This document shows, in pieces, positions 1 through 64,000 of a stretch of 64,000 nt of DNA. The stretch is from contig NZ_QRGD01000002.1 in assembly GCF_003449015.1 (NCBI RefSeq), forward strand, positions 62,001 through 126,000. Reading direction: 5' to 3'. A program made the translations under genes and the position numbers. The notes beneath the pieces were generated by a model. The model saw only the letters and a list, made by a program, of their open reading frames with translations. It was not told where the DNA came from and did not search any database. This DNA is from Aureibaculum luteum (GTDB lineage: Bacteria; Bacteroidota; Bacteroidia; Flavobacteriales; Flavobacteriaceae). Numbering within the stretch: position 1 is the first letter of the stretch; the number at the start of each line of letters is the position of its first letter.

Positions 1-63
1 ATAGAAACCGTGGTAAAAGGGATTCTTAAATCTCTAAGAAATTGTTTTCTTCTGGAGGATTGA
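1..63 (+). CDS. Possible 3' end of a gene entering from the left
   Basis: Frame 1 is open from the first base to a TGA at 61-63, giving about 20 C-terminal residues with no recognisable motif. It would converge on the prenyltransferase gene whose stop lies at 94. So short an open stretch can arise by chance, so this is only a suggestion that a plus-strand gene ends here. Confidence 0.25.
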   Translation: METVVKGILKSLRNCFLLED

Positions 64-93
64 GATCCTAATAAGATATTGTAATTTTTTAAT

Positions 94-1026
94 TTATCGG
101 TCAGCATAATAAATAGTTAAGGAGAGTATTACTATAGAAAAAATTCCTAATAGCATAATTAATTTTAATAGTCTACTTGCTCTAATATAATCTTTTTTAG
201 ACTTGGCATACAATATTTTTGTCATAAAATAGAGTAGGGGCAATAGCACTACAATTAGCATGTAAGCCAAAACAAATGGTACATTAGAAAAGCTGTTAAA
301 GCTATAGGATGTAATTATTATTAATGGAAAAAAACTGAGGGCAAAAATGACAGTATTTGCTCTTTTTCTACCTAAAATAATAGGTAGTGTTTTCATGTTC
401 ATGTATTTGTCACCATTTACATCTTCGGCATCCTTTACCATTTCACGTAACAGCATAAATATAAAGGCAAAAACAGCATAATCTATCAACACTCTAAAAG
501 CGTAATACTGTTTAATATCGTTTTCTTCAGTAACCATGGGAATGATGTCAAAAACACCAACAATTAGAATACTCATTGAAACTAATAATGATACGATTAC
601 ATTACCAATTAAAGGTCTTTTTTTTAAGTCTGAGTTATATACTTTTAATAATAAAATGGTAATTACAAAAATGGCTACAAAAGAAAGCTTGTCAACAGTG
701 TGAGCCACATATAATCCACATAACAGTCCTATACTGTTAAATATGTTATAGAGAAAGTTTGCTTGTTTTTTACTTATTTTTCGGCTCACTAAAACTTTGG
801 TAGGTTTGTTAATTTTGTCGGCTTCAACATCATAAATATCATTCATAATGTAACCTGCAGCTGCAATTATAAGCGTAGTAAAAACTAATATTGCAAAAGT
901 AACATTGGATAATGCTGTATCAATTGAAAAGGAAGGGAAATAAACATACTTAAATAGAATTTGAATAAGAGCTAACATTACCAAGTTCTTCCACCGAACA
1001 AGTTGAAAAAAAGAGCTCAATGTCAT
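94..1026 (-). CDS. UbiA-family prenyltransferase
   Basis: This is an integral membrane prenyltransferase of the UbiA superfamily, which moves a polyprenyl chain from its diphosphate to an acceptor inside the membrane. The first Asp-rich motif NDIYDVEAD is at residues 62-70. The second, DAEDVNGDK, is near residue 198. About eight hydrophobic segments surround them, and 310 residues is normal for the family. Flavobacterial homologues are often annotated as geranylgeranylglycerol-phosphate geranylgeranyltransferase, but the acceptor cannot be read from sequence. The ATG overlaps the smpB stop in an ATGA arrangement, so the two genes are probably co-transcribed and translationally coupled. Confidence 0.85.
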   Translation of the reverse strand: MTLSSFFQLVRWKNLVMLALIQILFKYVYFPSFSIDTALSNVTFAILVFTTLIIAAAGYIMNDIYDVEADKINKPTKVLVSRKISKKQANFLYNIFNSIGLLCGLYVAHTVDKLSFVAIFVITILLLKVYNSDLKKRPLIGNVIVSLLVSMSILIVGVFDIIPMVTEENDIKQYYAFRVLIDYAVFAFIFMLLREMVKDAEDVNGDKYMNMKTLPIILGRKRANTVIFALSFFPLIIITSYSFNSFSNVPFVLAYMLIVVLLPLLYFMTKILYAKSKKDYIRASRLLKLIMLLGIFSIVILSLTIYYADR

Positions 1027-1481
1027 TTATAGATTTTTTTTATCCTATCTAAATTTCTTTTGCTGTCTCTATCCTTTAATGTTTCTCGTTTGTCATAGAG
1101 TTTTTTACCCTTTGCCAACCCTATTTCTAGCTTAGCCCAACCTTTATCCGTTAGAAATAATTTAAGTGGAACGATGGTCAGTCCAACATTCTGTACTTCT
1201 TTTTGTAGTTTTTTTAATTCACGTTTATTAAGGAGTAAGCGGCGTTCACTTTTGGGTTTATGATTGTATATATTTCCATTAATATATTCTTCAATAAACA
1301 TATTAATAGCGAAAAGTTCACCTTTTTCATTAAACTCACAAAAGCTCTCCGTAATACGAGCTTTACTAGCTCTAATTGACTTTATTTCAGTACCTGTAAG
1401 TTGAATTCCAGCCACGTAAGTGTCTAAAATTTCATACTCAAAACGAGCTTTTTTGTTCCTTATGTTAATCTTTGGTTGCAT
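1023..1481 (-). CDS. smpB: SsrA-binding protein SmpB
   Basis: SmpB binds the tRNA-like domain of tmRNA and brings it to stalled ribosomes for trans-translation. The 152-residue length fits. The N-terminal half has the family's conserved GIQLTGTEIKSIR segment (near residues 25-37), the middle has KPKSERRLLL, and the C-terminus is the usual basic tail with KGKKLYDKRE and KDRD. The start MQPKINIRNKKA matches the normal N-terminus. The gene's TGA overlaps the downstream prenyltransferase ATG by four bases. No ssrA gene was noticed in this window. Confidence 0.97.
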   Translation of the reverse strand: MQPKINIRNKKARFEYEILDTYVAGIQLTGTEIKSIRASKARITESFCEFNEKGELFAINMFIEEYINGNIYNHKPKSERRLLLNKRELKKLQKEVQNVGLTIVPLKLFLTDKGWAKLEIGLAKGKKLYDKRETLKDRDSKRNLDRIKKIYK

Positions 1482-1679
1482 TACTACAAAATTAACTAAA
1501 ATTGGAAGATTAAAAAGATTAAAGCTTTAATATTTATAAGAAGAATTGACAATTTAAGGTTATCTCTAGATAATAGCTATGGCGTATATCGCTAATCACA
1601 ACATACTATGAGATTTTAGAATTTAGTTTTGGGCTAATAAGTTCTCCGTAATTATAAAATTTTGTATCGAATTGAATTA

Positions 1680-2177
1680 TTATTCCACATCGATCATAAC
1701 ATGCTCAATTATATCACCTTCTATAGTTACCAAATACAAATTATCATTATCGGTTTCATCTATATTTAAATATTCACCATTACCAACAAGTTTATTAGCA
1801 AAGCTAGGTATCGTATTACTGTGGCCAACAATTAGAATAGCTTTTCCTTTCGTATCTTTTAAAAATTGATCAACATCCAAATTATTCGGATGGTAATTCT
1901 GAACTGTCAGTTTTTTAGATTTAGCAATTGGAGCAACGGTTTGTAGCGTGCGATTATAATCAGTAGAATATATGGCATCTATTTTTAATTCATCAAAAAT
2001 ATTCTTCCATGATTTTGCTCTCTCTTTTCCTATTTTGTTGAGCTCTGGATTTTTATCAGTTGTATCAGTCTTCACTTTTTCGGCATGACGTATGAGATAA
2101 TAGGTAGTTTTTTCTTTTTGAGAAAATGCTGTAACTGTTATTGAAAACAGTAAAATGGCGATGAGATACTTTTTCAT
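1680..2177 (-). CDS. Secreted histidine phosphatase (SixA/phosphoglycerate mutase-like)
   Basis: The protein has 165 residues with an N-terminal signal peptide ending near FSQKEK. The branch-1 histidine phosphatase motif LIRHAEK follows directly (near residue 28), and the second catalytic histidine is in VGHSNT near residue 118. The intervening DAIYSTDYNRTLQTV carries the family Arg/Thr pair. Members hydrolyse phosphoesters through a phosphohistidine; the substrate here is unknown. The signal peptide suggests periplasmic or surface action. It appears to stand alone, with gaps of about 200 bp on both sides. Confidence 0.85.
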   Translation of the reverse strand: MKKYLIAILLFSITVTAFSQKEKTTYYLIRHAEKVKTDTTDKNPELNKIGKERAKSWKNIFDELKIDAIYSTDYNRTLQTVAPIAKSKKLTVQNYHPNNLDVDQFLKDTKGKAILIVGHSNTIPSFANKLVGNGEYLNIDETDNDNLYLVTIEGDIIEHVMIDVE

Positions 2178-2317
2178 TTAGTTGGTTAATTAGATCTTAA
2201 TTATTAGATATAAGTTGGTTAGCTATACCATAAACGTATTTATAACAGTTTTCTTATATATTAATTAATAATTAGGAGCGAAGCTAAAAACAAATTCTCA
2301 AGATCTATTTTATAACC

Positions 2318-2343
2318 AAAAAAAAACTGCCAAAGTAGGCAGC
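2318..2343 (-). terminator. Rho-independent terminator
   Basis: CTGCC at 2327-2331 pairs with GGCAG at 2338-2342. On the minus strand the hairpin is followed by a T-run (the A-run at 2318-2326). It lies just past the stop of the lipoprotein gene that ends at 2353. Confidence 0.75.
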
Positions 2344-2352
2344 TTGTATTCT

Positions 2353-2814
2353 TTAAATTTCTTTTGTCAAATTATCTTCGTTTTTTAAATAATACCTATT
2401 CTTAATAGAATCCATTTTTTTGAAGATTTCATCTACAGTATCATCATTGATTCTAAATCGTTTACTAAAGAAATCTTGATTGTAAAAATCGTGCATTTTA
2501 AACATATCTTCATTAAAGAAATCGTTAGCCATGATGCTATCTCTATGATTAAAATTATCATCAAATCCTATTTTAAATTGTTTGAAAAATTTTTGTTCTA
2601 AAATAGAATCATCTTTTATATTAGAATAGAAATAGGAGTATGTAGAATCAACACTAATTAAATTTCCATCTTCATCATATTCTTTATGAACACTACTGTT
2701 TATAATTGGTTCAATACTATCTAACTGAGTTTTTGTTTTATCAGTCTGTTTTTGACCGGTACAACTTGTTAACGAAAAAGTTAACAACACTGTAATTATT
2801 ATTAAGTTTTTCAT
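2353..2814 (-). CDS. Small lipoprotein of unknown function
   Basis: This 153-residue protein begins with a lipoprotein signal peptide whose lipobox is LTSCTGQ (Cys 18). The remainder is acidic and hydrophilic, rich in Asp, Asn, Phe and Lys, with repeated DxxFxxDxF-like patterns (residues 90-120: NDFFNEDMF, YNQDFFSKRF). No family is recognised. It precedes hsp20 in coordinate order, but each gene has its own terminator, so the two are probably separate units. A cell-envelope role is inferred only from the lipobox. Confidence 0.75.
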   Translation of the reverse strand: MKNLIIITVLLTFSLTSCTGQKQTDKTKTQLDSIEPIINSSVHKEYDEDGNLISVDSTYSYFYSNIKDDSILEQKFFKQFKIGFDDNFNHRDSIMANDFFNEDMFKMHDFYNQDFFSKRFRINDDTVDEIFKKMDSIKNRYYLKNEDNLTKEI

Positions 2815-2863
2815 TTTTATATAATTTTAATTAAATAAAAAAGGATAATTGTGATTTGATACT

Positions 2864-2892
2864 AAAAAAATGGGCGAATACTATTCGCCCAT
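2864..2892 (-). terminator. Rho-independent terminator of hsp20
   Basis: ATGGGCGAATA at 2870-2880 and TATTCGCCCAT at 2882-2892 form an 11-bp perfect stem with a one-base loop, or a slightly opened equivalent. On the minus strand the stem runs into a T-run (A-run at 2864-2870). It starts nine bases past the hsp20 stop. Confidence 0.8.
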
Positions 2893-2900
2893 ATTAATCA

Positions 2901-3341
2901 TTATTTTACCTCAATCAATCGAGCTGGTTTTGGTTTTGCTTCTTCACGTTTAGGAATTACAATACTCAATTCTCCATTAGTGTAAGTTGCTTTAATTTTA
3001 TCATTATCTACAATGTTTTTTGGTAAATTAAAACTTCTTTTAAAAGATTGATAACTGTACTCTCTTCGTGTATAATTATCTTTTTTTACTTCTCCCGAAG
3101 CGTCGGGATTCACTTTTTTTTCTGAGGAAATAGTCAATACATCATTATTTAAATCAATATTGAAATCTTTTTTGTCCATTCCCGGAGCTGCTAAATTTAC
3201 TGTAAATCCGTCTTCATCTTCTTTGATATTTACAGCAGGTAAACTTGTATTGGTTTCTGAAAAATTAGTTGAAGACCAATCTCTAAATAAATTGTCAAAT
3301 ACTGTTGGTATTACAGGAACACCATTGCTTTTTACTAACAT
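2901..3341 (-). CDS. Hsp20/alpha-crystallin small heat-shock protein
   Basis: Small heat-shock proteins hold unfolding proteins in a refoldable state in the cytoplasm. The 146 residues show a short N-terminal arm, then the alpha-crystallin domain from about residue 36 (AVNIKEDEDGFTVNLAAPGM) to the terminal strand GELSIVIPK near 125. The C-terminal tail KPKPARLIEVK carries an IxV-like anchor. A copy of the nearby TetR-type palindrome ACCAATTGGT lies about 58 bp before the start, so this gene may belong to that regulon. The ATG at 3341 gives the usual short N-terminus. Confidence 0.95.
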   Translation of the reverse strand: MLVKSNGVPVIPTVFDNLFRDWSSTNFSETNTSLPAVNIKEDEDGFTVNLAAPGMDKKDFNIDLNNDVLTISSEKKVNPDASGEVKKDNYTRREYSYQSFKRSFNLPKNIVDNDKIKATYTNGELSIVIPKREEAKPKPARLIEVK

Positions 3342-3397
3342 AATAATTTATTTTTAAATTAAACTTTTTTTATTTGTTAGGTGTAAAGCAAATTAAA

Positions 3398-3410
3398 TAC
3401 CAATTGGTGA
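3398..3410. promoter_or_regulatory. TetR-operator-like palindrome before hsp20
   Basis: The core ACCAATTGGT at 3399-3408 is a perfect 10-bp palindrome and equals the core of the large palindrome before the TetR gene (4657-4698). It lies upstream of hsp20 and downstream of the thioesterase gene. Flanking bases match less well than at the other two sites, so binding is uncertain. Confidence 0.45.
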
Positions 3411-3506
3411 TTTATGATATTTTGTCACTTTTTCATTTACGGTAAAGACATTTTGTCTCTTGATATCTAGGTGTTTATGACTTTATTTCAGGTTTTGAAG
3501 CCTAAA

Positions 3507-4004
3507 TTACAGAGAAATAGGGCTTTTAGTTTTTAAGCTCTTAATTCTATGCTCAAAAGTGCTGCTATTTTCTATTGGAAGACAAATGTCATGAAAAAGA
3601 TTTGTAAATGTTTCATCGTGTTTATCACGAGATTGTTTAGAAAAATTAAAATGTACGAATCCACACCAAATGACTGCTTTTAACTCCGTTTTATCTTTAT
3701 TATACATTCGCATTTCTGCGAGTAAATCTGTTTCTGAAAATCGGATTAATTGTGATTCTATAGTTACGGTTTCCATTAGAAACGCTGGACGTAAATAAGC
3801 AATCTGATTACTTGAAGAAACCCAGCTTTTTCCTGTTGTTTTTGCAAGTGCATAAATATCAACATCATAATGTTTAATAAGCATATCTTCACGATGATTC
3901 ATAAAGTAATTGATATAGCTCCCATTGTTTAAATGATTAAAGGGATCGCAATCTTGAAATCTAATTTTGGCTTGGTTCGTTACAATTTTTGGTAATTTTT
4001 TCAT
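3507..4004 (-). CDS. Acyl-CoA thioesterase, YbgC/4HBT hotdog family
   Basis: A single hotdog domain of 165 residues. Near residue 18 the motif FQDCDPFNHLNNGSYINYF supplies the catalytic Asp and the usual His-x-Asn of 4-hydroxybenzoyl-CoA-type thioesterases, which hydrolyse acyl-CoA thioesters. No signal peptide, so cytoplasmic. A TetR-type operator (4021-4036) lies 17 bp before its ATG, and the TetR gene lies directly upstream on the same strand. The gene is therefore a likely direct target of that regulator, perhaps responding to an acyl-CoA or fatty-acid ligand; that ligand is inference. Confidence 0.85.
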   Translation of the reverse strand: MKKLPKIVTNQAKIRFQDCDPFNHLNNGSYINYFMNHREDMLIKHYDVDIYALAKTTGKSWVSSSNQIAYLRPAFLMETVTIESQLIRFSETDLLAEMRMYNKDKTELKAVIWCGFVHFNFSKQSRDKHDETFTNLFHDICLPIENSSTFEHRIKSLKTKSPISL

Positions 4005-4020
4005 TGGTTTTTGTTTAAAT

Positions 4021-4036
4021 ATACCGATTGGTATAT
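4021..4036. promoter_or_regulatory. TetR operator between tetR and thioesterase
   Basis: ATACCGATTGGTATAT at 4021-4036 is an imperfect palindrome around ACCGATTGGT. It shares its outer bases and half-sites with the site at 4671-4684. It sits 17 bp before the thioesterase start and behind the tetR stop, as expected for a repressor site. Confidence 0.7.
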
Positions 4037-4053
4037 AATTAGTTAAAAAAATA

Positions 4054-4650
4054 TTACTCTTTTAGTTCATTGGAGATAATACTATCAATATGATGCGTTG
4101 TTTCTTTAAGGTAAGAATCATCATCCATTGTATACGTTAAAAATATGGCTCCTTGCAACATGGTATCAATTCGTTTAGCAAAAGTCATTGCGTTTATTTC
4201 TGTGTTAATTTCACCCGCTTTTATTCCATCTTCAATTAATGTTGCAATCTGATCTTGTATTTTTCGGACTACATATCGTACACGTTCTAATAAGGCAGTA
4301 TTCTGATTATTTGCATCAACACCAACATTAGTAATAGGGCATCCGCCAAGTTCTTTACTATAATTATAATAATTTCGATAGAAATCAGTAATTAAATACA
4401 ACTTTTCAATAGGGGAGTCATTTGTACTTAAATGTTCACCAATGCGTAGTAACATGCTTTTAACGTTGTAGTTAAACGCTGCTATTGCAAGTTCTTCCTT
4501 GTTTTCAAAATGACCATAAATAGCACCTTTGGTTAGGCTAGTGGCCAACGTGATATCGCTCATACTAGTTGCAGCATATCCATTCTGATTGAAAATAGGA
4601 GCCACGGTTTTTAAAATGTGTAGTTTGGTAAGTTCGGCCTTGGTTAACAT
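4054..4650 (-). CDS. TetR/AcrR-family transcriptional regulator
   Basis: The ATG at 4650 (MLTKAELTKLHIL) is chosen over an upstream TTG at 4677, because that TTG lies inside the operator palindrome and would add an atypical hydrophobic leader. The resulting 198 residues have the TetR N-terminal DNA-binding domain with GYAATSMSDITLATSLTKGA and IYGHFENKEEL, then an all-helical ligand-binding domain containing GGCPITNVG. That domain type occurs in AcrR/YcdC-like repressors. Palindromic sites before its own gene and before the thioesterase indicate autoregulation and local control. The inducer is unknown. Confidence 0.9.
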   Translation of the reverse strand: MLTKAELTKLHILKTVAPIFNQNGYAATSMSDITLATSLTKGAIYGHFENKEELAIAAFNYNVKSMLLRIGEHLSTNDSPIEKLYLITDFYRNYYNYSKELGGCPITNVGVDANNQNTALLERVRYVVRKIQDQIATLIEDGIKAGEINTEINAMTFAKRIDTMLQGAIFLTYTMDDDSYLKETTHHIDSIISNELKE

Positions 4651-4656
4651 AAAGCA

Positions 4657-4698
4657 AATATATAAAAAATATACCAATTGGTATATTTTTTATATATT
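4657..4698. promoter_or_regulatory. 42-bp perfect palindrome, TetR autoregulatory operator
   Basis: Every base from 4657 to 4677 pairs with its mirror base from 4678 to 4698, giving two uninterrupted 21-bp arms. The core is ATACCAATTGGTAT at 4671-4684 and the outer arms are A/T only. It ends six bases before the tetR ATG (4650), so a bound dimer would cover the promoter or start region. The core recurs at 4021-4036 and, in part, at 3398-3410 and 31049-31060. Confidence 0.8.
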
Positions 4699-4724
4699 AA
4701 GAAGTATTAAGCCCATATAGCTAT

Positions 4725-7097
4725 TTAATTATTAAGAGTTTCTTGAAATAGTTTGAAAATTCTACGGTATTCATCTCTCCAACTAGAAGCTTCTACAAAT
4801 CCATGACTTTCAACTGGAAATACTGCCATTTCCCAATTTTCTTTTTTAAGTTCAATAAGTCGTTGTGATAATTGTACAACATCTTGAAAATGAACATTGG
4901 TATCTACCATTCCATGTAAAATAAGTAAATTTCCTTTTAATCCTTCCGCAAATTTTATAGGCGAACTTCTGTTGTAAGCAATACTATCTTCTACAGGTGT
5001 ATTTAAAATAGGGGCGGTATAACCATGATTATAATTAGACCAATCTGCTACCGAACGTATTGCAGCTCCACTTTTAAATGTATCAGGGTATTTGAACATT
5101 GCCATTAAGGTTATAAAACCACCATATGATCCACCATAAATACCAATTTTATCTTTATTCACTCCTTGATTTTCTATAAGATATTTGGCTCCATCAATTT
5201 GATCATCTAAATCTTTACCGCCCATATGTCTATAAATACTGGTACGCCAATCGCTACCATAGCCTGAACTTGCTCTAAAATCAATTGCTAACACAGTATA
5301 GCCATTATCAACGAGCATATTATGAAACATATATTCTCTAAAATAAGAAGACCACCATTGGTGTACATTTTGTAAATAACCAGCACCATGAACAAATAGT
5401 ACGGCAGCACCATTATTTTTTTCAGCGGTTGGTTTTAATAGGGTAGCGGGTACATCAGTACCATCGCTACTTTTAAAACGTATTATTTCTGGTTGTTTCC
5501 AATTGTAGTCTTTAAAATCTTGTGTTACAGAATGTGTTAATTGTGTTATTTTACCATTCATTTTATTTGGCATTACATAAAGCTCCCAAGGTGTTGTACT
5601 ATTAGAATAACGAATAGCCAATTGCTTTTCATCTGGAGAAATGGTTACTTCATGACCACCTTTTAGTGTTGTAATTTGGGTCATTTTACCCGTTTTTATT
5701 GTTAAGTGGTAAAAATGCTGTTCAAAAGGACTTACTTTATTGGTAACTAAATAAAAAGATTTTTTGTTTTTGCTTAATGTGGTTTCTAAAACTTCATAAC
5801 TACCAGAGGTTACTGCGGTAATTTCACCAGTGTTTACATTAGCAATATAGATATGAGCATATCCCGTTTTTTCAGATTTAAACCATATCCTATTAGCGTC
5901 TATCCATTCTATTCTGCCTTGTGAAAACCATCCCACTTCAGGGCCGCCAATCCAAGCGTCGTCATGTTGTCTGTCAATTAAAGATAAATTACCCGTCGAT
6001 ACATCTAGGCTCATTATCCACCTGTCTTTATTATCTTCTGAAGTAATATTAACTACAGCTTTATTGTCATCAGAAAAAACTGGCGAGCCAATAGTTACAT
6101 TGCGAGGTTTTTTATATGTTGGATTAAATACAGAATCTTTGGGCGTATAATCTTTTAAAAATATTGGCTTGTCATAAATTCCCTCAATTTTATCCGTTTT
6201 TACTTGATAAATAGTGTCTTTTAGAATGTTGTAAATCCAAGTTTCTGAAGTTGATTGTTTGACACCAACTTTAGATCTAGTAGAAATATCTGTAGTATAA
6301 CCAGATGTTGTAACAAAATTTGGAACTACCGTATTTTTATTCTTTACTGGTGAATATAGACTATATACTACATAATTTAAATTGGGTGATATCTTTAAAC
6401 CTCTCAATCTTTTGCCTTCTAAATAAATTGCTCTTGGCCTTTTAACTTTAGTTAATTCTCTTCTGTATTTTGAGGCTTTTTGTACGTTTTCTCGATCTCC
6501 TAAAACTTGAAAATTTTGTAATTGCTGGTCTTTCAACCATTGGTCCTGTTCTGAAAGCTTTTTATCTTCTTTTGGTTTTTTACCAGTATTAAAATTAGTT
6601 AATTGAGTTGTGGTTCCTTCTGCAATATTCCATTTAAAAAAGTTTGAATTACTTTGGAATAAAATATCCTTTTCATCTCCAGAAAATAGGGGGTTGGTTT
6701 CATATGCTAAGGTATTCGTAACCTGTTTAACTGCGAGATTTTTAGTGTTTAATAAATAAATGTCTCCATTTTTTTCATATGCTTTCCAAAGATTATCACG
6801 GTTATAAATTCCATTACTCGTTTGTGCAAGTGATTCTTCTGTGCTTAATTTTTTAATAGTCTTCGTATTAATAGCTACTTTGTAACGAGATGAGATGGTG
6901 TCAGCTTCAGGATTCCAGCTAAAATAAATAGACTTACTATCGTCTGACCAACTGATGCGTTCAGGTAAGTGTCCAACAAAAGCATCACCTTTCATTATTT
7001 GATCTAAAGATAATGTTGATTCATTTTTTACTTGACCTAAACTGTTTAAACCTATGAGTAAACAGAGTAATAAAAGTGCTTTTTTAGAAATATTCAT
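4725..7097 (-). CDS. S9-family prolyl oligopeptidase / dipeptidyl peptidase IV-like
   Basis: This 790-residue secreted serine peptidase has an N-terminal signal peptide (MNISKKALLLLCLLIGLNSLG). A beta-propeller follows to about residue 540, and then an alpha/beta-hydrolase domain. The catalytic triad is visible: Ser 657 in GGSYGG, Asp 732 in GMVDTN and His 765 in ESHGF. The family removes dipeptides or cleaves small peptides after proline or alanine. Periplasmic or surface peptide use is likely. The gene ends just before the tetR palindrome; a 72-bp gap separates it from the upstream lipoprotein gene, so the two may share a transcript. Confidence 0.92.
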   Translation of the reverse strand: MNISKKALLLLCLLIGLNSLGQVKNESTLSLDQIMKGDAFVGHLPERISWSDDSKSIYFSWNPEADTISSRYKVAINTKTIKKLSTEESLAQTSNGIYNRDNLWKAYEKNGDIYLLNTKNLAVKQVTNTLAYETNPLFSGDEKDILFQSNSNFFKWNIAEGTTTQLTNFNTGKKPKEDKKLSEQDQWLKDQQLQNFQVLGDRENVQKASKYRRELTKVKRPRAIYLEGKRLRGLKISPNLNYVVYSLYSPVKNKNTVVPNFVTTSGYTTDISTRSKVGVKQSTSETWIYNILKDTIYQVKTDKIEGIYDKPIFLKDYTPKDSVFNPTYKKPRNVTIGSPVFSDDNKAVVNITSEDNKDRWIMSLDVSTGNLSLIDRQHDDAWIGGPEVGWFSQGRIEWIDANRIWFKSEKTGYAHIYIANVNTGEITAVTSGSYEVLETTLSKNKKSFYLVTNKVSPFEQHFYHLTIKTGKMTQITTLKGGHEVTISPDEKQLAIRYSNSTTPWELYVMPNKMNGKITQLTHSVTQDFKDYNWKQPEIIRFKSSDGTDVPATLLKPTAEKNNGAAVLFVHGAGYLQNVHQWWSSYFREYMFHNMLVDNGYTVLAIDFRASSGYGSDWRTSIYRHMGGKDLDDQIDGAKYLIENQGVNKDKIGIYGGSYGGFITLMAMFKYPDTFKSGAAIRSVADWSNYNHGYTAPILNTPVEDSIAYNRSSPIKFAEGLKGNLLILHGMVDTNVHFQDVVQLSQRLIELKKENWEMAVFPVESHGFVEASSWRDEYRRIFKLFQETLNN

Positions 7098-7169
7098 TGT
7101 CGAAATAAGATTGATTAATTAAAACCAAAGATAAGTTTTAATTTTCTAGTTGTTAAGGAAACGTAATTG

Positions 7170-8372
7170 CTACTCAATGTTTTCTAGTGGTATATGTACA
7201 TTAAAAGAAGCTCCATCTTGTCTTGGATTAATATTAACTAAAGAACTTGCAGCATACAAAACTTTTGGACTTCCATTTTCATCTATCAATAATTGAGGGC
7301 GTTCGAGTCGATTTACTTTTATAGTGTCATTAGAATTTAAAATAACTTCTTTTTTCATAAAAAATGGATGTGTTGGCTTAGTCCATTTTATACCATCTAT
7401 TGATTCTAGTAATGCTAATCCTGGCATTCCTTCCGTAATCAATCCGGAAAAATCTTTTACTACACTATAGAATTTTTTATGTTTAGAATGGTACCATACA
7501 TATGGATCTTCTGCAGAAGCAATTTTACCATCAGTATCTTTAAAGTCAAAAACAAAATTCTCAGTGGTCGTAAATGGGCCATTTGGTTTATCCGAAATGG
7601 CAATACCATGTACGCCTCGCCAATGCGGATTGTAAAAATTACCTTTAAAATAAAGTAAGAATTTACCATCTGATGGTCGCTGAACAACTGACGGATTTAC
7701 AACAATAATATTGTCAGGTTTTGGTGTTGTTCCTTCTGGTGAAGGGTTAATAATATTATTAGGTTTTACGCGAGTACGTGGACTTAATAAGGGGATATCG
7801 GGCCTTTTAAATTTCCCAGAGACTAAGTCATCAAAACTATCAAATTCTATAACACCAATTTTTTGATTCTGTTGAACGCGATTGCGTTTGTTTAATTTTT
7901 CACCCTTGGAACCTTTTGGTTGAATACCAGGATCTTTAGAGCCTACATAGTATAAATAATATTTATTATCAAAATATTTGACATGAGGATTGGTAACTAC
8001 TTGTGCATCCCACGCAATCGTATCACCGTCAAAACGTTTTCCCTTCAGTACAATTTTTTGAAATTTAAAGTTTCTATCTGGCTCATCTGAAACTGCGTAT
8101 GCAATCTTTGAATGTAGCACCCAGGAATCTGAGAATACAGGAATGGAATCTCCACACTCCCAAGTATTATAAAGCATGTGATATTTGTTATCTTTTCCTT
8201 TAATGACAGAACCTCCCCAAACAAACCGGTCAGGATCGTTTAAAACAGAAGGTCCTTTTAATATTTCACCTTCGACATGAGCATCAATTGATTTTGCCTT
8301 TATTTTCAATGTAAAATTTTTGTTTTTACTACAACTTAGTAGAAGTAGACAGCAAAAAAAAAGTATTCTCAT
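7170..8372 (-). CDS. Glycoside hydrolase (GH43-like five-bladed propeller) lipoprotein
   Basis: The 400-residue protein starts with a very short lipoprotein signal peptide; the lipobox is LLLLSCSK (Cys 14). Repeated propeller-like blades contain DPDRFVWGGSVIK, VTNPHVKYFDNKYYLYYVGS, NPSVVQRPSDGKFLLYFKGN and AEDPYVWYHSKHKKFYSVV. These resemble the acidic, aromatic blade motifs of GH43/GH32/GH130-type enzymes. The exact family and substrate cannot be fixed by eye. It is likely anchored in the outer membrane or periplasm. No SusC/SusD pair lies nearby, so it is not in a typical polysaccharide utilisation locus. Confidence 0.65.
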   Translation of the reverse strand: MRILFFCCLLLLSCSKNKNFTLKIKAKSIDAHVEGEILKGPSVLNDPDRFVWGGSVIKGKDNKYHMLYNTWECGDSIPVFSDSWVLHSKIAYAVSDEPDRNFKFQKIVLKGKRFDGDTIAWDAQVVTNPHVKYFDNKYYLYYVGSKDPGIQPKGSKGEKLNKRNRVQQNQKIGVIEFDSFDDLVSGKFKRPDIPLLSPRTRVKPNNIINPSPEGTTPKPDNIIVVNPSVVQRPSDGKFLLYFKGNFYNPHWRGVHGIAISDKPNGPFTTTENFVFDFKDTDGKIASAEDPYVWYHSKHKKFYSVVKDFSGLITEGMPGLALLESIDGIKWTKPTHPFFMKKEVILNSNDTIKVNRLERPQLLIDENGSPKVLYAASSLVNINPRQDGASFNVHIPLENIE

Positions 8373-8420
8373 TTTAATCGGTATTTGATTATTCTCAAAA
8401 GTAACTAATTGATTAAAATA

Positions 8421-8455
8421 AAAAAAATCAGACCGAGTGTGATCTGATTTTAATT
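8421..8455 (-). terminator. Terminator of the vWA fusion gene
   Basis: AAATCAGA and TCTGATTT arms flank a short GC-containing loop (about 8426-8450), and the minus strand continues into a T-run (A-run at 8421-8427). It starts about 20 bp past the stop at 8470. Confidence 0.65.
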
Positions 8456-8469
8456 TTAAAATTATGTAT

Positions 8470-10521
8470 TTAATTTTCTAGTATTGTCATATCAACCAAT
8501 CTAGCAAACTCTGATCTGTAGCCAAACTTATCCTTACCTTTTGCATTTTCAGCGATTTTACTAATATCATCAAGACTTATTTCTTTGCTTATTTGTGATG
8601 CTCTTAGTTTCATACCAAATAAGGCAACTGCCGATGCAAACCTTAAATCGTTACTTGCGTTATCAAACTCTATAGTATTATCTTTTACTACATGCACCAT
8701 TTCAATACTTTTGGTACCTTTTGGTTTTTTATATCTGAATTTGATAGTGACCAATTCATCCTTAAACTTATCTTTAGAAGTGTTATCTGAATATTTTAAA
8801 TCACCAATTTCCTTTAAAAATTTACTTGTTTTGCCTTTCGGTATAATTTCATATAGTGCTGTAACACTATGATTACTTCCTAATTCACCAGCATCTTTTT
8901 TATCATCAATAAAATCCTCATCGGCTAATAGTCTATTTTCATATCCTATCAATCGATACGCTTCTATTTTATTTGGATTAAATTCAACTTGAATTTTAAC
9001 GTCTTTTGCTATGGTAAATAAGGTACCTCCAAATTCTGTAACTAACACACGTTTGGCCTCTTGCATGGTATCAATATAAGCATGATTTCCATTGCCTTTA
9101 TCAGCTAACGTTTCTAATTTAGAGTCTTGGTAATTACCCATTCCAAAACCAAGTGCTGTTAAGAAAATACCAGATTTTCGTTTTTCTTTGATTAATTCTT
9201 CCATGGCATCATCACTTGAAGCACCTATATTGAAGTCACCGTCAGTAGCTAAAATGACTCTGTTATTACCTTTTTTCTTAAAATTTTGCTCTGCAATCTT
9301 GTATGCTAAATTAATTCCTTCACCACCTGCTGTAGAACCTCCAGCACTTAAATTTTCTAAAGCTTCAATAATTTTAGTTTTATTACTACCAGAGGTAGGT
9401 TTTAAAACCACACCTGCGGCACCGGCATAAACAACGATAGATACTTTGTCTTCATCTCTTAATTGATTTACTAATAATTTAAAAGCAGATTTCAACAAGG
9501 GTAATTTATTAGCGTTACTCATAGATCCAGAAACATCTATTAAAAAAACCAAGTTTGAAGGTGGTATGTTTTTATTCAATATTTCTTTGCCTTGTAATCC
9601 TATTTTTAAAATTTTAGAATCTTTAGACCAAGGGCTACTCGCCAATTCTGTATTGATTGCAAAAGGATGCTCATCAATAGGTTGAGGATAATCATAATCA
9701 AAATAATTAATCATTTCTTCAATTTTAACAGCATCTGCAGGAACAGAAGAACCATTGTTCAAAAGTCTTCTAACATTGCTATATCCAGCTTTATCAACAT
9801 CAATGGAAAAGGTTGAAAGTGGTGAAAATGAAACATGTTTAAATTCATTTTCTTTTATTTTTTTATAAGACTCACTTTCATAGTTGTTCTGTTTTGTACT
9901 AATTATTATAGCCCCATTTGTAGCTCTGTTTCCATAAATTGATGCTGCAGTATTATTCTTTAAGACACTTACATTTTTAATTTGATTCGGATTTAGTTTT
10001 TTGAATTCTTTCGAGTCCACACTTACAGGGTTTCCGTCAATGATATACAGCGGTTGGTTTTTATTAGAAACTGAAGTTGTACCTCGAATTTTTATGTTGT
10101 TAGTATTTGTAATTGGAACGCCAATAATTTTTCCTTTTAAGGCTTTATCTGCAGTACCGATTGTCGATACACTGTATGATAAAGATTTACTTTTTCTTGA
10201 AATTCCATATCCAACCACTACAACTTCTTCTAAAACATTATCAGCTTCTAATACCACATCAATGACTTCATTTTTACCCACAATTTTTTGCTCACTTTTC
10301 ATACCAACAAATGAATATATGAGTATATCTCCAAGATTCGCTTTTATGGAATACTTACCATCAAAGTCAGTTTGTGTTCCGTTGCTAGTTCCTTTCACAA
10401 GTACTGAAACACCTGGTAATGGTCCAGTTTCATCTGATACCTTTCCTGTGATAAGTTTTTCTTGACCAGTAGCGGTTAATGCAACAAGTGCTACAAAAAC
10501 CAAAATAATTACTTTTTTCAT
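8470..10521 (-). CDS. Secreted CarboxypepD_reg / TonB-plug / vWA (YfbK-type) fusion protein
   Basis: The order in this 683-residue protein is: signal peptide (1-20); CarboxypepD_reg-like domain (about 22-95); a TonB-receptor plug-like region (about 98-212) ending in IYGNRATNGAIIISTK; a YfbK N-terminal region (FSIDVDKAGYSNVRRLL); and a von Willebrand A domain with the MIDAS motif DVSGSMS near residue 328. A C-terminal DUF3520-like part follows. There is no beta-barrel, so it is not a transporter; the plug may serve as a binding or docking module. Similar fusions occur in other Bacteroidota. Its partner is unknown, and no neighbour suggests one. Confidence 0.85.
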   Translation of the reverse strand: MKKVIILVFVALVALTATGQEKLITGKVSDETGPLPGVSVLVKGTSNGTQTDFDGKYSIKANLGDILIYSFVGMKSEQKIVGKNEVIDVVLEADNVLEEVVVVGYGISRKSKSLSYSVSTIGTADKALKGKIIGVPITNTNNIKIRGTTSVSNKNQPLYIIDGNPVSVDSKEFKKLNPNQIKNVSVLKNNTAASIYGNRATNGAIIISTKQNNYESESYKKIKENEFKHVSFSPLSTFSIDVDKAGYSNVRRLLNNGSSVPADAVKIEEMINYFDYDYPQPIDEHPFAINTELASSPWSKDSKILKIGLQGKEILNKNIPPSNLVFLIDVSGSMSNANKLPLLKSAFKLLVNQLRDEDKVSIVVYAGAAGVVLKPTSGSNKTKIIEALENLSAGGSTAGGEGINLAYKIAEQNFKKKGNNRVILATDGDFNIGASSDDAMEELIKEKRKSGIFLTALGFGMGNYQDSKLETLADKGNGNHAYIDTMQEAKRVLVTEFGGTLFTIAKDVKIQVEFNPNKIEAYRLIGYENRLLADEDFIDDKKDAGELGSNHSVTALYEIIPKGKTSKFLKEIGDLKYSDNTSKDKFKDELVTIKFRYKKPKGTKSIEMVHVVKDNTIEFDNASNDLRFASAVALFGMKLRASQISKEISLDDISKIAENAKGKDKFGYRSEFARLVDMTILEN

Positions 10522-10641
10522 AATAGGTTAGATTTTAAATTCGATATAAACCTACTATCAATGTTTTATTTATAAAACTAAGGATGTGTTAATGATACTA
10601 TCGAATGAGTGAAGTGTAATTTTGGATGCGTAAAGAAGAAA

Positions 10642-12288
10642 TTAATTAAAACTCTCTGTCTCCGTTTTTCTAGCATCAGCAATTATTTCTGGCGGATAAT
10701 CATATAGTTCTAAAACCTTAATGGCGTTTCTTGTTTTTAATTTTCCACTTTTTAATTTATGGTCAAACAAGAGTTCTTCATTTTCAATTTGCTCACTAAA
10801 ATGATATAATTCGTAATTTTCTTTTTTCAATAATTCAGTTAGTTCAATATCGTGTGTAGAAACTAAAACAATATGATTTTTTTTATTAAGATAGGCTAAA
10901 ATGGCTTTTCCACCCGAAATTCGCTCAACGGTATTGGTGCCTTTAAAAATTTCATCTAATACAAAAAGGCAAGGTTCTTCGGCTTTTGAAGCATCTATTA
11001 ACTCTTTTACGGTTAGTACTTCTTGTAGATAATAACTTGTGTTTTCTTGTAAATCGTCTGTAATTCTAATGGAACTGTGTACTTTTAAAAATGGTGCGGT
11101 ATAGGTCTTTGCAAAGCAAATATTTAGTGTTTGGGCTAAAATACTATTGACAGCAATGGTTCTAATAAATGTTGTTTTTCCAGACATGTTTGAGCCTGTC
11201 AACAACATGCTTTTATCAATTAAATTTAAATCGTTTACAATACAATTTTCAATTAAAGGATGGTAAACTTCTTGAGTTTTAATTTGTTTTTTATCCGTAA
11301 AGTTAGGAGTACACGTTTGCTCTTTCCCAGCCTTTAAAGAAGCAATTGAAATAGCTGCATCAATTTCTCCAATAAATAAATAGAGTTGTTCAATGCTTTT
11401 TTGCTCTTTAGAGATAGTATCAATAAAGCTAAAAAATACAATTTGTTCTATATTAAATTGAATTTTTACTAATTCTGTCACTAACCAGAAAAAGGCAGCA
11501 AATTCTCCTCCTATATGTTTCTCAAATCCTATAAACTTGGTTTTATAACGGATGGAATCCAACTTTTTAACAAAACCAACATACTTAAAATGGGACTTTA
11601 CTTTTTCAATCTTAATCAGTTCTTTGCTTATTGTTAGACCTTTATTCAGCTGTGTTACACCATCTAAATAATAGGTTATATTTTCTTTATTTTTATAATG
11701 AGAAACGGTGTTTAGAGCAAAAATGGGAATTAATAATAATAAAAATAGTGGATGAACAACTACTAATAAAATTGATAAAACTGCAGTTATGGTTAATGCA
11801 TAGATCCATTTTATATTTTTAGGTTTTTCTATCGTTTTATCATTTATTAATTTTTCTAATTCATAAGATGCATTAGAATTTAAATTTGATAGCAGTAATT
11901 GACATTTGAGCCTTAAATCATCATCATTACTAAAAACTTGACTAAAAGCACTAAACTTTTTTAGCTTATCAATAGTTCCAATGGTTCTTAATTTGAAGTA
12001 TAAAAATTGCTGACCAATTTTTGAAGAGGTACGGTCAATAAATTGAAAAACAGCATCAATGTCTAAATCGGTATTAACCCGGTCAGATATTAAATGATAG
12101 GCTTCTTTTTTGTGAAAATTATTATAGTAATATTGACCAATGGATCGAAAGTGAAATCGTGTCAATTTTGGTTTGCCCCAATTGTCAATAAAATATATTT
12201 TGAGTTTAGCTAATCTTTTTTTCCTGTTGTAATTACTTACCAAATAAATAACAATTAGTATTAAAAGTGTCGCTAAAATCCAGTTCAT
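10642..12288 (-). CDS. Membrane-anchored MutS-family ATPase
   Basis: The C-terminal 200 residues form a MutS domain V ATPase: Walker A GSNMSGKTT, Walker B CLFVLDEIFKGTN and the signature STHDIELTELL. The N-terminal mismatch-recognition domain of true MutS is absent. Instead there is an N-terminal membrane helix (residues 2-18) and a central pair of hydrophobic segments (near 165-195). The 548-residue protein resembles the 'MutS-related' proteins common in Bacteroidota, whose function is not settled. Since it is membrane-bound and lacks the mismatch domain, canonical mismatch repair is unlikely. Confidence 0.85.
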   Translation of the reverse strand: MNWILATLLILIVIYLVSNYNRKKRLAKLKIYFIDNWGKPKLTRFHFRSIGQYYYNNFHKKEAYHLISDRVNTDLDIDAVFQFIDRTSSKIGQQFLYFKLRTIGTIDKLKKFSAFSQVFSNDDDLRLKCQLLLSNLNSNASYELEKLINDKTIEKPKNIKWIYALTITAVLSILLVVVHPLFLLLLIPIFALNTVSHYKNKENITYYLDGVTQLNKGLTISKELIKIEKVKSHFKYVGFVKKLDSIRYKTKFIGFEKHIGGEFAAFFWLVTELVKIQFNIEQIVFFSFIDTISKEQKSIEQLYLFIGEIDAAISIASLKAGKEQTCTPNFTDKKQIKTQEVYHPLIENCIVNDLNLIDKSMLLTGSNMSGKTTFIRTIAVNSILAQTLNICFAKTYTAPFLKVHSSIRITDDLQENTSYYLQEVLTVKELIDASKAEEPCLFVLDEIFKGTNTVERISGGKAILAYLNKKNHIVLVSTHDIELTELLKKENYELYHFSEQIENEELLFDHKLKSGKLKTRNAIKVLELYDYPPEIIADARKTETESFN

Positions 12289-12313
12289 TGTGAGGTTGTT
12301 AGTTGGTGAAAAT

Positions 12314-12345
12314 AAAAAATCAGGTCAGTTATGACCTGATTTTTT
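12314..12345. terminator. Terminator of clpB
   Basis: A perfect 14-bp stem, 12314-12327 with 12332-12345, has a four-base loop. Its ends are A/T runs on both sides, so it can terminate in either direction. It lies between the clpB stop (12373) and the start of the MutS-like gene. Confidence 0.85.
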
Positions 12346-12372
12346 AAGATTAAGGTTTAAAGTTTCTTGAAA

Positions 12373-14961
12373 TTATTTATTTCTAAAAACCAATTCGTCA
12401 TCAAAAGCATCGAGAAGTATAGAGCTATTGTCAACTACTTTACCCGCTAAAATTTCTTTAGACAATTCGTTTAAAACTTTACGCTGTATCACCCTTTTTA
12501 TAGGTCTTGCTCCAAATTGTGGATCAAATCCTTGGCGTGAAAGACTTTCAATAGCTTCATCTGTGGTACTCAGTGTAATTCCTTTTTCGGCTAACATTTT
12601 AATCAAACCATTCAATTGTAATTTTACAATTTGAGTAACTTCTGCTTTATTTAAAGGAGTGAACATCACAATTTCATCAATCCTATTGATAAATTCAGGT
12701 CGAATTGTTTTTCGTAATAGACCTAACACATCTACTTTCGTTGCTTCTGTAACCTGATCGCGTTTATTCATGTCGAACTCTTTAAAATTCTCTTGTATAA
12801 TGTCAGAACCCATATTTGAGGTCATAATTATTATTGAGTTTTTAAAATCAGCTACACGACCTTTGTTATCTGTAAGTCGTCCTTCATCTAATACCTGCAA
12901 TAAGATATTAAAGGTGTCAGGGTGTGCTTTTTCAATCTCATCCAACAGAATAACAGAATAAGGTTTACGCCTAACAGCTTCAGTCAATTGTCCACCTTCT
13001 TCATATCCAACGTATCCCGGAGGTGCTCCAACTAATCGGCTTACGGCATGACGCTCTTGATATTCACTCATATCTATTCTTGTCATGGAAGCTTCATCAT
13101 TAAATAAATATTCTGCCAATGCTTTTGCTAATTCCGTTTTACCAACCCCTGTGGTTCCTAAAAACAAGAAACTACCCACTGGTCTTTTACTATCTTGTAA
13201 TCCAGCTTTTGAACGTCTTACAGCATCTGCTACCGCTTCAATAGCCTCATTTTGACCAACTACACGGTGGTGTAATTCATCTTCTAAGTGTAACAATTTT
13301 TCACGTTCGCTTTGCAGCATTTTTTGAACTGGAATACCTGTCCATTTTGCTACAACTTCTGCTATATCTTCTGCCGTTACTTCCTCTTTTATTAAGGCGT
13401 TATCTTGATTGCTCAATACATCTTTTTGGAGTATCGCTAACTTTTCTTCCTCTTCTTTTATTTTACCATAACGAATCTCTGCTACTTTACCATAGTCTCC
13501 ATTACGCTCTGCCTTATCAGCCTCAGTTTTGTAATCATCAATTGCTTTTTTAGCAGCCTGAATTTGATCTACAACTTCTTTTTCGCTTTTCCATTTTGCA
13601 TAGATACCTTCACGATCTTCTTTTAAATTAGCAACTTCTTCTTTTAAACTTTTCAGTTTTTTCTCGTCCTTTTCACGTTTTATGGCTTCAATTTCAATTT
13701 CCAATTGCATTATTTTTCGATCTAATGCGTCTAACTCTTCAGGTTTAGAATTGATTTCCATACGTAATTTAGCAGCAGCCTCATCCATTAAATCAATCGC
13801 TTTATCTGGTAAAAAACGATCTGTGATATAACGTTGCGATAGTTCAACTGCAGCGATAATAGCATCATCTTTAATTTGTACTTTATGGTGCGTTTCATAT
13901 TTATCTTTAATTCCACGTAAAATTGAAATAGCACTTTCAGTATCAGGTTCATTAACCACTACTTTTTGGAAACGACGCTCTAAAGCTTTGTCCTTTTCAA
14001 AATGTTTTTGATATTCATCTAAAGTGGTTGCTCCAATGGCACGTAATTCACCTCTTGCCAATGCAGGCTTTAAAATATTAGCAGCATCCATTGCACCTTG
14101 TCCACCTCCAGCACCTACCAAGGTATGAATTTCATCTATAAATAATACAATTTGTCCATCAGCATCAATGACTTCTTTTACTACTGATTTTAATCTTTCT
14201 TCAAATTCACCTTTATATTTTGCACCAGCAATAAGGGCACCCATATCTAAAGAATATATAATTTTATCTGCTAAGTTTTCAGGTACATCACCTTTTACAA
14301 TTCTATGAGCTAAACCTTCTGCAATAGCTGTTTTACCTACACCAGGTTCACCAATTAATATTGGGTTATTCTTTGTTCTACGTGATAAGATTTGAAGAAT
14401 TCTACGAATTTCTTCATCACGACCAATAACGGGATCTAACTTACCATCACTGGCCAATTGATTTAAGTTTTTACCATATTTACTTAAAGAGTTATAAGTG
14501 TCTTCAGCACCTTGACTCGTAACTTTACTACCTTTACGAAGTTCTGCAATAGCCGCTTTTAAATCCTTTTCTGTTACTCCATTATCTTTAAATAATTGAG
14601 TAGTATCACCTTTAGATTTTATTATGGCTAATAAAATATGTTCAATTGAGATATATTCATCAGACATTTTCTTCGCAATATTAGCTGCATCAGAAAGCAT
14701 TGTTCCCGCAACTCTTGAAAGCATTAATTCGCCTCCAGAAACTTTAGGGAAACTAGCGATTATATTATCTAATGTTTGTTTAAAAATATCAACATTTACG
14801 CCTAATTTATTCAGTAAAAATGGTATTACATTCTCATCAACCTCAAAAATACCTTTTAAGATATGTGCATTCTCTATTTGTTGATGTCCTAAGCCTTGTG
14901 CAATTTGCTGAGCTTGTTGCACTGCTTCCTGCGATTTTATGGTATAATTATTTAGATTCAT
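12373..14961 (-). CDS. clpB: ATP-dependent disaggregase ClpB
   Basis: ClpB works with DnaK to pull apart protein aggregates in the cytoplasm. The 862 residues follow the family plan: N-terminal Clp repeat domain, first AAA+ module with GEPGVGKTAIAEG near residue 205, long coiled-coil middle domain (about 410-530, rich in Lys/Glu), and second AAA+ module with GTTGVGKTELAKA near 605. Sensor and arginine-finger regions are intact. The middle domain separates it from ClpA and ClpC. It appears monocistronic, with its own terminator. Confidence 0.97.
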   Translation of the reverse strand: MNLNNYTIKSQEAVQQAQQIAQGLGHQQIENAHILKGIFEVDENVIPFLLNKLGVNVDIFKQTLDNIIASFPKVSGGELMLSRVAGTMLSDAANIAKKMSDEYISIEHILLAIIKSKGDTTQLFKDNGVTEKDLKAAIAELRKGSKVTSQGAEDTYNSLSKYGKNLNQLASDGKLDPVIGRDEEIRRILQILSRRTKNNPILIGEPGVGKTAIAEGLAHRIVKGDVPENLADKIIYSLDMGALIAGAKYKGEFEERLKSVVKEVIDADGQIVLFIDEIHTLVGAGGGQGAMDAANILKPALARGELRAIGATTLDEYQKHFEKDKALERRFQKVVVNEPDTESAISILRGIKDKYETHHKVQIKDDAIIAAVELSQRYITDRFLPDKAIDLMDEAAAKLRMEINSKPEELDALDRKIMQLEIEIEAIKREKDEKKLKSLKEEVANLKEDREGIYAKWKSEKEVVDQIQAAKKAIDDYKTEADKAERNGDYGKVAEIRYGKIKEEEEKLAILQKDVLSNQDNALIKEEVTAEDIAEVVAKWTGIPVQKMLQSEREKLLHLEDELHHRVVGQNEAIEAVADAVRRSKAGLQDSKRPVGSFLFLGTTGVGKTELAKALAEYLFNDEASMTRIDMSEYQERHAVSRLVGAPPGYVGYEEGGQLTEAVRRKPYSVILLDEIEKAHPDTFNILLQVLDEGRLTDNKGRVADFKNSIIIMTSNMGSDIIQENFKEFDMNKRDQVTEATKVDVLGLLRKTIRPEFINRIDEIVMFTPLNKAEVTQIVKLQLNGLIKMLAEKGITLSTTDEAIESLSRQGFDPQFGARPIKRVIQRKVLNELSKEILAGKVVDNSSILLDAFDDELVFRNK

Positions 14962-15117
14962 CTTTCTTTTTTTATTACAGCAGATGCAATTAGTGTTCCA
15001 TTAGTAGCATAAAATAGTTAAGCGTCAAAATGGCTGTTTAGAGTTGATTTTAAAGACAAAATGTCATTTTTTAATGAATTTATAAGAATATTGAGAGTCA
15101 TTTAGGCACAACGTTTA

Positions 15118-15144
15118 TTGTCAGTAATAAAATAGCTAACTTTG
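15118..15144 (+). promoter_or_regulatory. Bacteroidota-type promoter of ytxJ
   Basis: A -7 box TAACTTTG at 15137-15144 fits TAnnTTTG, with TTG at 15118-15120 as a -33 element. The ATG follows about 29 bases later. Confidence 0.5.
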
Positions 15145-15173
15145 AAACTGAAATTGAAAACGAAAATATTAAC

Positions 15174-15545
15174 ATGGGAATATTAAAAAGTTTGTTTGGT
15201 AGTTCTGAGGCTTCAAAACCCAAAAATAATTTTAATTGGATTGCTTTAAATTCAATGGAACAACTGGATGAAATCGAGCAAAAGTCGAACTCAAAATATC
15301 AAGCTATATTTAAACACAGCACGAGATGTGGTATAAGTAGTGGAGTTTTACGTCAGTTTGAGCGTCAAGAGGATACCGGAGAAGTAGATTTTTACTTACT
15401 GGATTTGTTAAGTTTTCGACCAATTTCAGAAGAAATTACTTCAAAATTTGGAGTGATGCACCAATCCCCACAATTAATAGTATTAAAAGATGGTGCCGTA
15501 GTTGCACATGGTTCGCATTACGATATTATGAGTGTGAAAATTTAG
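15174..15545 (+). CDS. ytxJ: Bacillithiol system redox-active protein YtxJ
   Basis: This 123-residue thioredoxin-fold protein has a monothiol site in FKHSTRCGISS (Cys near residue 46), followed by VLRQFERQ. That pattern is typical of YtxJ proteins linked to bacillithiol, the low-molecular-weight thiol of Bacillota and many Bacteroidota. YtxJ is thought to remove bacillithiol from mixed disulfides. The gene is a short plus-strand island between long minus-strand genes and carries its own promoter. Its presence suggests this organism makes bacillithiol, although no bsh genes lie in the window. Confidence 0.88.
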   Translation: MGILKSLFGSSEASKPKNNFNWIALNSMEQLDEIEQKSNSKYQAIFKHSTRCGISSGVLRQFERQEDTGEVDFYLLDLLSFRPISEEITSKFGVMHQSPQLIVLKDGAVVAHGSHYDIMSVKI

Positions 15546-15572
15546 AGAAAATAAGGATATAGTTATTGTACT

Positions 15573-16778
15573 TTAATTGAACTTATAGGCCTTTACTATA
15601 TTTTTTATTTTGAGTTTAAGGTCTTCACCAGAATCATAAATCATTTGTTCACTTGTTGGAAAAGGAACTGCCTTTTGTGAAGAGAAACCTAAGTATTCAG
15701 AGTCTAAAGATCTTTTATCTCCACTGTAATTACCATATATATGTTCAAAAACAAACCCTGAAGTTATAGGGTATGCGTTAATTAATTGATTTGTTTGTAG
15801 ATCAGAATAACTTACTTTGGCTGTTATATTTGCCTCTTTATGCTGTGTTAGTTTATTAAAAACACTTTTAACTTTTATAAATTTATCTTCCTTTAAATCG
15901 TTACCAAGACTATCTTTAGTTACATTGCCGTTAGTGTCTAAGACATATTTCCAACCATCCTTAATTTCCTTTTCTTTGATAATTTGTTTTTCATATATGG
16001 CTTCAGGACTAATATTTATGCTTACAAACTCTAATACCATTTCATAATTATAATTAATATTTTTTTGAGGGTTCGTGTGATATGTTGTCCATAAATCATT
16101 TAAACCATAAGTATTAAAATTTAGTAATTCATTTTCTAAATCTTCAGGAATTATCTTGTCACTTGCATTGTATGATTTCACTTTTACGTAATCTATCCCT
16201 TTTACATAAACATCTTCAATTCTTTGCTTTGTGTCTTTATAACCTGGGCTTAATTCTTCTAAATAGGTAAAGTCATTATATGCTTTTCTATAATCATATT
16301 TTGTACTTGCTAATTTAGCCAAACCAGAAGCATTTGAATAGAGATAAGATGCTAGTTTTTCTTTAGAAGTTAATATTTTATTGGTGTAATCACTAAATGA
16401 AAATTTTGCTTTTCTACCTTCTTCAGACAAGTACAGTGGAAGTAACGGATTTATTCTTTCTTGAATAGACTCCAATTCTAAATACCTATTATAAACTTTT
16501 TCATAATTAGCTTCATTCCCTTCTTTCAATAAAAAATTAATTTCTTTATTTTCTCTTTTTGTATTCTTAGCAAAGGCATCTTCAAGCATTGTAATATACT
16601 TCTGATTTCCTTTTTTAGTTTTATTGGCAGATAATTTAGCGATTGACGCATTAATTGCACTGTAATAATTTCCACTATTTAAAGCTTCTTGGGTTCTTTT
16701 GGTACCACTACAAGAGACTAGACCTATTGTTAATAGTAATAATATTAGCGATTTATATTTTTTAAATACGAAATTCAT
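15573..16778 (-). CDS. Lipoprotein of unknown function
   Basis: The 401-residue protein has a lipoprotein signal peptide with lipobox GLVSCSG (Cys 23). The N-terminal half is helical and Lys/Asn-rich; the pattern AINASIAKLSANKTKKGNQK and repeated short helices suggest TPR-like repeats. The second half is predicted to be mostly strands. No named family is recognised. It lies between ytxJ (convergent) and an OmpA-like gene on the same strand. A strong hairpin at 16891-16926 separates it from the OmpA gene, so the two are probably transcribed separately. Confidence 0.75.
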   Translation of the reverse strand: MNFVFKKYKSLILLLLTIGLVSCSGTKRTQEALNSGNYYSAINASIAKLSANKTKKGNQKYITMLEDAFAKNTKRENKEINFLLKEGNEANYEKVYNRYLELESIQERINPLLPLYLSEEGRKAKFSFSDYTNKILTSKEKLASYLYSNASGLAKLASTKYDYRKAYNDFTYLEELSPGYKDTKQRIEDVYVKGIDYVKVKSYNASDKIIPEDLENELLNFNTYGLNDLWTTYHTNPQKNINYNYEMVLEFVSINISPEAIYEKQIIKEKEIKDGWKYVLDTNGNVTKDSLGNDLKEDKFIKVKSVFNKLTQHKEANITAKVSYSDLQTNQLINAYPITSGFVFEHIYGNYSGDKRSLDSEYLGFSSQKAVPFPTSEQMIYDSGEDLKLKIKNIVKAYKFN

Positions 16779-16890
16779 AATGATTAGTTAAACTTTAATA
16801 ATGGTTCGAATAAATAACGGTTAGTTTTTTGAAATATTGCAATTCTGTATTACACTCAATTTTATAATTTAGTAGGTTTAGATATAAAAC

Positions 16891-16926
16891 AAAACTCCTG
16901 AAATTTTAACTATTTCAGGAGTTTTT
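16891..16926 (-). terminator. Terminator of the OmpA-like gene
   Basis: AAAACTCCTGAAA (16891-16903) pairs with TTTCAGGAGTTTT (16913-16925), giving a 13-bp stem with A/T-rich ends. It lies 26 bp past the stop at 16952 on the minus strand. Confidence 0.85.
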
Positions 16927-16951
16927 AAATGTTTAAGTTTAACGTAAAATA

Positions 16952-17932
16952 TTATCTAATTATGAGTTCTACCCTTCGTGCAAAATCAAATGAAGATTTT
17001 ATTTTGTCAGCATCTTTACCTCTAAATTCTAAATTTATTCTACCAGCTGAGATACCTAATTCTGAAAGTTTTTCAAAAATAACTTGTGCTCTTTTTTCTG
17101 AAAGAGCGTTATCATAATCAACAGTTGTATTATCCGTATTAGAGGCATAACCAATTAAAGTTACTTCTTTTTCAGGATATGCCTTTAAGTAATTAACTAT
17201 TTTGCTTATTGCATTTAAACCAGTTGCTTTTATTTCTGATTCGTTATTGTCGAAAAATACGTATTCATTTTGGCTATAATTACTATCTGTTTCTTTGGTA
17301 ATATAATTATTGATAACCGGTTTTTCAATGATAGTTTTAGTGCTGTCAATTATTATTGGGTCCATATTCTTAACTGACCAATCAATATGATCCTTTTTCC
17401 CTAAAGTATATGAAACACCTAAATTGATACCGAAAGAATTGGTAGTATAAAGATCACTTTCTTGTAAATCGTTAATACCTGTAACCACATTTAAAGATGC
17501 TTTTAGAGCCAATTTATTATTAATTTTATACAAATTGTCAATACTGGTCATTAAATGAAAGTTACTATTTTCTCTAAATATTTTTGGGTCATGTATTTTA
17601 TGTAAATACGTATAATCTCCACCAACTCCTAATAATATAGTATAGGCCTTGGTAAACTCCTCAAAATTTAATACCCTGCCTACATTGACTATACCTTGAA
17701 TATTGGCTGAGTAATAATTTTCTAAATTGTCAGTGTATGTTGCAGAGACTCGAACTCCAAATTTATTATTAAGCATATATCTACCACCAATATTGTAATT
17801 CGCAAAGGCGAATGAGGCCACATCTTGTATCTGTGTGATACCTATGGAGGGTTCAATTGTTATTCTGGAATATTCTTGTGAATAAATTAGGGATGTCAAC
17901 ATTAAAAATGTTGTTAAAATTACTTTTTTCAT
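16952..17932 (-). CDS. OmpA-family outer membrane protein
   Basis: After a signal peptide (MKKVILTTFLMLTSLIYS) comes a beta-barrel-like region of about 180 residues with alternating aromatic strands (GGRYMLNNKFGVRVSATYTD). A linker follows, then an OmpA C-terminal peptidoglycan-binding domain: VFFDNNESEIK near residue 228, GYASNTD, and the closing LEFRGKDAD with FARRVELII. Total length is 326 residues. The barrel should sit in the outer membrane with the OmpA domain holding peptidoglycan. It is followed by a terminator and preceded by a long gap, so it is probably a single-gene unit. Confidence 0.88.
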   Translation of the reverse strand: MKKVILTTFLMLTSLIYSQEYSRITIEPSIGITQIQDVASFAFANYNIGGRYMLNNKFGVRVSATYTDNLENYYSANIQGIVNVGRVLNFEEFTKAYTILLGVGGDYTYLHKIHDPKIFRENSNFHLMTSIDNLYKINNKLALKASLNVVTGINDLQESDLYTTNSFGINLGVSYTLGKKDHIDWSVKNMDPIIIDSTKTIIEKPVINNYITKETDSNYSQNEYVFFDNNESEIKATGLNAISKIVNYLKAYPEKEVTLIGYASNTDNTTVDYDNALSEKRAQVIFEKLSELGISAGRINLEFRGKDADKIKSSFDFARRVELIIR

Positions 17933-18326
17933 AAGGGGAAATATTAGTTTATATTAATAAATTATTTTTTGTAGTACATATTCTATGAGGAAATATATAA
18001 TACAGTTATATACTATTAGACATCATGGATTACTCACATGAACGAAATAGTATGTGTTAGGTTTAGGTAGTTGTTGATAGAACAATTTAAGAGCTATAAT
18101 TCCTACCTGTTTTATTAATATTTTTTAGAAAAATAGAAATTAAATTGGAGAGTAATATGTAGTGTATTGAAAGTTAGAGGTTAACGTTTTTTGTTTTAAT
18201 TCTTCAATTACATTATTTATAAATTAATATGAAGTAATTTTCCATGTGTGATGCTAAATATCGAAAATAAAAATAACTAGTACAGCTAATTTTTTATCTA
18301 TAATTGTTATTAAAGAAGGAGTTCAC
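17933..18326. other. 394-bp intergenic region with no recognised feature
   Basis: This is very AT-rich sequence between the OmpA gene start and the stop of the DUF2752 gene. No open frame with protein-like content, RNA gene or strong hairpin was seen. It presumably holds the OmpA promoter, but no good TAnnTTTG box on the minus strand could be placed. Confidence 0.5.
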
Positions 18327-18725
18327 CTAATTTATTGGTGCCAATAGTGAAAAAGGGTAAGCGTTTATATTTCTTAAAATCCAAAAAAGTAAAAATATTC
18401 CTAAAATCCAAAATCGTATCTTTTTATTGCTAAAGATACTTTTAGCACGTGTTTTAAAAAAATGGTTGCTCAATTGTATTCCGTAATGGTATATCAACGC
18501 TATTATACCTAACAGTAACATTATATTATTATGAAGAGCTTCTAAAAAATTACCATGAAACAAATTGTGAAAAGCACGCTGGCTACCACAACCAGGACAG
18601 TAAATACCAGTGGTGTTGTAGAGTGGACATTTAAGTAGAAAATTGAATTGATTTGGAGTGCCACTAAAATAAAATAATGCTATTACCAATAAAAGTAATA
18701 GCATTATTAATTTTTTATATTTCAA
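18327..18725 (-). CDS. DUF2752 membrane protein
   Basis: The 132-residue protein has an N-terminal membrane helix, the DUF2752 signature CPGCGSQRAFHNL near residue 43, and two further hydrophobic segments. The preceding CPLYNTTGIYC adds cysteines, so a metal-binding or redox-sensitive site is plausible, but the family has no established function. It is the last gene of a four-gene minus-strand row and starts four bases past the stop of the CCC-motif gene. A second DUF2752 gene lies two positions upstream. Confidence 0.85.
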   Translation of the reverse strand: MKYKKLIMLLLLLVIALFYFSGTPNQFNFLLKCPLYNTTGIYCPGCGSQRAFHNLFHGNFLEALHNNIMLLLGIIALIYHYGIQLSNHFFKTRAKSIFSNKKIRFWILGIFLLFWILRNINAYPFSLLAPIN

Positions 18726-18729
18726 AATA

Positions 18730-19068
18730 TTAAGAATATTGGCTTCGTAATTCCTCGATTCTTTCTTGCATTAATTCTGGGTCACCTAAAGCGTCCCATC
18801 CAATTAAAGAAAGTACATATAAGACCATACCTATCACAAAAAGACTTATAATTAATCCTATGATAGCCATGATTTTTCCTGCTTGTACGTTACCATAATT
18901 TGAGTAATTTTCAGGAGCTTGTTTATAGGTTTTAGTGTCCTTTACACCGACAATAAGTCCAATAAGTCCAAAAAGAATTCCGGGTAGGCCATAACAACAT
19001 GCTCCTACAATAGAAAGAATACCCATTATTAGTACTAAGGTTGCATTTGGTAATTTTTGTTGTTCCAT
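18730..19068 (-). CDS. CCC-motif membrane protein
   Basis: This 112-residue protein has two hydrophobic hairpins: ILSIVGACCYGLPGILFGL near residues 16-34 and AIIGLIISLFVIGMVL near 69-84. It ends in an acidic tail ELMQERIEELRSQY. It resembles the DUF4190-like small proteins called 'CCC motif membrane protein' in Bacteroidota; only the double Cys of the motif is present here. The family is usually found beside DUF2752 genes, as it is here on both sides. Function unknown. Confidence 0.8.
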   Translation of the reverse strand: MEQQKLPNATLVLIMGILSIVGACCYGLPGILFGLIGLIVGVKDTKTYKQAPENYSNYGNVQAGKIMAIIGLIISLFVIGMVLYVLSLIGWDALGDPELMQERIEELRSQYS

Positions 19069-19082
19069 ATTATTGAGTTTAG

Positions 19083-19373
19083 TTAATTAATAGATTTTAA
19101 AATATAGTTCGTTAGCATAATTAAAACATTACTTACAAATAAAAATAACAGAATTTTATGTCCGTTTTTAAAAGCGAATTTTAAGTGAAATCCTAAGTAT
19201 ACAAACATTCCAATGAGACTATAAATAGCTGGATACATATAAAATGCGGCAATAAAATCTCCTTTTAAAAGATAAATTAATGAGCGTTGCATACCACACC
19301 CCATACATTCTACTCCCAATTGTTTCCACTGGCAAGACAGCATATGTTCTTCCAAAAAAGAGATTACGCCCAT
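19083..19373 (-). CDS. DUF2752 membrane protein (second copy)
   Basis: The 96-residue protein has the DUF2752 core LGVECMGCGMQRSLIYLLKG (residues 19-38), then two membrane helices. It aligns with the other copy over C-x2-CG-x-QR and the following hydrophobic segment. The ATG immediately abuts the stop codon of the calcium-repeat lipoprotein gene (no spacer), which indicates translational coupling. The two DUF2752 genes flank the CCC-motif gene. Confidence 0.85.
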   Translation of the reverse strand: MGVISFLEEHMLSCQWKQLGVECMGCGMQRSLIYLLKGDFIAAFYMYPAIYSLIGMFVYLGFHLKFAFKNGHKILLFLFVSNVLIMLTNYILKSIN

Positions 19374-20207
19374 TTATTCAGGTGTTATTGTTTTTGAAGT
19401 TTCTATGGTTCCAAATTCATAAGTATCATAATTGATAGGATCACCATTTTCATTTACCAGTTTAAGAGGTGTTATGGTTACAGCAGTTTCATAAGTCTCT
19501 ACGTAGCTATTTTGTATATTTCTTTGCTCTGTTATCGTACTAGAAGTATCAGGGTCCAAATAATCAACAATACCATTTCCGTTCGCATCTAGAGTAGTAG
19601 ATTCATTTATTGTGTCCACACTATCACCATCATCATTTGCATCTAAATAATTGGGGATACCATCACCGTCGGTATCATCATTTGTAGGATCTCCATCTCC
19701 GTCAATATCCTCATTTTTGGTGGTTATATCATCACCATCATCATCAGAGTCCCGATAATTTGGTATACCATCCCCATCTGTATCAAGTAATAAATCATCA
19801 GTTTCATCTACGCCATCATTATCATCTTCTGAAAATACAGTATTTACCAAAACAGTACCTGTTCCTGTCCACTCTTGTGTAACCGTAGGAGAAGTTGGCG
19901 GTATATTTTGACAAAAATAACTAGAGGTTGGTGCTTCAGACATTGTTCTATAGGTAATGCTATTGGTTCCGCTCCCGGAAACGGTAAATGTTTCTTCATC
20001 CCATTTATACGTTAAGAAAGTTTCATCATCATCTAAATCAGAATCCAATTCAATAACAAAAGTTTCATTTTCATTAATTTTAAATAGGACAATCTCTCCG
20101 CAAGTTTCAATATCTGTTGAGGAAAAATCAAATTCAGGAATGTCGATGCTACCATCATCACATGACCATACAAGTATCAGTATAAAAATTAAATATATTC
20201 TGCTCAT
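19374..20207 (-). CDS. Lipoprotein with thrombospondin type 3-like calcium repeats
   Basis: The 277-residue protein has a lipoprotein signal peptide with lipobox LVWSCDDG (Cys 16). The first half is likely beta-rich, with a single later Cys. Residues of about 135-225 form Asp-rich TSP3-like repeats, such as DTDGDGIPNYRDSDDDGDD and DTDGDGIPNYLDANDDGD, which bind calcium in related proteins. It is first in a row with two DUF2752 proteins and a CCC-motif protein. It is therefore likely a surface lipoprotein; whether it works with those membrane proteins is inference from gene order. Confidence 0.8.
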   Translation of the reverse strand: MSRIYLIFILILVWSCDDGSIDIPEFDFSSTDIETCGEIVLFKINENETFVIELDSDLDDDETFLTYKWDEETFTVSGSGTNSITYRTMSEAPTSSYFCQNIPPTSPTVTQEWTGTGTVLVNTVFSEDDNDGVDETDDLLLDTDGDGIPNYRDSDDDGDDITTKNEDIDGDGDPTNDDTDGDGIPNYLDANDDGDSVDTINESTTLDANGNGIVDYLDPDTSSTITEQRNIQNSYVETYETAVTITPLKLVNENGDPINYDTYEFGTIETSKTITPE

Positions 20208-20235
20208 TTATAAACTTTAAAAATCTGTTCACTGA

Positions 20236-20243
20236 CAAAAATA
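20236..20243 (-). promoter_or_regulatory. Candidate -7 box for the calcium-repeat lipoprotein row
   Basis: The minus strand reads TATTTTTG here (TAnnTTTG), 29 bases before the ATG at 20207. No convincing -33 element was found at normal spacing. Confidence 0.4.
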
Positions 20244-20288
20244 GGCGAAATACGCAACAAAGTAAAAATACTTGCTGTTAATTTTGAT

Positions 20289-20296
20289 TACTTTTG
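20289..20296 (+). promoter_or_regulatory. Candidate -7 box for the cysteine desulfurase gene
   Basis: TACTTTTG fits TAnnTTTG. A TTG at 20272-20274 is slightly close for a -33 element. The ATG is about 97 bases downstream. Confidence 0.45.
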
Positions 20297-20392
20297 TGCT
20301 CATAGAGCTCATAATGGGCATTTAGTTTGAAAACACATAACACTAACCTTATAAGTATTTGAAAACAAATGGGTTAATGAAAATATATTTAG

Positions 20393-21526
20393 ATGAGTAT
20401 AATTTATTTAGACAATGCCGCAACTACGCCAATAGATACTAAGGTAATTGAAAGGGTTACGGAGGTTATGACCACGGTTTATGGCAATCCGTCTTCAACA
20501 CATCAAGTAGGTAGGAAAGCTAAATCAGTGGTTGAAGCAGCCAGAAAAAGCATTGCAAAACATTTTAATGTTACTGCTGGAGAGGTTGTGTTTACTGCAG
20601 GAGGAAGTGAAGCTGATAATTTAATACTACGTAACGCGATTGTACATTTAGGAGTAAAAAGAATAATCACTACTAACATTGAGCACCATGCCGTATTGCA
20701 TACCATTGAAGCCTTGGCAGATGAGTTTAATATAACCATAGATTTTTTAGAATTAGACGAACGGGGAGTGGTTAATTATAGTCAAATTGAGGCTCTTTTG
20801 AATTCAAATAAAGATAAAACCTTGGTGAGTTTAATGTCAGTGAATAATGAATTGGGAAACTTATTAGATAGTGCGAAAGTTTCTGATTTATGTATTGCCA
20901 ATAATGCCTTGTTTCATTCTGATACAGTTCAGGCTATTGGTCATTTTACAATGGATTTACGGGCAGTACCTATTGATTTTATAACAGCAAGTGCTCACAA
21001 ATTCCATGGACCAAAGGGGGTGGGGTTTGCCATTTTTAAAAAAGGATTTGGTATAAAACCCATGTTAATAGGAGGAGAGCAGGAGCGTGGTGCTAGAGCA
21101 GGAACAGAAAATGTACCGCAAATAGCAGGAATGCAAATAGCATTGGATATCGCCTTGGAAAATGAAGAAATAGATAAAACATACATCACCAAATTAAAAA
21201 AGCATTTTATTAATCAAATAAAAAGTGAATTACCAACATTAGAATTTAATGGTTGTTCAGCAGATTTAGAACAAAGTAGCTATACTATTTTAAATGTGCG
21301 TTTTCCAAAAGAATTACCAATGTTATTGTTTCAACTAGACTTAAAAGGTGTTGCGGCTTCAGGAGGCAGTGCTTGTCAAAGTGGAAGTGCAAAAGGCTCA
21401 CATGTGTTAGAAGCCATTTTACCAGAAAATAAGGCCAAATCAACTTCGGTTCGGTTTTCTTTTAGTAAATACAACACAAAAGAAGAGATTGATTTAGTAG
21501 TAGAAGTGTTGAAAGGATTGGTTTAA
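20393..21526 (+). CDS. Cysteine desulfurase (IscS/NifS-like)
   Basis: This PLP enzyme takes sulfur from cysteine for iron-sulfur clusters and thiolated tRNA. The 377 residues start MSIIYLDNAATTP. They carry HH at 98-99 (NIEHHAV), the Schiff-base Lys 203 in SAHKFHGPKG, and the persulfide-forming Cys 328 in GGSACQSGSAKGSH. This loop and length match group I NifS/IscS-type enzymes rather than the SufS group. No iscU or suf genes adjoin it, so whether it supplies Fe-S assembly or tRNA modification is open. Confidence 0.92.
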   Translation: MSIIYLDNAATTPIDTKVIERVTEVMTTVYGNPSSTHQVGRKAKSVVEAARKSIAKHFNVTAGEVVFTAGGSEADNLILRNAIVHLGVKRIITTNIEHHAVLHTIEALADEFNITIDFLELDERGVVNYSQIEALLNSNKDKTLVSLMSVNNELGNLLDSAKVSDLCIANNALFHSDTVQAIGHFTMDLRAVPIDFITASAHKFHGPKGVGFAIFKKGFGIKPMLIGGEQERGARAGTENVPQIAGMQIALDIALENEEIDKTYITKLKKHFINQIKSELPTLEFNGCSADLEQSSYTILNVRFPKELPMLLFQLDLKGVAASGGSACQSGSAKGSHVLEAILPENKAKSTSVRFSFSKYNTKEEIDLVVEVLKGLV

Positions 21527-21629
21527 TTTTTTTAAGTTTTTAACTTGTAATCGGGTTTAAAAGAGTAATTTTTTTAATTTTAATTAAACCATTTGATTAA
21601 TCAGTTGTCAAAGTGCTAAACCATTTGTA

Positions 21630-22916
21630 ATGATGAGAAAAATAGTAGTGCTTTTTATTAGCTTAATATGTATTAATTGTAGCACAGAAGATAATTTAAC
21701 AGAAGAAATACCCATATCTACATTATCATATCAACCAGAAGGGTTTATCACAATTAACGAAGGCTCAGGAGGTTTTTCTGCTAATTTAGAGAGCGGAGAT
21801 CGGTTTGGAAGAGATCATGATAAAATTGGTGATGTTAATGGTGATGGTGTCATAGATTTTGTAGTGGGAGCACGCTCAGATGATGATGGAGCAACCGATG
21901 CTGGAGCCGTTTACATTTTATTTATGAATAGTGATGGTTCTGTACAATCAAACCAGAAAATTTCCATGTTAGAGGGTGGATTTACGGATACTTTAAATTC
22001 AGGAAACTTTTTTGGCTATGGTGTAGCAGGTATTGGAGACTATAATGCTGATGGAATTCCAGATATTGCAGTGGCGTCACCAGTCCCTCCAAATAATTCA
22101 TTATATATCATTCATTTAAATTCAGATGGAACAGTTAAGAATTTTGTCAAAAATGAAAATATTATAGCCAATGGATTATCGGCAATTGGTGATTTAAATG
22201 GAGATGGTCGCATAGATTTAGTTGCGTGTAACCCTGGTTCAGATAATGGTGGTAGTAACCGAGGTGCGATAGATATTTTATTTTTGAATAGTGCGTCTCA
22301 AGTTGAATATGGAAATAAGATAACTATAAGCTCTACTCAGGGCGGTTTTGGAGTTGGACTCGAAGATGGAGATCAATTTGGCGGTAGAGAAGTAGCAATG
22401 CTTGGTGACCTTGATAATGATGGGAATAAAGAATTGGCTGTAGGAGCTTTTATGTCCGATGGAGGTAAAGGAGCCGTTTGGATTATTTCGTTGGATAACA
22501 TGACCTACAATGTTGTGTCTAAAGTAAAAATTGCGGAAGGTATCAATGGTTTTACAGATACTTTGGTGACAGACGAAAATCCAAATGGAACCTTTGGGGC
22601 AAATTTTGGGCATGCCATGTGTGCAGCAGGTGATATTGATGGTGACGGAATACCTGATTTAATTACGGGGGCAAATCAACAATATGAAGGTTGGGGCTAT
22701 GTGCTTTATCTTAATGAAGATAAGACCGTAAAAGCATACGATAAGATTAATAACACTGAAGGTGGTTTTAATATAAACTTACCTGATGAGGGGCGTTTTT
22801 CTCGTTCCATTTCTTATGTGGGAGATTTAAAGGGAGACGGCTCTGTAGCAATTAATTTTGGAGGTGGTGCTGGTGGAACAGGAACCTTATATACACTTTT
22901 TTTAAGACCTCAGTAA
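21630..22916 (+). CDS. FG-GAP/VCBS repeat lipoprotein (integrin-alpha-like)
   Basis: After a lipoprotein signal peptide (lipobox LICINCST, Cys 17) the 428-residue protein repeats a blade motif of about 60-70 residues. Each repeat has a calcium loop of the type DVNGDGVIDFVVG, DYNADGIPDIAVA, DLNGDGRIDLVAC, DLDNDGNKELAVG or DIDGDGIPDLITG. About six blades suggest a complete propeller. Such proteins are exported and usually mediate adhesion or binding; no catalytic domain is seen. It follows the desulfurase gene on the same strand but with about 100 bp between them. Confidence 0.85.
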   Translation: MMRKIVVLFISLICINCSTEDNLTEEIPISTLSYQPEGFITINEGSGGFSANLESGDRFGRDHDKIGDVNGDGVIDFVVGARSDDDGATDAGAVYILFMNSDGSVQSNQKISMLEGGFTDTLNSGNFFGYGVAGIGDYNADGIPDIAVASPVPPNNSLYIIHLNSDGTVKNFVKNENIIANGLSAIGDLNGDGRIDLVACNPGSDNGGSNRGAIDILFLNSASQVEYGNKITISSTQGGFGVGLEDGDQFGGREVAMLGDLDNDGNKELAVGAFMSDGGKGAVWIISLDNMTYNVVSKVKIAEGINGFTDTLVTDENPNGTFGANFGHAMCAAGDIDGDGIPDLITGANQQYEGWGYVLYLNEDKTVKAYDKINNTEGGFNINLPDEGRFSRSISYVGDLKGDGSVAINFGGGAGGTGTLYTLFLRPQ

Positions 22917-22963
22917 TCCGCGAATTTTGGGAATAACCGTATATATTATAGTAGTATTAACCC

Positions 22964-23051
22964 ATTGTGCATTATGAAAGAAATAATAAGTAAAAGCGTC
23001 TCCCTAAACTTCGAGAGAATAATTTTTGATAAAAAAGTCAAAATGCACAAT
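22964..23051. repeat. Inverted repeat between convergent genes
   Basis: ATTGTGCATT (22964-22973) and AATGCACAAT (23042-23051) are perfect 10-bp inverted arms separated by 68 bases. They lie between the convergent FG-GAP and phosphodiesterase genes. The wide spacing makes a simple terminator unlikely. Confidence 0.45.
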
Positions 23052-23070
23052 AGATTATTATTGCAATTTT

Positions 23071-24351
23071 TTATTTTAGAACATCTTTTAACTCTTCTAA
23101 CTTCCCGTCAATAGTATTGGGAATATCCAATCCTAACAATTTACAAAGAATTGGATAGATGTGTATGTTTTTAATTGAAGCGGTCTCATATCCGTTTTTA
23201 AAACCTGGGCCGTTCGCATAAAAGATACCATGCATATCTTTATACTTCGGATCAGGTCCGTGGATACCTATTTTATCAATATTTTTCTCTTTTAGCGATG
23301 CTATGCGTGATTTAGAACTAAAATAGTAGCCAACATCTGGTATTAATTGAATGCTGCCCCAGTCTTTATTTTGTGGTGTATATTCAAAACCCGGAGTATT
23401 TTCAGTTTTATAAACTTTAAAGTGAGCTTCTTTTTGTTTTAAATCTTTAAGTAAAACATCAATATCAACATTTTTCTTTGGATGGATATTTACAATGGCT
23501 CCATTATCTATGGTTACATACAAACTATCATTTTTAATAGTCTCTCTGGGAATCAAATTTTCAGTCTTTAACTCCATCATACCATGATCAGAAACAATAA
23601 CAATATTTATAGGGAGTCCTGTTGCTGCTGTACCTTTGAATAAATCACCTAAGTTTTTATCCAAAGTAAACAATGTTTTTTTTATTTCAGCATCATTATT
23701 TGGTCCAAAATCATGACCCGTATTATCCATGTCAGAAAAATACATGGTAATTAAATGTGGTCTTTTTTCTTTGGGTAATGCTAACCAATTAAGAGCTTGA
23801 GTTACTCGGGTTTCATTTTTTATGCTGCCATCATAAATTTTATAATAGGTAGGGTGTTTACCTTGAATGTCTGCTTCAGAGCCAACGAAAAAATAACTTG
23901 CAGAAACCATCTGATTTTTATCAGCGAGTACCCAAATTGGTGTACCTCCATAAAAGGTACCATCTTCAACGGTTTCACGATTTCCTAATTTATAAATAGT
24001 ATTTTTTTTGTAACTAAAAAATGAATTCCCAATAATACCATGTTTATCAGGATACATTCCTGTGGCAATGGTATAATGATTTGGAAAGGTTTTAGACGGA
24101 AATGATGGGATTAGTGACTCCGCTTTTACACCATTTTTAATAAAATTAGATAAATGAGGCGGTTTATATTTTTCTACATAATCCCACCGAAAACCATCCA
24201 AGGAAATTAAGATGACATATGGTTTTTCAAGAGAAGCTTTTGAATTCGTAGTTGGTGTTGAACTTGTTAATTTTGAACTTGAACTACAAGATGATAGTAC
24301 TATCACACTTATAAATAAAACAAGTTGGTAACTAAAGAATTTCTTAAGCAT
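23071..24351 (-). CDS. Nucleotide pyrophosphatase/phosphodiesterase (NPP family) lipoprotein
   Basis: The 426-residue protein has lipobox IVLSSCSS (Cys 22) and the alkaline phosphatase superfamily fold of ectonucleotide pyrophosphatase/phosphodiesterases. ILISLDGFRWDYVEKY carries the first metal Asp; the nucleophile Thr is in FPSKTFPNHYTIATG; further ligands are in YFSDMDNTGHDFGP and IVSDHGM. These enzymes cleave phosphodiester or pyrophosphate bonds in nucleotides or lipids. The lipobox places it in the periplasm or on the surface. The exact substrate is not decided by the motifs. Confidence 0.9.
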   Translation of the reverse strand: MLKKFFSYQLVLFISVIVLSSCSSSSKLTSSTPTTNSKASLEKPYVILISLDGFRWDYVEKYKPPHLSNFIKNGVKAESLIPSFPSKTFPNHYTIATGMYPDKHGIIGNSFFSYKKNTIYKLGNRETVEDGTFYGGTPIWVLADKNQMVSASYFFVGSEADIQGKHPTYYKIYDGSIKNETRVTQALNWLALPKEKRPHLITMYFSDMDNTGHDFGPNNDAEIKKTLFTLDKNLGDLFKGTAATGLPINIVIVSDHGMMELKTENLIPRETIKNDSLYVTIDNGAIVNIHPKKNVDIDVLLKDLKQKEAHFKVYKTENTPGFEYTPQNKDWGSIQLIPDVGYYFSSKSRIASLKEKNIDKIGIHGPDPKYKDMHGIFYANGPGFKNGYETASIKNIHIYPILCKLLGLDIPNTIDGKLEELKDVLK

Positions 24352-24461
24352 TATGTTAGGTTTTTAGGTTGCCTTGAATATAAAGATATAAAATCACTAT
24401 AATTATTAGAGCAAACGAAGTTCGTATTTTTAAAGAAGAAAATCAAATAAAATAGAATCAT

Positions 24462-24494
24462 AAAAAAAAACCGAAGCGATAAGCTTCGGTTTTA
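24462..24494. terminator. Terminator of yidC
   Basis: CCGAAGC and GCTTCGG form a stem with a five-base loop (about 24471-24489). An A-run lies before it and a T-run after it. It lies about 25 bp past the yidC stop at 24520. Confidence 0.85.
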
Positions 24495-24519
24495 AATACT
24501 AAATATTAATTTATAGAAA

Positions 24520-26427
24520 TTATTTCTTTTTCTTTTGTTCTTGTTGTACTTGAGCTTGCTTCATGGCGTCATCTAAACGTTGTTTAAACTTGCTTTTTTT
24601 CTTTTCAGGCTTAGCCTTGTTTTCTTGTATTTGTGCGTGAATTTTATCTTCATCGATAATAAAATTCTTAATTACCAACATAATTACTATAGTAAGTAAG
24701 TTAGATACGAAATAGTATAAACTCAAACTACTTGCATAATTATTAAAAAAGAAAAGCATCATAAGAGGAGAGAAGTACATCATGTATTTCATCATCTTAC
24801 TCATATCAGGCATACCTTCTTGAGTGGGCTGCTGCATATTCATTTGCTGACTTTGCGTCATACGCATATAAAAGAATATAGCTATAGATGCTAAGATTGG
24901 AAATAAACTGACGTGATCTCCATAAAAAGGAATTTTAAAGGGTAATTGAGCAACCATATCATAAGAAGATAAATCATCTGCCCATAAAAAGCTTTTTTGT
25001 CGTAAACCTATCTCTGATGGAAAAAATCTAAATAAGGCAAAGAATACTGGCATTTGAATCAACGCGGGTATACAACCAGCTAGTGGACTAACCCCTGCTT
25101 TACGTTGTAAGGCCATTGTTTCTTGTTGACGCTTCATTGCGTTTTCCTTACCCTTAAGTCTTTCATTTATCGCTTGCATTTCAGGCCGTAATACCTTCAT
25201 TTTTGCACTCGATAAATAAGATTTGTATACCACAGGCGACATTATTATCCGAACAATTATGGTCATTAAAATAATTATTAATCCATAATTGGTCATGTAC
25301 GTACTTAAAAAAGTAAATACTGGAATAAAAATAATTCTGTTAATCCAACCAAAAATACCCCAACCTAGGTCAGCCACATCTTTAATGTCTGTGTCTTTAT
25401 ACTTTTTAAATATTTTATAATCTGTAGGCCCATAATACCAGTTCATGGCATAATTAAGCTCACCATTTTTCATGTCTAATGGTGCTTTTAAAGTAAACAG
25501 CTTTGTAAATACGGTGTCCTTTTCTTCATCTTTTACTAAATCTGTAGAAGAAACATTTGCAGAACTAAAAGGAGTCTCGGTTTTTAATAAAGAGGTGAAA
25601 AAGTGTTGTTTGTAGGCAACCCAGTTTACATCTTTTAATTCATCTTCATCTGTAAAACTTAAGTAACTTACATCATCATCGGCTTTATAGTAGAAATAAC
25701 CGTACATGTTTTCGGTCTTTATACTTTTTTCTTGACGATAGGCTTTAAAGTCCCAATTCAATTGTAAAGGTTGCGTGGTATTTATTGCCCTATCCATGCC
25801 TTGAGATTTTAAAGTAAAATCTAGCATGTAATCTCCTGGTTTAATCTCGTAACGATATTCTAAATATTGGTCAGCTGATACTTTCAATTTCATAGAAAGT
25901 ACTTGGTTTTCGCCATTTTTAGATAAGGTTGGTTCAAAAAATAGATCTTTAGTATTTAAAGTTCTATTATCCATTGTCGCAAAGTTGATATTAAAAAGAG
26001 CATTATTATCTTTTACGAGGTGTAATGGTTTTTGAGCGTTTGTTTTAAATTTTTTCAGCTCAACATCTGTTATTTGTCCACCTTTATTGGAAACTTTAAT
26101 TTTTAATAAATCGTTTTCAATAATAGTTTCATTGGCCGATGCAGAGGGTAATGTAGCACTATATGCAAAAGCTCCTAATTGACTTTGAGCATTTGAAAGA
26201 GCGACAGAATCTGTAGGGTTTACCGTGGTTATAGCTGAGTCAACGGTCTTTGTGGTGGGTTGAGTTATTTGCTCTTGGACGTTTTGTATTGAATCTTGTA
26301 TTTGCTCAGTTCTTTGCTTTTCAAGTTCTTCAGGTGTTGGTTGATTGGTATACATATACCAAACCATAATAGCACCTAATAATAAAAAACCTATGAGCGA
26401 ATTGACATCAAATTTCTTTTCTTCCAT
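24520..26427 (-). CDS. yidC: Membrane protein insertase YidC
   Basis: YidC inserts and folds inner-membrane proteins, alone or with SecYEG. The start MEEKKFDVNSLIGFLLLGAI at 26427 fits the family; an upstream in-frame start five codons earlier looks spurious. The 635-residue protein has one N-terminal membrane helix, a large periplasmic beta domain (about 95-350) and the five-helix core from about 365. That core includes ALQRKAGVSPLAGCIPALIQ and LSLYYFVSNLLTI. The C-terminal tail is very Lys-rich, as usual. Bacteroidota YidC is commonly near pyrG; pyrG is not seen here. Confidence 0.96.
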   Translation of the reverse strand: MEEKKFDVNSLIGFLLLGAIMVWYMYTNQPTPEELEKQRTEQIQDSIQNVQEQITQPTTKTVDSAITTVNPTDSVALSNAQSQLGAFAYSATLPSASANETIIENDLLKIKVSNKGGQITDVELKKFKTNAQKPLHLVKDNNALFNINFATMDNRTLNTKDLFFEPTLSKNGENQVLSMKLKVSADQYLEYRYEIKPGDYMLDFTLKSQGMDRAINTTQPLQLNWDFKAYRQEKSIKTENMYGYFYYKADDDVSYLSFTDEDELKDVNWVAYKQHFFTSLLKTETPFSSANVSSTDLVKDEEKDTVFTKLFTLKAPLDMKNGELNYAMNWYYGPTDYKIFKKYKDTDIKDVADLGWGIFGWINRIIFIPVFTFLSTYMTNYGLIIILMTIIVRIIMSPVVYKSYLSSAKMKVLRPEMQAINERLKGKENAMKRQQETMALQRKAGVSPLAGCIPALIQMPVFFALFRFFPSEIGLRQKSFLWADDLSSYDMVAQLPFKIPFYGDHVSLFPILASIAIFFYMRMTQSQQMNMQQPTQEGMPDMSKMMKYMMYFSPLMMLFFFNNYASSLSLYYFVSNLLTIVIMLVIKNFIIDEDKIHAQIQENKAKPEKKKSKFKQRLDDAMKQAQVQQEQKKKK

Positions 26428-26642
26428 AATGTATAAAATCAACCCAACTATAGTATCAAGTTTTAAAGTAAAAAACAGATGGGTTTTTGAGACTGCGAAA
26501 ATATAAAAAACTGTTGAGAAATATCAATATTCAAGCACCAAAAGAGAAATAATAATCAATTATTAAATAACAAAACACAATTACTTCCTATTTTGGGTTA
26601 AAAATGGTGTTCATAATTGGAAATTATATTTTATAATTCAAT

Positions 26643-28355
26643 TTAAAAACCTTCCGCACTATCATCACCTCTAGGGTCGGCACCACCTTCTAATTTGCCA
26701 TTAGGTAAAACTAAAATGGCATCTACTTTACCTATAATTCGAGAATTGCTTTGGTCAATGATATATCCTTTATTTCGCAAAGCAGGAAATATAATACTGT
26801 CAAAGGTAGTTTCAAATTTAATATCATCTGGATACCATTGATGATGGAATCTAGGCTGTGATACTGACTCTTGCATGGTCATATCGTATTCTAAAACATT
26901 TAAAATGTTTTGCATTACCGAGGTGATAATTGTAGAACCACCAGGCGTGCCAATCACCATTTTAAGTTTACCCTCTTTTTCTACAATTGTAGGTGTCATA
27001 GCACTTAACATTCTTTTTTGAGGGGCAATAGCATTAGCTTCGGCACCTAATAATCCAAACATATTTGGCTCACCAGGTTTAGAACTGAAGTCATCCATTT
27101 CATTATTTAGAAAGAATCCTGCATCCTTAACATACACTTTAGAGCCATAAGCTCCATTAATTGTAGTGGTAACTGCTACAGCGTTCCCAAATTGATCTAC
27201 AATAGAATAGTGTGTTGTTTCGTCACTTTCTGGTAGGGTGATTTCACCATACGTAATATCGGTAGATTTAGTGGCCTTATTCCAATTGAAATCAGACATT
27301 CTTTGCGATAAATAATAGGGTGAGAGTAAGGTATCAATAGGTACATGCACAAAATCAGGGTCGCCTAAAAATTCAGATCTATCGGCATAAGTTCTTCGTT
27401 CGGCTTCTGTTATTAATTGAACATATTCTAAAGAGTTATGGGCATATTGATTGATATTATAGGGCTCAATACTTTTTAAAATTTGACCAATACAAATACC
27501 ACCACTAGATGGTGGAGACATAGAAATGATCTTATTACCTTTATATTCAAATGTTATTGGGTTTCTCCATTGTGCTTCATAAGTTGCTAAATCTTCTTTT
27601 GTTATAATTCCACCTAAACTTTGAACATATTCCACCAAAAGATCAGCTGTCTTTCCTTTATAGAATTCATCTCTGCCATTATCTCTTATTCTTGTTAATG
27701 TTGACGCTAGTGCGGGGTATTTTATAGTATCACCAACCTGCCATTCTTTATCTAGAAGGATAGTGCGTTTGTTTGCTTTCTCAAAAAGAGGTCTGTATGC
27801 ATTAAACATTCTCGCTTGGTGCTTGGTAACAACAACACCGTTAGTTGCCAAATCTATGGCAGGTTGCATAAGTTTTTCAATGGGTAGGGTACCAAATTTT
27901 TTATGAACTTCAAATAACCCAGCCACAGTGCCAGGCACGCCGACAGCCATAGCTCCCAAGGTGCTTTTATTGGGAATTACATTCTCTTTTTTATCTAAAT
28001 ACATATCTCTCGAGGCTTTGAGAGGAGCTTTTTCACGATAATCAATACTTCCTGTTTTACCATCCTTTAATCGATAAACCATAAAACCACCACCTCCAAT
28101 ATTGCCTGCAAATGGATAGGAGACAAGCAATGATAAATCAGTGGCAACCATAGCATCAAATGCATTTCCTCCCTGTTTCATAATGGCTAATCCAATTTTG
28201 GAAGCCTCTTCTCTTGCAGATACCACCATGGCAGAATCGGCAAGAATGCCATAGGTTCTATTATCTTCGGTTTCAAGTATTGAAGTATTTGGGGCACTTT
28301 TTTTACATTGTATCACAAGGAAGCAAATGCTTAAAATAAGTAGGATTTTTTTCAT
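26643..28355 (-). CDS. ggt: Gamma-glutamyltransferase
   Basis: This secreted N-terminal nucleophile hydrolase removes or transfers the gamma-glutamyl group of glutathione and related peptides. The 570-residue precursor begins with a lipoprotein-type signal (FLVIQCKK, Cys 17). Autocleavage should occur before Thr 381 in SDETTHYSIVDQ, making the small subunit. The oxyanion loop GTPGGSTIITSV is visible near residue 470. The final EGGADPRGDDSAEGF is the usual C-terminus. It may recycle peptide nitrogen and sulfur in the periplasm. Confidence 0.95.
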   Translation of the reverse strand: MKKILLILSICFLVIQCKKSAPNTSILETEDNRTYGILADSAMVVSAREEASKIGLAIMKQGGNAFDAMVATDLSLLVSYPFAGNIGGGGFMVYRLKDGKTGSIDYREKAPLKASRDMYLDKKENVIPNKSTLGAMAVGVPGTVAGLFEVHKKFGTLPIEKLMQPAIDLATNGVVVTKHQARMFNAYRPLFEKANKRTILLDKEWQVGDTIKYPALASTLTRIRDNGRDEFYKGKTADLLVEYVQSLGGIITKEDLATYEAQWRNPITFEYKGNKIISMSPPSSGGICIGQILKSIEPYNINQYAHNSLEYVQLITEAERRTYADRSEFLGDPDFVHVPIDTLLSPYYLSQRMSDFNWNKATKSTDITYGEITLPESDETTHYSIVDQFGNAVAVTTTINGAYGSKVYVKDAGFFLNNEMDDFSSKPGEPNMFGLLGAEANAIAPQKRMLSAMTPTIVEKEGKLKMVIGTPGGSTIITSVMQNILNVLEYDMTMQESVSQPRFHHQWYPDDIKFETTFDSIIFPALRNKGYIIDQSNSRIIGKVDAILVLPNGKLEGGADPRGDDSAEGF

Positions 28356-28463
28356 TTAAATAAAATTATAAGAACCTTTATGCTTATGGTTATTTAGATA
28401 AGTCGTTGTAGGATATGTTATTAATTATTGTTTCAACAGAAAAATAATTAGACGAATATACCT

Positions 28464-29057
28464 CTATTTATTAAGTATTATTTTTGTTTGTTCAGATGAT
28501 AAGTTACGTAAATCTTCAAAGAAGGTTGTAAAGTCATCTTCAAAATCAGTATAATAAAGTTGTAAATCTTCAATGGCTAAATTCATTTTAGAGATGTTTT
28601 TTGTTCTCTTATTCATACCTATTAATACCGTTTCTATCCCTTCGATAGTTCTGTAATTGTACAACCAATTGTCTTTAATCATATAAGGCAATAGCTTTTT
28701 AATTTTTTCAGGTAGAATTTCATGATTGTCCGTTAATAATGTATAAAACTGTTGTGTATAAGCATTCAATTCTATATCGCTGTATACTAACCAGTTTTTG
28801 GCCAAATAGTGATCATATAAAATATCAATAATTACTCCATTATAATGTCTGTATCTTGGGTGAAGTCTTTTTTTACTCTTTCTTACAATTGGGTGTGTAT
28901 CTGTAAATGAATCAATTTTTCGATGGAGTTGAATTCCTTTTTGAACGGCAATGGGAAGGTGTTTATATTTATTTCCAACAATGCCATCAGCAATAAAATT
29001 ACCAATTTTAAGTAGATCGTTATTACCAGATAAATAAATATGTGCTAAAAAATTCAT
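28464..29057 (-). CDS. ACP phosphodiesterase (AcpH/DUF479 family)
   Basis: The 197-residue start MNFLAHIYLSGNNDLLKIGNF is typical of acyl-carrier-protein phosphodiesterase, which removes 4'-phosphopantetheine from holo-ACP. The HD-like residues appear in GIQLHRKIDSFTDTHP (near residues 41-56), and a later DILYDHYLAKNW carries another conserved His. No signal peptide; cytoplasmic. It lies between the ggt gene and a pair of secreted paralogs, with sizeable gaps, so it is probably its own unit. Confidence 0.88.
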   Translation of the reverse strand: MNFLAHIYLSGNNDLLKIGNFIADGIVGNKYKHLPIAVQKGIQLHRKIDSFTDTHPIVRKSKKRLHPRYRHYNGVIIDILYDHYLAKNWLVYSDIELNAYTQQFYTLLTDNHEILPEKIKKLLPYMIKDNWLYNYRTIEGIETVLIGMNKRTKNISKMNLAIEDLQLYYTDFEDDFTTFFEDLRNLSSEQTKIILNK

Positions 29058-29315
29058 TTTGGAAAGGTAGGAAAAAAAGTCTTCAGTCCATCTTCTTCAA
29101 TTGGTAGTTTTTCTGTATTATTTAATTAGAAGTAATTTGAGCTTGAAGTTTTGAACAAGTGTTATATTGATTAATTATTATAACACCAAACTTCACAATG
29201 ACCTGAACGAAATTATTTTAATAATAATAAATTTCGTCAACGAATTAGGTATGTACTATTGAACTAAACGTAAAATGAATGTAGGATATAAATAAAAATT
29301 TAAGTTGCCTTTTTC

Positions 29316-30014
29316 TTATTTAACAGGTTTTTCAAATAACCAATCCATTTTTTGAAAAGCAGCTATAAGACTGGATTTTTGGCTCGTTTTACATACAAAA
29401 AAGTCATAATTGGATATCATTGCTGTTAGTCCTTTTGAATTAATTCCTGCATTAGCAGAACTTAAATAGTAGCTTGGCCAATCATTAGCCCTAATTGATC
29501 TGAATTTATATTTTTCTGTATGCAACATATTGGCTAATGCCTTTTTTGCACCTTTTGCATCTTCACTATACCCCATTAATTTATAGAAAGTTAGTAATTG
29601 CCCAACGGCATCTTTAAAATATAAAATATCGTTTTGAGCTTTGGTCCATTTGGCTAAAAGAGGGTTGGGTTCTATAACAATTTCACCTTTAAAATTCTTT
29701 TTATTCCAATTAGGAATAGATTGAACAGCTATATCCTTATAGACGTAGTCAAATTTCTTTGGATCTAAAAGAGCCAGCCAAATTTTTTCGGTAATATCTA
29801 TAACTTCTTCCTCATTGTAAAAAGAACTTCCTAATAATGATACGATATTTTGAATATCGGCTTTTTTAAAATTAGCCTCTTTTAAGTTGGGTTTTACTTT
29901 TTTATATTCCTTTATAGTACTGTGGAAACGTATTGCAGAATAATCTGGTTGAGCAAAAAGGTCAACATTAAATGTAATTAACGCTAAACAGATAAATATG
30001 ATGTTTTTCATCAT
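29316..30014 (-). CDS. Secreted protein of unknown function, tandem paralog A
   Basis: The 232-residue protein has a signal peptide ending near VDLFAQ. No family is recognised. It aligns end to end with the neighbouring gene at 30124-30822. Shared elements include DYSxxxF near the mature N-terminus, an EPNPxLxxWT motif near residue 118, and closing segments KGLTAMI / KGLVALV and KMDWLFEKP / KIEWDFIQP. Mostly helical content is likely. The pair arose by local duplication. The gap between them holds a hairpin, so each may be transcribed separately. Confidence 0.75.
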   Translation of the reverse strand: MMKNIIFICLALITFNVDLFAQPDYSAIRFHSTIKEYKKVKPNLKEANFKKADIQNIVSLLGSSFYNEEEVIDITEKIWLALLDPKKFDYVYKDIAVQSIPNWNKKNFKGEIVIEPNPLLAKWTKAQNDILYFKDAVGQLLTFYKLMGYSEDAKGAKKALANMLHTEKYKFRSIRANDWPSYYLSSANAGINSKGLTAMISNYDFFVCKTSQKSSLIAAFQKMDWLFEKPVK

Positions 30015-30061
30015 GTTGTCATTAGTTTTTATTTATTAATTGCTGGTTCGGCGTTGTATGG

Positions 30062-30094
30062 AAAAAAACCGCTCCCTTAAAGAACGGTTTTTTA
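30062..30094 (-). terminator. Terminator of tandem paralog B
   Basis: On the minus strand CCGTTC pairs with GAGCGG (one G-T pair), with A- and T-runs outside the stem. It starts about 30 bp past the stop at 30124. Confidence 0.65.
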
Positions 30095-30123
30095 ATTACT
30101 TGAGTATAATTTTTTTATAAATT

Positions 30124-30822
30124 TTAGGGTTGAATAAAATCCCATTCAATTTTTTTGAAAAGTTCTGTTATTTCATCCTTCTTTTCAAGTTTACAAACGA
30201 TGATGTTATAATATCCTTTCGTAACCAAAGCTACTAATCCTTTTGGTGCTAAATCGGCATTTACAGTTTCTAAATAAGAATAGGCCCAATCGTCATCTTT
30301 AGGATCTTGAAAGTTAATATTTTTTGTGATTAGTAATTCATTAAACGATGATTTCACACCTTCAGCATCATCACCATAAGTAATTAAATCATAGTGACTT
30401 AATATTTTACTTAATGCCAATTGAAAATAGGGGAATTCGTCGCTATTGATCGTCCATTCCGTAAGGTATGGGTTAGGTTCTAATACCAATTCACCATTAG
30501 CATTTACTTGGCCCCAATTATTAATTGTTTTTACGGCAAAATCCTTAAAAACAAAATCAAATAGTTTAGGGTTAGAAAAAGCCAACCATGCTTTATCTAC
30601 AATGTCTTTTTTTTCTTTCTCTGAGTAAAGTGAATCGCCAAGATTATCAATAATACTTGATAATAATTCTTTATCGATACCTAATTCTTGAGTTCTGGGT
30701 TCGTCGTTTTTGTATTCATATATTTTACTACTGAAAATAACCTTAGAGTAGTCAGTTGTTTGAGAAACTGCCACATAGGTGAATACTGTAAATGTTAAAA
30801 TAGAGAGTAGTGTTCTTTTCAT
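30124..30822 (-). CDS. Secreted protein of unknown function, tandem paralog B
   Basis: This 232-residue protein has a signal peptide (MKRTLLSILTFTVFTYVAVSQ) and the same length as its neighbour at 29316-30014. It keeps LEPNPYLTEWT near residue 118 and the closing KGLVALVTKGYYNIIVCK. Sequence divergence between the copies is large, so the duplication is old or diverging fast. The copies conserve a helical region SxIxxLGxSxYxExE near residue 55. Function is unknown; periplasmic or secreted location is inferred from the signal peptide. Confidence 0.75.
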   Translation of the reverse strand: MKRTLLSILTFTVFTYVAVSQTTDYSKVIFSSKIYEYKNDEPRTQELGIDKELLSSIIDNLGDSLYSEKEKKDIVDKAWLAFSNPKLFDFVFKDFAVKTINNWGQVNANGELVLEPNPYLTEWTINSDEFPYFQLALSKILSHYDLITYGDDAEGVKSSFNELLITKNINFQDPKDDDWAYSYLETVNADLAPKGLVALVTKGYYNIIVCKLEKKDEITELFKKIEWDFIQP

Positions 30823-31048
30823 AGAGTTACTTTAATTACACTTCGCTTTTACACACGAAAATTAATAATATTTTAGTGAAATAATATTAATTTTATTAAT
30901 ACAATAAATTAAAATAGAATTTAGGGGTTCTATAAGACTGCTAAAGTAACGAATATTTCATTACATTACAATAAAATCAATATAAAGTATGGTTTTCTAT
31001 TTAAATGGTAAGAAAATGATAGTATTCTGTTTATTTAATAAAAAAACA

Positions 31049-31060
31049 TACCGATTGGTC
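31049..31060. promoter_or_regulatory. Distant copy of the TetR operator core
   Basis: TACCGATTGGTC carries the same ten central bases as the operator at 4021-4036 (ACCGATTGGT). It lies about 230 bp before paralog B and 60 bp after the dnaN stop. Flanking bases do not extend the palindrome, so this may be chance. Confidence 0.3.
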
Positions 31061-31119
31061 TTAAAATAAGCCTTAAAAACAGTAATTAAAATAATAAAAT
31101 AAAAGGGACTTAAAAGGTA

Positions 31120-32238
31120 TTATCCATTTAACATTACAGGCATAACAAGCATTGTAATGTGCTCACCTTCTTCTAATCCATCAATTGGAGTTAAAATTCC
31201 AGCTCTATTGGGTAATGACATTTCTAATAAAATTTCATTTGATTCTAAATTGTTTAACATTTCTGATAAAAATTTAGAATTAAAACCTATTTGCATATCA
31301 TCACCTTCGTAGTTACATTTTAGGCGTTCATCTGCTTTATTTGAAAAGTCAATATCTTCTGCGGAGATATTTAATTCAGTACCTGCCATTTTTAAACGTA
31401 TTTGATGTGTCGTTTTACTTGAGAATATAGAAACACGACGAACAGAATTTAAAAATGAACTTCTTTCTAAGGTTAATTTATTTGGGTTCTCTTTTGGGAT
31501 AACCGCTTCGTAGTTTGGATATTTACCATCAATTAAACGACAAACTAAAACTGTTTTATCAATAGAAAATTTAGCGTTTGCGTCGTTATATTCAACGATC
31601 ACATCCTCTTGCGAACCTGATAAAATATTCTTTAATAAGTTTAATGGTTTTTTAGGCATTATGAACTCAGCGACTTCACTTGCACTAACATCATTACGAG
31701 TATATTTAACCAGTTTATGAGCATCTGTAGCTACAAAAGTTAAATTTTCTTTAGAGAACTGAAAGAAAACACCACTCATTACAGGTCGTAAATCGTCGTT
31801 ACCAGAAGCAAAAATAGTTTTAGATATAGCTGTTGCTAATATATCTCCTGTTATTACCGTTTTACTTGGTTCTTCTAACTCAACTGCTTTCGGAAATTCT
31901 TCTCCATCAGCATACGCTAAGGCATACTTACCACTTTCAGAACTGATTTCAAGCGTATTATTTTCTTCAACCACAAAAGTTAAGGGTTGTTCTGGAAAAG
32001 TTTTTAAAGTATCTAATAATAATCTGGCATTGATGGCAACTTTACCATCTTCATCAGCCTCAGCTTCAATAATTGTAGTCATTGTAGTTTCTAAATCTGA
32101 TGCAGAAACTTTTAACTGATTATTTGACAATTCAAATAAGAAATTGTCTAAAATTGGTAATGTATTGCTATTATTGATAACACCTCCTAAAACTTGAAGT
32201 TGCTTTAATAATTGATTACTTGAAACTATAAATTTCAT
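31120..32238 (-). CDS. dnaN: DNA polymerase III sliding clamp (beta subunit)
   Basis: The beta clamp is a ring that tethers DNA polymerase to DNA. The ATG at 32238 (MKFIVSSNQLLKQLQVLGGV) is preferred over an in-frame start nine codons upstream. The 372 residues form three clamp domains, with SGVFFQF and FVATDAHKLV in the middle and the family C-terminus LVMPVMLNG. No dnaA lies next to it here, so this is not the classical dnaA-dnaN arrangement. It is transcribed divergently from the PIG-L gene. Confidence 0.97.
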   Translation of the reverse strand: MKFIVSSNQLLKQLQVLGGVINNSNTLPILDNFLFELSNNQLKVSASDLETTMTTIIEAEADEDGKVAINARLLLDTLKTFPEQPLTFVVEENNTLEISSESGKYALAYADGEEFPKAVELEEPSKTVITGDILATAISKTIFASGNDDLRPVMSGVFFQFSKENLTFVATDAHKLVKYTRNDVSASEVAEFIMPKKPLNLLKNILSGSQEDVIVEYNDANAKFSIDKTVLVCRLIDGKYPNYEAVIPKENPNKLTLERSSFLNSVRRVSIFSSKTTHQIRLKMAGTELNISAEDIDFSNKADERLKCNYEGDDMQIGFNSKFLSEMLNNLESNEILLEMSLPNRAGILTPIDGLEEGEHITMLVMPVMLNG

Positions 32239-32340
32239 CTCTGTATAATAGGTTAAAATGTTCAATGTTTAGTCACTACCTTTTTGCAGTAATTAAACGA
32301 GTTATATCAAAGCTCTCAATGATGTCTTATAATATATTTA

Positions 32341-32348
32341 CAAATATA
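32341..32348 (-). promoter_or_regulatory. Candidate -7 box for dnaN
   Basis: The minus strand reads TATATTTG (TAnnTTTG) about 103 bases before the dnaN ATG. A clear -33 element is not visible. Confidence 0.4.
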
Positions 32349-32411
32349 GATTAATATATAGGAGCTAAAAAAATAAATTTTACTGTTTTATTCACAATCG
32401 TAAATTTTAAG

Positions 32412-32419
32412 TAGATTTG
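32412..32419 (+). promoter_or_regulatory. Candidate -7 box for the PIG-L gene row
   Basis: TAGATTTG fits TAnnTTTG and lies 34 bases before the ATG at 32454. A good -33 element is not seen at normal spacing. Confidence 0.4.
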
Positions 32420-32453
32420 TGAGCCTAAGATTTAATTAGACTCATTAAAATTT

Positions 32454-34958
32454 ATGAAAAAAATACTATTATTACTGGTAATTCTTCTTTTTGTATTACC
32501 AATTAATGCTCAAAAGCCTAATAAATCCAGTACTTCTGAGATTTATGAATCTATACAGAAATTGAATTTTTTAGGAACAGTACTATATGTTGCAGCACAT
32601 CCGGATGATGAAAATACACGATTAATTTCCTATTTTTCCAATCATATTAAAGCCAGAACGGGATATTTGTCAATAACTAGAGGTGATGGTGGACAAAATT
32701 TGATAGGTTCTGAATTGCAAGAACTTTTAGGTGTTATAAGAACACAAGAGTTATTAGCTGCACGAAGAACAGATGGTGGTGAGCAATTTTTTTCAAGAGC
32801 TAAAGACTTTGGTTATTCTAAGCATCCTGATGAGACCTTATCTATATGGAATAAAGAGGAAGTTTTAAAAGATGTAGTTTCTATCATTAGAAAATTCAAA
32901 CCAGATGTAATTATTAATCGTTTCAATCATAGAACGCCAGGTACTACGCATGGGCATCATACGTCGTCAGCAATGTTAAGTGTAGAGGCATTTGATTTGG
33001 TTGGAGATAAAAATTTTAAAAGTCACAATTTATATGGAACGTGGCAACCAAAGAATTTATTTTTTAATACCTCTTGGTGGTTTTATGGAAGCCAAGAAAA
33101 ATTTGATAAAGCTGATAAAACAAATTTATTAAGTTTTGATATGGGAGTTTATTTTCCTTCTAAAGGATTGTCTAACCCTGAAATTGCGTCGTTAAGTAGA
33201 AGCCAACATAGATCACAAGGTTTTGGTAGTACGGGTTCTAGAGGTTCTGAATTAGAATATATAGAACTTTTAAAAGGTACAATGCCCAAAAATGGAAATA
33301 TTTTTGAAGGTGTTGATACTTCTTGGAACAGAGTAGATGGGGGTAAAGCCATTGCTGATATTTTGGGTAAAGTGCAACAAGATTTCGATTTTAAGAATCC
33401 AGACCATAGTATACCTGAATTAATGAAAGCCTATCAATTGATTGATAATTTACCTGAGGGTCATTGGAAATTTTTAAAATTACCTGAAATTAAAAGTGTT
33501 ATTGCAGCTTGTGCGGGCTTGTATTTAGAGGCCAAAGCAGAAAGTTCATTTAGTACTTTAAATGAAAAAGTGAATATTGACATCGAAGCCATCAATAGAA
33601 GTAATGTAACTATTAAATTAACGGCCGTTAATTTGATGACTTCCTTTAAAAGACCAATAGAAGGTCAAGAGTTTGCACACGTAAAAGATCTGGCCAATAA
33701 TCAATCATACACGTATACGGATCAACTTTACATTTCTGATAAAGAACAATTTACTGCTCCTTATTGGTTAACTGATGTGAGTACCTTGGGGATGTATAAA
33801 GTTACGGATCATTCATTAATAGGAAACCCAGAAACGCCACATAATGCCACCGCAGTCTTTAGTTTGGTTATTGATGGCTATCCTATAGACATAAAAAAGC
33901 CTATTGTTTATAAATATAACGATCCTGTAAAGGGTGAAGTGTACCAACCTTTTGAAATTTTACCAGAAGTAACCGCAAAAATTTCAAATAAGATAAATAT
34001 TTTTGCTGATAATTCAGCGAAAGAAATACCAGTAGTTATTAAATCATCAAAAGATAATTTATCAGGTTCTGTTAATTTATGTTACCCTTCTGATTGGAAA
34101 GTGAGTCCCGAAAAGATTGACTTTACCATCGCTAATAAAGGTGGAGAAAAAACAGTTGTTTTTACGGTAACACCACCAAACAATCAAAGTGAAGGATTAA
34201 TGTCACCTATTGTAACCATCGGCGATAGTATGTATACAAAAGAATTGATAAACATTGATTATGATCATATTCCGAAACAAACAATTTTAATGCCGTCAGA
34301 AGCTAAATTGGTGCGATTAGATATTAAAAAGAAAGGAAATTTAATAGGATATATTCAAGGTGCAGGAGATCAAATCCCTACCAGTTTAGCACAAATTGGT
34401 TTTAAAGTTGAGGAATTAAACGAAGACAATATAAGTTTAAAGTCATTGAATAAATACGATGCCGTTGTTTTGGGTATTAGAATATATAATGTAAGTGATA
34501 AAGCAAAATTTTATCAAGCTGCTCTTCATAAATATGTAGAAAATGGAGGTACATTAATTGTTCAATACAATACGAATAGAGGATTGAAAGTAGATACTGT
34601 TGCTCCTTATGAATTGAAATTATCAAGAGATAGGGTAGTGGAAGAAGATGCTACCGTAGGTTTTTTATCAGAAAAATACGGCTTGTTAACTTCACCGAAC
34701 AATATGGAGTCAGAAGATTTTGAGGGGTGGATTCAAGAACGTGGCTTGTATTTTCCAAATGAATGGAGTAAAGATTTTACACCAATATTATCAATGCATG
34801 ATAAAGGAGAGTCGGCAAAAAAAGGAAGTCTACTTATAGCAAAATACGGAAAAGGGCATTTCATATATACTGGGATTAGTTTTTTTAGAGAACTTCCTGC
34901 TGGTGTACCCGGAGCTTATAAATTATTCGCTAACATGATTTCAGTTGGTAAAAAATAA
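32454..34958 (+). CDS. Secreted PIG-L/LmbE-family deacetylase with extra C-terminal domains
   Basis: The 834-residue protein has a signal peptide ending at PINAQ (residue 20). A PIG-L domain follows, with the metal motif AAHPDDE at residues 47-53 and a later HGHHTSSAM near 170. This family removes acetyl groups from N-acetylglucosamine-type sugars. A beta-sandwich middle (about 380-610) precedes a C-terminal Rossmann-like region with KYDAVVLGIRIYN and GGTLIVQYNTNRG, similar to a glutamine-amidotransferase-like fold. It heads a tight row with a membrane peptide and a sodium/solute symporter, suggesting deacetylation outside the cell followed by uptake. Confidence 0.87.
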   Translation: MKKILLLLVILLFVLPINAQKPNKSSTSEIYESIQKLNFLGTVLYVAAHPDDENTRLISYFSNHIKARTGYLSITRGDGGQNLIGSELQELLGVIRTQELLAARRTDGGEQFFSRAKDFGYSKHPDETLSIWNKEEVLKDVVSIIRKFKPDVIINRFNHRTPGTTHGHHTSSAMLSVEAFDLVGDKNFKSHNLYGTWQPKNLFFNTSWWFYGSQEKFDKADKTNLLSFDMGVYFPSKGLSNPEIASLSRSQHRSQGFGSTGSRGSELEYIELLKGTMPKNGNIFEGVDTSWNRVDGGKAIADILGKVQQDFDFKNPDHSIPELMKAYQLIDNLPEGHWKFLKLPEIKSVIAACAGLYLEAKAESSFSTLNEKVNIDIEAINRSNVTIKLTAVNLMTSFKRPIEGQEFAHVKDLANNQSYTYTDQLYISDKEQFTAPYWLTDVSTLGMYKVTDHSLIGNPETPHNATAVFSLVIDGYPIDIKKPIVYKYNDPVKGEVYQPFEILPEVTAKISNKINIFADNSAKEIPVVIKSSKDNLSGSVNLCYPSDWKVSPEKIDFTIANKGGEKTVVFTVTPPNNQSEGLMSPIVTIGDSMYTKELINIDYDHIPKQTILMPSEAKLVRLDIKKKGNLIGYIQGAGDQIPTSLAQIGFKVEELNEDNISLKSLNKYDAVVLGIRIYNVSDKAKFYQAALHKYVENGGTLIVQYNTNRGLKVDTVAPYELKLSRDRVVEEDATVGFLSEKYGLLTSPNNMESEDFEGWIQERGLYFPNEWSKDFTPILSMHDKGESAKKGSLLIAKYGKGHFIYTGISFFRELPAGVPGAYKLFANMISVGKK

Positions 34959-34969
34959 GAACAAATCTA

Positions 34970-35077
34970 ATGAATGAGGATAAAAAATATACATGGCAAA
35001 AATTATATACCTGGGTTTTAGTAGCCAATGCGTTTTATGTGGTATTATTTTATCTAATAATGAAGATATTTTCATAA
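34970..35077 (+). CDS. 35-residue membrane protein, likely symporter partner
   Basis: ATG at 34970 to TAA at 35075-35077 encodes MNEDKKYTWQKLYTWVLVAN followed by a hydrophobic stretch and a short MKIFS tail. It would be one membrane helix with a charged cytoplasmic N-terminus. It starts 11 bp past the PIG-L stop and ends 10 bp before the symporter ATG. Small helices are known to precede some SSS-family symporters, as with YhdT or DUF4212 proteins. This protein is shorter and not clearly one of those families. Confidence 0.65.
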   Translation: MNEDKKYTWQKLYTWVLVANAFYVVLFYLIMKIFS

Positions 35078-35087
35078 AAAAATAGCT

Positions 35088-36812
35088 ATGCAGCAAATTG
35101 ATTGGATAATTTTAATCTGTACTCTTATTTTTATAGTAGCCTATGGTGTTTACAAAACCAGAGGAAGTAAAAATGTACAAGATTTTATTCGAGGAGGTAA
35201 CGAATCTAAATGGTGGACTATCGGTTTGTCGGTTATGGCTACACAAGCGAGTGCTATCACATTTTTGTCTACTCCAGGCCAGGCGTTTCATGATGGAATG
35301 GGATTTGTGCAATTCTATTTTGGCGTACCTATTGCCATGGTTATTATTTGTTTGGTATTTATACCTATTTACCATCGGCTTAAAGTATTTACAGCATATG
35401 AATATCTCGAAAGTCGTTTTGATTTAAAAACGCGAAGTTTGGCAGCTATTTTATTTCTTATTCAAAGAGGTTTAGCCGCGGGAATTACGATTTATGCACC
35501 AGCTATTATTCTATCTGCTGTATTGGGTTGGGATTTGATAACGCTGAATATTACCATAGGAATTTTAGTTATTATTTACACGGTTTCTGGAGGTACCAAA
35601 GCGGTAAGTGTAACGCAAAAACATCAAATGCTGGTTATTTTTACGGGTATGTTCATTGCCTTTTTTATGATTGTTGATGCCTTGCCAGCGGGTGTAACCT
35701 TTACTAAGGCTTTAGATATTGCAGGAGCCAGTGATAAAATGAAAATCCTTGATTTTTCATTTGATTTTGATAATAGATACACCTTTTGGAGTGGTATAAT
35801 TGGGGGTAGTTTTTTAGCCTTAGCCTATTTTGGGACAGATCAAAGTCAAGTACAACGTTACCTTTCTGGGAAGTCCATAAAAGAAATGCAATTGGGGTTG
35901 CTTTTTAATGGTTTGTTAAAGGTACCAATGCAATTCTTTATATTGTTAGTTGGGGTTATGGTATTTGTGTTTTATCAATTTAATGCTACACCTTTAAATT
36001 TTAGTCCAACAGCTACTGAGACGGTATTAAATTCATCTTATGCTAATGATTATAAGGCTCTGGAGGAAGAACAAGAATTGATTTTTAACGAAAAACAGTT
36101 GTTAATCAAAGAATATGTGAAATCTGAAAATGAGGCCTTGAGTAAACAAATCTCTGAAATTAATACTGTAGATAAGGAGAATAGGGAAGCAGCTAGAGTT
36201 CTTATAAATGAAGCCGCAATAGAAAATGATGTAAAAGTAGAAGCTAATGACAAGGATTATGTTTTTATCCATTTTATTTTAAACAATTTACCAAGAGGTT
36301 TGATAGGATTGTTGTTAGCCGTAATTTTATCGGCGGCTATGTCGTCAACAGCGTCGGAGCTAAATGCCTTAGGTTCAACAACAGCATTAGATTTATACAA
36401 GCGAAATGTAGTTGGTGAAAGATCTGAAAAGCATTTTATGATCGCTTCTAAATGGTTTACTTTGTTATGGGGTGTTATTGCTATTTTAATAGCCTGCGTT
36501 GCCAACTTATTTGATAATTTGATACAGCTCGTAAACATTATAGGTTCCATATTTTATGGTAATGTACTAGGAATGTTCTTGTTGGCCTTTTTTATAAAAT
36601 TTGTGAAGAGTAATGCGGTGTTTACGGCGGCACTTATTACACAAGTAGTAGTAATTGGAATCTATTATTTTACTATGTTTTTACCTGAAAGTCAAGGTGA
36701 TAAAGCCATGTTAAGTTATTTATGGCTGAATTTAATTGGTTGTGGTTTGGTAATGGGTATTGCAATTATTATACAAGCTACATCAGGAACAAAAAATACG
36801 CAATTGGCTTAA
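35088..36812 (+). CDS. Sodium/solute symporter (SSS family)
   Basis: This 574-residue transporter has about 13 membrane helices. The second half of helix 1 leads to RGGNESKWWTIGLSVMATQASAITFLS near residues 37-63, the usual sodium-site region. A charged segment of roughly 70 residues (about 325-390), rich in Glu and Lys and predicted to coil, interrupts the helices before PRGLIGLLLAVILSAAMSS. It is transcribed just behind the PIG-L deacetylase and the 35-residue protein. The solute is probably an amino sugar or another product of that enzyme (inference). Confidence 0.9.
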   Translation: MQQIDWIILICTLIFIVAYGVYKTRGSKNVQDFIRGGNESKWWTIGLSVMATQASAITFLSTPGQAFHDGMGFVQFYFGVPIAMVIICLVFIPIYHRLKVFTAYEYLESRFDLKTRSLAAILFLIQRGLAAGITIYAPAIILSAVLGWDLITLNITIGILVIIYTVSGGTKAVSVTQKHQMLVIFTGMFIAFFMIVDALPAGVTFTKALDIAGASDKMKILDFSFDFDNRYTFWSGIIGGSFLALAYFGTDQSQVQRYLSGKSIKEMQLGLLFNGLLKVPMQFFILLVGVMVFVFYQFNATPLNFSPTATETVLNSSYANDYKALEEEQELIFNEKQLLIKEYVKSENEALSKQISEINTVDKENREAARVLINEAAIENDVKVEANDKDYVFIHFILNNLPRGLIGLLLAVILSAAMSSTASELNALGSTTALDLYKRNVVGERSEKHFMIASKWFTLLWGVIAILIACVANLFDNLIQLVNIIGSIFYGNVLGMFLLAFFIKFVKSNAVFTAALITQVVVIGIYYFTMFLPESQGDKAMLSYLWLNLIGCGLVMGIAIIIQATSGTKNTQLA

Positions 36813-36827
36813 TAAGCTTTTGTATGA

Positions 36828-37250
36828 TTAAATTGTAACCAACATATCAATAGGCATCCATACCTTATTTTCTAATGTATACCAAACTTGAATCCATGAT
36901 TGGTCTTGAACCTTCCATGAAGCTGCTATGATTTCAATTTCATGGGTTACATATTCCTTGTTGGGATATTGTTTTTTTATTAGTTCTTCTAAATTATAAG
37001 GAATACTATTTGCTGTTATTTTAATGATTTCTTTTTCTTGAGGCGTTCCATATTTTGTTGTCGCTTCACGTAAAGAGAGCATGTTTAATTGCTCTTTTGT
37101 TTTTGAAATTAAGGTATTGTTTGATTCCTTTTTTGCAATAGCATCATGCGTTTCTTCTTTTGAATTCGCTACGGTATCCTTTTTATCTTCACAAGAAAAT
37201 ATTAGAATCCAGAAGAATAACAAAAACACAATATGTTTAAATTTTATCAT
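36828..37250 (-). CDS. Small lipoprotein, tandem paralog A
   Basis: The 140-residue protein has lipobox LIFSCEDK (Cys 20). A Lys/Glu-rich spacer is followed by a folded C-terminal half with YGTPQEKEI, QYPNKEYVTHEIE, WIQVWYTLENKVWMPI and a short tail. The neighbour at 37298-37669 shares the pattern YGxPQ, YFPNKEY, W(x8)VWYxxEN(x)W(x)PI. The two genes are 47 bp apart and likely share a transcript. No named family is recognised; secretion to the periplasm or outer membrane is inferred from the lipobox. Confidence 0.75.
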   Translation of the reverse strand: MIKFKHIVFLLFFWILIFSCEDKKDTVANSKEETHDAIAKKESNNTLISKTKEQLNMLSLREATTKYGTPQEKEIIKITANSIPYNLEELIKKQYPNKEYVTHEIEIIAASWKVQDQSWIQVWYTLENKVWMPIDMLVTI

Positions 37251-37297
37251 AATGGTTAGCCTATAGTTTGTTAGGTAACGAAATGAATATTAATATA

Positions 37298-37669
37298 TTA
37301 CGCATTAGTGCGAACTTCAATTGGTTTCCATTCATTTTCTATAAATAAATACCATACCGTAAGTTCTGTGTTTGTTGGTCTTTTCCATTGAGCTTCAAGA
37401 AAAAATACTTTTTTAGACTTATATTCTTTATTTGGAAAATATTTATCTACAACTGCAAGTTGTTCTTCAGAAAGATTGTTTTCTGCTACTTTTTTCTTAT
37501 TACTGATTTGGGGCTCACCATAGACCTGAATGGCATTTGTGAATTTGACATGACTTAAATATAATTTTTCTTTTTGGATAGTATCCGCTTTAGCATTGGT
37601 GTTCACTACTTCTTTAGTATTACAAGAAATTAATGATAAAACGATTAGTAGGGTTGCAAAAATTTTCAT
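37298..37669 (-). CDS. Small lipoprotein, tandem paralog B
   Basis: The 123-residue protein has lipobox SLISCNTK (Cys 16). It has YGEPQIS, YFPNKEYKSKKV and VWYLFIENEWKPIEV, matching its neighbour at 36828-37250. It is upstream in the shared transcription direction. Likely a recent or domain-level duplication, since lengths and motif spacing agree closely. Function unknown. Confidence 0.75.
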   Translation of the reverse strand: MKIFATLLIVLSLISCNTKEVVNTNAKADTIQKEKLYLSHVKFTNAIQVYGEPQISNKKKVAENNLSEEQLAVVDKYFPNKEYKSKKVFFLEAQWKRPTNTELTVWYLFIENEWKPIEVRTNA

Positions 37670-37835
37670 GATGTTTGTTTTTTTATTATTTAAAACAAAA
37701 GTATCTGAAAACCTATGTGTGCAAAAGCTGGTTTTTGGTGAAAATGAGTACCCTGAATACAGGGGTAAAGTTTAGATTGTGCTCATTAATGTTAGAATAA
37801 AGAGACAAGACTAAAAAAGAAGCAAAAGAAGTATT

Positions 37836-38966
37836 TTATTCTTCTTTAATGAGATTGTATTTTTTCATAATATCTAGAATATCAAGAATAGGCAGTGCCT
37901 TAATGGTATGGTTATTTCTACCAGTCATATCTTTAGCGGCGAATAGTGAATTGATAATTGCTTCTTCTGTAGCTTCAATCGTTGCCATAAATAGGGGCGT
38001 AGTTTTACTGTTTTTTAATTCTTTACGCTGATAAAAAGCGGAGTCATTTTTTGAATCAATTAAATTTTCTTTTGCTGTAGAAAGAGCAATCACATAATCA
38101 CCACTTCCATTGGAGGCAATGCCACCTGTTTTGGCGAGACCTAACATGGCTCTTTTTGCCATTCTTTCTAGGTTTCTTGAACTGATGGGAGCATCGGTAA
38201 TTACAACAATCATACAAGAACCATCCGCTTCCATTTCATTTTTATAGGGATAGCTATTTAGTTCTTTTGCAATGGGAGCACCATTGATTTGTAATACGCC
38301 GCCAAAATTAGTTTGTACTAATACTCCAACAGTATAGCCACCTAATGCTTCTGGTATCACTCTAGAAGAAGTTCCAATTCCACCTTTAAATCCAAAACAA
38401 ACAGTACCAGTTCCAGCACCAACATTACCTTCTTCTACATTTGAAGTGCTTGCATTTTTAATAGCGTCTAACACATGCTTTTCTTTAACATGCCTTCCTT
38501 GAATATCATTAAGATAACCATCATTGGTTTCACCAACAACGGAATTTACCGATCTCACATTTCGATTTTCGGGTTGGTTTAAAGTATATGTAATCAATGC
38601 GTCAGAAGCTTTCGGAACACTTAAGGTGTTCGTTAAAATTATAGGGGTTTCTATATTCCCTAATTCTTTTACCTGACTATACCCTGCTAATTTTCCAAAA
38701 CCATTCCCTATATAAATAGCAGCAGGTACTTTTAATTGGAATATGTTTTTAGCGTGTGGTAAAATGGCTGTGACTCCGGTTCTAATGCTATCACCATCAA
38801 TTAAAGTAGTGTGTCCTACTTTTACGCCATCCACATCAGTAATTGCGTTTTGTTTTCCCGTTTTCATAACGCCAATTTCAATACCATAATCTCGGGCTCT
38901 TTTTTCTTGAGATGAGATGCTTTGAGAAATTAATACTGCAAAAAATAAAATATAGTTGAAGTTCAT
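37836..38966 (-). CDS. Secreted P1-family peptidase (DmpA-like)
   Basis: This 376-residue protein has a signal peptide (to about SISSQ). It then follows the DmpA/P1 peptidase plan: the N-terminal RARDYGIEIG, AITDVDGVKVGHTT near residue 40, and the self-processing region around GGIGTSSRVIPEALGGYTVG near residue 195 that supplies the N-terminal Ser nucleophile. Members include D-aminopeptidases and beta-peptidyl aminopeptidases. It sits just after the corA gene in transcription order, 33 bp away, but no functional link is evident. Confidence 0.9.
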   Translation of the reverse strand: MNFNYILFFAVLISQSISSQEKRARDYGIEIGVMKTGKQNAITDVDGVKVGHTTLIDGDSIRTGVTAILPHAKNIFQLKVPAAIYIGNGFGKLAGYSQVKELGNIETPIILTNTLSVPKASDALITYTLNQPENRNVRSVNSVVGETNDGYLNDIQGRHVKEKHVLDAIKNASTSNVEEGNVGAGTGTVCFGFKGGIGTSSRVIPEALGGYTVGVLVQTNFGGVLQINGAPIAKELNSYPYKNEMEADGSCMIVVITDAPISSRNLERMAKRAMLGLAKTGGIASNGSGDYVIALSTAKENLIDSKNDSAFYQRKELKNSKTTPLFMATIEATEEAIINSLFAAKDMTGRNNHTIKALPILDILDIMKKYNLIKEE

Positions 38967-38999
38967 TTATGTATAAAATAATTTGAATTTAAAGAGCTA

Positions 39000-40106
39000 T
39001 TACAACCACTTTTTCTTTTTAAAATAGAATAACAAACCAATTCCGATAGCTATAGAAATGGCCCAGAAATAATAATATCCATATTCCCATTTTAATTCAG
39101 GGATGGTTTCGAAATTCATTCCATAAATACCTGCAATAAAGGTTAGTGGAATAAAAATGGTAGCCATAATGGTAAGTACTTGCATTACCTGATTCATTTT
39201 AAGACTCAAGCTAGACAAATAACTATCTTTTAAACCTGAAACTACATCTCTATAAGATTCTAAGATGTCTATAATTTGAATGGTATGATCATGTACATCA
39301 TTAAAATATTTAATGTTTTTTGGGCTAATAAATTTGTCATTATCACGAAGTAATTTATTGACAGATTCCCGTAAAGGATAGATAGACCTTCTCAATACTA
39401 ATAAAACATTTTTATAGGCATGAATTTTCTGTAAAGATTTTTGTGAGGGATCGTTAAAGATTTCATCCTCCAAATCTTCAAGGTCATTACCAATATTTTC
39501 AATGGCAATAAAGTAATTATCAACGATGGAATCTATGAGCGAATAAAATAGATAATCATTCTTTTTACTTCGTATTTGTCCTTTAGGAGCTTCAATCCGC
39601 TCTCTTATATGGCCAAAGACATCACCTGTTTTTTCTTGAAAGCTAATGACATAATCTTTACTTAAAACCAAGCTAATTTGCTCACTATCAATCGTTTTTT
39701 CCACTTCGTCGTAACGTAGCATCTTTAAAGATAAGAAGAGGTAATTTTCATATTCTTCCACTTTTGGTCTTTGATTGGTGTTGGAGACATCTTCAAGTAA
39801 CAAATTGTCAAGTTTAAAAATATCATGAAATTCATTAATGAGTTGGTAATTATGTATTCCATCAACATTAATCCAATTTACAGAATTCGGCTGCATATTT
39901 TTATGAAGCTCTGCACAGGTGTCATATTTTACTTTAGAAAGCTCTTGAGGATTATAACTTATCATTTCTAATATAGCAGCTTCTGATCTTTCTTTACCAA
40001 TATAGGTAATACTGCCAGGAGGCAAGCCCGCTTTTTTAGAGGCGTTTGATTTCCTGTGTCTGATAGGTTTTTTTTTCAAGAGGTTTAAATTAAGGTTCTG
40101 TTTCAA
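39000..40106 (-). CDS. corA: CorA-family magnesium/cobalt transporter
   Basis: CorA is a pentameric divalent-cation channel. The 368 residues have a large N-terminal cytoplasmic domain, long helices (about 215-310) and two C-terminal membrane helices. The first ends in the selectivity motif YGMN (GMN at 329-331), and the tail is basic (KKKKW). It includes KVEEYENYLFLSLKML, typical of the family. Whether it carries Mg2+ or Co2+ in this organism is unknown. Confidence 0.95.
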   Translation of the reverse strand: MKQNLNLNLLKKKPIRHRKSNASKKAGLPPGSITYIGKERSEAAILEMISYNPQELSKVKYDTCAELHKNMQPNSVNWINVDGIHNYQLINEFHDIFKLDNLLLEDVSNTNQRPKVEEYENYLFLSLKMLRYDEVEKTIDSEQISLVLSKDYVISFQEKTGDVFGHIRERIEAPKGQIRSKKNDYLFYSLIDSIVDNYFIAIENIGNDLEDLEDEIFNDPSQKSLQKIHAYKNVLLVLRRSIYPLRESVNKLLRDNDKFISPKNIKYFNDVHDHTIQIIDILESYRDVVSGLKDSYLSSLSLKMNQVMQVLTIMATIFIPLTFIAGIYGMNFETIPELKWEYGYYYFWAISIAIGIGLLFYFKKKKWL

Positions 40107-40225
40107 AGATACTAAAATAAATAATTAGATATAGTAGCACAATTGACTGTTCATAACTCACCTAGAATGAAATACTATTTAAATTAAACTTCAATACTTT
40201 TAAAAAAGCACCATGCTACTTAGCG

Positions 40226-41629
40226 TTACCATTTGTAAGGTACCGTTCCGGTGGAATCAACTTGATGTCCCCATTTTTTAACATACGTTGGTCCTGTTAA
40301 AAACGCATCGTCTAATGAGTTGAGTTGTTCAGCAAGTAATGCTTCCAAGTTTTTGGAAATAGAATTATAATCCGGATTTCCGATCAGATTGTTTAACTGA
40401 TAGGGGTCTGCAATATTATCAAAAAGTAACCATTCGCCATTTAAGTCTTTAGCGTAGGTATGTGTCTTTGTTACAATTCCTCTAAATTCTTTACCTCCTC
40501 GGCTTCTGTTCCATTGACCAAAAGGCTGAATACATGCTACAAGTGATGCTTTTCTATCATCTTCCTTTTTACCAAGTATTACTTCAGTTATATCTTCTCC
40601 ATCTAAATTTTCTGGTATAGAAGCCCCTGACATTCCTAATAGGGTAGGTAGTATATCTAAGGTATTTAATAAGAAATCACTTTTTTTGCCTTCTTTTCCA
40701 AGCAATGCTGGATATTTAACAATAAAAGGTACTTTAACCGACTCTTCATAGATGCGTTGTTTTTTCGTTTCGCCATGGCTATTAATCATATCTCCATGAT
40801 CAGAAGTAAACACGAAAATAGTGTTATCTTCAATATTATTTCGCTTTATGGCATCTTGTAATTGTTTAATGTAGCTATCAAGTGCAGAACAATGTGCATA
40901 ATATCCTTTTAATATGGCTTTTGTTTTCTCGGCAAGTTTTTCCGGTACATTTTGTCTTAGCTGAATATCAGCATTTTCATATAAATCTTGAAATTCTTTA
41001 GGAGCCGTTCCATACGGAGCATGAGGTGGCCCCCAAGATAGCATTAAGGTAAAAGGTTTATCACTTTTAGACTGTTCTTCAATATAGGCGATAGCATCTT
41101 TTGTTTGAGCTTCAGCATCATAGCCATCCCAATTATGTAATTTATCATCGGTTCCCCAATAGGGAGAGTTATTGTAGCTGTGCGTACATTCTAACACTTT
41201 CCAATAGTCAAAACCCTGTCTTCTTTCTTTCGGTATATAAGCAGAACGACCATTATCGTCTAAATGCCACTTGCCAATATAGGCTGTATTATATCCTTCT
41301 TGTTTAAAGAGTTTGGCAAAACTATTCGATGCTGGATTAAGCCTAATATCATTCATAAACATGCCCGTTTTTAATGGGTGCTGCCCCGTTAACAGCATTG
41401 CTCTATAAGGCGTACAAACGGGACTTGTAGAAACGGTATTGGTAAAATAAACGCCCTGAGAAGCAAGCTGATTAAGGTTGGGTGTTTTTACATCTTTATT
41501 GCCGAGATAGCCCATCGATGCTGCTCTCCATTGATCTGCAAAAACAAATACGATATTTGGTTGTTGAACCTTTTTATTACATGAAATAAGTGTTGCAGCA
41601 ATACATAATATAAAAATAAATTTTTTCAT
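40226..41629 (-). CDS. Cysteine-type sulfatase (S1 family) lipoprotein
   Basis: The ATG at 41629 (MKKFIFILCIAATLISCNKK) is preferred over a start eight codons upstream because it opens a proper lipoprotein signal (Cys 17). The mature 450 residues show metal residues in VFVFADQWR, the sulfatase signature SPVCTPYRAMLLTGQHP with Cys 72 to be made into formylglycine, and late FVFTSDHGDM. S1 sulfatases remove sulfate from sugars. Activity needs an anSME-type maturase, which is not in the window. No polysaccharide utilisation genes adjoin it. Confidence 0.93.
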   Translation of the reverse strand: MKKFIFILCIAATLISCNKKVQQPNIVFVFADQWRAASMGYLGNKDVKTPNLNQLASQGVYFTNTVSTSPVCTPYRAMLLTGQHPLKTGMFMNDIRLNPASNSFAKLFKQEGYNTAYIGKWHLDDNGRSAYIPKERRQGFDYWKVLECTHSYNNSPYWGTDDKLHNWDGYDAEAQTKDAIAYIEEQSKSDKPFTLMLSWGPPHAPYGTAPKEFQDLYENADIQLRQNVPEKLAEKTKAILKGYYAHCSALDSYIKQLQDAIKRNNIEDNTIFVFTSDHGDMINSHGETKKQRIYEESVKVPFIVKYPALLGKEGKKSDFLLNTLDILPTLLGMSGASIPENLDGEDITEVILGKKEDDRKASLVACIQPFGQWNRSRGGKEFRGIVTKTHTYAKDLNGEWLLFDNIADPYQLNNLIGNPDYNSISKNLEALLAEQLNSLDDAFLTGPTYVKKWGHQVDSTGTVPYKW

Positions 41630-41728
41630 GATACGAATATAAAAAATTGTCACATTGGTTATGTACCAAAACCTTTGTTAAAGCACCAATACTCCCTATT
41701 TTTGTTTTAAATTGTTGGCATTAGTTTT

Positions 41729-42280
41729 TTATTTTCCACAATTAAAATCAGATTTCAATTCCGTTTCTCCATTCGGTTTATATAAATGTGCTATTAATTC
41801 TCCTTTAGTTTTTGAAATAGAATCTCCAATTTCAATCAGTTCATAATTATTAAATTCATATAAAATTTCATCTTGTATTATATAAATTCCTTTTTGGTTT
41901 TTTATACTTATAGTTAGATATCCGTGATTTTCTTTGTCAAGATATTTATCAACTATTTTTCCGTTCCATTCACGACTCCTAAAATATTCTTCATATTCAC
42001 ATTCATCACTTTTTCCAAATTCAGAGATTCGAGTAAAGGCTGTAAATGCAAATAGAATTGTCAAAACTGGAACTGCAAAAACCAATGAGAAATAAGTAAA
42101 TTTTATTCCTTTATTTTCAGTTCGGTTTGCAAGTCGGAAAAGTTTAATTGGGTTTTTTAAAATTGCTCCATTAAAAAAACTTCCTTTTTCACCATTATTT
42201 TTTAAAATCAGATATATTACAAAAATTAGTCCGTTTAGAACGATTGCTAAAATTACTGCTGGGTTTGGTGTGTTTTGCAT
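41729..42280 (-). CDS. Orphan membrane protein, possibly cassette-borne
   Basis: The 183-residue protein has two membrane helices: near residues 8-26 (AVILAIVLNGLIFVIYLIL) and 64-84 (FSLVFAVPVLTILFAFTAF). A soluble C-terminal half with KNQKGIYIIQDEILYEF follows. No family is recognised. It is bounded by similar 13-14-bp direct sequences of the type TTAAATTRTTGSC (41707-41720 and 42285-42297), and the flanking DNA lacks any gene. A single-gene insertion is possible, but base composition by eye is not strikingly different. Confidence 0.65.
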   Translation of the reverse strand: MQNTPNPAVILAIVLNGLIFVIYLILKNNGEKGSFFNGAILKNPIKLFRLANRTENKGIKFTYFSLVFAVPVLTILFAFTAFTRISEFGKSDECEYEEYFRSREWNGKIVDKYLDKENHGYLTISIKNQKGIYIIQDEILYEFNNYELIEIGDSISKTKGELIAHLYKPNGETELKSDFNCGK

Positions 42281-42419
42281 TCAGTTAAATTATTGCCGAC
42301 AATTGTACAACCACATCGCAGTTATATCGTTTATAGTTGCAAGTTATAAATTTAATTAATTTTTAAGTGTTGAGGTAAATTTTCTGAGTTAATATAACTT
42401 TTGAAACTAAAGAAAAGCG

Positions 42420-43037
42420 TTAACTTTTTGTATCGGCAATAAAAGTAGGTAGACTAAGCTTAAATTTCACAGAAATTAACCGAATCAGTATTACTATCAG
42501 AGAAGTAATAATATAGTTGATATTAACAGGTACATTAAATGTACTTAAGGCTAAAAATGTGATGGCTCCAACAATACAGGCACTGGCATAAATTTCTTTA
42601 TGAAAAATTACGGGTATTTCATTACAAAGAATATCTCTAATTACACCTCCGAAAGTTGCAGAAACCACTCCTAAAGCAACGCAAATAATAGGATGTAAAT
42701 CTTGCTGTACACCAATTTCAGTACCTATGATGGTAAAGATACCGAGTCCGATAGTATCAAATAAAAATAAGGAAGTGCTTAAATAATTTATCTTTTTTCT
42801 AATAATAATCGCAAAAATAGTAGCACCAATAATTGCATAGACATAGTTGAGGTCAAGCATCCAACCTACTGGAGTTCTGCCAATGAGTATATCACGTAAG
42901 GTTCCGCCACCAACGGCTGTTGCAAAAGCAATTATAAAAACACCAAAAGGATCAAACTTTTTATGGATAGCCGTTAATGTGCCAGATACAGCAAAGGCGA
43001 TAGTACCTAAAAGATCTAAAGAATAAAATATAGTCAT
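42420..43037 (-). CDS. TRIC/UPF0126-family membrane protein
   Basis: The 205-residue protein has about seven hydrophobic segments. The two conserved glycine-rich motifs of the UPF0126/TRIC family appear in GGGTLRDILIGRTPVGWM (near residues 43-60) and FGGVIRDILCNEIPVIF (near 129-145). Prokaryotic TRIC proteins are trimeric cation channels; relatives are annotated YadS or YicG. Its specific ion and role are not known. It stands alone between two gene-free gaps. Confidence 0.88.
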   Translation of the reverse strand: MTIFYSLDLLGTIAFAVSGTLTAIHKKFDPFGVFIIAFATAVGGGTLRDILIGRTPVGWMLDLNYVYAIIGATIFAIIIRKKINYLSTSLFLFDTIGLGIFTIIGTEIGVQQDLHPIICVALGVVSATFGGVIRDILCNEIPVIFHKEIYASACIVGAITFLALSTFNVPVNINYIITSLIVILIRLISVKFKLSLPTFIADTKS

Positions 43038-43170
43038 GGGTTAAATTAATAAACAAATTACAAGTACCAAATAACAACTAATGTTCACATCTCAATTAAA
43101 ACAAAATAATTTAATTTTTTTAATTTTTGAGATTTATTTGGTTTTTGTTATCTGATTTTTTGTTGCTTTT

Positions 43171-43887
43171 TTATTGTTGTGTATAATAGTTGTAATCTTT
43201 TATGACCAAATCAACAAAGTCAACGGCCATCATATCTGTTTTTATATCTGTTATTTCAATAATTTTTTGGTGTAATTTAACGATAACGCCATGATTTCCT
43301 TTTCTTTTAGCGGTTCTATATAATTCTTTAATCGATTGAATATCAGCATCAGAAAGCATTGTGACTTGAGGGTATGTTGGCATATAATTATCAGGAATAT
43401 CTGCTACTAACGTATCGTGAATTGTAACTCGTTTTTTTTCTGAAATAACCGTTGTAGATGCTGCAATATCTCCAAGACGTTGCCCTTTTCCATTTAATAA
43501 TAACGTTAGTAATGCTATAGAGCCAGAAGCGATGTCTATATCAATTAAACGTAACATCCATCGTATTAAGTAACTTCCAAAAGTAGGTTTAGATCCATCT
43601 ATTTTTACTACGCGTATTTTATTGGCATATTTTCCTGGTGTTTGTCCATTCATTAATACTTCAAAGATTAAGCTATAAAAGAAAATAGGTAATCCCATAA
43701 TAGTAAGGATGAGCCAAGAATCCATATTTTGTTCAATGCCAATAGCATTTAAAATCAAAAACATTATAATATAATACCCAACAATTATTAATAGATCTAT
43801 AAGAAAAGAACCTATTCTGGTGCTCACATTGGCAACATTTTGATTAATGCTTACATTTTGGGCGGTTTCTATTTGAAAATTATCCAT
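43171..43887 (-). CDS. RDD-family membrane protein
   Basis: The 238-residue protein carries the RDD domain: VSTRIGSFLIDLLIIVGYYI with the conserved Arg and Asp near residues 24-31, and GQTPGKYANKIRVV near 85. Membrane helices are followed by a soluble C-terminal part with an RRxG-like KRKGNHGVI segment. It is transcribed divergently from the SpoIIM-like gene at 43999. Across Bacteroidota an RDD gene usually sits beside that operon. Function unknown; small-ion or lipid transport has been proposed for other RDD proteins. Confidence 0.87.
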   Translation of the reverse strand: MDNFQIETAQNVSINQNVANVSTRIGSFLIDLLIIVGYYIIMFLILNAIGIEQNMDSWLILTIMGLPIFFYSLIFEVLMNGQTPGKYANKIRVVKIDGSKPTFGSYLIRWMLRLIDIDIASGSIALLTLLLNGKGQRLGDIAASTTVISEKKRVTIHDTLVADIPDNYMPTYPQVTMLSDADIQSIKELYRTAKRKGNHGVIVKLHQKIIEITDIKTDMMAVDFVDLVIKDYNYYTQQ

Positions 43888-43908
43888 TTTTACGTTTATT
43901 TGTACAAA

Positions 43909-43916
43909 TAGTTTTG
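43909..43916 (+). promoter_or_regulatory. Candidate -7 box for the SpoIIM/MoxR operon
   Basis: TAGTTTTG fits TAnnTTTG and lies 83 bases before the SpoIIM-like ATG, inside the divergent gap. A -33 element is not clear. Confidence 0.35.
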
Positions 43917-43998
43917 GAAACTAAAAACAGGCGAATATAAAAAGAATCTACAATTTAAAATATGATTTTTCTTTTTATAAAAGAATTAAAAAATAGCA

Positions 43999-44970
43999 AT
44001 GCGAGAAGCGGCTTTTGTAAAAAAACATAAGGAAAGATGGCAGTTATTTGAAAATGTGCTATCCAACCAACAACAAATTTCGCCCGATAAATTATCTGAT
44101 TTATACATAGAAATAACAGACGATTTGAGTTATGCCAAAACCTTCTATCCTAAAAGTAATACTGTAAAATACTTAAATACAGTAGCTTCTACAGCTCATA
44201 GAAAGATTTATAAAACAAAAAAAGAAGGAAAGAATAGACTTGTTAGTTTCTTTAAAACGGAATTTCCTTTAGCTTTTTATACCCATCGTAAACAATTATT
44301 AATTGCGTTTTTAGTATTTGCATTTTTTGCCATAGTAGGTGCTTTTTCTGCTGCTAAAGATGGTGACTTTGTGAGGCTTATACTTGGTGATTCTTATGTG
44401 AATATGACTCTAGAAAACATTGCCAAAGGTGACCCAATGGCTGTTTATAAGCAGGAAGGCGAAACTGCAATGGCGGTTTCAATAACTATTAATAATATAA
44501 AAGTAGCCATGTATGCTTTTCTATTGGGGATATTATTCTCTGTAGGTACGCTGTATATAATGATGCGAAATGGTATCATGTTAGGTTCCTTTTTGTATTT
44601 TTTTTACGACAATGATTTACTGTGGGAATCAACCCGGACCATTTGGATCCACGGTACCATAGAAATTTCGGTGATAGTGATAGCCTCATGTGCTGGAATG
44701 GTATTAGGTAATGGTCTCCTTTTTCCGGGAACGTATACCCGATTAGATTCTTTTAAACGCAGTTTCAAGGCGGGGTTAAAAATTATGGTGAGTACCATTC
44801 CGTTTTTTATCGTCGCAGGTTTTTTAGAAGGGTTTGTAACAAGACATACAGAAATGCCAGATTGGTTGGCTTTATTAATTATAGCGGCCTCCTTATTTAG
44901 TATATTATATTATTACGTTTATTATCCAATCAAATTAACCAAACAAAATCTAGAATATGGAGAATCATAG
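43999..44970 (+). CDS. Stage II sporulation protein M-like membrane protein (SpoIIM/DUF95)
   Basis: The 323-residue protein begins with a soluble helical region (MREAAFVKKHKERWQLFENV). Several membrane segments follow with the DUF95 pattern INNIKVAMYAFLLGILFSVG, NGIMLGSFLYFFY and ILASWIHGTIEI-like IWIHGTIEISVIVI. It is not about sporulation here; such proteins are common in non-sporulating bacteria within this operon. The stop overlaps the next start by 14 bp. Role unknown, presumably envelope-related. Confidence 0.85.
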   Translation: MREAAFVKKHKERWQLFENVLSNQQQISPDKLSDLYIEITDDLSYAKTFYPKSNTVKYLNTVASTAHRKIYKTKKEGKNRLVSFFKTEFPLAFYTHRKQLLIAFLVFAFFAIVGAFSAAKDGDFVRLILGDSYVNMTLENIAKGDPMAVYKQEGETAMAVSITINNIKVAMYAFLLGILFSVGTLYIMMRNGIMLGSFLYFFYDNDLLWESTRTIWIHGTIEISVIVIASCAGMVLGNGLLFPGTYTRLDSFKRSFKAGLKIMVSTIPFFIVAGFLEGFVTRHTEMPDWLALLIIAASLFSILYYYVYYPIKLTKQNLEYGES

Positions 44971-45847
44971 TTTTATTGAATTTAAAAAGGAAAGAGATTT
45001 GGGTGCCATAATTAATGACACTTTTGCCTTTATTAGAGAAAATTGGAAATCTTATTTTAGTGCCATAATTAAAATTGCAGGACCATTTATTTTGGCGGGA
45101 TCAATATTGATGGTTGTAATTTTAGGTTATTACCTAGGAGTTGCTGGTGAAATGGCCGGTATGATCAATAGTTCAAATCCTAATGATATGTTTGGATTAA
45201 TGATACCTATGTTTGGGTGGATTGGATTGATGGTTGTCGTATTTATGTTGGTCTTTATCATGGTGTCTTTAACATCGTTATATTATATAAAATCTTATAT
45301 AGAGAATAATGGAGATGTCAACATTGAGGATGTAAAATCAAATACATATAAAAATATATTTAAATTTTTAGGTTTAGGTATTTTAATAGTACTAATGATT
45401 GGTTTTGGAGCTGTTTTATGTTATTTACCAGGTATTTATTTATGGGTAGTATTATCCTTAGCTACTTCAATTATGGTATTTGAAGACAAAAGTGTTAGTG
45501 AAAGTATCTCACATTGTTTTATTTTAATAAAAGAACAATGGTGGAACACTTTTGGTGTGTTACTTGTGGTAACTATTTTAGTTAATATATTAGGATATGC
45601 CTTTTCTATACCTGCAATGCTCTATGATTTGATAAGTGGAGGTACAACAATTGGAAGTAATGATCCCACAGAAATTGTAATGGCACTTAATGATCCAATT
45701 AGTATCGGTTTAAATGTAATCTCCTTTATAGGTAAATTCGTATTGTCATCAATAACGCTAATAGCATCCGTTTTTATCTATTACGATTTAAATGAGCAAA
45801 AGAATTTAACAGGAACCATTGAAAAAATTGATAGTTTAGGTCAATAA
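44957..45847 (+). CDS. Multi-pass membrane protein of the MoxR operon
   Basis: The 296-residue protein has six or so hydrophobic segments and a short soluble N-terminus ending IRENWKSYFSAIIKIAGP. This resembles the membrane domain annotated in Bacteroidota operons as 'DUF4013/glycerophosphoryl diester phosphodiesterase membrane domain'; no catalytic domain is present. It overlaps the SpoIIM-like gene by 14 bp, and the next gene starts five bases past its stop. The set is therefore clearly one operon. Confidence 0.75.
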   Translation: MENHSFIEFKKERDLGAIINDTFAFIRENWKSYFSAIIKIAGPFILAGSILMVVILGYYLGVAGEMAGMINSSNPNDMFGLMIPMFGWIGLMVVVFMLVFIMVSLTSLYYIKSYIENNGDVNIEDVKSNTYKNIFKFLGLGILIVLMIGFGAVLCYLPGIYLWVVLSLATSIMVFEDKSVSESISHCFILIKEQWWNTFGVLLVVTILVNILGYAFSIPAMLYDLISGGTTIGSNDPTEIVMALNDPISIGLNVISFIGKFVLSSITLIASVFIYYDLNEQKNLTGTIEKIDSLGQ

Positions 45848-45851
45848 TCCT

Positions 45852-46577
45852 TTGAAAAAAATCTTATTTTACATATTCGTTTTAGTTACTTTATACAGTA
45901 ATGCTCAACAAGACTCTCTCAAGGTTCAGGTAGATAAGCAAGCCATTGAATTAAAAAAGTTTGATACGAACAACCTTGATGACTATAATGCGGATAAAAA
46001 TTTCAATTATAAAGTTGAAATAAGAGAGCCTTCCATGTTAGAGCGAGCACTCGATTGGTTGTATCGAGTGTTTTTGAATATGTTAAGAGCTATATTTGGT
46101 AATGAGGTTGCTACAGGTATTATGGGGTTTTTGGTTAGAATTATACCTTATGCCATTGCAGCGGTTGTATTGTTTTTATTGATAAAATTCTTTTTAAAAG
46201 TGAATACAAGTAGCCTTATTTCAGGCACTACAAATACATCAACAGTTCGATTAACTGATGATGAAGAATTGATAAAGAGTGAAGACTTACCCGAATTAAT
46301 AAAAAATGCAATTGCTCAAAAAAATTACAGACTCGCAGTGAGATACTATTACCTTATGGTTTTACAAAAGCTGTCTAACTCAGAGATAATTGATTGGCAA
46401 CAACAAAAAACAAATGAAGATTATATCAAGGAAATAACATCTGAAACTTTAAAACATAAGTTTGCTTCAGGCACCTATTTGTATGATTTTGTTTGGTATG
46501 GAAATTTTGAATTGAATGAATCAGAGTTTGTAAAAGCAGAAAATCAATTAAACGAACTTACAAAATTGATAAAGTAA
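45852..46577 (+). CDS. DUF4129 protein of the MoxR operon
   Basis: The start is a TTG at 45852: no nearer in-frame ATG restores the signal peptide (KKILFYIFVLVTLYSNAQ). The 241-residue protein then has a membrane helix (near residues 94-117) and a C-terminal DUF4129-type helical region: AIAQKNYRLAVRYYYLMVLQ and DYIKEITSET. DUF4129 proteins accompany MoxR ATPases, transglutaminase-like proteins and DUF4350 proteins, but their function is unresolved. The next gene's start follows the stop by one base. Confidence 0.8.
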   Translation: MKKILFYIFVLVTLYSNAQQDSLKVQVDKQAIELKKFDTNNLDDYNADKNFNYKVEIREPSMLERALDWLYRVFLNMLRAIFGNEVATGIMGFLVRIIPYAIAAVVLFLLIKFFLKVNTSSLISGTTNTSTVRLTDDEELIKSEDLPELIKNAIAQKNYRLAVRYYYLMVLQKLSNSEIIDWQQQKTNEDYIKEITSETLKHKFASGTYLYDFVWYGNFELNESEFVKAENQLNELTKLIK

Positions 46578-46578
46578 T

Positions 46579-47772
46579 TTGAGTAAGAGATCTAAAATAT
46601 TGTTAGGGGGTGCTATACTCGTGTTTATGGCTTTTATTTATTTGGAAAGCGTTAAACCTAAGCCGTTAAATTGGTTTCCTACCTATGCTGCAAAGCACAA
46701 ATTACCTTATGGTACTTATGTGTTGCGTAACGAATTAGAAACTATTTTCCCTGATACAGAAATTCAAGACATTACTACTCCTCCTTATGAGTTTTTGCAA
46801 GATACAACCAAAACAGGTACTTATTTTTTTATTGATGATGGAATAAATTTTGGTGAAGATGAGTTTAACAAGTTGTTGCAATTTGTAGAGCGAGGTAACG
46901 ATGTCTTTATATCAACGCACGGTATTAATATTGATACCCTACATCTAAAAACAGAGGGAATTTCTTCAGTTGAATATGAGCAAGATGTGTTTTTTAAGCT
47001 TTACAATAAGAATTTAAGTAAGAAAGAATTTAGTTTTGATAGAGGTTTTTATAACACTACTTTTTCTGAAATAGATACTTTAAAGGCAACAGCATTAGGT
47101 ATAACAGGTTATCTCAATTCAGATGGAGAAAGGGTTTATGAAGGCATTAATTTCCTAAAAGAACCTTTTGGAAAAGGGAATTTTTATTTTCATACTTTTC
47201 CTGAGGCTTTTACCAATTATTATATTTTAAAATCGCCTAACCAGCAATACACTGCTTCAGTGTTGTCTTATTTAGATGCTTCAAAACCCATACTTTGGGA
47301 TGCTTATTATAAAACAGGTAAGAGCAAAATAACTTCGCCAATGCAATATATATTAGGCTCAAAAAGTTTGAAATGGGCCTATTATATTACCTTAATTGGG
47401 GTGCTAATTTTTATTATTTTCGAAGGGAAACGCAAGCAACGTTATATTCCGATTATTACACCATTAAAAAATCAAACTTTGGCATTTACGCGTACCATAG
47501 CAAATATGTATTACGAAAAGTCAGAACATAAAAATATTGCAGAACATAAGATTACCTATTTGTTAGAGTATATTCGCACTAAATTACATGTACCAACGGT
47601 AACTATTAATGATAGTTTTTATACTTATGTGGCTTCAAGAAGCGGACATAAATTGGACGATGTAAAAAAGCTTTTTAAACAGATAGACGTAATCCATCAA
47701 AAAAATACAATTACAAAGGAAGAATTGATTGGTCTTAATTCTTTAATAGAAAAATTTAAAAATCCAGTATAG
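46579..47772 (+). CDS. DUF4350 protein of the MoxR operon
   Basis: A TTG start at 46579 gives SKRSKILLGGAILVFMAFIY as the N-terminal membrane helix of this 397-residue protein. A DUF4350-like domain follows: YGTYVLRNELETIFPD and NDVFISTHGINIDTL. A second membrane helix is near residues 261-282, and the cytoplasmic part is C-terminal. It follows the DUF4129 gene by one base and precedes moxR by two bases, so expression is tightly linked. DUF4350 proteins are of unknown function. Confidence 0.82.
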   Translation: MSKRSKILLGGAILVFMAFIYLESVKPKPLNWFPTYAAKHKLPYGTYVLRNELETIFPDTEIQDITTPPYEFLQDTTKTGTYFFIDDGINFGEDEFNKLLQFVERGNDVFISTHGINIDTLHLKTEGISSVEYEQDVFFKLYNKNLSKKEFSFDRGFYNTTFSEIDTLKATALGITGYLNSDGERVYEGINFLKEPFGKGNFYFHTFPEAFTNYYILKSPNQQYTASVLSYLDASKPILWDAYYKTGKSKITSPMQYILGSKSLKWAYYITLIGVLIFIIFEGKRKQRYIPIITPLKNQTLAFTRTIANMYYEKSEHKNIAEHKITYLLEYIRTKLHVPTVTINDSFYTYVASRSGHKLDDVKKLFKQIDVIHQKNTITKEELIGLNSLIEKFKNPV

Positions 47773-47774
47773 AC

Positions 47775-48776
47775 ATGGAAAACACGGAACAAAACCCAGA
47801 AGAAGGCTTACATTTTAATAGCAGAATAGATTTAAGTAAGTTGAAAGTTGCGGTGGAGGCAATAAAGGAGCAATTACATCAAGTAATTGTGGGCCAAGAA
47901 GAATTTATGGAATTGCTTTTGGTAGCACTTTTGGCAGATGGTCATGTACTGATAGAAGGGGTTCCTGGAGTCGCAAAAACAGTTACGGCTAAGTTATTAG
48001 CAAAAACTATTGCTACAGATTTTAATAGAATTCAGTTTACACCCGATTTAATGCCATCAGATGTATTGGGTACGTCGGTATTAAATATGAAAACTTCGGA
48101 TTTTGAGTTTAAAAAAGGACCCATATTTTCTAATCTCGTACTGATAGATGAAATTAATCGAGCACCTGCTAAGACACAAGCGGCGTTGTTTGAGGTGATG
48201 GAGGAACGCCAAATAACAATAGATGGTACTAAATATATTATGCCACCACCCTTTATGGTATTGGCCACTCAAAACCCAATAGAGCAAGAAGGAACTTATG
48301 CTTTACCAGAAGCTCAATTAGACCGTTTTTTATTTAAAATTAATGTAGGTTATCCTAATTTAGAGGAAGAAGTGATGATCATTCAATCGCACAATAATCG
48401 TAAAGGAGCATCGCCACAATCACAAGTGAAATCAGTACTGTCTGAAAAAGATTTAGCCGAGTATAGAAGTAAGATTTATGAAATTTTAGTTGAAGAAAAG
48501 ATTATTAAATACATAGCAGAAATCATAATTAAAACAAGAAATCATCCACATTTATACTTAGGAGGTTCACCAAGAGCAAGTATTGCCGTGTTAATGGCAT
48601 CTAAAGGTTTTGCAGCCATTAATGGTCGTGATTTTGTAATACCTGAAGATGTAAAAAAATCCATGACTCCTGTTTTAAGGCATAGAATTATTCTAACTCC
48701 AGAACGAGAAATGGAAGGAATGACGACGGATAAAGTAATAGAAATGATAGTGCAATCTGTAGAAGTACCGAGATAG
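47775..48776 (+). CDS. MoxR-family AAA+ ATPase
   Basis: The 333-residue cytoplasmic ATPase has Walker A GVPGVAKT at residues 62-69, Walker B LVLIDE at 121-126, and the arginine-rich LATQNPIEQEGTYALPEAQLDRF around 165. It has the usual C-terminal lid domain with GGSPRASIAVLMASK. MoxR proteins act with vWA/DUF58 partners to remodel or activate substrates. In this operon the expected DUF58/vWA gene right after moxR is absent: hisA begins 96 bp later. Confidence 0.93.
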   Translation: MENTEQNPEEGLHFNSRIDLSKLKVAVEAIKEQLHQVIVGQEEFMELLLVALLADGHVLIEGVPGVAKTVTAKLLAKTIATDFNRIQFTPDLMPSDVLGTSVLNMKTSDFEFKKGPIFSNLVLIDEINRAPAKTQAALFEVMEERQITIDGTKYIMPPPFMVLATQNPIEQEGTYALPEAQLDRFLFKINVGYPNLEEEVMIIQSHNNRKGASPQSQVKSVLSEKDLAEYRSKIYEILVEEKIIKYIAEIIIKTRNHPHLYLGGSPRASIAVLMASKGFAAINGRDFVIPEDVKKSMTPVLRHRIILTPEREMEGMTTDKVIEMIVQSVEVPR

Positions 48777-48872
48777 TTTATAATTGCAGAAGTTTAATTG
48801 TAAGATTGTCCCCTTGAGGCGATTTTAGAGGTGTATGCCCTATTTAAAATATATTTAATTTAATTAGAAAAA

Positions 48873-49598
48873 ATGAGAATTATTCCCGCCATAGACATCA
48901 TAGATGGTAAATGTGTACGATTATCGAAAGGTGATTATGCTACAAAAAAAATATATAATGAGAGTCCACTCGAAGTGGCTAAGCAATTTGAAGCACATGG
49001 CATCAAACATTTACATCTGGTAGATCTAGATGGTGCAAAAGCAAGTCATATTGTCAATTATAAGGTCTTAGAGAAAATTGCTTCTCAAACAAGTTTACAA
49101 ATTGACTTTGGTGGTGGATTAAAATCGGATGACGATCTTAAAATTGCATTTGATAGTGGTGCAAATCAAATCACTGGTGGCAGTATTGCCGTAAAAAATC
49201 CGGAAACTTTTAAAAGTTGGATTCAGAAATATGGTGCAGATAAAATTATTTTAGGTGCAGATGCTTTAGGTGAAAAAATAGCCATTAGCGGATGGTTAGA
49301 AGAATCTGATAAAGAATTAATTCCTTTCGTCCAAGCTTATAAAGAAGATGGTATAAAATATGTTATTTGTACAGATATTAGTAAAGATGGGATGTTAGAA
49401 GGGCCTTCATTTGAATTGTACAAAAGGCTGTTGTTAGAAGTGCCAAAAATTAATTTAATAGCTTCTGGAGGTATTTCAACTTTTGATGAAATCCCTAAGT
49501 TGGCAGAAATGGGTTGTGAAGGTACTATTATAGGAAAAGCCATCTATGAAAATAGAATAAGTTTGAAACAGTTGGAAGAATATATTTTAAAAAATTAA
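48873..49598 (+). CDS. hisA: ProFAR isomerase HisA
   Basis: HisA catalyses the Amadori isomerisation of ProFAR to PRFAR in histidine synthesis. The 241-residue TIM barrel starts [20 protein letters not shown] with catalytic Asp 8, followed by [11 protein letters not shown] near residue 79. The second catalytic Asp is in ILGADALGE near residue 129. It is close to hisF (five bases between stop and start) and hisIE, so the three form one unit. The upstream his genes (hisGDCBH) are not found here. Confidence 0.97.
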
Positions 49599-49603
49599 CG
49601 ATT

Positions 49604-50359
49604 TTGCTTACAAAAAGAATCATACCCTGTCTAGATATCAAAAACGGACGCACCGTTAAAGGTGTTAATTTTGTCGATTTAAGAGATGCTGGTGATCCAG
49701 TAGAATTGGCGGCTATTTATGCTGAAAACGGTGCCGATGAATTGGTATTCTTAGATATTTCTGCCACAGAAGAACGTAGAAAAACCTTGGCCGACTTAGT
49801 ATTACATGTTTCTGAAAAAGTGAACATACCTTTTACAGTTGGTGGTGGAATTTCTTCAGTTGAAGATGTTGATGTATTGTTAAAATGCGGAGCTGATAAA
49901 GTATCTATTAACTCGTCTGCCGTTAAAAATCCTGATTTAATCAATCAATTATCGGCTAAATTTGGCAGTCAGTGTATTGTAGTTGCCATAGATGCAAAAC
50001 AAATTGATGGAAAATGGACGGTGCATTTAGTAGGAGGAAAGGTACCTACTGAATTAGATTTGTTTGAATGGGCAAAAGAGGTAGAGCAAAGAGGAGCCGG
50101 TGAAATATTATTTACCTCGATGGATCATGATGGTACTAAAAACGGATTTGCAAATAAGGCATTGGCCAAATTATCAACGGAATTAAATATCCCGATAATT
50201 GCTTCTGGTGGAGCAGGTACTAATCAACATTTTATTGATACTTTTGTAGACGGAAAATCTGATGCAGCATTAGCAGCAAGTGTTTTTCATTTTAAAGAAA
50301 TTGAAATTAACGAATTAAAAAAGGAATTGCAATTGCATAATATTCCTGTAAGGTTATAA
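49604..50359 (+). CDS. hisF: Imidazole glycerol phosphate synthase cyclase subunit HisF
   Basis: HisF closes the imidazole ring using ammonia from the HisH glutaminase. The start is TTG: the residues [20 protein letters not shown] exactly match the family N-terminus with catalytic Asp 11, so no later ATG is plausible. The second catalytic Asp is in [13 protein letters not shown] near residue 130, and [13 protein letters not shown] supplies a phosphate site. Length is 251 residues. hisH, its obligate partner, must be elsewhere on the genome. Confidence 0.97.
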
Positions 50360-50369
50360 TTAATAGAAC

Positions 50370-50966
50370 ATGGAGATCGATTTTAATAAAAATAGTGACG
50401 GATTAGTACCCGCAATAATTCAAGATGCATTGACCAAAAATGTATTGATGTTGGGCTATATGAATGCCGAAGCTTATCAACAAACTATTGAAAGTAAAAA
50501 AGTAACTTTTTTTAGTAGGACTAAAAATAGATTGTGGACTAAAGGTGAAGAAAGTGGAAATTTTCTAAATTTAGTTGATATAAAGCTAGACTGTGATAAT
50601 GATACTTTATTGGTAAGTGTGGCACCAGTTGGGCCTACCTGTCATAAAGGAACGGATACCTGTTGGGGAGAGGATAACAAAACGACTTTCGGATTTTTAT
50701 CAGAATTAGAATCGGTTATAACTGACAGAAAAGAAAATTCAGATGGAAAGAAAAGCTATGTGGCTTCCCTATTTGAAGATGGTATGAACAAAATAGCTCA
50801 AAAAGTTGGTGAGGAGGCTGTAGAAGTGGTTATAGAAGCAAAAGATGACAATGACGATTTGTTTTTAAATGAGTCAGCTGATTTACTTTTTCATTATCTT
50901 ATACTATTACAAGCGAAAGGATTTAAACTAAATGATGTTGTTGAAGTGCTAAAGACACGGCATTAA
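50370..50966 (+). CDS. hisIE: Bifunctional HisIE (phosphoribosyl-AMP cyclohydrolase / phosphoribosyl-ATP pyrophosphatase)
   Basis: This 198-residue fusion performs steps two and three of histidine synthesis. The N-terminal HisI part carries LMLGYMNAEAYQQT, LWTKGEESGNFL and metal Cys residues in PTCHKGTDTCW near residue 95. The C-terminal HisE domain (from about 110) has SYVASLFEDGMNKIAQKVGE and ESADLLFHYLI. It follows hisF by ten bases. The next gene begins 49 bp on and is unrelated. Confidence 0.96.
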   Translation: MEIDFNKNSDGLVPAIIQDALTKNVLMLGYMNAEAYQQTIESKKVTFFSRTKNRLWTKGEESGNFLNLVDIKLDCDNDTLLVSVAPVGPTCHKGTDTCWGEDNKTTFGFLSELESVITDRKENSDGKKSYVASLFEDGMNKIAQKVGEEAVEVVIEAKDDNDDLFLNESADLLFHYLILLQAKGFKLNDVVEVLKTRH

Positions 50967-51015
50967 TTAACATTTTGTTAGAGTTATTGTAATATTTTGT
51001 TCCTATTTTTATACG

Positions 51016-52137
51016 ATGAATAACATCTTTAAAAAAGGGTTACGTTTCGAAAACTACGAAGCTCCTCATATTTCTCCTTTTGATAAACTCTTTGAAATTT
51101 TTAAAGAGTTAATAACGCATACTTCTGGTGATGTTGAAGAAGCCCTAGACTGGCTAGCACAACTTGATAAGGAGTATGATTTGACTACTGCTGAATATAC
51201 CCTCGATGATTTTATTGAAGATCTTAAAAAGAAGGGATACCTACGCGATGAAATAGATCCTGAAAAGGGTGGTGGCTTAGCAATTACTGCAAAAACAGAA
51301 CGTGCCATTCGGCAAAAGGCACTAGATCAAATTTTCGGAAACTTAAAAAGAAGTAGATCGGGTAATCATAAGGCTAAAAGTATTGGTCAAGGCGATGAGC
51401 ATACGGGTGAATTTCGCAATTACCGTTATGGAGATGGTCTTGATCATATCTCCATGACCGAAAGCATAAAAAATGCACAAATACATAATGGGATTGGTGA
51501 GTTTATACTGAACGAAAATGACTTAGTTGTTGAAGAGACCAATTTTAAGGCTCAGATGAGTACGGTTTTAATGATAGATATAAGTCATAGTATGATTTTA
51601 TATGGTGAAGATCGTATTACGCCAGCTAAAAAAGTAGCCATGGCTTTAGCAGAATTAATTACGACAAGATATCCAAAAGATACTTTAGATATTTTAGTTT
51701 TTGGTAATGATGCTTGGCCAATAGCCATTAAAGATTTACCTTATTTAAAAGTAGGGCCCTATCATACGAATACGGTTGCCGGTTTACAATTGGCAATGGA
51801 TATGCTCCGGAGAAAGCGAAATACGAACAAACAAATTTTTATGATAACGGATGGTAAGCCAAGTTGTTTACGAATGCCTGATGGTCAGTATTATAAAAAT
51901 AGCAATGGTTTAGATCAATTCATTGTAGAGAAATGTTATAATATGGCGAGTCAAGCTAGAAAGTTACATATACCTATTACCACATTTATGATTGCTCAAG
52001 ACCCATATTTAATGCAGTTTGTGCGTGAATTTACACAGGCAAATCAAGGAAAGGCATTTTATACTGGTTTACAAGGTTTAGGAGAAATGATTTTTGAGGA
52101 TTATGATCAAAACAGAAAGAAACGATTAAAAGGATAA
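51016..52137 (+). CDS. Cytoplasmic vWA-domain protein (MoxR partner)
   Basis: The 373 residues have no signal peptide. The N-terminal 180 residues are helical with FKELITHTSGDVEEALDWLA and KSIGQGDEHTGEFRNYRYGD. A von Willebrand A domain follows, with MIDAS residues Asp 188, Ser 190 and Ser 192 in DISHSM, and MITDGKPSCL later. Such proteins pair with AAA+ ATPases as metal-dependent docking partners. It lies nine bases before the ATPase at 52147 and follows the his genes. Confidence 0.87.
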   Translation: MNNIFKKGLRFENYEAPHISPFDKLFEIFKELITHTSGDVEEALDWLAQLDKEYDLTTAEYTLDDFIEDLKKKGYLRDEIDPEKGGGLAITAKTERAIRQKALDQIFGNLKRSRSGNHKAKSIGQGDEHTGEFRNYRYGDGLDHISMTESIKNAQIHNGIGEFILNENDLVVEETNFKAQMSTVLMIDISHSMILYGEDRITPAKKVAMALAELITTRYPKDTLDILVFGNDAWPIAIKDLPYLKVGPYHTNTVAGLQLAMDMLRRKRNTNKQIFMITDGKPSCLRMPDGQYYKNSNGLDQFIVEKCYNMASQARKLHIPITTFMIAQDPYLMQFVREFTQANQGKAFYTGLQGLGEMIFEDYDQNRKKRLKG

Positions 52138-52146
52138 AAAGAATAT

Positions 52147-53610
52147 ATGAATATTGAAAATATAAAAACATTAGGCGATTTAAAAAAAGCGGGTTATCAA
52201 TCAAAGTCTATTAAAGATGAATTGAGAGAGAACTTAATTGAAAAAATAAAGTTAGAAGAAAATGTCTTTGAAGGTGTTTGGGGGTATGAAAATTCAGTAA
52301 TTCCTGAATTAGAAACGGCTATTCTTTCACGTCACAATATCAATTTATTAGGTTTACGTGGACAAGCAAAAACGCGTTTAGCTCGATTAATGGTGAATTT
52401 ATTAGATGAATATATTCCTGTTGTAGAGGGGTCTGAAATTAATGATGATCCCTTAAGACCATTATCACGTTTTGCGATTGATTTAATTAATGAAAAGCAA
52501 GATGATACACCTATTATATGGCTTCATAGAGATGATCGTTTTTATGAAAAGTTAGCAACACCAGATGTAACTGTAGCAGATTTAATAGGAGATGTTGACC
52601 CTATAAAAGCGGCGAACTTAAAATTGAGCTATGCCGATGATCGGGTTATCCATTTCGGAATGATACCGAGAGCCAATAGATCTATTTTTGTTATTAATGA
52701 GTTGCCCGATTTACAAGCTCGGATTCAAGTTTCATTATTTAATATTTTACAAGAAGGTGATATCCAAATTAGAGGTTTTAAATTACGTTTACCTTTAGAT
52801 TTACAATTCATTTTTACTGCAAATCCTGAAGACTATACCAATAGAGGAAGTATTGTAACTCCGTTAAAAGATAGAATAGGATCTCAAATATTGACCCATT
52901 ATCCGGAGTCTATCGAAATTGCTCAAAAGATTACGAATCAAGAAGCAAATGCAGATAAGCCGCAGTTAGAGAAAATTCATGTGCCAGACATCGCAAAGAA
53001 ATTATTAGAACAAATTAGTTTTGAAGCGAGAGAAAGTGAGTATGTAGATGCTAAAAGTGGTGTAAGTGCACGTATGAGTATTACTATTTTTGAGAATTTA
53101 TTAAGTACGGCTGAACGTAGAAGTATACGTACTTCTGATAGTACTACTTCAGTTCGGTTGTTAGATTTTTTAGGCGTTATTCCTGCAATTACGGGTAAAG
53201 TAGAGTTGGTATATGAAGGCGAACAAGAAGGAGCTTCTTTTGTAGCTAAAACCTTGATTGCTGATGCCATTAAAACATTATTTCCAGATTATTTTCCTGA
53301 AATTCAAAAATTGCAACACAAAGACGAGGTTACGCCTTATGATAAAATCATACAATGGTTTTTTGAAGAAAGTGATTTTGAATTGCTTGATGATATGACT
53401 GATGAGATGTATAAAAATGAACTCGATAAAATTAAAGCCTTAGACGTATTGATAGATAAATATCAACCAGAGGTTGCTAAAAGCGATCGTTATTTCTTTA
53501 AAGAGTTTGTGTTATGGGCATTGGTAGAGCATAAAAAATTAAGCAAAAGTAGGTTTACAAAAGGGTATCGGTTTAATGACCTATATGGAAGTTATATAAA
53601 TGATTTATAG
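52147..53610 (+). CDS. AAA+ ATPase of the MoxR/magnesium-chelatase type
   Basis: The 487-residue protein has a Walker-A-like loop GLRGQAKT at residues 69-76, followed by a Mg-chelatase-like middle: VADLIGDVDPIKAANLKLSY, IPRANRSIFVINELPDLQAR with the B-motif, and FIFTANPEDYTNRGSIVTPLKDRIG. This belongs with ChlI/MoxR ATPases. The final ~150 residues are a C-terminal extension. It forms a pair with the vWA protein just upstream, a second MoxR-type system independent of that at 47775. Confidence 0.87.
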   Translation: MNIENIKTLGDLKKAGYQSKSIKDELRENLIEKIKLEENVFEGVWGYENSVIPELETAILSRHNINLLGLRGQAKTRLARLMVNLLDEYIPVVEGSEINDDPLRPLSRFAIDLINEKQDDTPIIWLHRDDRFYEKLATPDVTVADLIGDVDPIKAANLKLSYADDRVIHFGMIPRANRSIFVINELPDLQARIQVSLFNILQEGDIQIRGFKLRLPLDLQFIFTANPEDYTNRGSIVTPLKDRIGSQILTHYPESIEIAQKITNQEANADKPQLEKIHVPDIAKKLLEQISFEARESEYVDAKSGVSARMSITIFENLLSTAERRSIRTSDSTTSVRLLDFLGVIPAITGKVELVYEGEQEGASFVAKTLIADAIKTLFPDYFPEIQKLQHKDEVTPYDKIIQWFFEESDFELLDDMTDEMYKNELDKIKALDVLIDKYQPEVAKSDRYFFKEFVLWALVEHKKLSKSRFTKGYRFNDLYGSYINDL

Positions 53611-53615
53611 ATAAA

Positions 53616-53745
53616 AGGCTGGCTAAAAAGTCTAATTTTTGTCCTTTTGTCACATCTAGCGAAGTCGAGATACAATTGAACCTCAGTAGTTTGTTGTTCT
53701 CGACTCCGCTCGAATTGACTGTTGAATAGACTTTTTAAACAGCCT
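53616..53745. repeat. REP-like inverted repeat element
   Basis: GGCTGGCTAAAAAGTCTA near 53618-53634 mirrors TAGACTTTTTAAACAGCC near 53727-53743. Inside, AGCGAAGTCGAGA (53658-53670) mirrors TCTCGACTCCGCT (53698-53710). The 130-bp element could fold into one long interrupted hairpin. The GTCGAGA core matches a repeat frequently scattered between flavobacterial genes, so this is likely one copy of a mobile palindrome. Confidence 0.65.
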
Positions 53746-53767
53746 ATTTATTATTTAGCTAAGTAGT

Positions 53768-54208
53768 TTAAGAAATCCACCCCTTACCAATACTCTTTTT
53801 AGAAAACCAAATTAGTATCATACCAAAAACCAATACCATAATTGGCATAGCAATGGCACCAGGGCCATAAACTTCCATGGCATTGCTTATAAATAGGTTG
53901 TAAACCATCTGTACTATTATCCCGATTAAGGAAACTAAAAATAGAGGTCTAGCATATTTTTTTCTAAGTAATAATGCGAATGTACCAAGAAGTCCACCAA
54001 AAACAGCAATGGCAAAGGCTGCAATTGCCCAAGAAGGCGTGTTTGCAATCATTGAGAGTTGTTCATCAGTATACATTACTCTAAAATTTTCTGTGTTATA
54101 AGCTTGTTGTAAATACTGGAATACACCCATTCCGTTCCACAAAAGTGAAATTAGACTTATGATCCAGAACCACATAGGTGGTTTTGTTTTTCTTATAAAA
54201 TTGGTCAT
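53768..54208 (-). CDS. Four-helix membrane protein of unknown function
   Basis: This 146-residue protein has four hydrophobic helices: FWIISLISLLWNGMGVFQYL (14-33), IAAFAIAVFGGLLGTFALLL (62-81), FLVSLIGIIVQMVYNLFI (90-107) and IAMPIMVLVFGMILIWF (117-133). A polar loop contains YTDEQLSMIANTPSW. Flavobacterial homologues are loosely called sugar transporters, but no transport motif is seen. It lies just past the REP-like repeat and converges with the ATPase gene. Confidence 0.75.
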   Translation of the reverse strand: MTNFIRKTKPPMWFWIISLISLLWNGMGVFQYLQQAYNTENFRVMYTDEQLSMIANTPSWAIAAFAIAVFGGLLGTFALLLRKKYARPLFLVSLIGIIVQMVYNLFISNAMEVYGPGAIAMPIMVLVFGMILIWFSKKSIGKGWIS

Positions 54209-54316
54209 GTTTAATTGGGTTTAGTTAATGTGAGTGTGTCGTTACTGGTTGATTAACAGTTACTAAGATATGAAAAATAATGATATTTCATTCTTTTTAA
54301 TGTAAATTATCTTTCT

Positions 54317-54324
54317 TACCTTTG
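54317..54324 (+). promoter_or_regulatory. Candidate -7 box for the DUF2461 gene
   Basis: TACCTTTG fits TAnnTTTG and lies 19 bases before the ATG at 54344. A -33 TTG is not evident at the normal spacing. Confidence 0.45.
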
Positions 54325-54343
54325 AGAGAAATTAAACATATTT

Positions 54344-55021
54344 ATGGCGACTACGATACCTCAAGAGGCATTTACTTTTTTTAAAAAACTAGAAAAGAAC
54401 AATAATAGAGATTGGTTTAACGAACGTAAACCAGAGTTTAAGCAAATTGAGGCTGAGGTAAAGCAATTCTATAATGAATTATTAAAAAAAATACAGGAAC
54501 ATGATGAGGTTGATAAATTAAAAATGTTCCGGATTTATAGAGATGTACGTTTCTCAAAGAATAAAGCTCCCTATAAGACACATTTTGGTGGTTCTTATAG
54601 CCGAATAAAACCAAAATTGCGAGGAGGATATTACTTACAAATTGCTCCGGGTGATTCTTTTATAGCGACTGGTTTTTGGAACCCTGAGAAAGAAGATTTA
54701 TTGCGAATTCGTAAAGAGTTTGAATTGGATGCTACCGAAATTAATGACATTCTTAATGACAAAAGCTTTAAAAACATTTGGGGTGCAATGGTAGGTGATG
54801 CTGTTAAGACCGCTCCAAAAGGTTTTAATAAAGAACATGAGAATATAGAATTAATTCGTAGAAAGCAATTTATGTTCATTAAAAAATATACAGATAAGGA
54901 AGTTCTTTCAGCTGATTTTATGGATGAAGTGAATACTGCATTTAAATCCATTCGTCCATATTTTAATTTGATGAGTGATATTTTAACTACTGATTTGAAC
55001 GGTGTTTCTTTAATTGAATAA
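54344..55021 (+). CDS. DUF2461 protein
   Basis: This 225-residue cytoplasmic protein matches the DUF2461 family: the N-terminal FFKKLEKNNNRDWFNERKPE (residues 10-29), then MFRIYRDVRFSKNKAPYKTHFG near residue 65 and GGYYLQIAPGDSFIATGFW near 97. The family has no established biochemical role. The gene is on its own, with repeats on both sides: the REP-like element upstream and a degenerate repeat just after its stop. Confidence 0.9.
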   Translation: MATTIPQEAFTFFKKLEKNNNRDWFNERKPEFKQIEAEVKQFYNELLKKIQEHDEVDKLKMFRIYRDVRFSKNKAPYKTHFGGSYSRIKPKLRGGYYLQIAPGDSFIATGFWNPEKEDLLRIRKEFELDATEINDILNDKSFKNIWGAMVGDAVKTAPKGFNKEHENIELIRRKQFMFIKKYTDKEVLSADFMDEVNTAFKSIRPYFNLMSDILTTDLNGVSLIE

Positions 55022-55028
55022 TTAATAT

Positions 55029-55092
55029 TGTCATTGCGAGCAATATAAAAATATACTCGTTAAATAGAAATGATTATGCGACGTGGTAATCT
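55029..55092. repeat. Degenerate TGTCATTGCGAG-type intergenic repeat
   Basis: TGTCATTGCGAG at 55029-55040 and TGCGACGTGGTAATCT at 55077-55092 match the two ends of a widespread palindromic intergenic repeat found in many bacteria (ends like GTCATTGCGAG and GACGTGGCAATCT). The centre here has diverged. It lies between DUF2461 and the GIY-YIG-like gene. Confidence 0.5.
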
Positions 55093-55171
55093 TTTGAATG
55101 TTATTGCTGCATATTTTTTATGGGCATGGTAAATAATAAGCTGCTAATCCTCTCAATCAAGTTAGTCTGTC

Positions 55172-55522
55172 TCAATTATACCAAACAGCATAACGCATTC
55201 TTCTTAGTTTCAACGCCAATTGTGCTTCCATTTTTAAGGCCTCAGCTCTTGTTTTTATAGGGTTTATATGATTGTATAAACTGGGACGCAAATACATACC
55301 GTATTTTTCAACAATATTTGAAGATAGTTTATGCCCTTTTTTATTTCTATAGCCAGTTTTGTGTTGTTTGAAACGGTCTTCAGGAGTCTTACTTGTCATA
55401 CCCACATAAAGACATTGGAGTACGCCATTAAATTGTGGGTTGGCAGCTCTAAACCTTCTATTATCGGTAAAAACACGTTTAGATAGCTCTATCACATATA
55501 CACTGTATTCTGTTTTAGCCAT
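55172..55522 (-). CDS. GIY-YIG-like nuclease-domain protein
   Basis: The 116-residue protein has the GIY-YIG plan: YSVYVIEL (residues 6-13) for the first strand, CLYVGMTSKTPEDRFKQHK near residues 37-55 with the usual Gly and Arg, and a C-terminal Glu in MEAQLALKLRR near 100. Small stand-alone members of this fold occur in bacteria and may cut DNA, though activity is not proven for this subfamily. It is next to the operator repeats for satD but is transcribed away from them. Confidence 0.7.
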   Translation of the reverse strand: MAKTEYSVYVIELSKRVFTDNRRFRAANPQFNGVLQCLYVGMTSKTPEDRFKQHKTGYRNKKGHKLSSNIVEKYGMYLRPSLYNHINPIKTRAEALKMEAQLALKLRRMRYAVWYN

Positions 55523-55575
55523 GTTTCAAATTATTACGCAATATACTTTAAATCTTAAAAACAGCAATTAAATAT

Positions 55576-55653
55576 TATTAGTCTATAGGCTAATATTATA
55601 TCATTATTAGTCTGTAGGCTAATATTTAGTCATTATTAGCCTGTGGACTAATA
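55576..55653. promoter_or_regulatory. Three palindromic operators at a 29-bp period
   Basis: Three 20-bp copies of the consensus TATTAGYCTRTRGRCTAATA lie at 55576-55595, 55605-55624 and 55634-55653. Starts are exactly 29 bp apart. Each copy is palindromic with at most a few mismatched pairs, and spacers are nine bases. They lie between the divergent GIY-YIG and SatD genes. The last copy ends eight bases before the -7 box. This is a strong candidate for cooperative regulator binding. Confidence 0.8.
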
Positions 55654-55660
55654 TTTTTTA

Positions 55661-55668
55661 TATATTTG
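55661..55668 (+). promoter_or_regulatory. -7 box of satD, possible leaderless promoter
   Basis: TATATTTG fits TAnnTTTG, and only four bases lie between it and the ATG at 55673. Transcription would start at or next to the ATG. The usual -33 region falls within the third palindrome copy and shows no TTG, consistent with regulated rather than constitutive use. Confidence 0.5.
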
Positions 55669-55672
55669 TAGT

Positions 55673-56320
55673 ATGAAAACCGTAATTACAGGAGACTTAA
55701 TAGACTCTACCAACTATCCACCACAGCATTTAGATGCGATACTTAATGTGGTAAATACAGAATTTGAATACTTTAGAACTGCCTATGATGCGGATTTTAA
55801 AATATTCAGAGGCGATAGTTTTCAGGGCGTTGTGTTAGATTCTTCACGAGCTTTAGAATTGGTGCTTACGGTAAAGACAGCCGTTAATAAAATTCCAACA
55901 AAAAATAAGAAAATAAGTGGGTTAACAGATTTTAGAATTGCTATAGGTATTGGTAATATTAATTTAAAAAGAGAATCAATTTTAGAATCTAATGGCGAAG
56001 CTTTCCATTTTTCAGGAAGAACATTAGATAGTATGAAAGGAGATTATCCACGTTTACTATTAAAAACGGCTGATGAAAATTTAAACGATGAGTTTAATGT
56101 GCATTTCGCTTTGTTAGATAGTGTTACTAGTAAATGGAGTGTCGCATCTGCTGAGGTAGCTTATTATTTGCTTAAAGGTAAAAAAGAAACGGAGGTAGCA
56201 GAAATACTTGGTATAAATCAATCTGCGGTCAATCATCGAAAAAAAGCAGCCAATTGGGATGCTGTAGCCCTATTATTAGAACGTTATAAGTCAGCCATTG
56301 GAAACTATACAAACGTTTAA
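55673..56320 (+). CDS. SatD-family protein with C-terminal helix-turn-helix
   Basis: The 215-residue protein starts MKTVITGDLIDSTN, as in the SatD family. Motifs resemble the class III nucleotidyl cyclase core: Asp 8/Asp 11 in GDLIDST, FRGDSFQ around 45-51, DFRIAIGIG (86-94) and GEAFHFSGRTLD (108-119). The last ~45 residues, EVAEILGINQSAVNHRKKAA, form a helix-turn-helix. Together this suggests a nucleotide-sensing or -making regulator (inference). The three palindromes just upstream may be its own binding sites. A membrane DUF3307 gene follows after 32 bp. Confidence 0.78.
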   Translation: MKTVITGDLIDSTNYPPQHLDAILNVVNTEFEYFRTAYDADFKIFRGDSFQGVVLDSSRALELVLTVKTAVNKIPTKNKKISGLTDFRIAIGIGNINLKRESILESNGEAFHFSGRTLDSMKGDYPRLLLKTADENLNDEFNVHFALLDSVTSKWSVASAEVAYYLLKGKKETEVAEILGINQSAVNHRKKAANWDAVALLLERYKSAIGNYTNV

Positions 56321-56352
56321 AATGATTATTAGAAAAAAATAGAATAGATTAT

Positions 56353-57078
56353 ATGGACAACATTCTTATCATATTGCAATTGTTATTAGCTCATGTATTG
56401 ACCGATTTTGTATTTCAAAATACTAAAATGGTCAAGCACAAACGCAATTATAAGGGCAAGTCATGGTATTTATATGCTCATAGTTTATTGGCGGGTGTAT
56501 TAACTTATATAATTTTACAAGATTGGAATCAGTTTTTAATTCCAATAGTTATCGTGATCACACATTTTTTTATTGACCTATGGAAGTTACATCAAAAGAA
56601 GGATAATTTAAAGTACTTTATAATTGATCAAATTTTACACTTAATGATACTTGTTATCGCCTGGTTATACTTAATTAATGGGTTTTCAGAAGTGCTGCCA
56701 GCAATAGCCACATTTTTTACTTCAACACAAGCCTTAGCCATTTTCACAGGATATTTAATTGTGATTTTTCCTGTGGGTTTCATTATTGGTAAAGCAACGG
56801 AGCGATGGCAAAAGGAAATATCAAACGAAGAAGCACAGAGTAGCTTGAATAAAGCAGGCCGTTATATTGGAATTTTTGAACGTATATTGGTATTGACTTT
56901 TATTTTAATTAATAATTTTGCCGCAATAGGGTTCTTGATAGGAGCGAAGTCCATATTAAGGTTTAGTGATACAAAAGGGGCAAGAAAACAAACGGAATAT
57001 GTCTTAATTGGTACCTTAATGAGTTTTGCTATTTGTATTATCATAGGGTTGGCAATACGCTATTTAGTTTTCAAATAG
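56353..57078 (+). CDS. DUF3307 membrane protein
   Basis: This 241-residue protein has about six membrane helices and the DUF3307 N-terminus: LLLAHVLTDFVFQNTKMVKHK (residues 11-31) with a conserved His and Asp, then AHSLLAGVLTY and THFFIDLWKLHQKKD near 75. His and Asp lie in or near predicted membrane helices, which hints at metal or proton handling but is not proof. The family commonly accompanies SatD proteins, as here. It overlaps the converging gene by 15 bases at its 3' end. Confidence 0.82.
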   Translation: MDNILIILQLLLAHVLTDFVFQNTKMVKHKRNYKGKSWYLYAHSLLAGVLTYIILQDWNQFLIPIVIVITHFFIDLWKLHQKKDNLKYFIIDQILHLMILVIAWLYLINGFSEVLPAIATFFTSTQALAIFTGYLIVIFPVGFIIGKATERWQKEISNEEAQSSLNKAGRYIGIFERILVLTFILINNFAAIGFLIGAKSILRFSDTKGARKQTEYVLIGTLMSFAICIIIGLAIRYLVFK

Positions 57079-57453
57079 TTGTAATTGATCTTTCAACCTT
57101 TCACTAATCATTTGCATCATTCTTTTACTAATTTCTGATGAATTTTCCGAATAATATTGATATTCATCTAGGGTAAACATTCCCGTAACTAAACCCTTTA
57201 GAGCATTTCTGAATTTTGTATTTTTCTGTACTGCATTGTCTATATAGTTCATTTTTCCAGCAATGGGTAACTCATAAAAGGCATTTTTATAGCGTTTTAT
57301 ATAATCTTTAAAAATGGCTATTAAGAGCTCATTCTGAAATTTTAATATGGGTCTAAGCGTAGTGTTTTGAAAATTTTCTATTTCAGAAATAGCTTCGACT
57401 TTATAATTTATGATGGGCCTGATGCTTAATAAGTGCTCTTTTCTAGAATTCAT
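57064..57453 (-). CDS. Small cytoplasmic protein of unknown function
   Basis: This 129-residue protein begins MNSRKEHLLSIRPIINYKVE and is predicted to be nearly all helical, with motifs TLRPILKFQNELLIAIFKDY and YIDNAVQKNTKFRNALKGLV. No signal peptide or membrane helix. I do not recognise a family with confidence. Its last bases overlap the 3' end of the DUF3307 gene on the other strand by 15 bases. Confidence 0.72.
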   Translation of the reverse strand: MNSRKEHLLSIRPIINYKVEAISEIENFQNTTLRPILKFQNELLIAIFKDYIKRYKNAFYELPIAGKMNYIDNAVQKNTKFRNALKGLVTGMFTLDEYQYYSENSSEISKRMMQMISERLKDQLQLFEN

Positions 57454-57487
57454 GATGCATAAGTTTTATTTAAAAATAAGGATTATG

Positions 57488-57495
57488 TATATTTG
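57488..57495 (+). promoter_or_regulatory. Candidate -7 box for the acyl-CoA thioesterase
   Basis: TATATTTG fits TAnnTTTG and lies 85 bases before the ATG at 57581. No clear -33 element was found. Confidence 0.4.
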
Positions 57496-57580
57496 ATTGA
57501 GCATATAGAAGAATAGTTGTCCACGTATTATCAACCAAAAGGAACACGTTTAAAAGTAATTCTATCGTAATTTAATACAT

Positions 57581-57973
57581 ATGAAATTTCACACTAGAAA
57601 ATGGGTAAAACCAGAAGATTTAAACCCTAATGGAACCTTGTTTGGAGGAAGACTATTGTCTTGGATAGATGAAGAAGCAGCCTTGTTTACAATTATTCAA
57701 TTAGAGAATACAAAAGTAGTAACCAAACGCATATCTCAAGTAGACTTTAAAAATTCAGCCAGAGAAGGCGATATTATCGAGATAGGTATAGAAGTAGTTA
57801 AATTTGGCATGGCATCTTTAACCTTGGCATGTGAGGTTAGAAACAAAATGACACAAGAAACTATTTTAACGATCTCTAGTATTGTGATGGCAAATCTTGA
57901 TGATAAGGGTAAGCCAAAAGCACATGGTAAAACGGAGATGGAATATGTTACGGATCGGTTAAAAAATAAGTAG
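57581..57973 (+). CDS. Acyl-CoA thioesterase, YciA/hotdog type
   Basis: A single hotdog domain of 130 residues. LNPNGTLFGGRLLSWIDEEAALF (residues 13-35) is the characteristic loop and helix of YciA/BACH-type acyl-CoA hydrolases, with Asp 30 and the Asn preceding. RISQVDFKNSAREGDIIEIG follows near residue 50. It lacks the C-terminal repeat of BACH, so it works as a multimer. It ends two bases from the stop of the converging MscS-type channel gene. Confidence 0.88.
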   Translation: MKFHTRKWVKPEDLNPNGTLFGGRLLSWIDEEAALFTIIQLENTKVVTKRISQVDFKNSAREGDIIEIGIEVVKFGMASLTLACEVRNKMTQETILTISSIVMANLDDKGKPKAHGKTEMEYVTDRLKNK

Positions 57974-57975
57974 CC

Positions 57976-59238
57976 TTACTTAAATTTAGAACTCAACTCT
58001 TGAAAATCTTTAGAGCTAGGTTCTTGAAATAATTCTAAGTCAAAATGGGGAACAGCAGCGATCATGTGTTCAAAAATATCTGCCATAATATGTTCATAAT
58101 TAATCCATCTTTTATCCTTTGAAAAAGTATAAATTTCTAATGGAATTCCCTTTGAAGTAGGATCGAGATGACGCGTCATAATCATCATATCCTTATTGAT
58201 TGCGGAGTGCTCATTTAAATATAAATCGCAATATTTTCTAAATAAGCCAAGATTGGTTTGATTTCTGCCATTAACAACAAAAGATCTGTCCGAATTATGT
58301 TCTGTGTTGTACTTATCAATATCAGATTGCCTATGAGCTATATAATCGGTAAGAATTTGAATTTTTGAAAACTTTTTCAGATCCTTATCCGTTAAAAATT
58401 TAATACTATTTGTTTTAATAATAAAAGCCCTTTTAATTCTTCTACCACCACTTTCTTGCATTCCTCTCCAATTTTTAAAAGAATCAGAAATTAAGGCGTA
58501 GGTTGGTATTGTAGTAATTGTTAAATCCCAATTAGACACTTTTACTGTGGCTAAATTTATTTCAACAACATCTCCATCGGCACCATAATTATCCATTGTT
58601 ATCCAGTCGCCAATACGAACCATGTCATTAATAGAAACTTGTATACTTGCTACAAAACCCAATATGGTATCTTTAAAAATTAGTAACAAAATCGCAGAAG
58701 CAGCACCAAAGGTTGCTAGGAATTTTATCATGCTCTTGTCAGTAAGTTCAGAAAAAATAAATAAGGCACCTATAAACCAAATAAATATTACGATTACTTG
58801 AGCATAACTATCTAAGGGTTTATCTTTAAAGTATTCTTTTTGTTTTAAAAATTCTTTGGTAGTTCTTAAAAGGCTTCTAAAAATCCAAACCATTAAAATA
58901 ATTAGGTATACATCTGTGGCTTTAATAAAAAAGTTTTTCCATATTTCAAAGTCCACTAAAACAAAAGGAATTAATTTTCTTAGAATAATAAAAGGTATGA
59001 TATGAGCTATATATTTTGGAAAATTACTTTGAACCAAGTAGTCATCGTACGTAGTTTTAGTCTTAATTGTAAAAATTTTGAAGGCCCTTATAATTATTCT
59101 TTTAAGAATAAAATCAATCAATAAGAGTACAACGATTAAAATAACCAAATTTATCAATAGGTTTAAATATAGGGCTACATCTTCAGATACATTATTGGTT
59201 GTTAAAATATTATAAAACCATTTAAAATAATTGCTCAT
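57976..59238 (-). CDS. MscS-family mechanosensitive channel
   Basis: The 420-residue protein has several N-terminal membrane helices. The family pore helix appears as KFLATFGAASAILLLIFKDTILGFVASIQ around residues 170-198, followed by MVRIGDWITMDNYGADGDVVEI and a cytoplasmic domain ending near residue 400. It resembles the YbdG-type branch with extra TM segments. Such channels open under membrane stretch to protect from osmotic downshift. Confidence 0.9.
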   Translation of the reverse strand: MSNYFKWFYNILTTNNVSEDVALYLNLLINLVILIVVLLLIDFILKRIIIRAFKIFTIKTKTTYDDYLVQSNFPKYIAHIIPFIILRKLIPFVLVDFEIWKNFFIKATDVYLIILMVWIFRSLLRTTKEFLKQKEYFKDKPLDSYAQVIVIFIWFIGALFIFSELTDKSMIKFLATFGAASAILLLIFKDTILGFVASIQVSINDMVRIGDWITMDNYGADGDVVEINLATVKVSNWDLTITTIPTYALISDSFKNWRGMQESGGRRIKRAFIIKTNSIKFLTDKDLKKFSKIQILTDYIAHRQSDIDKYNTEHNSDRSFVVNGRNQTNLGLFRKYCDLYLNEHSAINKDMMIMTRHLDPTSKGIPLEIYTFSKDKRWINYEHIMADIFEHMIAAVPHFDLELFQEPSSKDFQELSSKFK

Positions 59239-59350
59239 TATAGAAGGTATTTTGTGGAGTTCAAACTAAAAAGACAAAGCTAAAGAAAATGAAGGAACTA
59301 TATACGGTTATCTATTTATATTGTATTTTAGTATTCATAATTATAATGAT

Positions 59351-59761
59351 ATGATCGATAAAATTCCAGAAAACAAAGTGTCATTTAAATATTCTTTTAA
59401 AGTTACGTTAAATGATATTGATAGATTGGGGCATGTAAATAATGTAGCTTATTTAGCTTGGACACAAATGGTTGCCAATATGCATTGGGAAAAACTAGCT
59501 TCGGATGAACTAAAGAAAAACGTTCAATGGTTTGTGCTTCGGCATGAAGTTGATTATGTACAACAAGCTTTTAACAATGACACTTTAACTGTTTATACTT
59601 GGATTGAAGATGTAAAAGGAGCACGGTCAAATCGGATATTTCGAATTTATCGTGAAGACGAACTTTTAGTGAAGTGTAAAACTACATGGTGTTTGATAGA
59701 CGCCAAAACATTAAAACCAAAACGAATTGATAATGAGTTAGCAGATTTATTTATTGTTTAA
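59351..59761 (+). CDS. Acyl-CoA thioesterase (4HBT hotdog)
   Basis: The ATG at 59351 (MIDKIPENKVSF) is preferred over an upstream TTG at 59321, since that start adds a poorly conserved leader. The 136-residue hotdog domain has VTLNDIDRLGHVNNVAYLAW (near residues 16-35) with the catalytic Asp and His of the 4HBT group. Residues TTWCLIDAKTLKPKRI close the fold. The stop codon lies inside a strong hairpin (59753-59790). Confidence 0.85.
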   Translation: MIDKIPENKVSFKYSFKVTLNDIDRLGHVNNVAYLAWTQMVANMHWEKLASDELKKNVQWFVLRHEVDYVQQAFNNDTLTVYTWIEDVKGARSNRIFRIYREDELLVKCKTTWCLIDAKTLKPKRIDNELADLFIV

Positions 59762-59790
59762 AGACGCTATATATCGCGTCTTTAAACAAT
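59753..59790. terminator. Bidirectional terminator-like hairpin overlapping a stop codon
   Basis: ATTGTTTAAAGACGC (59753-59767) pairs with GCGTCTTTAAACAAT (59776-59790): a perfect 15-bp stem. The thioesterase TAA at 59759-59761 lies within the left arm. It also lies past the stop of the converging dipeptidase gene. Confidence 0.75.
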
Positions 59791-59806
59791 AAATATCTAT
59801 TTATAT

Positions 59807-61165
59807 TTAGGCTTCTTTTTGCAATTCTGCAGCCACTTTTTGAACATCATCTAAAACTCTTAATAAATTACCACTCCATAATTTACCAATCTGATCTTCA
59901 GTATATCCTCGTTTCACCAATTCTAATGTAACATTAAAAGTTTCAGAAGCATCTGACCAACCTTCAATACCACCACCACCATCAAAATCTGAAGAGATTC
60001 CAACATGTTCTAAACCAATTAAATCTACCAAGTAATCAATATGATCTATAAAGTCAGAAACATCAACTGCACCAGGAGCATCTTTAATTGTTTTCATCTT
60101 GCCATTAACAATAGTTCTAGCTTTCATATAATTTGCATAATAGGCATCTCTGTCAGCTTCAACTAGTTTTCTAGCTTCACTTCTTTCTAAGTACTTTACA
60201 CCCATGGAGTCTAAAACATTTTTATAAATAGATTTTTCAAAAGCATTTCTTTTATTTTGTTTATCGGTATTTACATAAGATTTAAAGGCTACTGTTTGCA
60301 CTACGCCATTCTTTTCTTTAATTAGCTGTAATACTTCGTCATTTAGGTTTCTGCTATGGTCGCATAAAGCTCTTGCGGCTGAATGTGAAGCTATTACTGG
60401 AGCTTTAGACAATGCAATTGCTTGTTTATTAGCTTCAATAGATGGATGAGATAAGTCTACCATAATTCCATATTTATTCATTTCAGCAATAACTTCTTTA
60501 CCCAAGTCACTTAATCCATTATGTAACCATACATTATCCTTTTCACCTGTATTAGAATCAGCCAATTGGCTATGGCCATTATGAGCTAAGGACATATATC
60601 TAGCTCCCAGGTCATAAAATTTCTTTACATTAGAAATATCTGTTCCAATTGGATATCCGTTTTCTACACCAATCATTGCAATTTTTTTACCGGCAGCATT
60701 TATTCTTCTAACGTCATCAGAAGTTAATGCTAATTCAATTTTATCTGGTGCAATTTCTTCAGTCAATCTATGAATAGCTTCAAATTTAGCCATTGCATTT
60801 GCATAGGCCTTTTTATAACCTGCTTTATTCAAATTACCTTGACCGGTGTAAACTATAAACCAAGCAACATCAAGTCCACCTTCTTCCATTTTAGGTAAGT
60901 TAACTTGGTTTTCTAAACGTTGTGTGTAATTTTTTTCTTTAATGAAATTAGCTACATTTATATCGTCATGGGTATCCAACGTAATAACGCGTTCATGAAT
61001 TTCTTTGGCGTAAGCTACTGTATCTACTATTTTTGTTTCAACAATTTCAGTTTTAATATCAGTAGAATCTGAAATGATTTTTGAGGTTTCGGAAGTGTCC
61101 GATTTTTTATTCATGTTACAAGAAGATAGCATTAAAAGTGTGAATAAAAACATCGCATTTTTCAT
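59807..61165 (-). CDS. M19-family membrane dipeptidase lipoprotein
   Basis: The 452-residue lipoprotein (lipobox MLSSCNM, Cys 16) is a renal-dipeptidase-type zinc enzyme. VITLDTHDDINV near residue 57 gives the HxD metal pair, GVENGYPIG the bridging Glu near 146, and MVDLSHPS and VIASHSAARAL the later metal histidines. DHIDYLVDLIGLEHVGISSDFDGG is a further conserved segment near residue 372. It cleaves dipeptides, probably in the periplasm. Confidence 0.93.
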   Translation of the reverse strand: MKNAMFLFTLLMLSSCNMNKKSDTSETSKIISDSTDIKTEIVETKIVDTVAYAKEIHERVITLDTHDDINVANFIKEKNYTQRLENQVNLPKMEEGGLDVAWFIVYTGQGNLNKAGYKKAYANAMAKFEAIHRLTEEIAPDKIELALTSDDVRRINAAGKKIAMIGVENGYPIGTDISNVKKFYDLGARYMSLAHNGHSQLADSNTGEKDNVWLHNGLSDLGKEVIAEMNKYGIMVDLSHPSIEANKQAIALSKAPVIASHSAARALCDHSRNLNDEVLQLIKEKNGVVQTVAFKSYVNTDKQNKRNAFEKSIYKNVLDSMGVKYLERSEARKLVEADRDAYYANYMKARTIVNGKMKTIKDAPGAVDVSDFIDHIDYLVDLIGLEHVGISSDFDGGGGIEGWSDASETFNVTLELVKRGYTEDQIGKLWSGNLLRVLDDVQKVAAELQKEA

Positions 61166-61214
61166 AAAAAGTAATTTTAGTTAAATTGAAACCCTAAAAA
61201 TATGTATAATTATT

Positions 61215-61222
61215 TATATTTG
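61215..61222 (+). promoter_or_regulatory. Candidate -7 box before the lipoprotein at 61344
   Basis: TATATTTG fits TAnnTTTG and lies 121 bases before the ATG. No -33 element is clear at normal spacing. Confidence 0.35.
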
Positions 61223-61343
61223 AATGCAATATATCAATTATAAAAGTCTATACTAGGTACTTAACAATTCCGAAGATGGTAAAAGCCAGTATCTTCTCGG
61301 TATAAATAATTGAATATTAAAATCTTATTTAAAATTTATAAAA

Positions 61344-62015
61344 ATGAAACACGCCAAAAACATTTTACTTGTTCTTTTCACAGTTACTATTTTTATTTCT
61401 TGCGATAAACCAGCGGAAAAAAAAGAAACGGATAAAGTAGCACAGGAAGATATGAAAACTGAAGTGGAAGTAATTGTTCCAAATCAAAAATTGACGAAAG
61501 AGCATCAAATTGCTTCGGCAATTTTGGCAGCCCCAGAAGAAACGAGAGCAGGAGCAAAGGTATATGGGTATGATGATGAAGGAAATTTTATCACTTTAAG
61601 AGAAGGAACAAATGCGATGATTTGTATTGCTGACAATCCCAATAAAAAAGGGTTTCAAGTAGTAGCTTATCATAAAGATCTAGACCCCTTTATGGCAAGA
61701 GGTAGAGCCTTAAAAGCGGAAGGAAAGAAAACACAAGAATTAAGGGCAATACGAGAACAAGAAGGTAAAGATGGTAAATTAGAATTGCCTAAAAACCCAT
61801 CTACATTGCATGTGTTACAAGGTGAAAAAGGTGGTTTTGATGTTGAAAGTGCAACGAATGTAAATACGCATTATAGGTATGTTGTTTATATGCCCTTCGC
61901 TACACAAGAAAGTACAGGTTTATCATTAAAACCAAATGCTCCGGGACATCCTTGGTTAATGTTTCCAGGTTCTGCTGGTGCACATATTATGATTACACCA
62001 CCGACTGAAAAATAG
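61344..62015 (+). CDS. Lipoprotein of unknown function
   Basis: The 223-residue protein has a lipobox TIFISCDK (Cys 20) and a Lys/Glu-rich linker to about residue 55. The folded part has GAKVYGYDDEGNFITLREG, NAMICIADNPNKKGFQVVAY, LDPFMARGRALKAEGK and a C-terminal region YRYVVYMPFATQESTG, HPWLMFPGSAGAHIMITPP. No named family is recognised. Possibly a periplasmic or surface protein. Confidence 0.75.
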   Translation: MKHAKNILLVLFTVTIFISCDKPAEKKETDKVAQEDMKTEVEVIVPNQKLTKEHQIASAILAAPEETRAGAKVYGYDDEGNFITLREGTNAMICIADNPNKKGFQVVAYHKDLDPFMARGRALKAEGKKTQELRAIREQEGKDGKLELPKNPSTLHVLQGEKGGFDVESATNVNTHYRYVVYMPFATQESTGLSLKPNAPGHPWLMFPGSAGAHIMITPPTEK

Positions 62016-62146
62016 GAATAAAAGTCAAGTCCAAAACCCGAAATAACGTGTTGAACATCGTAATCTCTAATTAAGTTATTTTATAGATATTTTATAAAAT
62101 TTTATATTCGCAAGATTATTAAAATATCAAAAAAATTAGATTGATT

Positions 62147-63544
62147 ATGAGTAATACTTTATTTGACAAAGTTTGGGATGCCCATGTAGTACGTAAAATT
62201 GAAGGAGGACCAGATGTTTTTTTTATCGACAGACATTTAATACATGAGGTTACAAGTCCTGTTGCTTTCTTGGGTTTAAAAACTAGAGGCATTAAAGTTA
62301 TGGAGCCGAAGCGAACTTTCGCTACAGCTGACCATAATACACCAACTATAAATCAACATTTACCAGTTGAAGATCCACTTTCTGCTAATCAGTTAAAAGC
62401 GTTGGAAGAAAATTCTAAAGAGCACGGTATTCTTCATTGGGGGTTAGGTCATGAAAATAATGGAATTGTACATGTTGTAGGACCAGAAAATGGAATCACA
62501 TTACCAGGAGCTACAATAGTTTGTGGAGATTCACATACATCAACACATGGTGCTTTTGGTGCCATTGCTTTTGGTATTGGTACTTCGGAGGTTGAAATGG
62601 TACTTTCTACACAATGTATTATGCAGCCTAAGCCTAAAAAAATGAGAATTAATATCGTTGGGAAACTGAATAGAGCAGTTACGCCTAAAGATGTTGCATT
62701 ATATATTATTTCACAATTGTCAACTTCGGGTGCTACAGGTTATTTTGTAGAATATGCAGGTGATGTATTTGAGGAAATGTCTATGGAAGGAAGAATGACC
62801 GTTTGTAACTTAAGTATAGAGATGGGAGCTAGAGGTGGCATGATTGCCCCTGATGAAAAAACATTTGATTATATAAAAGGAAGAAAGTTTACACCAAAAG
62901 GAGCGGATTGGGATACGGCTATGGAGTATTGGAAAACGTTGAAAACGGATGCTGATGCTACTTTCGATAAAGAATATACATTTAATGCTTCAGATATAGA
63001 ACCAATGATTACCTATGGTACCAATCCAGGAATGGGTATGGGTATTTCTAATCAAATTCCACAATCTGATGCCGTAAAAGATGGTAAAGCTACTTATGAG
63101 AAATCATTGAGCTATATGGGGTATGAACAAGGAGAATCTATGATTGGTAAAACTATAGATTTTGTTTTTGTGGGTAGTTGTACAAATGGTAGAATAGAAG
63201 ACTTTAGATCTTTTGCATCTATTGTTAAAGGAAGAAAAAAAGCAGACAATGTTACAGCATGGTTAGTGCCAGGTTCACATAAAGTTGAAGCTCAAATTAA
63301 AGAAGAAGGTATTTTAGATATTTTAACAGATGCAGGTTTCGCATTAAGAGAGCCAGGTTGTTCAGCTTGTTTAGCGATGAATGATGATAAGGTACCTGCA
63401 GGGAAATATGCGGTAAGTACGTCCAATAGAAATTTTGAAGGTCGTCAAGGACCCGGTTCTCGTACATTATTAGCAAGTCCTTTAGTGGCAGCAGCAGCGG
63501 CAGTAACTGGTAAAGTAACTGATCCTCGTGAATTGATGGCGTAA
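62147..63544 (+). CDS. leuC: 3-isopropylmalate dehydratase large subunit
   Basis: LeuC with LeuD isomerises 2-isopropylmalate to 3-isopropylmalate in leucine synthesis through a 4Fe-4S aconitase-type centre. The ATG at 62147 ([15 protein letters not shown]) is preferred to a TTG two codons earlier. [19 protein letters not shown] (near 128-146), [14 protein letters not shown] with the first cluster Cys (near 345) and [11 protein letters not shown] with the other two (near 405) are all intact. Length 465 residues. leuD follows 45 bp downstream. Confidence 0.97.
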
Positions 63545-63589
63545 GTGTCTACCAAATAACAATAAGTATAATAATAGAATAACCATACA

Positions 63590-64000
63590 ATGGCATACGA
63601 TAAATTTAATATATTACAAACATCAGCATACCCACTTTCAATAGAAAACGTGGATACCGACCAAATCATTCCTGCACGTTTTTTAAAAGCTACAGAAAGA
63701 AAAGGTTTTGGAGATAATCTTTTTAGAGATTGGAGATACAATTCAGATGATAGTCCGAAAGTAGATTTTCCTTTAAACAATCCAAAATACAGCGGTAAAA
63801 TTTTAGTTGGAGGGAGAAATTTTGGATCAGGATCTTCACGAGAACACGCAGCGTGGGCAGTATACGATTTTGGATTTAGATGTGTAATCTCTAGTTTTTT
63901 TGCAGATATTTTTAGAGGGAATTGCTTGAATGTAGGTGTTTTACCAGTTCAGATAAGCGAAAATTTTTTACAAGAAATATTTGGAGCTATTGAAGCTAAT
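63590..64000 (+). CDS. leuD: 3-isopropylmalate dehydratase small subunit, 5' part
   Basis: The gene starts at ATG 63590 and continues to the window end without a stop (137 codons seen of about 195-200). The N-terminus [16 protein letters not shown] is followed by [36 protein letters not shown] (near residue 74) is the classic swivelling-domain signature of LeuD. It is 45 bp behind leuC, so both subunits are probably made from one transcript. The C-terminus lies outside the window. Confidence 0.95.

Follow-up and report, generated by a model that had tools for sequence, protein, structure and literature searches.

The question raised by this locus is whether SatD makes a nucleotide, binds one, or has only the shape of proteins that do. 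Its gene (satD, positions 55673..56320, forward strand, 215 amino acids) lies in a 64,000-nucleotide stretch of the Aureibaculum luteum genome, hereafter the window. The initial annotation reported this open reading frame with four peptide motifs (GDLIDST, RGDSFQ, RIAIGIG and GEAFHFSGR), which are found at exactly the coordinates it gave, and suggested that the motifs followed those of class III nucleotidyl cyclases and that, with a C-terminal helix-turn-helix (HTH), the protein might be a nucleotide-binding or nucleotide-making regulator.

The window protein passes the cut-off of the Pfam SatD family (PF16264; sat operon of S. mutans) with 31.6 bits against 29. Acid tolerance is linked to the sat operon in passages of two papers (PMC10326533, PMC12077213), and a table for S. 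suis lists satD as a 'DNA-binding protein' (PMC12005413). According to a Tn-seq meta-analysis of S. pyogenes, satD is present in 178 of 249 genomes and, alone among the accessory genes, ranks in the top quarter for essentiality (PMC11323703). A repressor or antitoxin that restrains a harmful neighbour would fit such a pattern, in which a gene is essential to the genomes that carry it yet dispensable to the others; the streptococcal essentiality is tied to the present SatD by family name. No fold, operator or mechanism for SatD was found in titles, abstracts and passages of the mostly non-subscription literature, among the matches listed, and the fold, operator array and partner module of the present SatD are not described in the passages on the sat operon.

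The structure was predicted by AlphaFold2 from an alignment of 54 SatD proteins (A1; the window protein and 53 from other genomes), and the model has a mean pLDDT of 94.8 and a pTM of 0.92. Model, hhalign comparison and conservation together place a predicted nucleotidyl-cyclase-like palm domain at residues 1-131 (55673..56065, forward strand), with strands 2-9, 40-45, 49-54, 87-94 and 128-131 and helices 17-38, 57-72 and 109-120; the helices after the palm are 135-152, 157-167, 172-179, 183-192 and 195-214. A Foldseek search of the PDB with the model returned 75 matches with E up to 0.001 (best 4.9e-5), and the best 50 of these 75 were all class III-type cyclases or GGDEF domains, with class III at the top. 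By VIA-align, soluble guanylate cyclase and GTP cyclohydrolase III both gave Z 10.3 at 2.9 A (137 and 115 residues), and both GGDEF and Cmr2/Cas10 gave Z 9.8; class III, GTP cyclohydrolase III, GGDEF and the Cas10 palm, which share this superfamily fold, are thus structurally tied (Z 9.8-10.3). Structure prediction and comparison with cyclases therefore return for SatD the palm fold that had been proposed from the motifs, and not a different one. As modeled, the fold of SatD is that of the cyclase superfamily; cyclase activity is a separate claim. Sequence searches of the PDB gave chance-level matches only with the single protein, and with the A1 profile HTH proteins came first (best E 0.0017), the cyclase Ma1120 being not significant at E 0.16. 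The single protein used as query against genome contigs found 6 loci, with Aureibaculum among the close relatives that carry a name.

Comparison of A1 by hhalign with 19 class III cyclase domains of the same order gave a score of 49.8 (probability 92.9, E 3.7e-7) and paired D8 and D48 with the two invariant metal Asp of the cyclases, as the initial annotation had surmised for its first two motifs. Against the SatD profile, 100 column-shuffled class III alignments scored 12.3 on average and 19.7 at most, while two partner-protein profiles reached 13.5 and 11.9 and reversal of the cyclase profile gave 9.7. Chance resemblance to cyclases was rejected on these controls. Seven E. coli GGDEF domains scored 36.8 (probability 72.4) against A1 and 28.8 against the class III set, and in sequence profile SatD is closer to class III than to GGDEF (49.8 vs 36.8).

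Conservation was assessed over 96 non-redundant SatD loci, defined by a protein of at least 120 aa, less than 60% shared 4-mers and at least 200 bp upstream. D48 (codon 55814-55816, forward strand, as for those following) is kept in 96/96, S12 (55706-55708) in 95/95 and D8 (55694-55696) in 94 of 95 readable sequences, followed by Q51 and G108 (93/96 each) and G94 (92/96), and both metal Asp are retained down to 16-23% identity. The aspartates on which the earlier proposal turned are therefore conserved. Its pairing of RIAIGIG with the RIGIHxG segment of cyclases is also borne out by the profile alignment. The correspondence drawn between GEAFHFSGR and the GxxVNxAAR motif was not borne out: the alignment has a gap there, position 112, at the place of the class III Asn, is variable (its six commonest residues over the 96 sequences are I, T, Q, H, V and Y) and R116 is Arg in 32/96. 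The class III likeness thus stands for the palm fold, the metal Asp and the RIGIHxG segment, is not supported for the GxxVNxAAR motif and fails for the Asn/Arg pair. In the base-recognition pair region, the SatD/class III alignment ahead of the GD loop varies between runs.

These residues bear on the reading of SatD as a genuine adenylyl or guanylyl cyclase of class III to which the HTH is an accessory, a reading that we consider extremely improbable. Class III enzymes (PF00211) provide the best profile match and the top Foldseek matches, and share with SatD the palm, two metal Asp and a RIGIHxG-like strand; SatD differs in its HTH, in being paired with a membrane protein, and in lacking the Asn/Arg transition-state pair (N133 and R137 of A2), which is not kept in the 96 sequences, so that identity as a full class III enzyme was rejected. 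Nor does the window SatD match PF00211 when E values as high as 5 are allowed, and its structural Z is tied among class III, GGDEF, Cas10 and GTP cyclohydrolase III. The GGDEF family is no closer a model, its sequence match being the weaker one. The GG[D/E]EF signature is replaced by RGDSFQ in the window SatD and mostly by [RL]GD[ES]FQ among the 54 members, with D48 aligned on GG[D/E]EF and K122 (codon 56036-56038; Lys in 83/96, so not invariant) on the ALYxAK lysine. Three PF00211 cyclase matches occur elsewhere in the same genome, and in an order-level survey of 60 genomes GGDEF matches were found in 0/60 and PF00211 cyclases in 14/60. The DUF2652 proteins of Bacteroidetes are likewise an uncharacterised cyclase-like group recognised by profiles; they form a different Pfam family, and the text passages of that paper do not mention SatD (PMC4886424). 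DUF2652 gives no match to the window SatD with E values up to 5 allowed.

Judging by residue conservation, SatD very likely holds a metal-nucleotide site, with D8 and D48 as the candidate residues. A metal-nucleotide ligand is favored because the near-invariance of D8, S12, D48 and Q51 is hard to explain otherwise. The same near-invariance, over 96 divergent sequences, argues against a palm that is a dead cyclase fold serving dimerisation only, SatD being then a plain autorepressor with no nucleotide ligand. We regard this as distinctly unlikely, even though the class III catalytic positions beyond the two Asp are not kept and the operator array described below would alone suffice for autoregulation.

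The C-terminal HTH is placed at residues 157-192 (56141..56248, forward strand), with the recognition helix at about 183-192, by the model helices (157-167, 172-179 and 183-192), by loose Pfam HTH matches across members and by covariation with the operator. With E up to 1 allowed, HTH_23 matches 30 of the 54 members, the best of them at 6.3e-6, and the window protein's own HTH match falls under the curated cut-off (13.8 vs 24.6 bits). The HTH proposed from the sequence is thus backed by the model and by HTH families in relatives, and its DNA-binding role is a prediction.

Upstream of satD lie three palindromic sites, which we treat as candidate operators: TATTAGTCTATAGGCTAATA itself (operator 1, 55576..55595, a pattern match with 0 mismatches) and its variants at 55605..55624 (operator 2, retained in close relatives) and 55634..55653 (operator 3), with direct-repeat spacings of 29 and 29 bp. 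The TATTAGTCTATAGGCTAATA pattern has 6 matches in the window (the 3 sites on both strands, at most 2 mismatches) against 0.2 expected. Directly downstream of operator 3 is a promoter-like element, TATATTTG (55661..55668, forward strand), 4 bp before the satD ATG and found in 11/11 aligned upstream regions. The -7 promoter element of Bacteroidota has the consensus TAnnTTTG, and by resemblance to that consensus we presume TATATTTG to be such an element. A scan for sigma-70-type promoters found 11, against 12.2 in shuffles. Because TATATTTG ends 4 bp before the ATG, the satD mRNA may be nearly leaderless. Close relatives keep the palindromes, and in two of them (L004, L008) array and TATATTTG lie about 90 bp farther upstream, which implies a leader there. 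The position of operator 3 just upstream of the presumed -7 box suggests repression. A gene for a GIY-YIG domain protein (PF01541; 55172-55522, reverse strand) is divergent to satD; since it starts 53 bp from operator 1, the promoter of this gene may likewise come under the influence of the array.

There are 22 occurrences of ATTAG-N8-CTAAT in this genome, against 7 for the reversed control, and inner symmetry is found only in the three at satD. The exact operator occurs at satD only; with one mismatch allowed there are five scattered single sites, against 14 for the reversed control pattern. Operator-like sites are thus confined in this genome to the promoter of SatD, which presumably occupies them. 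Within the genus, 11/17 genomes have the exact operator, 10 of them only beside satD, and the eleventh (G010) has one exact copy and no SatD match. The five other SatD genomes of the genus are without it and have either variants (L010, L012) or a distant SatD (G002, G004, G005). In L010 both palindrome arms have changed together, to TCAG..CTGA, and the recognition helix differs from the others too.

The array is a property of many members of the family. For each of the 96 non-redundant satD genes we searched the 260 bp upstream for pairs of palindromes separated by 20-70 bp; as gene starts were assigned by script, some of these upstream stretches may be shifted. A strict scan found pairs in 16/96 loci, with spacings of 29 (9 loci), 28 (6) and 58 (1), compared with a mean of 0.325 (maximum 3) in shuffles and 1/378 control windows inside the loci. 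A looser scan found 40/96 loci at 28 or 29 bp (on average 0.43 in shuffles, maximum 3), with 56 and 58 occurring as doubles and any other spacing in at most 2 loci. Direct repeats at 28/29 bp were found in 52/96 loci (null 0.45, maximum 2), or in 58/96 if multiples of 28/29 are included (null 1.2, maximum 4). The union of palindrome and direct-repeat tests at 28/29 bp is 62/96 loci, each test expecting about 0.4, and by both tests such repeats are absent in the other 34. Among the 26 loci of the set within L031-L059, mostly of partner types B and C, only L048 passed the palindrome test and 11 more passed the direct-repeat test only. These sparse passes, with the 34 loci lacking repeats, indicate that the array is not universal or that its form varies. 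The 40 palindrome arrays comprise three sites in 25 loci, two in 9, four in 4, five in 1 and eight in 1, the last being the longest, with eight tandem palindromes at 29 bp pitch upstream of satD in L143.

While the pitch is constant, the operator sequences diverge (TTAG, TAAG, TTCC, TCGG, CAAC and others). One fixed operator for the whole family was considered and rejected, as the sequence drifts and the pitch does not. Operator sequence and pitch track the SatD subfamily, and operator distance correlates with recognition-helix distance (Mantel r 0.318); given the N-domain, the partial Mantel r between operator half-site and recognition helix is a modest 0.215 (p 0.0085, 2000 permutations). 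If the array belonged to another regulator and the SatD HTH had a different role, the modest Mantel signal and the indirect assignment of SatD as the binder would be as expected; this is nevertheless very unlikely, given that 10 of the 11 genus genomes with the exact sites have them at satD and nowhere else, that sequence and pitch follow the subfamily of SatD, and that the same pitch is found upstream of satD in 5/6 loci of other phyla and archaea, a count made with no shuffle control.

The second gene of the locus starts 32 bp after satD and encodes a membrane protein of 241 aa (56353..57078, forward strand; PF11750, E 1.9e-25) with about 6 TM segments as counted by a simple hydropathy script. 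It consists of a DUF3307 region (residues 6-110, 56368..56682, forward strand, by Pfam match and conservation), in which H14, D18, Q22, H43, H71, D75, K78, D92, Q93 and H96 are invariant, and a C-terminal membrane module (residues ~162-241, 56836..57075, forward strand). The partner model has a pLDDT of 87.6, and its comparison with the PDB gave nothing usable (best match E 1.8). A YdjM-like hydrolase identity for DUF3307 was rejected (hhalign probability 0.3%). The DUF3307 region alone (56353-56700) matches the phage family phrog_2470 (E 6.3e-15), a membrane protein classed under host takeover.

SatD and DUF3307 are each present in 54/100 related genomes, the same 54 when the lists were matched by eye (Fisher p 1.4e-29, with related genomes treated as independent). 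DUF3307 was found in 2/14 control genomes and PF16264 in 0/14, which suggests that DUF3307 may occur without SatD, the PF16264 genome search being insensitive and missing divergent SatD, the window's own among them. Among the first 60 loci with SatD, a set that includes close relatives, a script found a partner ORF in 58, and 57 of these 58 have at least 2 predicted TM segments, against 14/58 window genes. The satD and partner genes overlap in 36/57 loci, by 4 bp in 27 of them, excluding L040 with its frameshifted partner. There are three main kinds of partner, namely the DUF3307 protein, another of ~245 aa and one of ~110 aa; Pfam found no domain above cut-off in eight representatives of the latter two.

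All three kinds share the one C-terminal module, as indicated by hhalign between partner types (probabilities 99.4, 93.8 and 95.1), by alignment and by genome search. Its common motif is GxxERxF...AK..RF...EYxLxGTLxS, and G, E-R, K, L, G and S are invariant in a 32-row alignment. The C-terminal half of the DUF3307 protein lies outside the Pfam match, and the module stands nearly alone in the ~110 aa proteins. It is matched by 56/58 partner ORFs, the exceptions being L007 (contig end) and L040 (frameshift). In DUF3307-type partners of L126-L129, the module match passes one in-frame TAA stop codon.

A profile search with the module gave 119 matches in 103/296 genomes of the phylum, and 110 of the 119 adjoin SatD: 30/30 in L106-L135, 48 at most 2.5 kb from a PF16264 match, and 32 in 31 of 40 further loci (the 41 matches needing a check there lie on 40 stretches, two sharing one locus). 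The 9 others are 3 at contig ends (L147, L162, L164), 4 weak matches (L172-L175, E 6e-7 to 5e-4) and 2 DUF3307-module genes with no SatD (L167, L168). Because the profile was built from SatD partners, partly of the same genomes, unlike module proteins may be missed. The two genes of L167 and L168 are preceded by a ThiF/MoeB-like gene, named by reading its sequence. In the reverse direction, 68/73 PF16264 matches have the module at most 2.5 kb away, and the other five are two at contig ends (L035, L177), L053, with a partner that gives a match of E 1e-9, and the true exceptions L176 and L178, with SatD and no membrane partner. In L176 and L178, TLDDEFQ replaces TLGDEFQ in SatD, and the next gene, also named by reading, is P-loop kinase-like. 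The module is thus a near-obligate companion of SatD, which it nearly always accompanies.

This companion bears on the reading of SatD as a working enzyme, either a nucleotidyl cyclase or another synthase that uses NTPs, whose nucleotide signal would be read by the membrane partner. Pycsar defense pairs a cyclase with a membrane effector, and the SatD pair resembles it in its two-gene logic of a cyclase fold beside a membrane protein; SatD differs in carrying an HTH and an operator array, and such a synthase would in addition regulate its own operon, a part that overlaps with autoregulation. Besides the near-obligate membrane partner, the retention of both metal Asp down to the lowest identities, the GD loop resembling GDEF and the alignment of K122 with the GGDEF lysine speak for synthesis. 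The class III Asn/Arg pair is not conserved, however, and GG[DE]EF is absent; PADLOC (library of 2023) gave no match for SatD and only a chance-level Cas3 match for the partner (E 0.037), and the scanned partners have no Pfam nucleotide-binding domain. On balance an active synthase seems to us rather unlikely. By the palm domain, the HTH and the satD-specific array, all read from sequence and models, 'nucleotide-binding regulator' appears the better-supported half of the initial suggestion.

We therefore consider it probable that SatD is a one-component autoregulator that senses a nucleotide through its palm domain, binds the row of operators and most likely represses satD together with its partner. 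The fold, the conserved metal-site residues, the satD-specific operator-like array and the near-obligate partner module are the parts that computation supports. In the mechanism that we propose, dimers of SatD would attach through the HTH to the successive palindromes, mostly three, whose pitch is fixed at 28-29 bp, and this binding over the satD promoter would most likely repress, rather than activate, the operon that satD forms with the gene of the membrane partner. The likely signal would be a nucleotide bound with Mg in the D8/D48 site, which would either tighten the array or release it; on release, SatD and the membrane partner would be made, and the conserved C-terminal module of the partner may couple back to SatD.

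The pair is not restricted to this phylum. In plasmid records, tblastn found SatD in 10, from three haloarchaeal genera, Sphingomonas, Agrobacterium, Fusobacterium and, as a partial match, Arthrobacter. The module adjoins SatD in 6/6 of those examined (E 1e-14 to 4e-23), and a repeat spaced by 28 or 29 bp is present upstream of satD in all of the six but Fusobacterium, by a test with a loose threshold (10 of 12 bases) and no shuffles, which limits the weight of that count. In two of the six a further spacing appears as well (41, 76), and the loci of Halorientalis and Haloplanus are close relatives. The SatD/module pair thus recurs in haloarchaea, alphaproteobacteria and Fusobacterium. In phage records tblastn with the SatD of L032 as query found no match, and a scan of viral contigs, which detects only close relatives of the query, found none. 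We suggest, as a tentative extension, that SatD and its partner could be a self-contained, cross-domain mobile sensing cassette in which assembly on the operator row, in response to a nucleotide that SatD either senses or itself makes, restrains a membrane effector whose release would harm the cell.

SatD is a widespread family that in the literature examined has no mechanism, yet in S. pyogenes no other accessory gene ranks in the top quarter for essentiality. An autoregulated HTH regulator is a kind already known; what is unusual here is the sensor, the operator geometry and the partner. A cyclase fold serving as the sensor of a transcription factor, operators that drift at constant pitch, and a membrane module would together provide a testable explanation, and in loci that have the array the promoter of satD itself reveals the candidate site to which its SatD would bind. 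If the extended proposal is true, SatD and its partner would be a new nucleotide-gated guard or toxin-control system of bacteria and haloarchaea.
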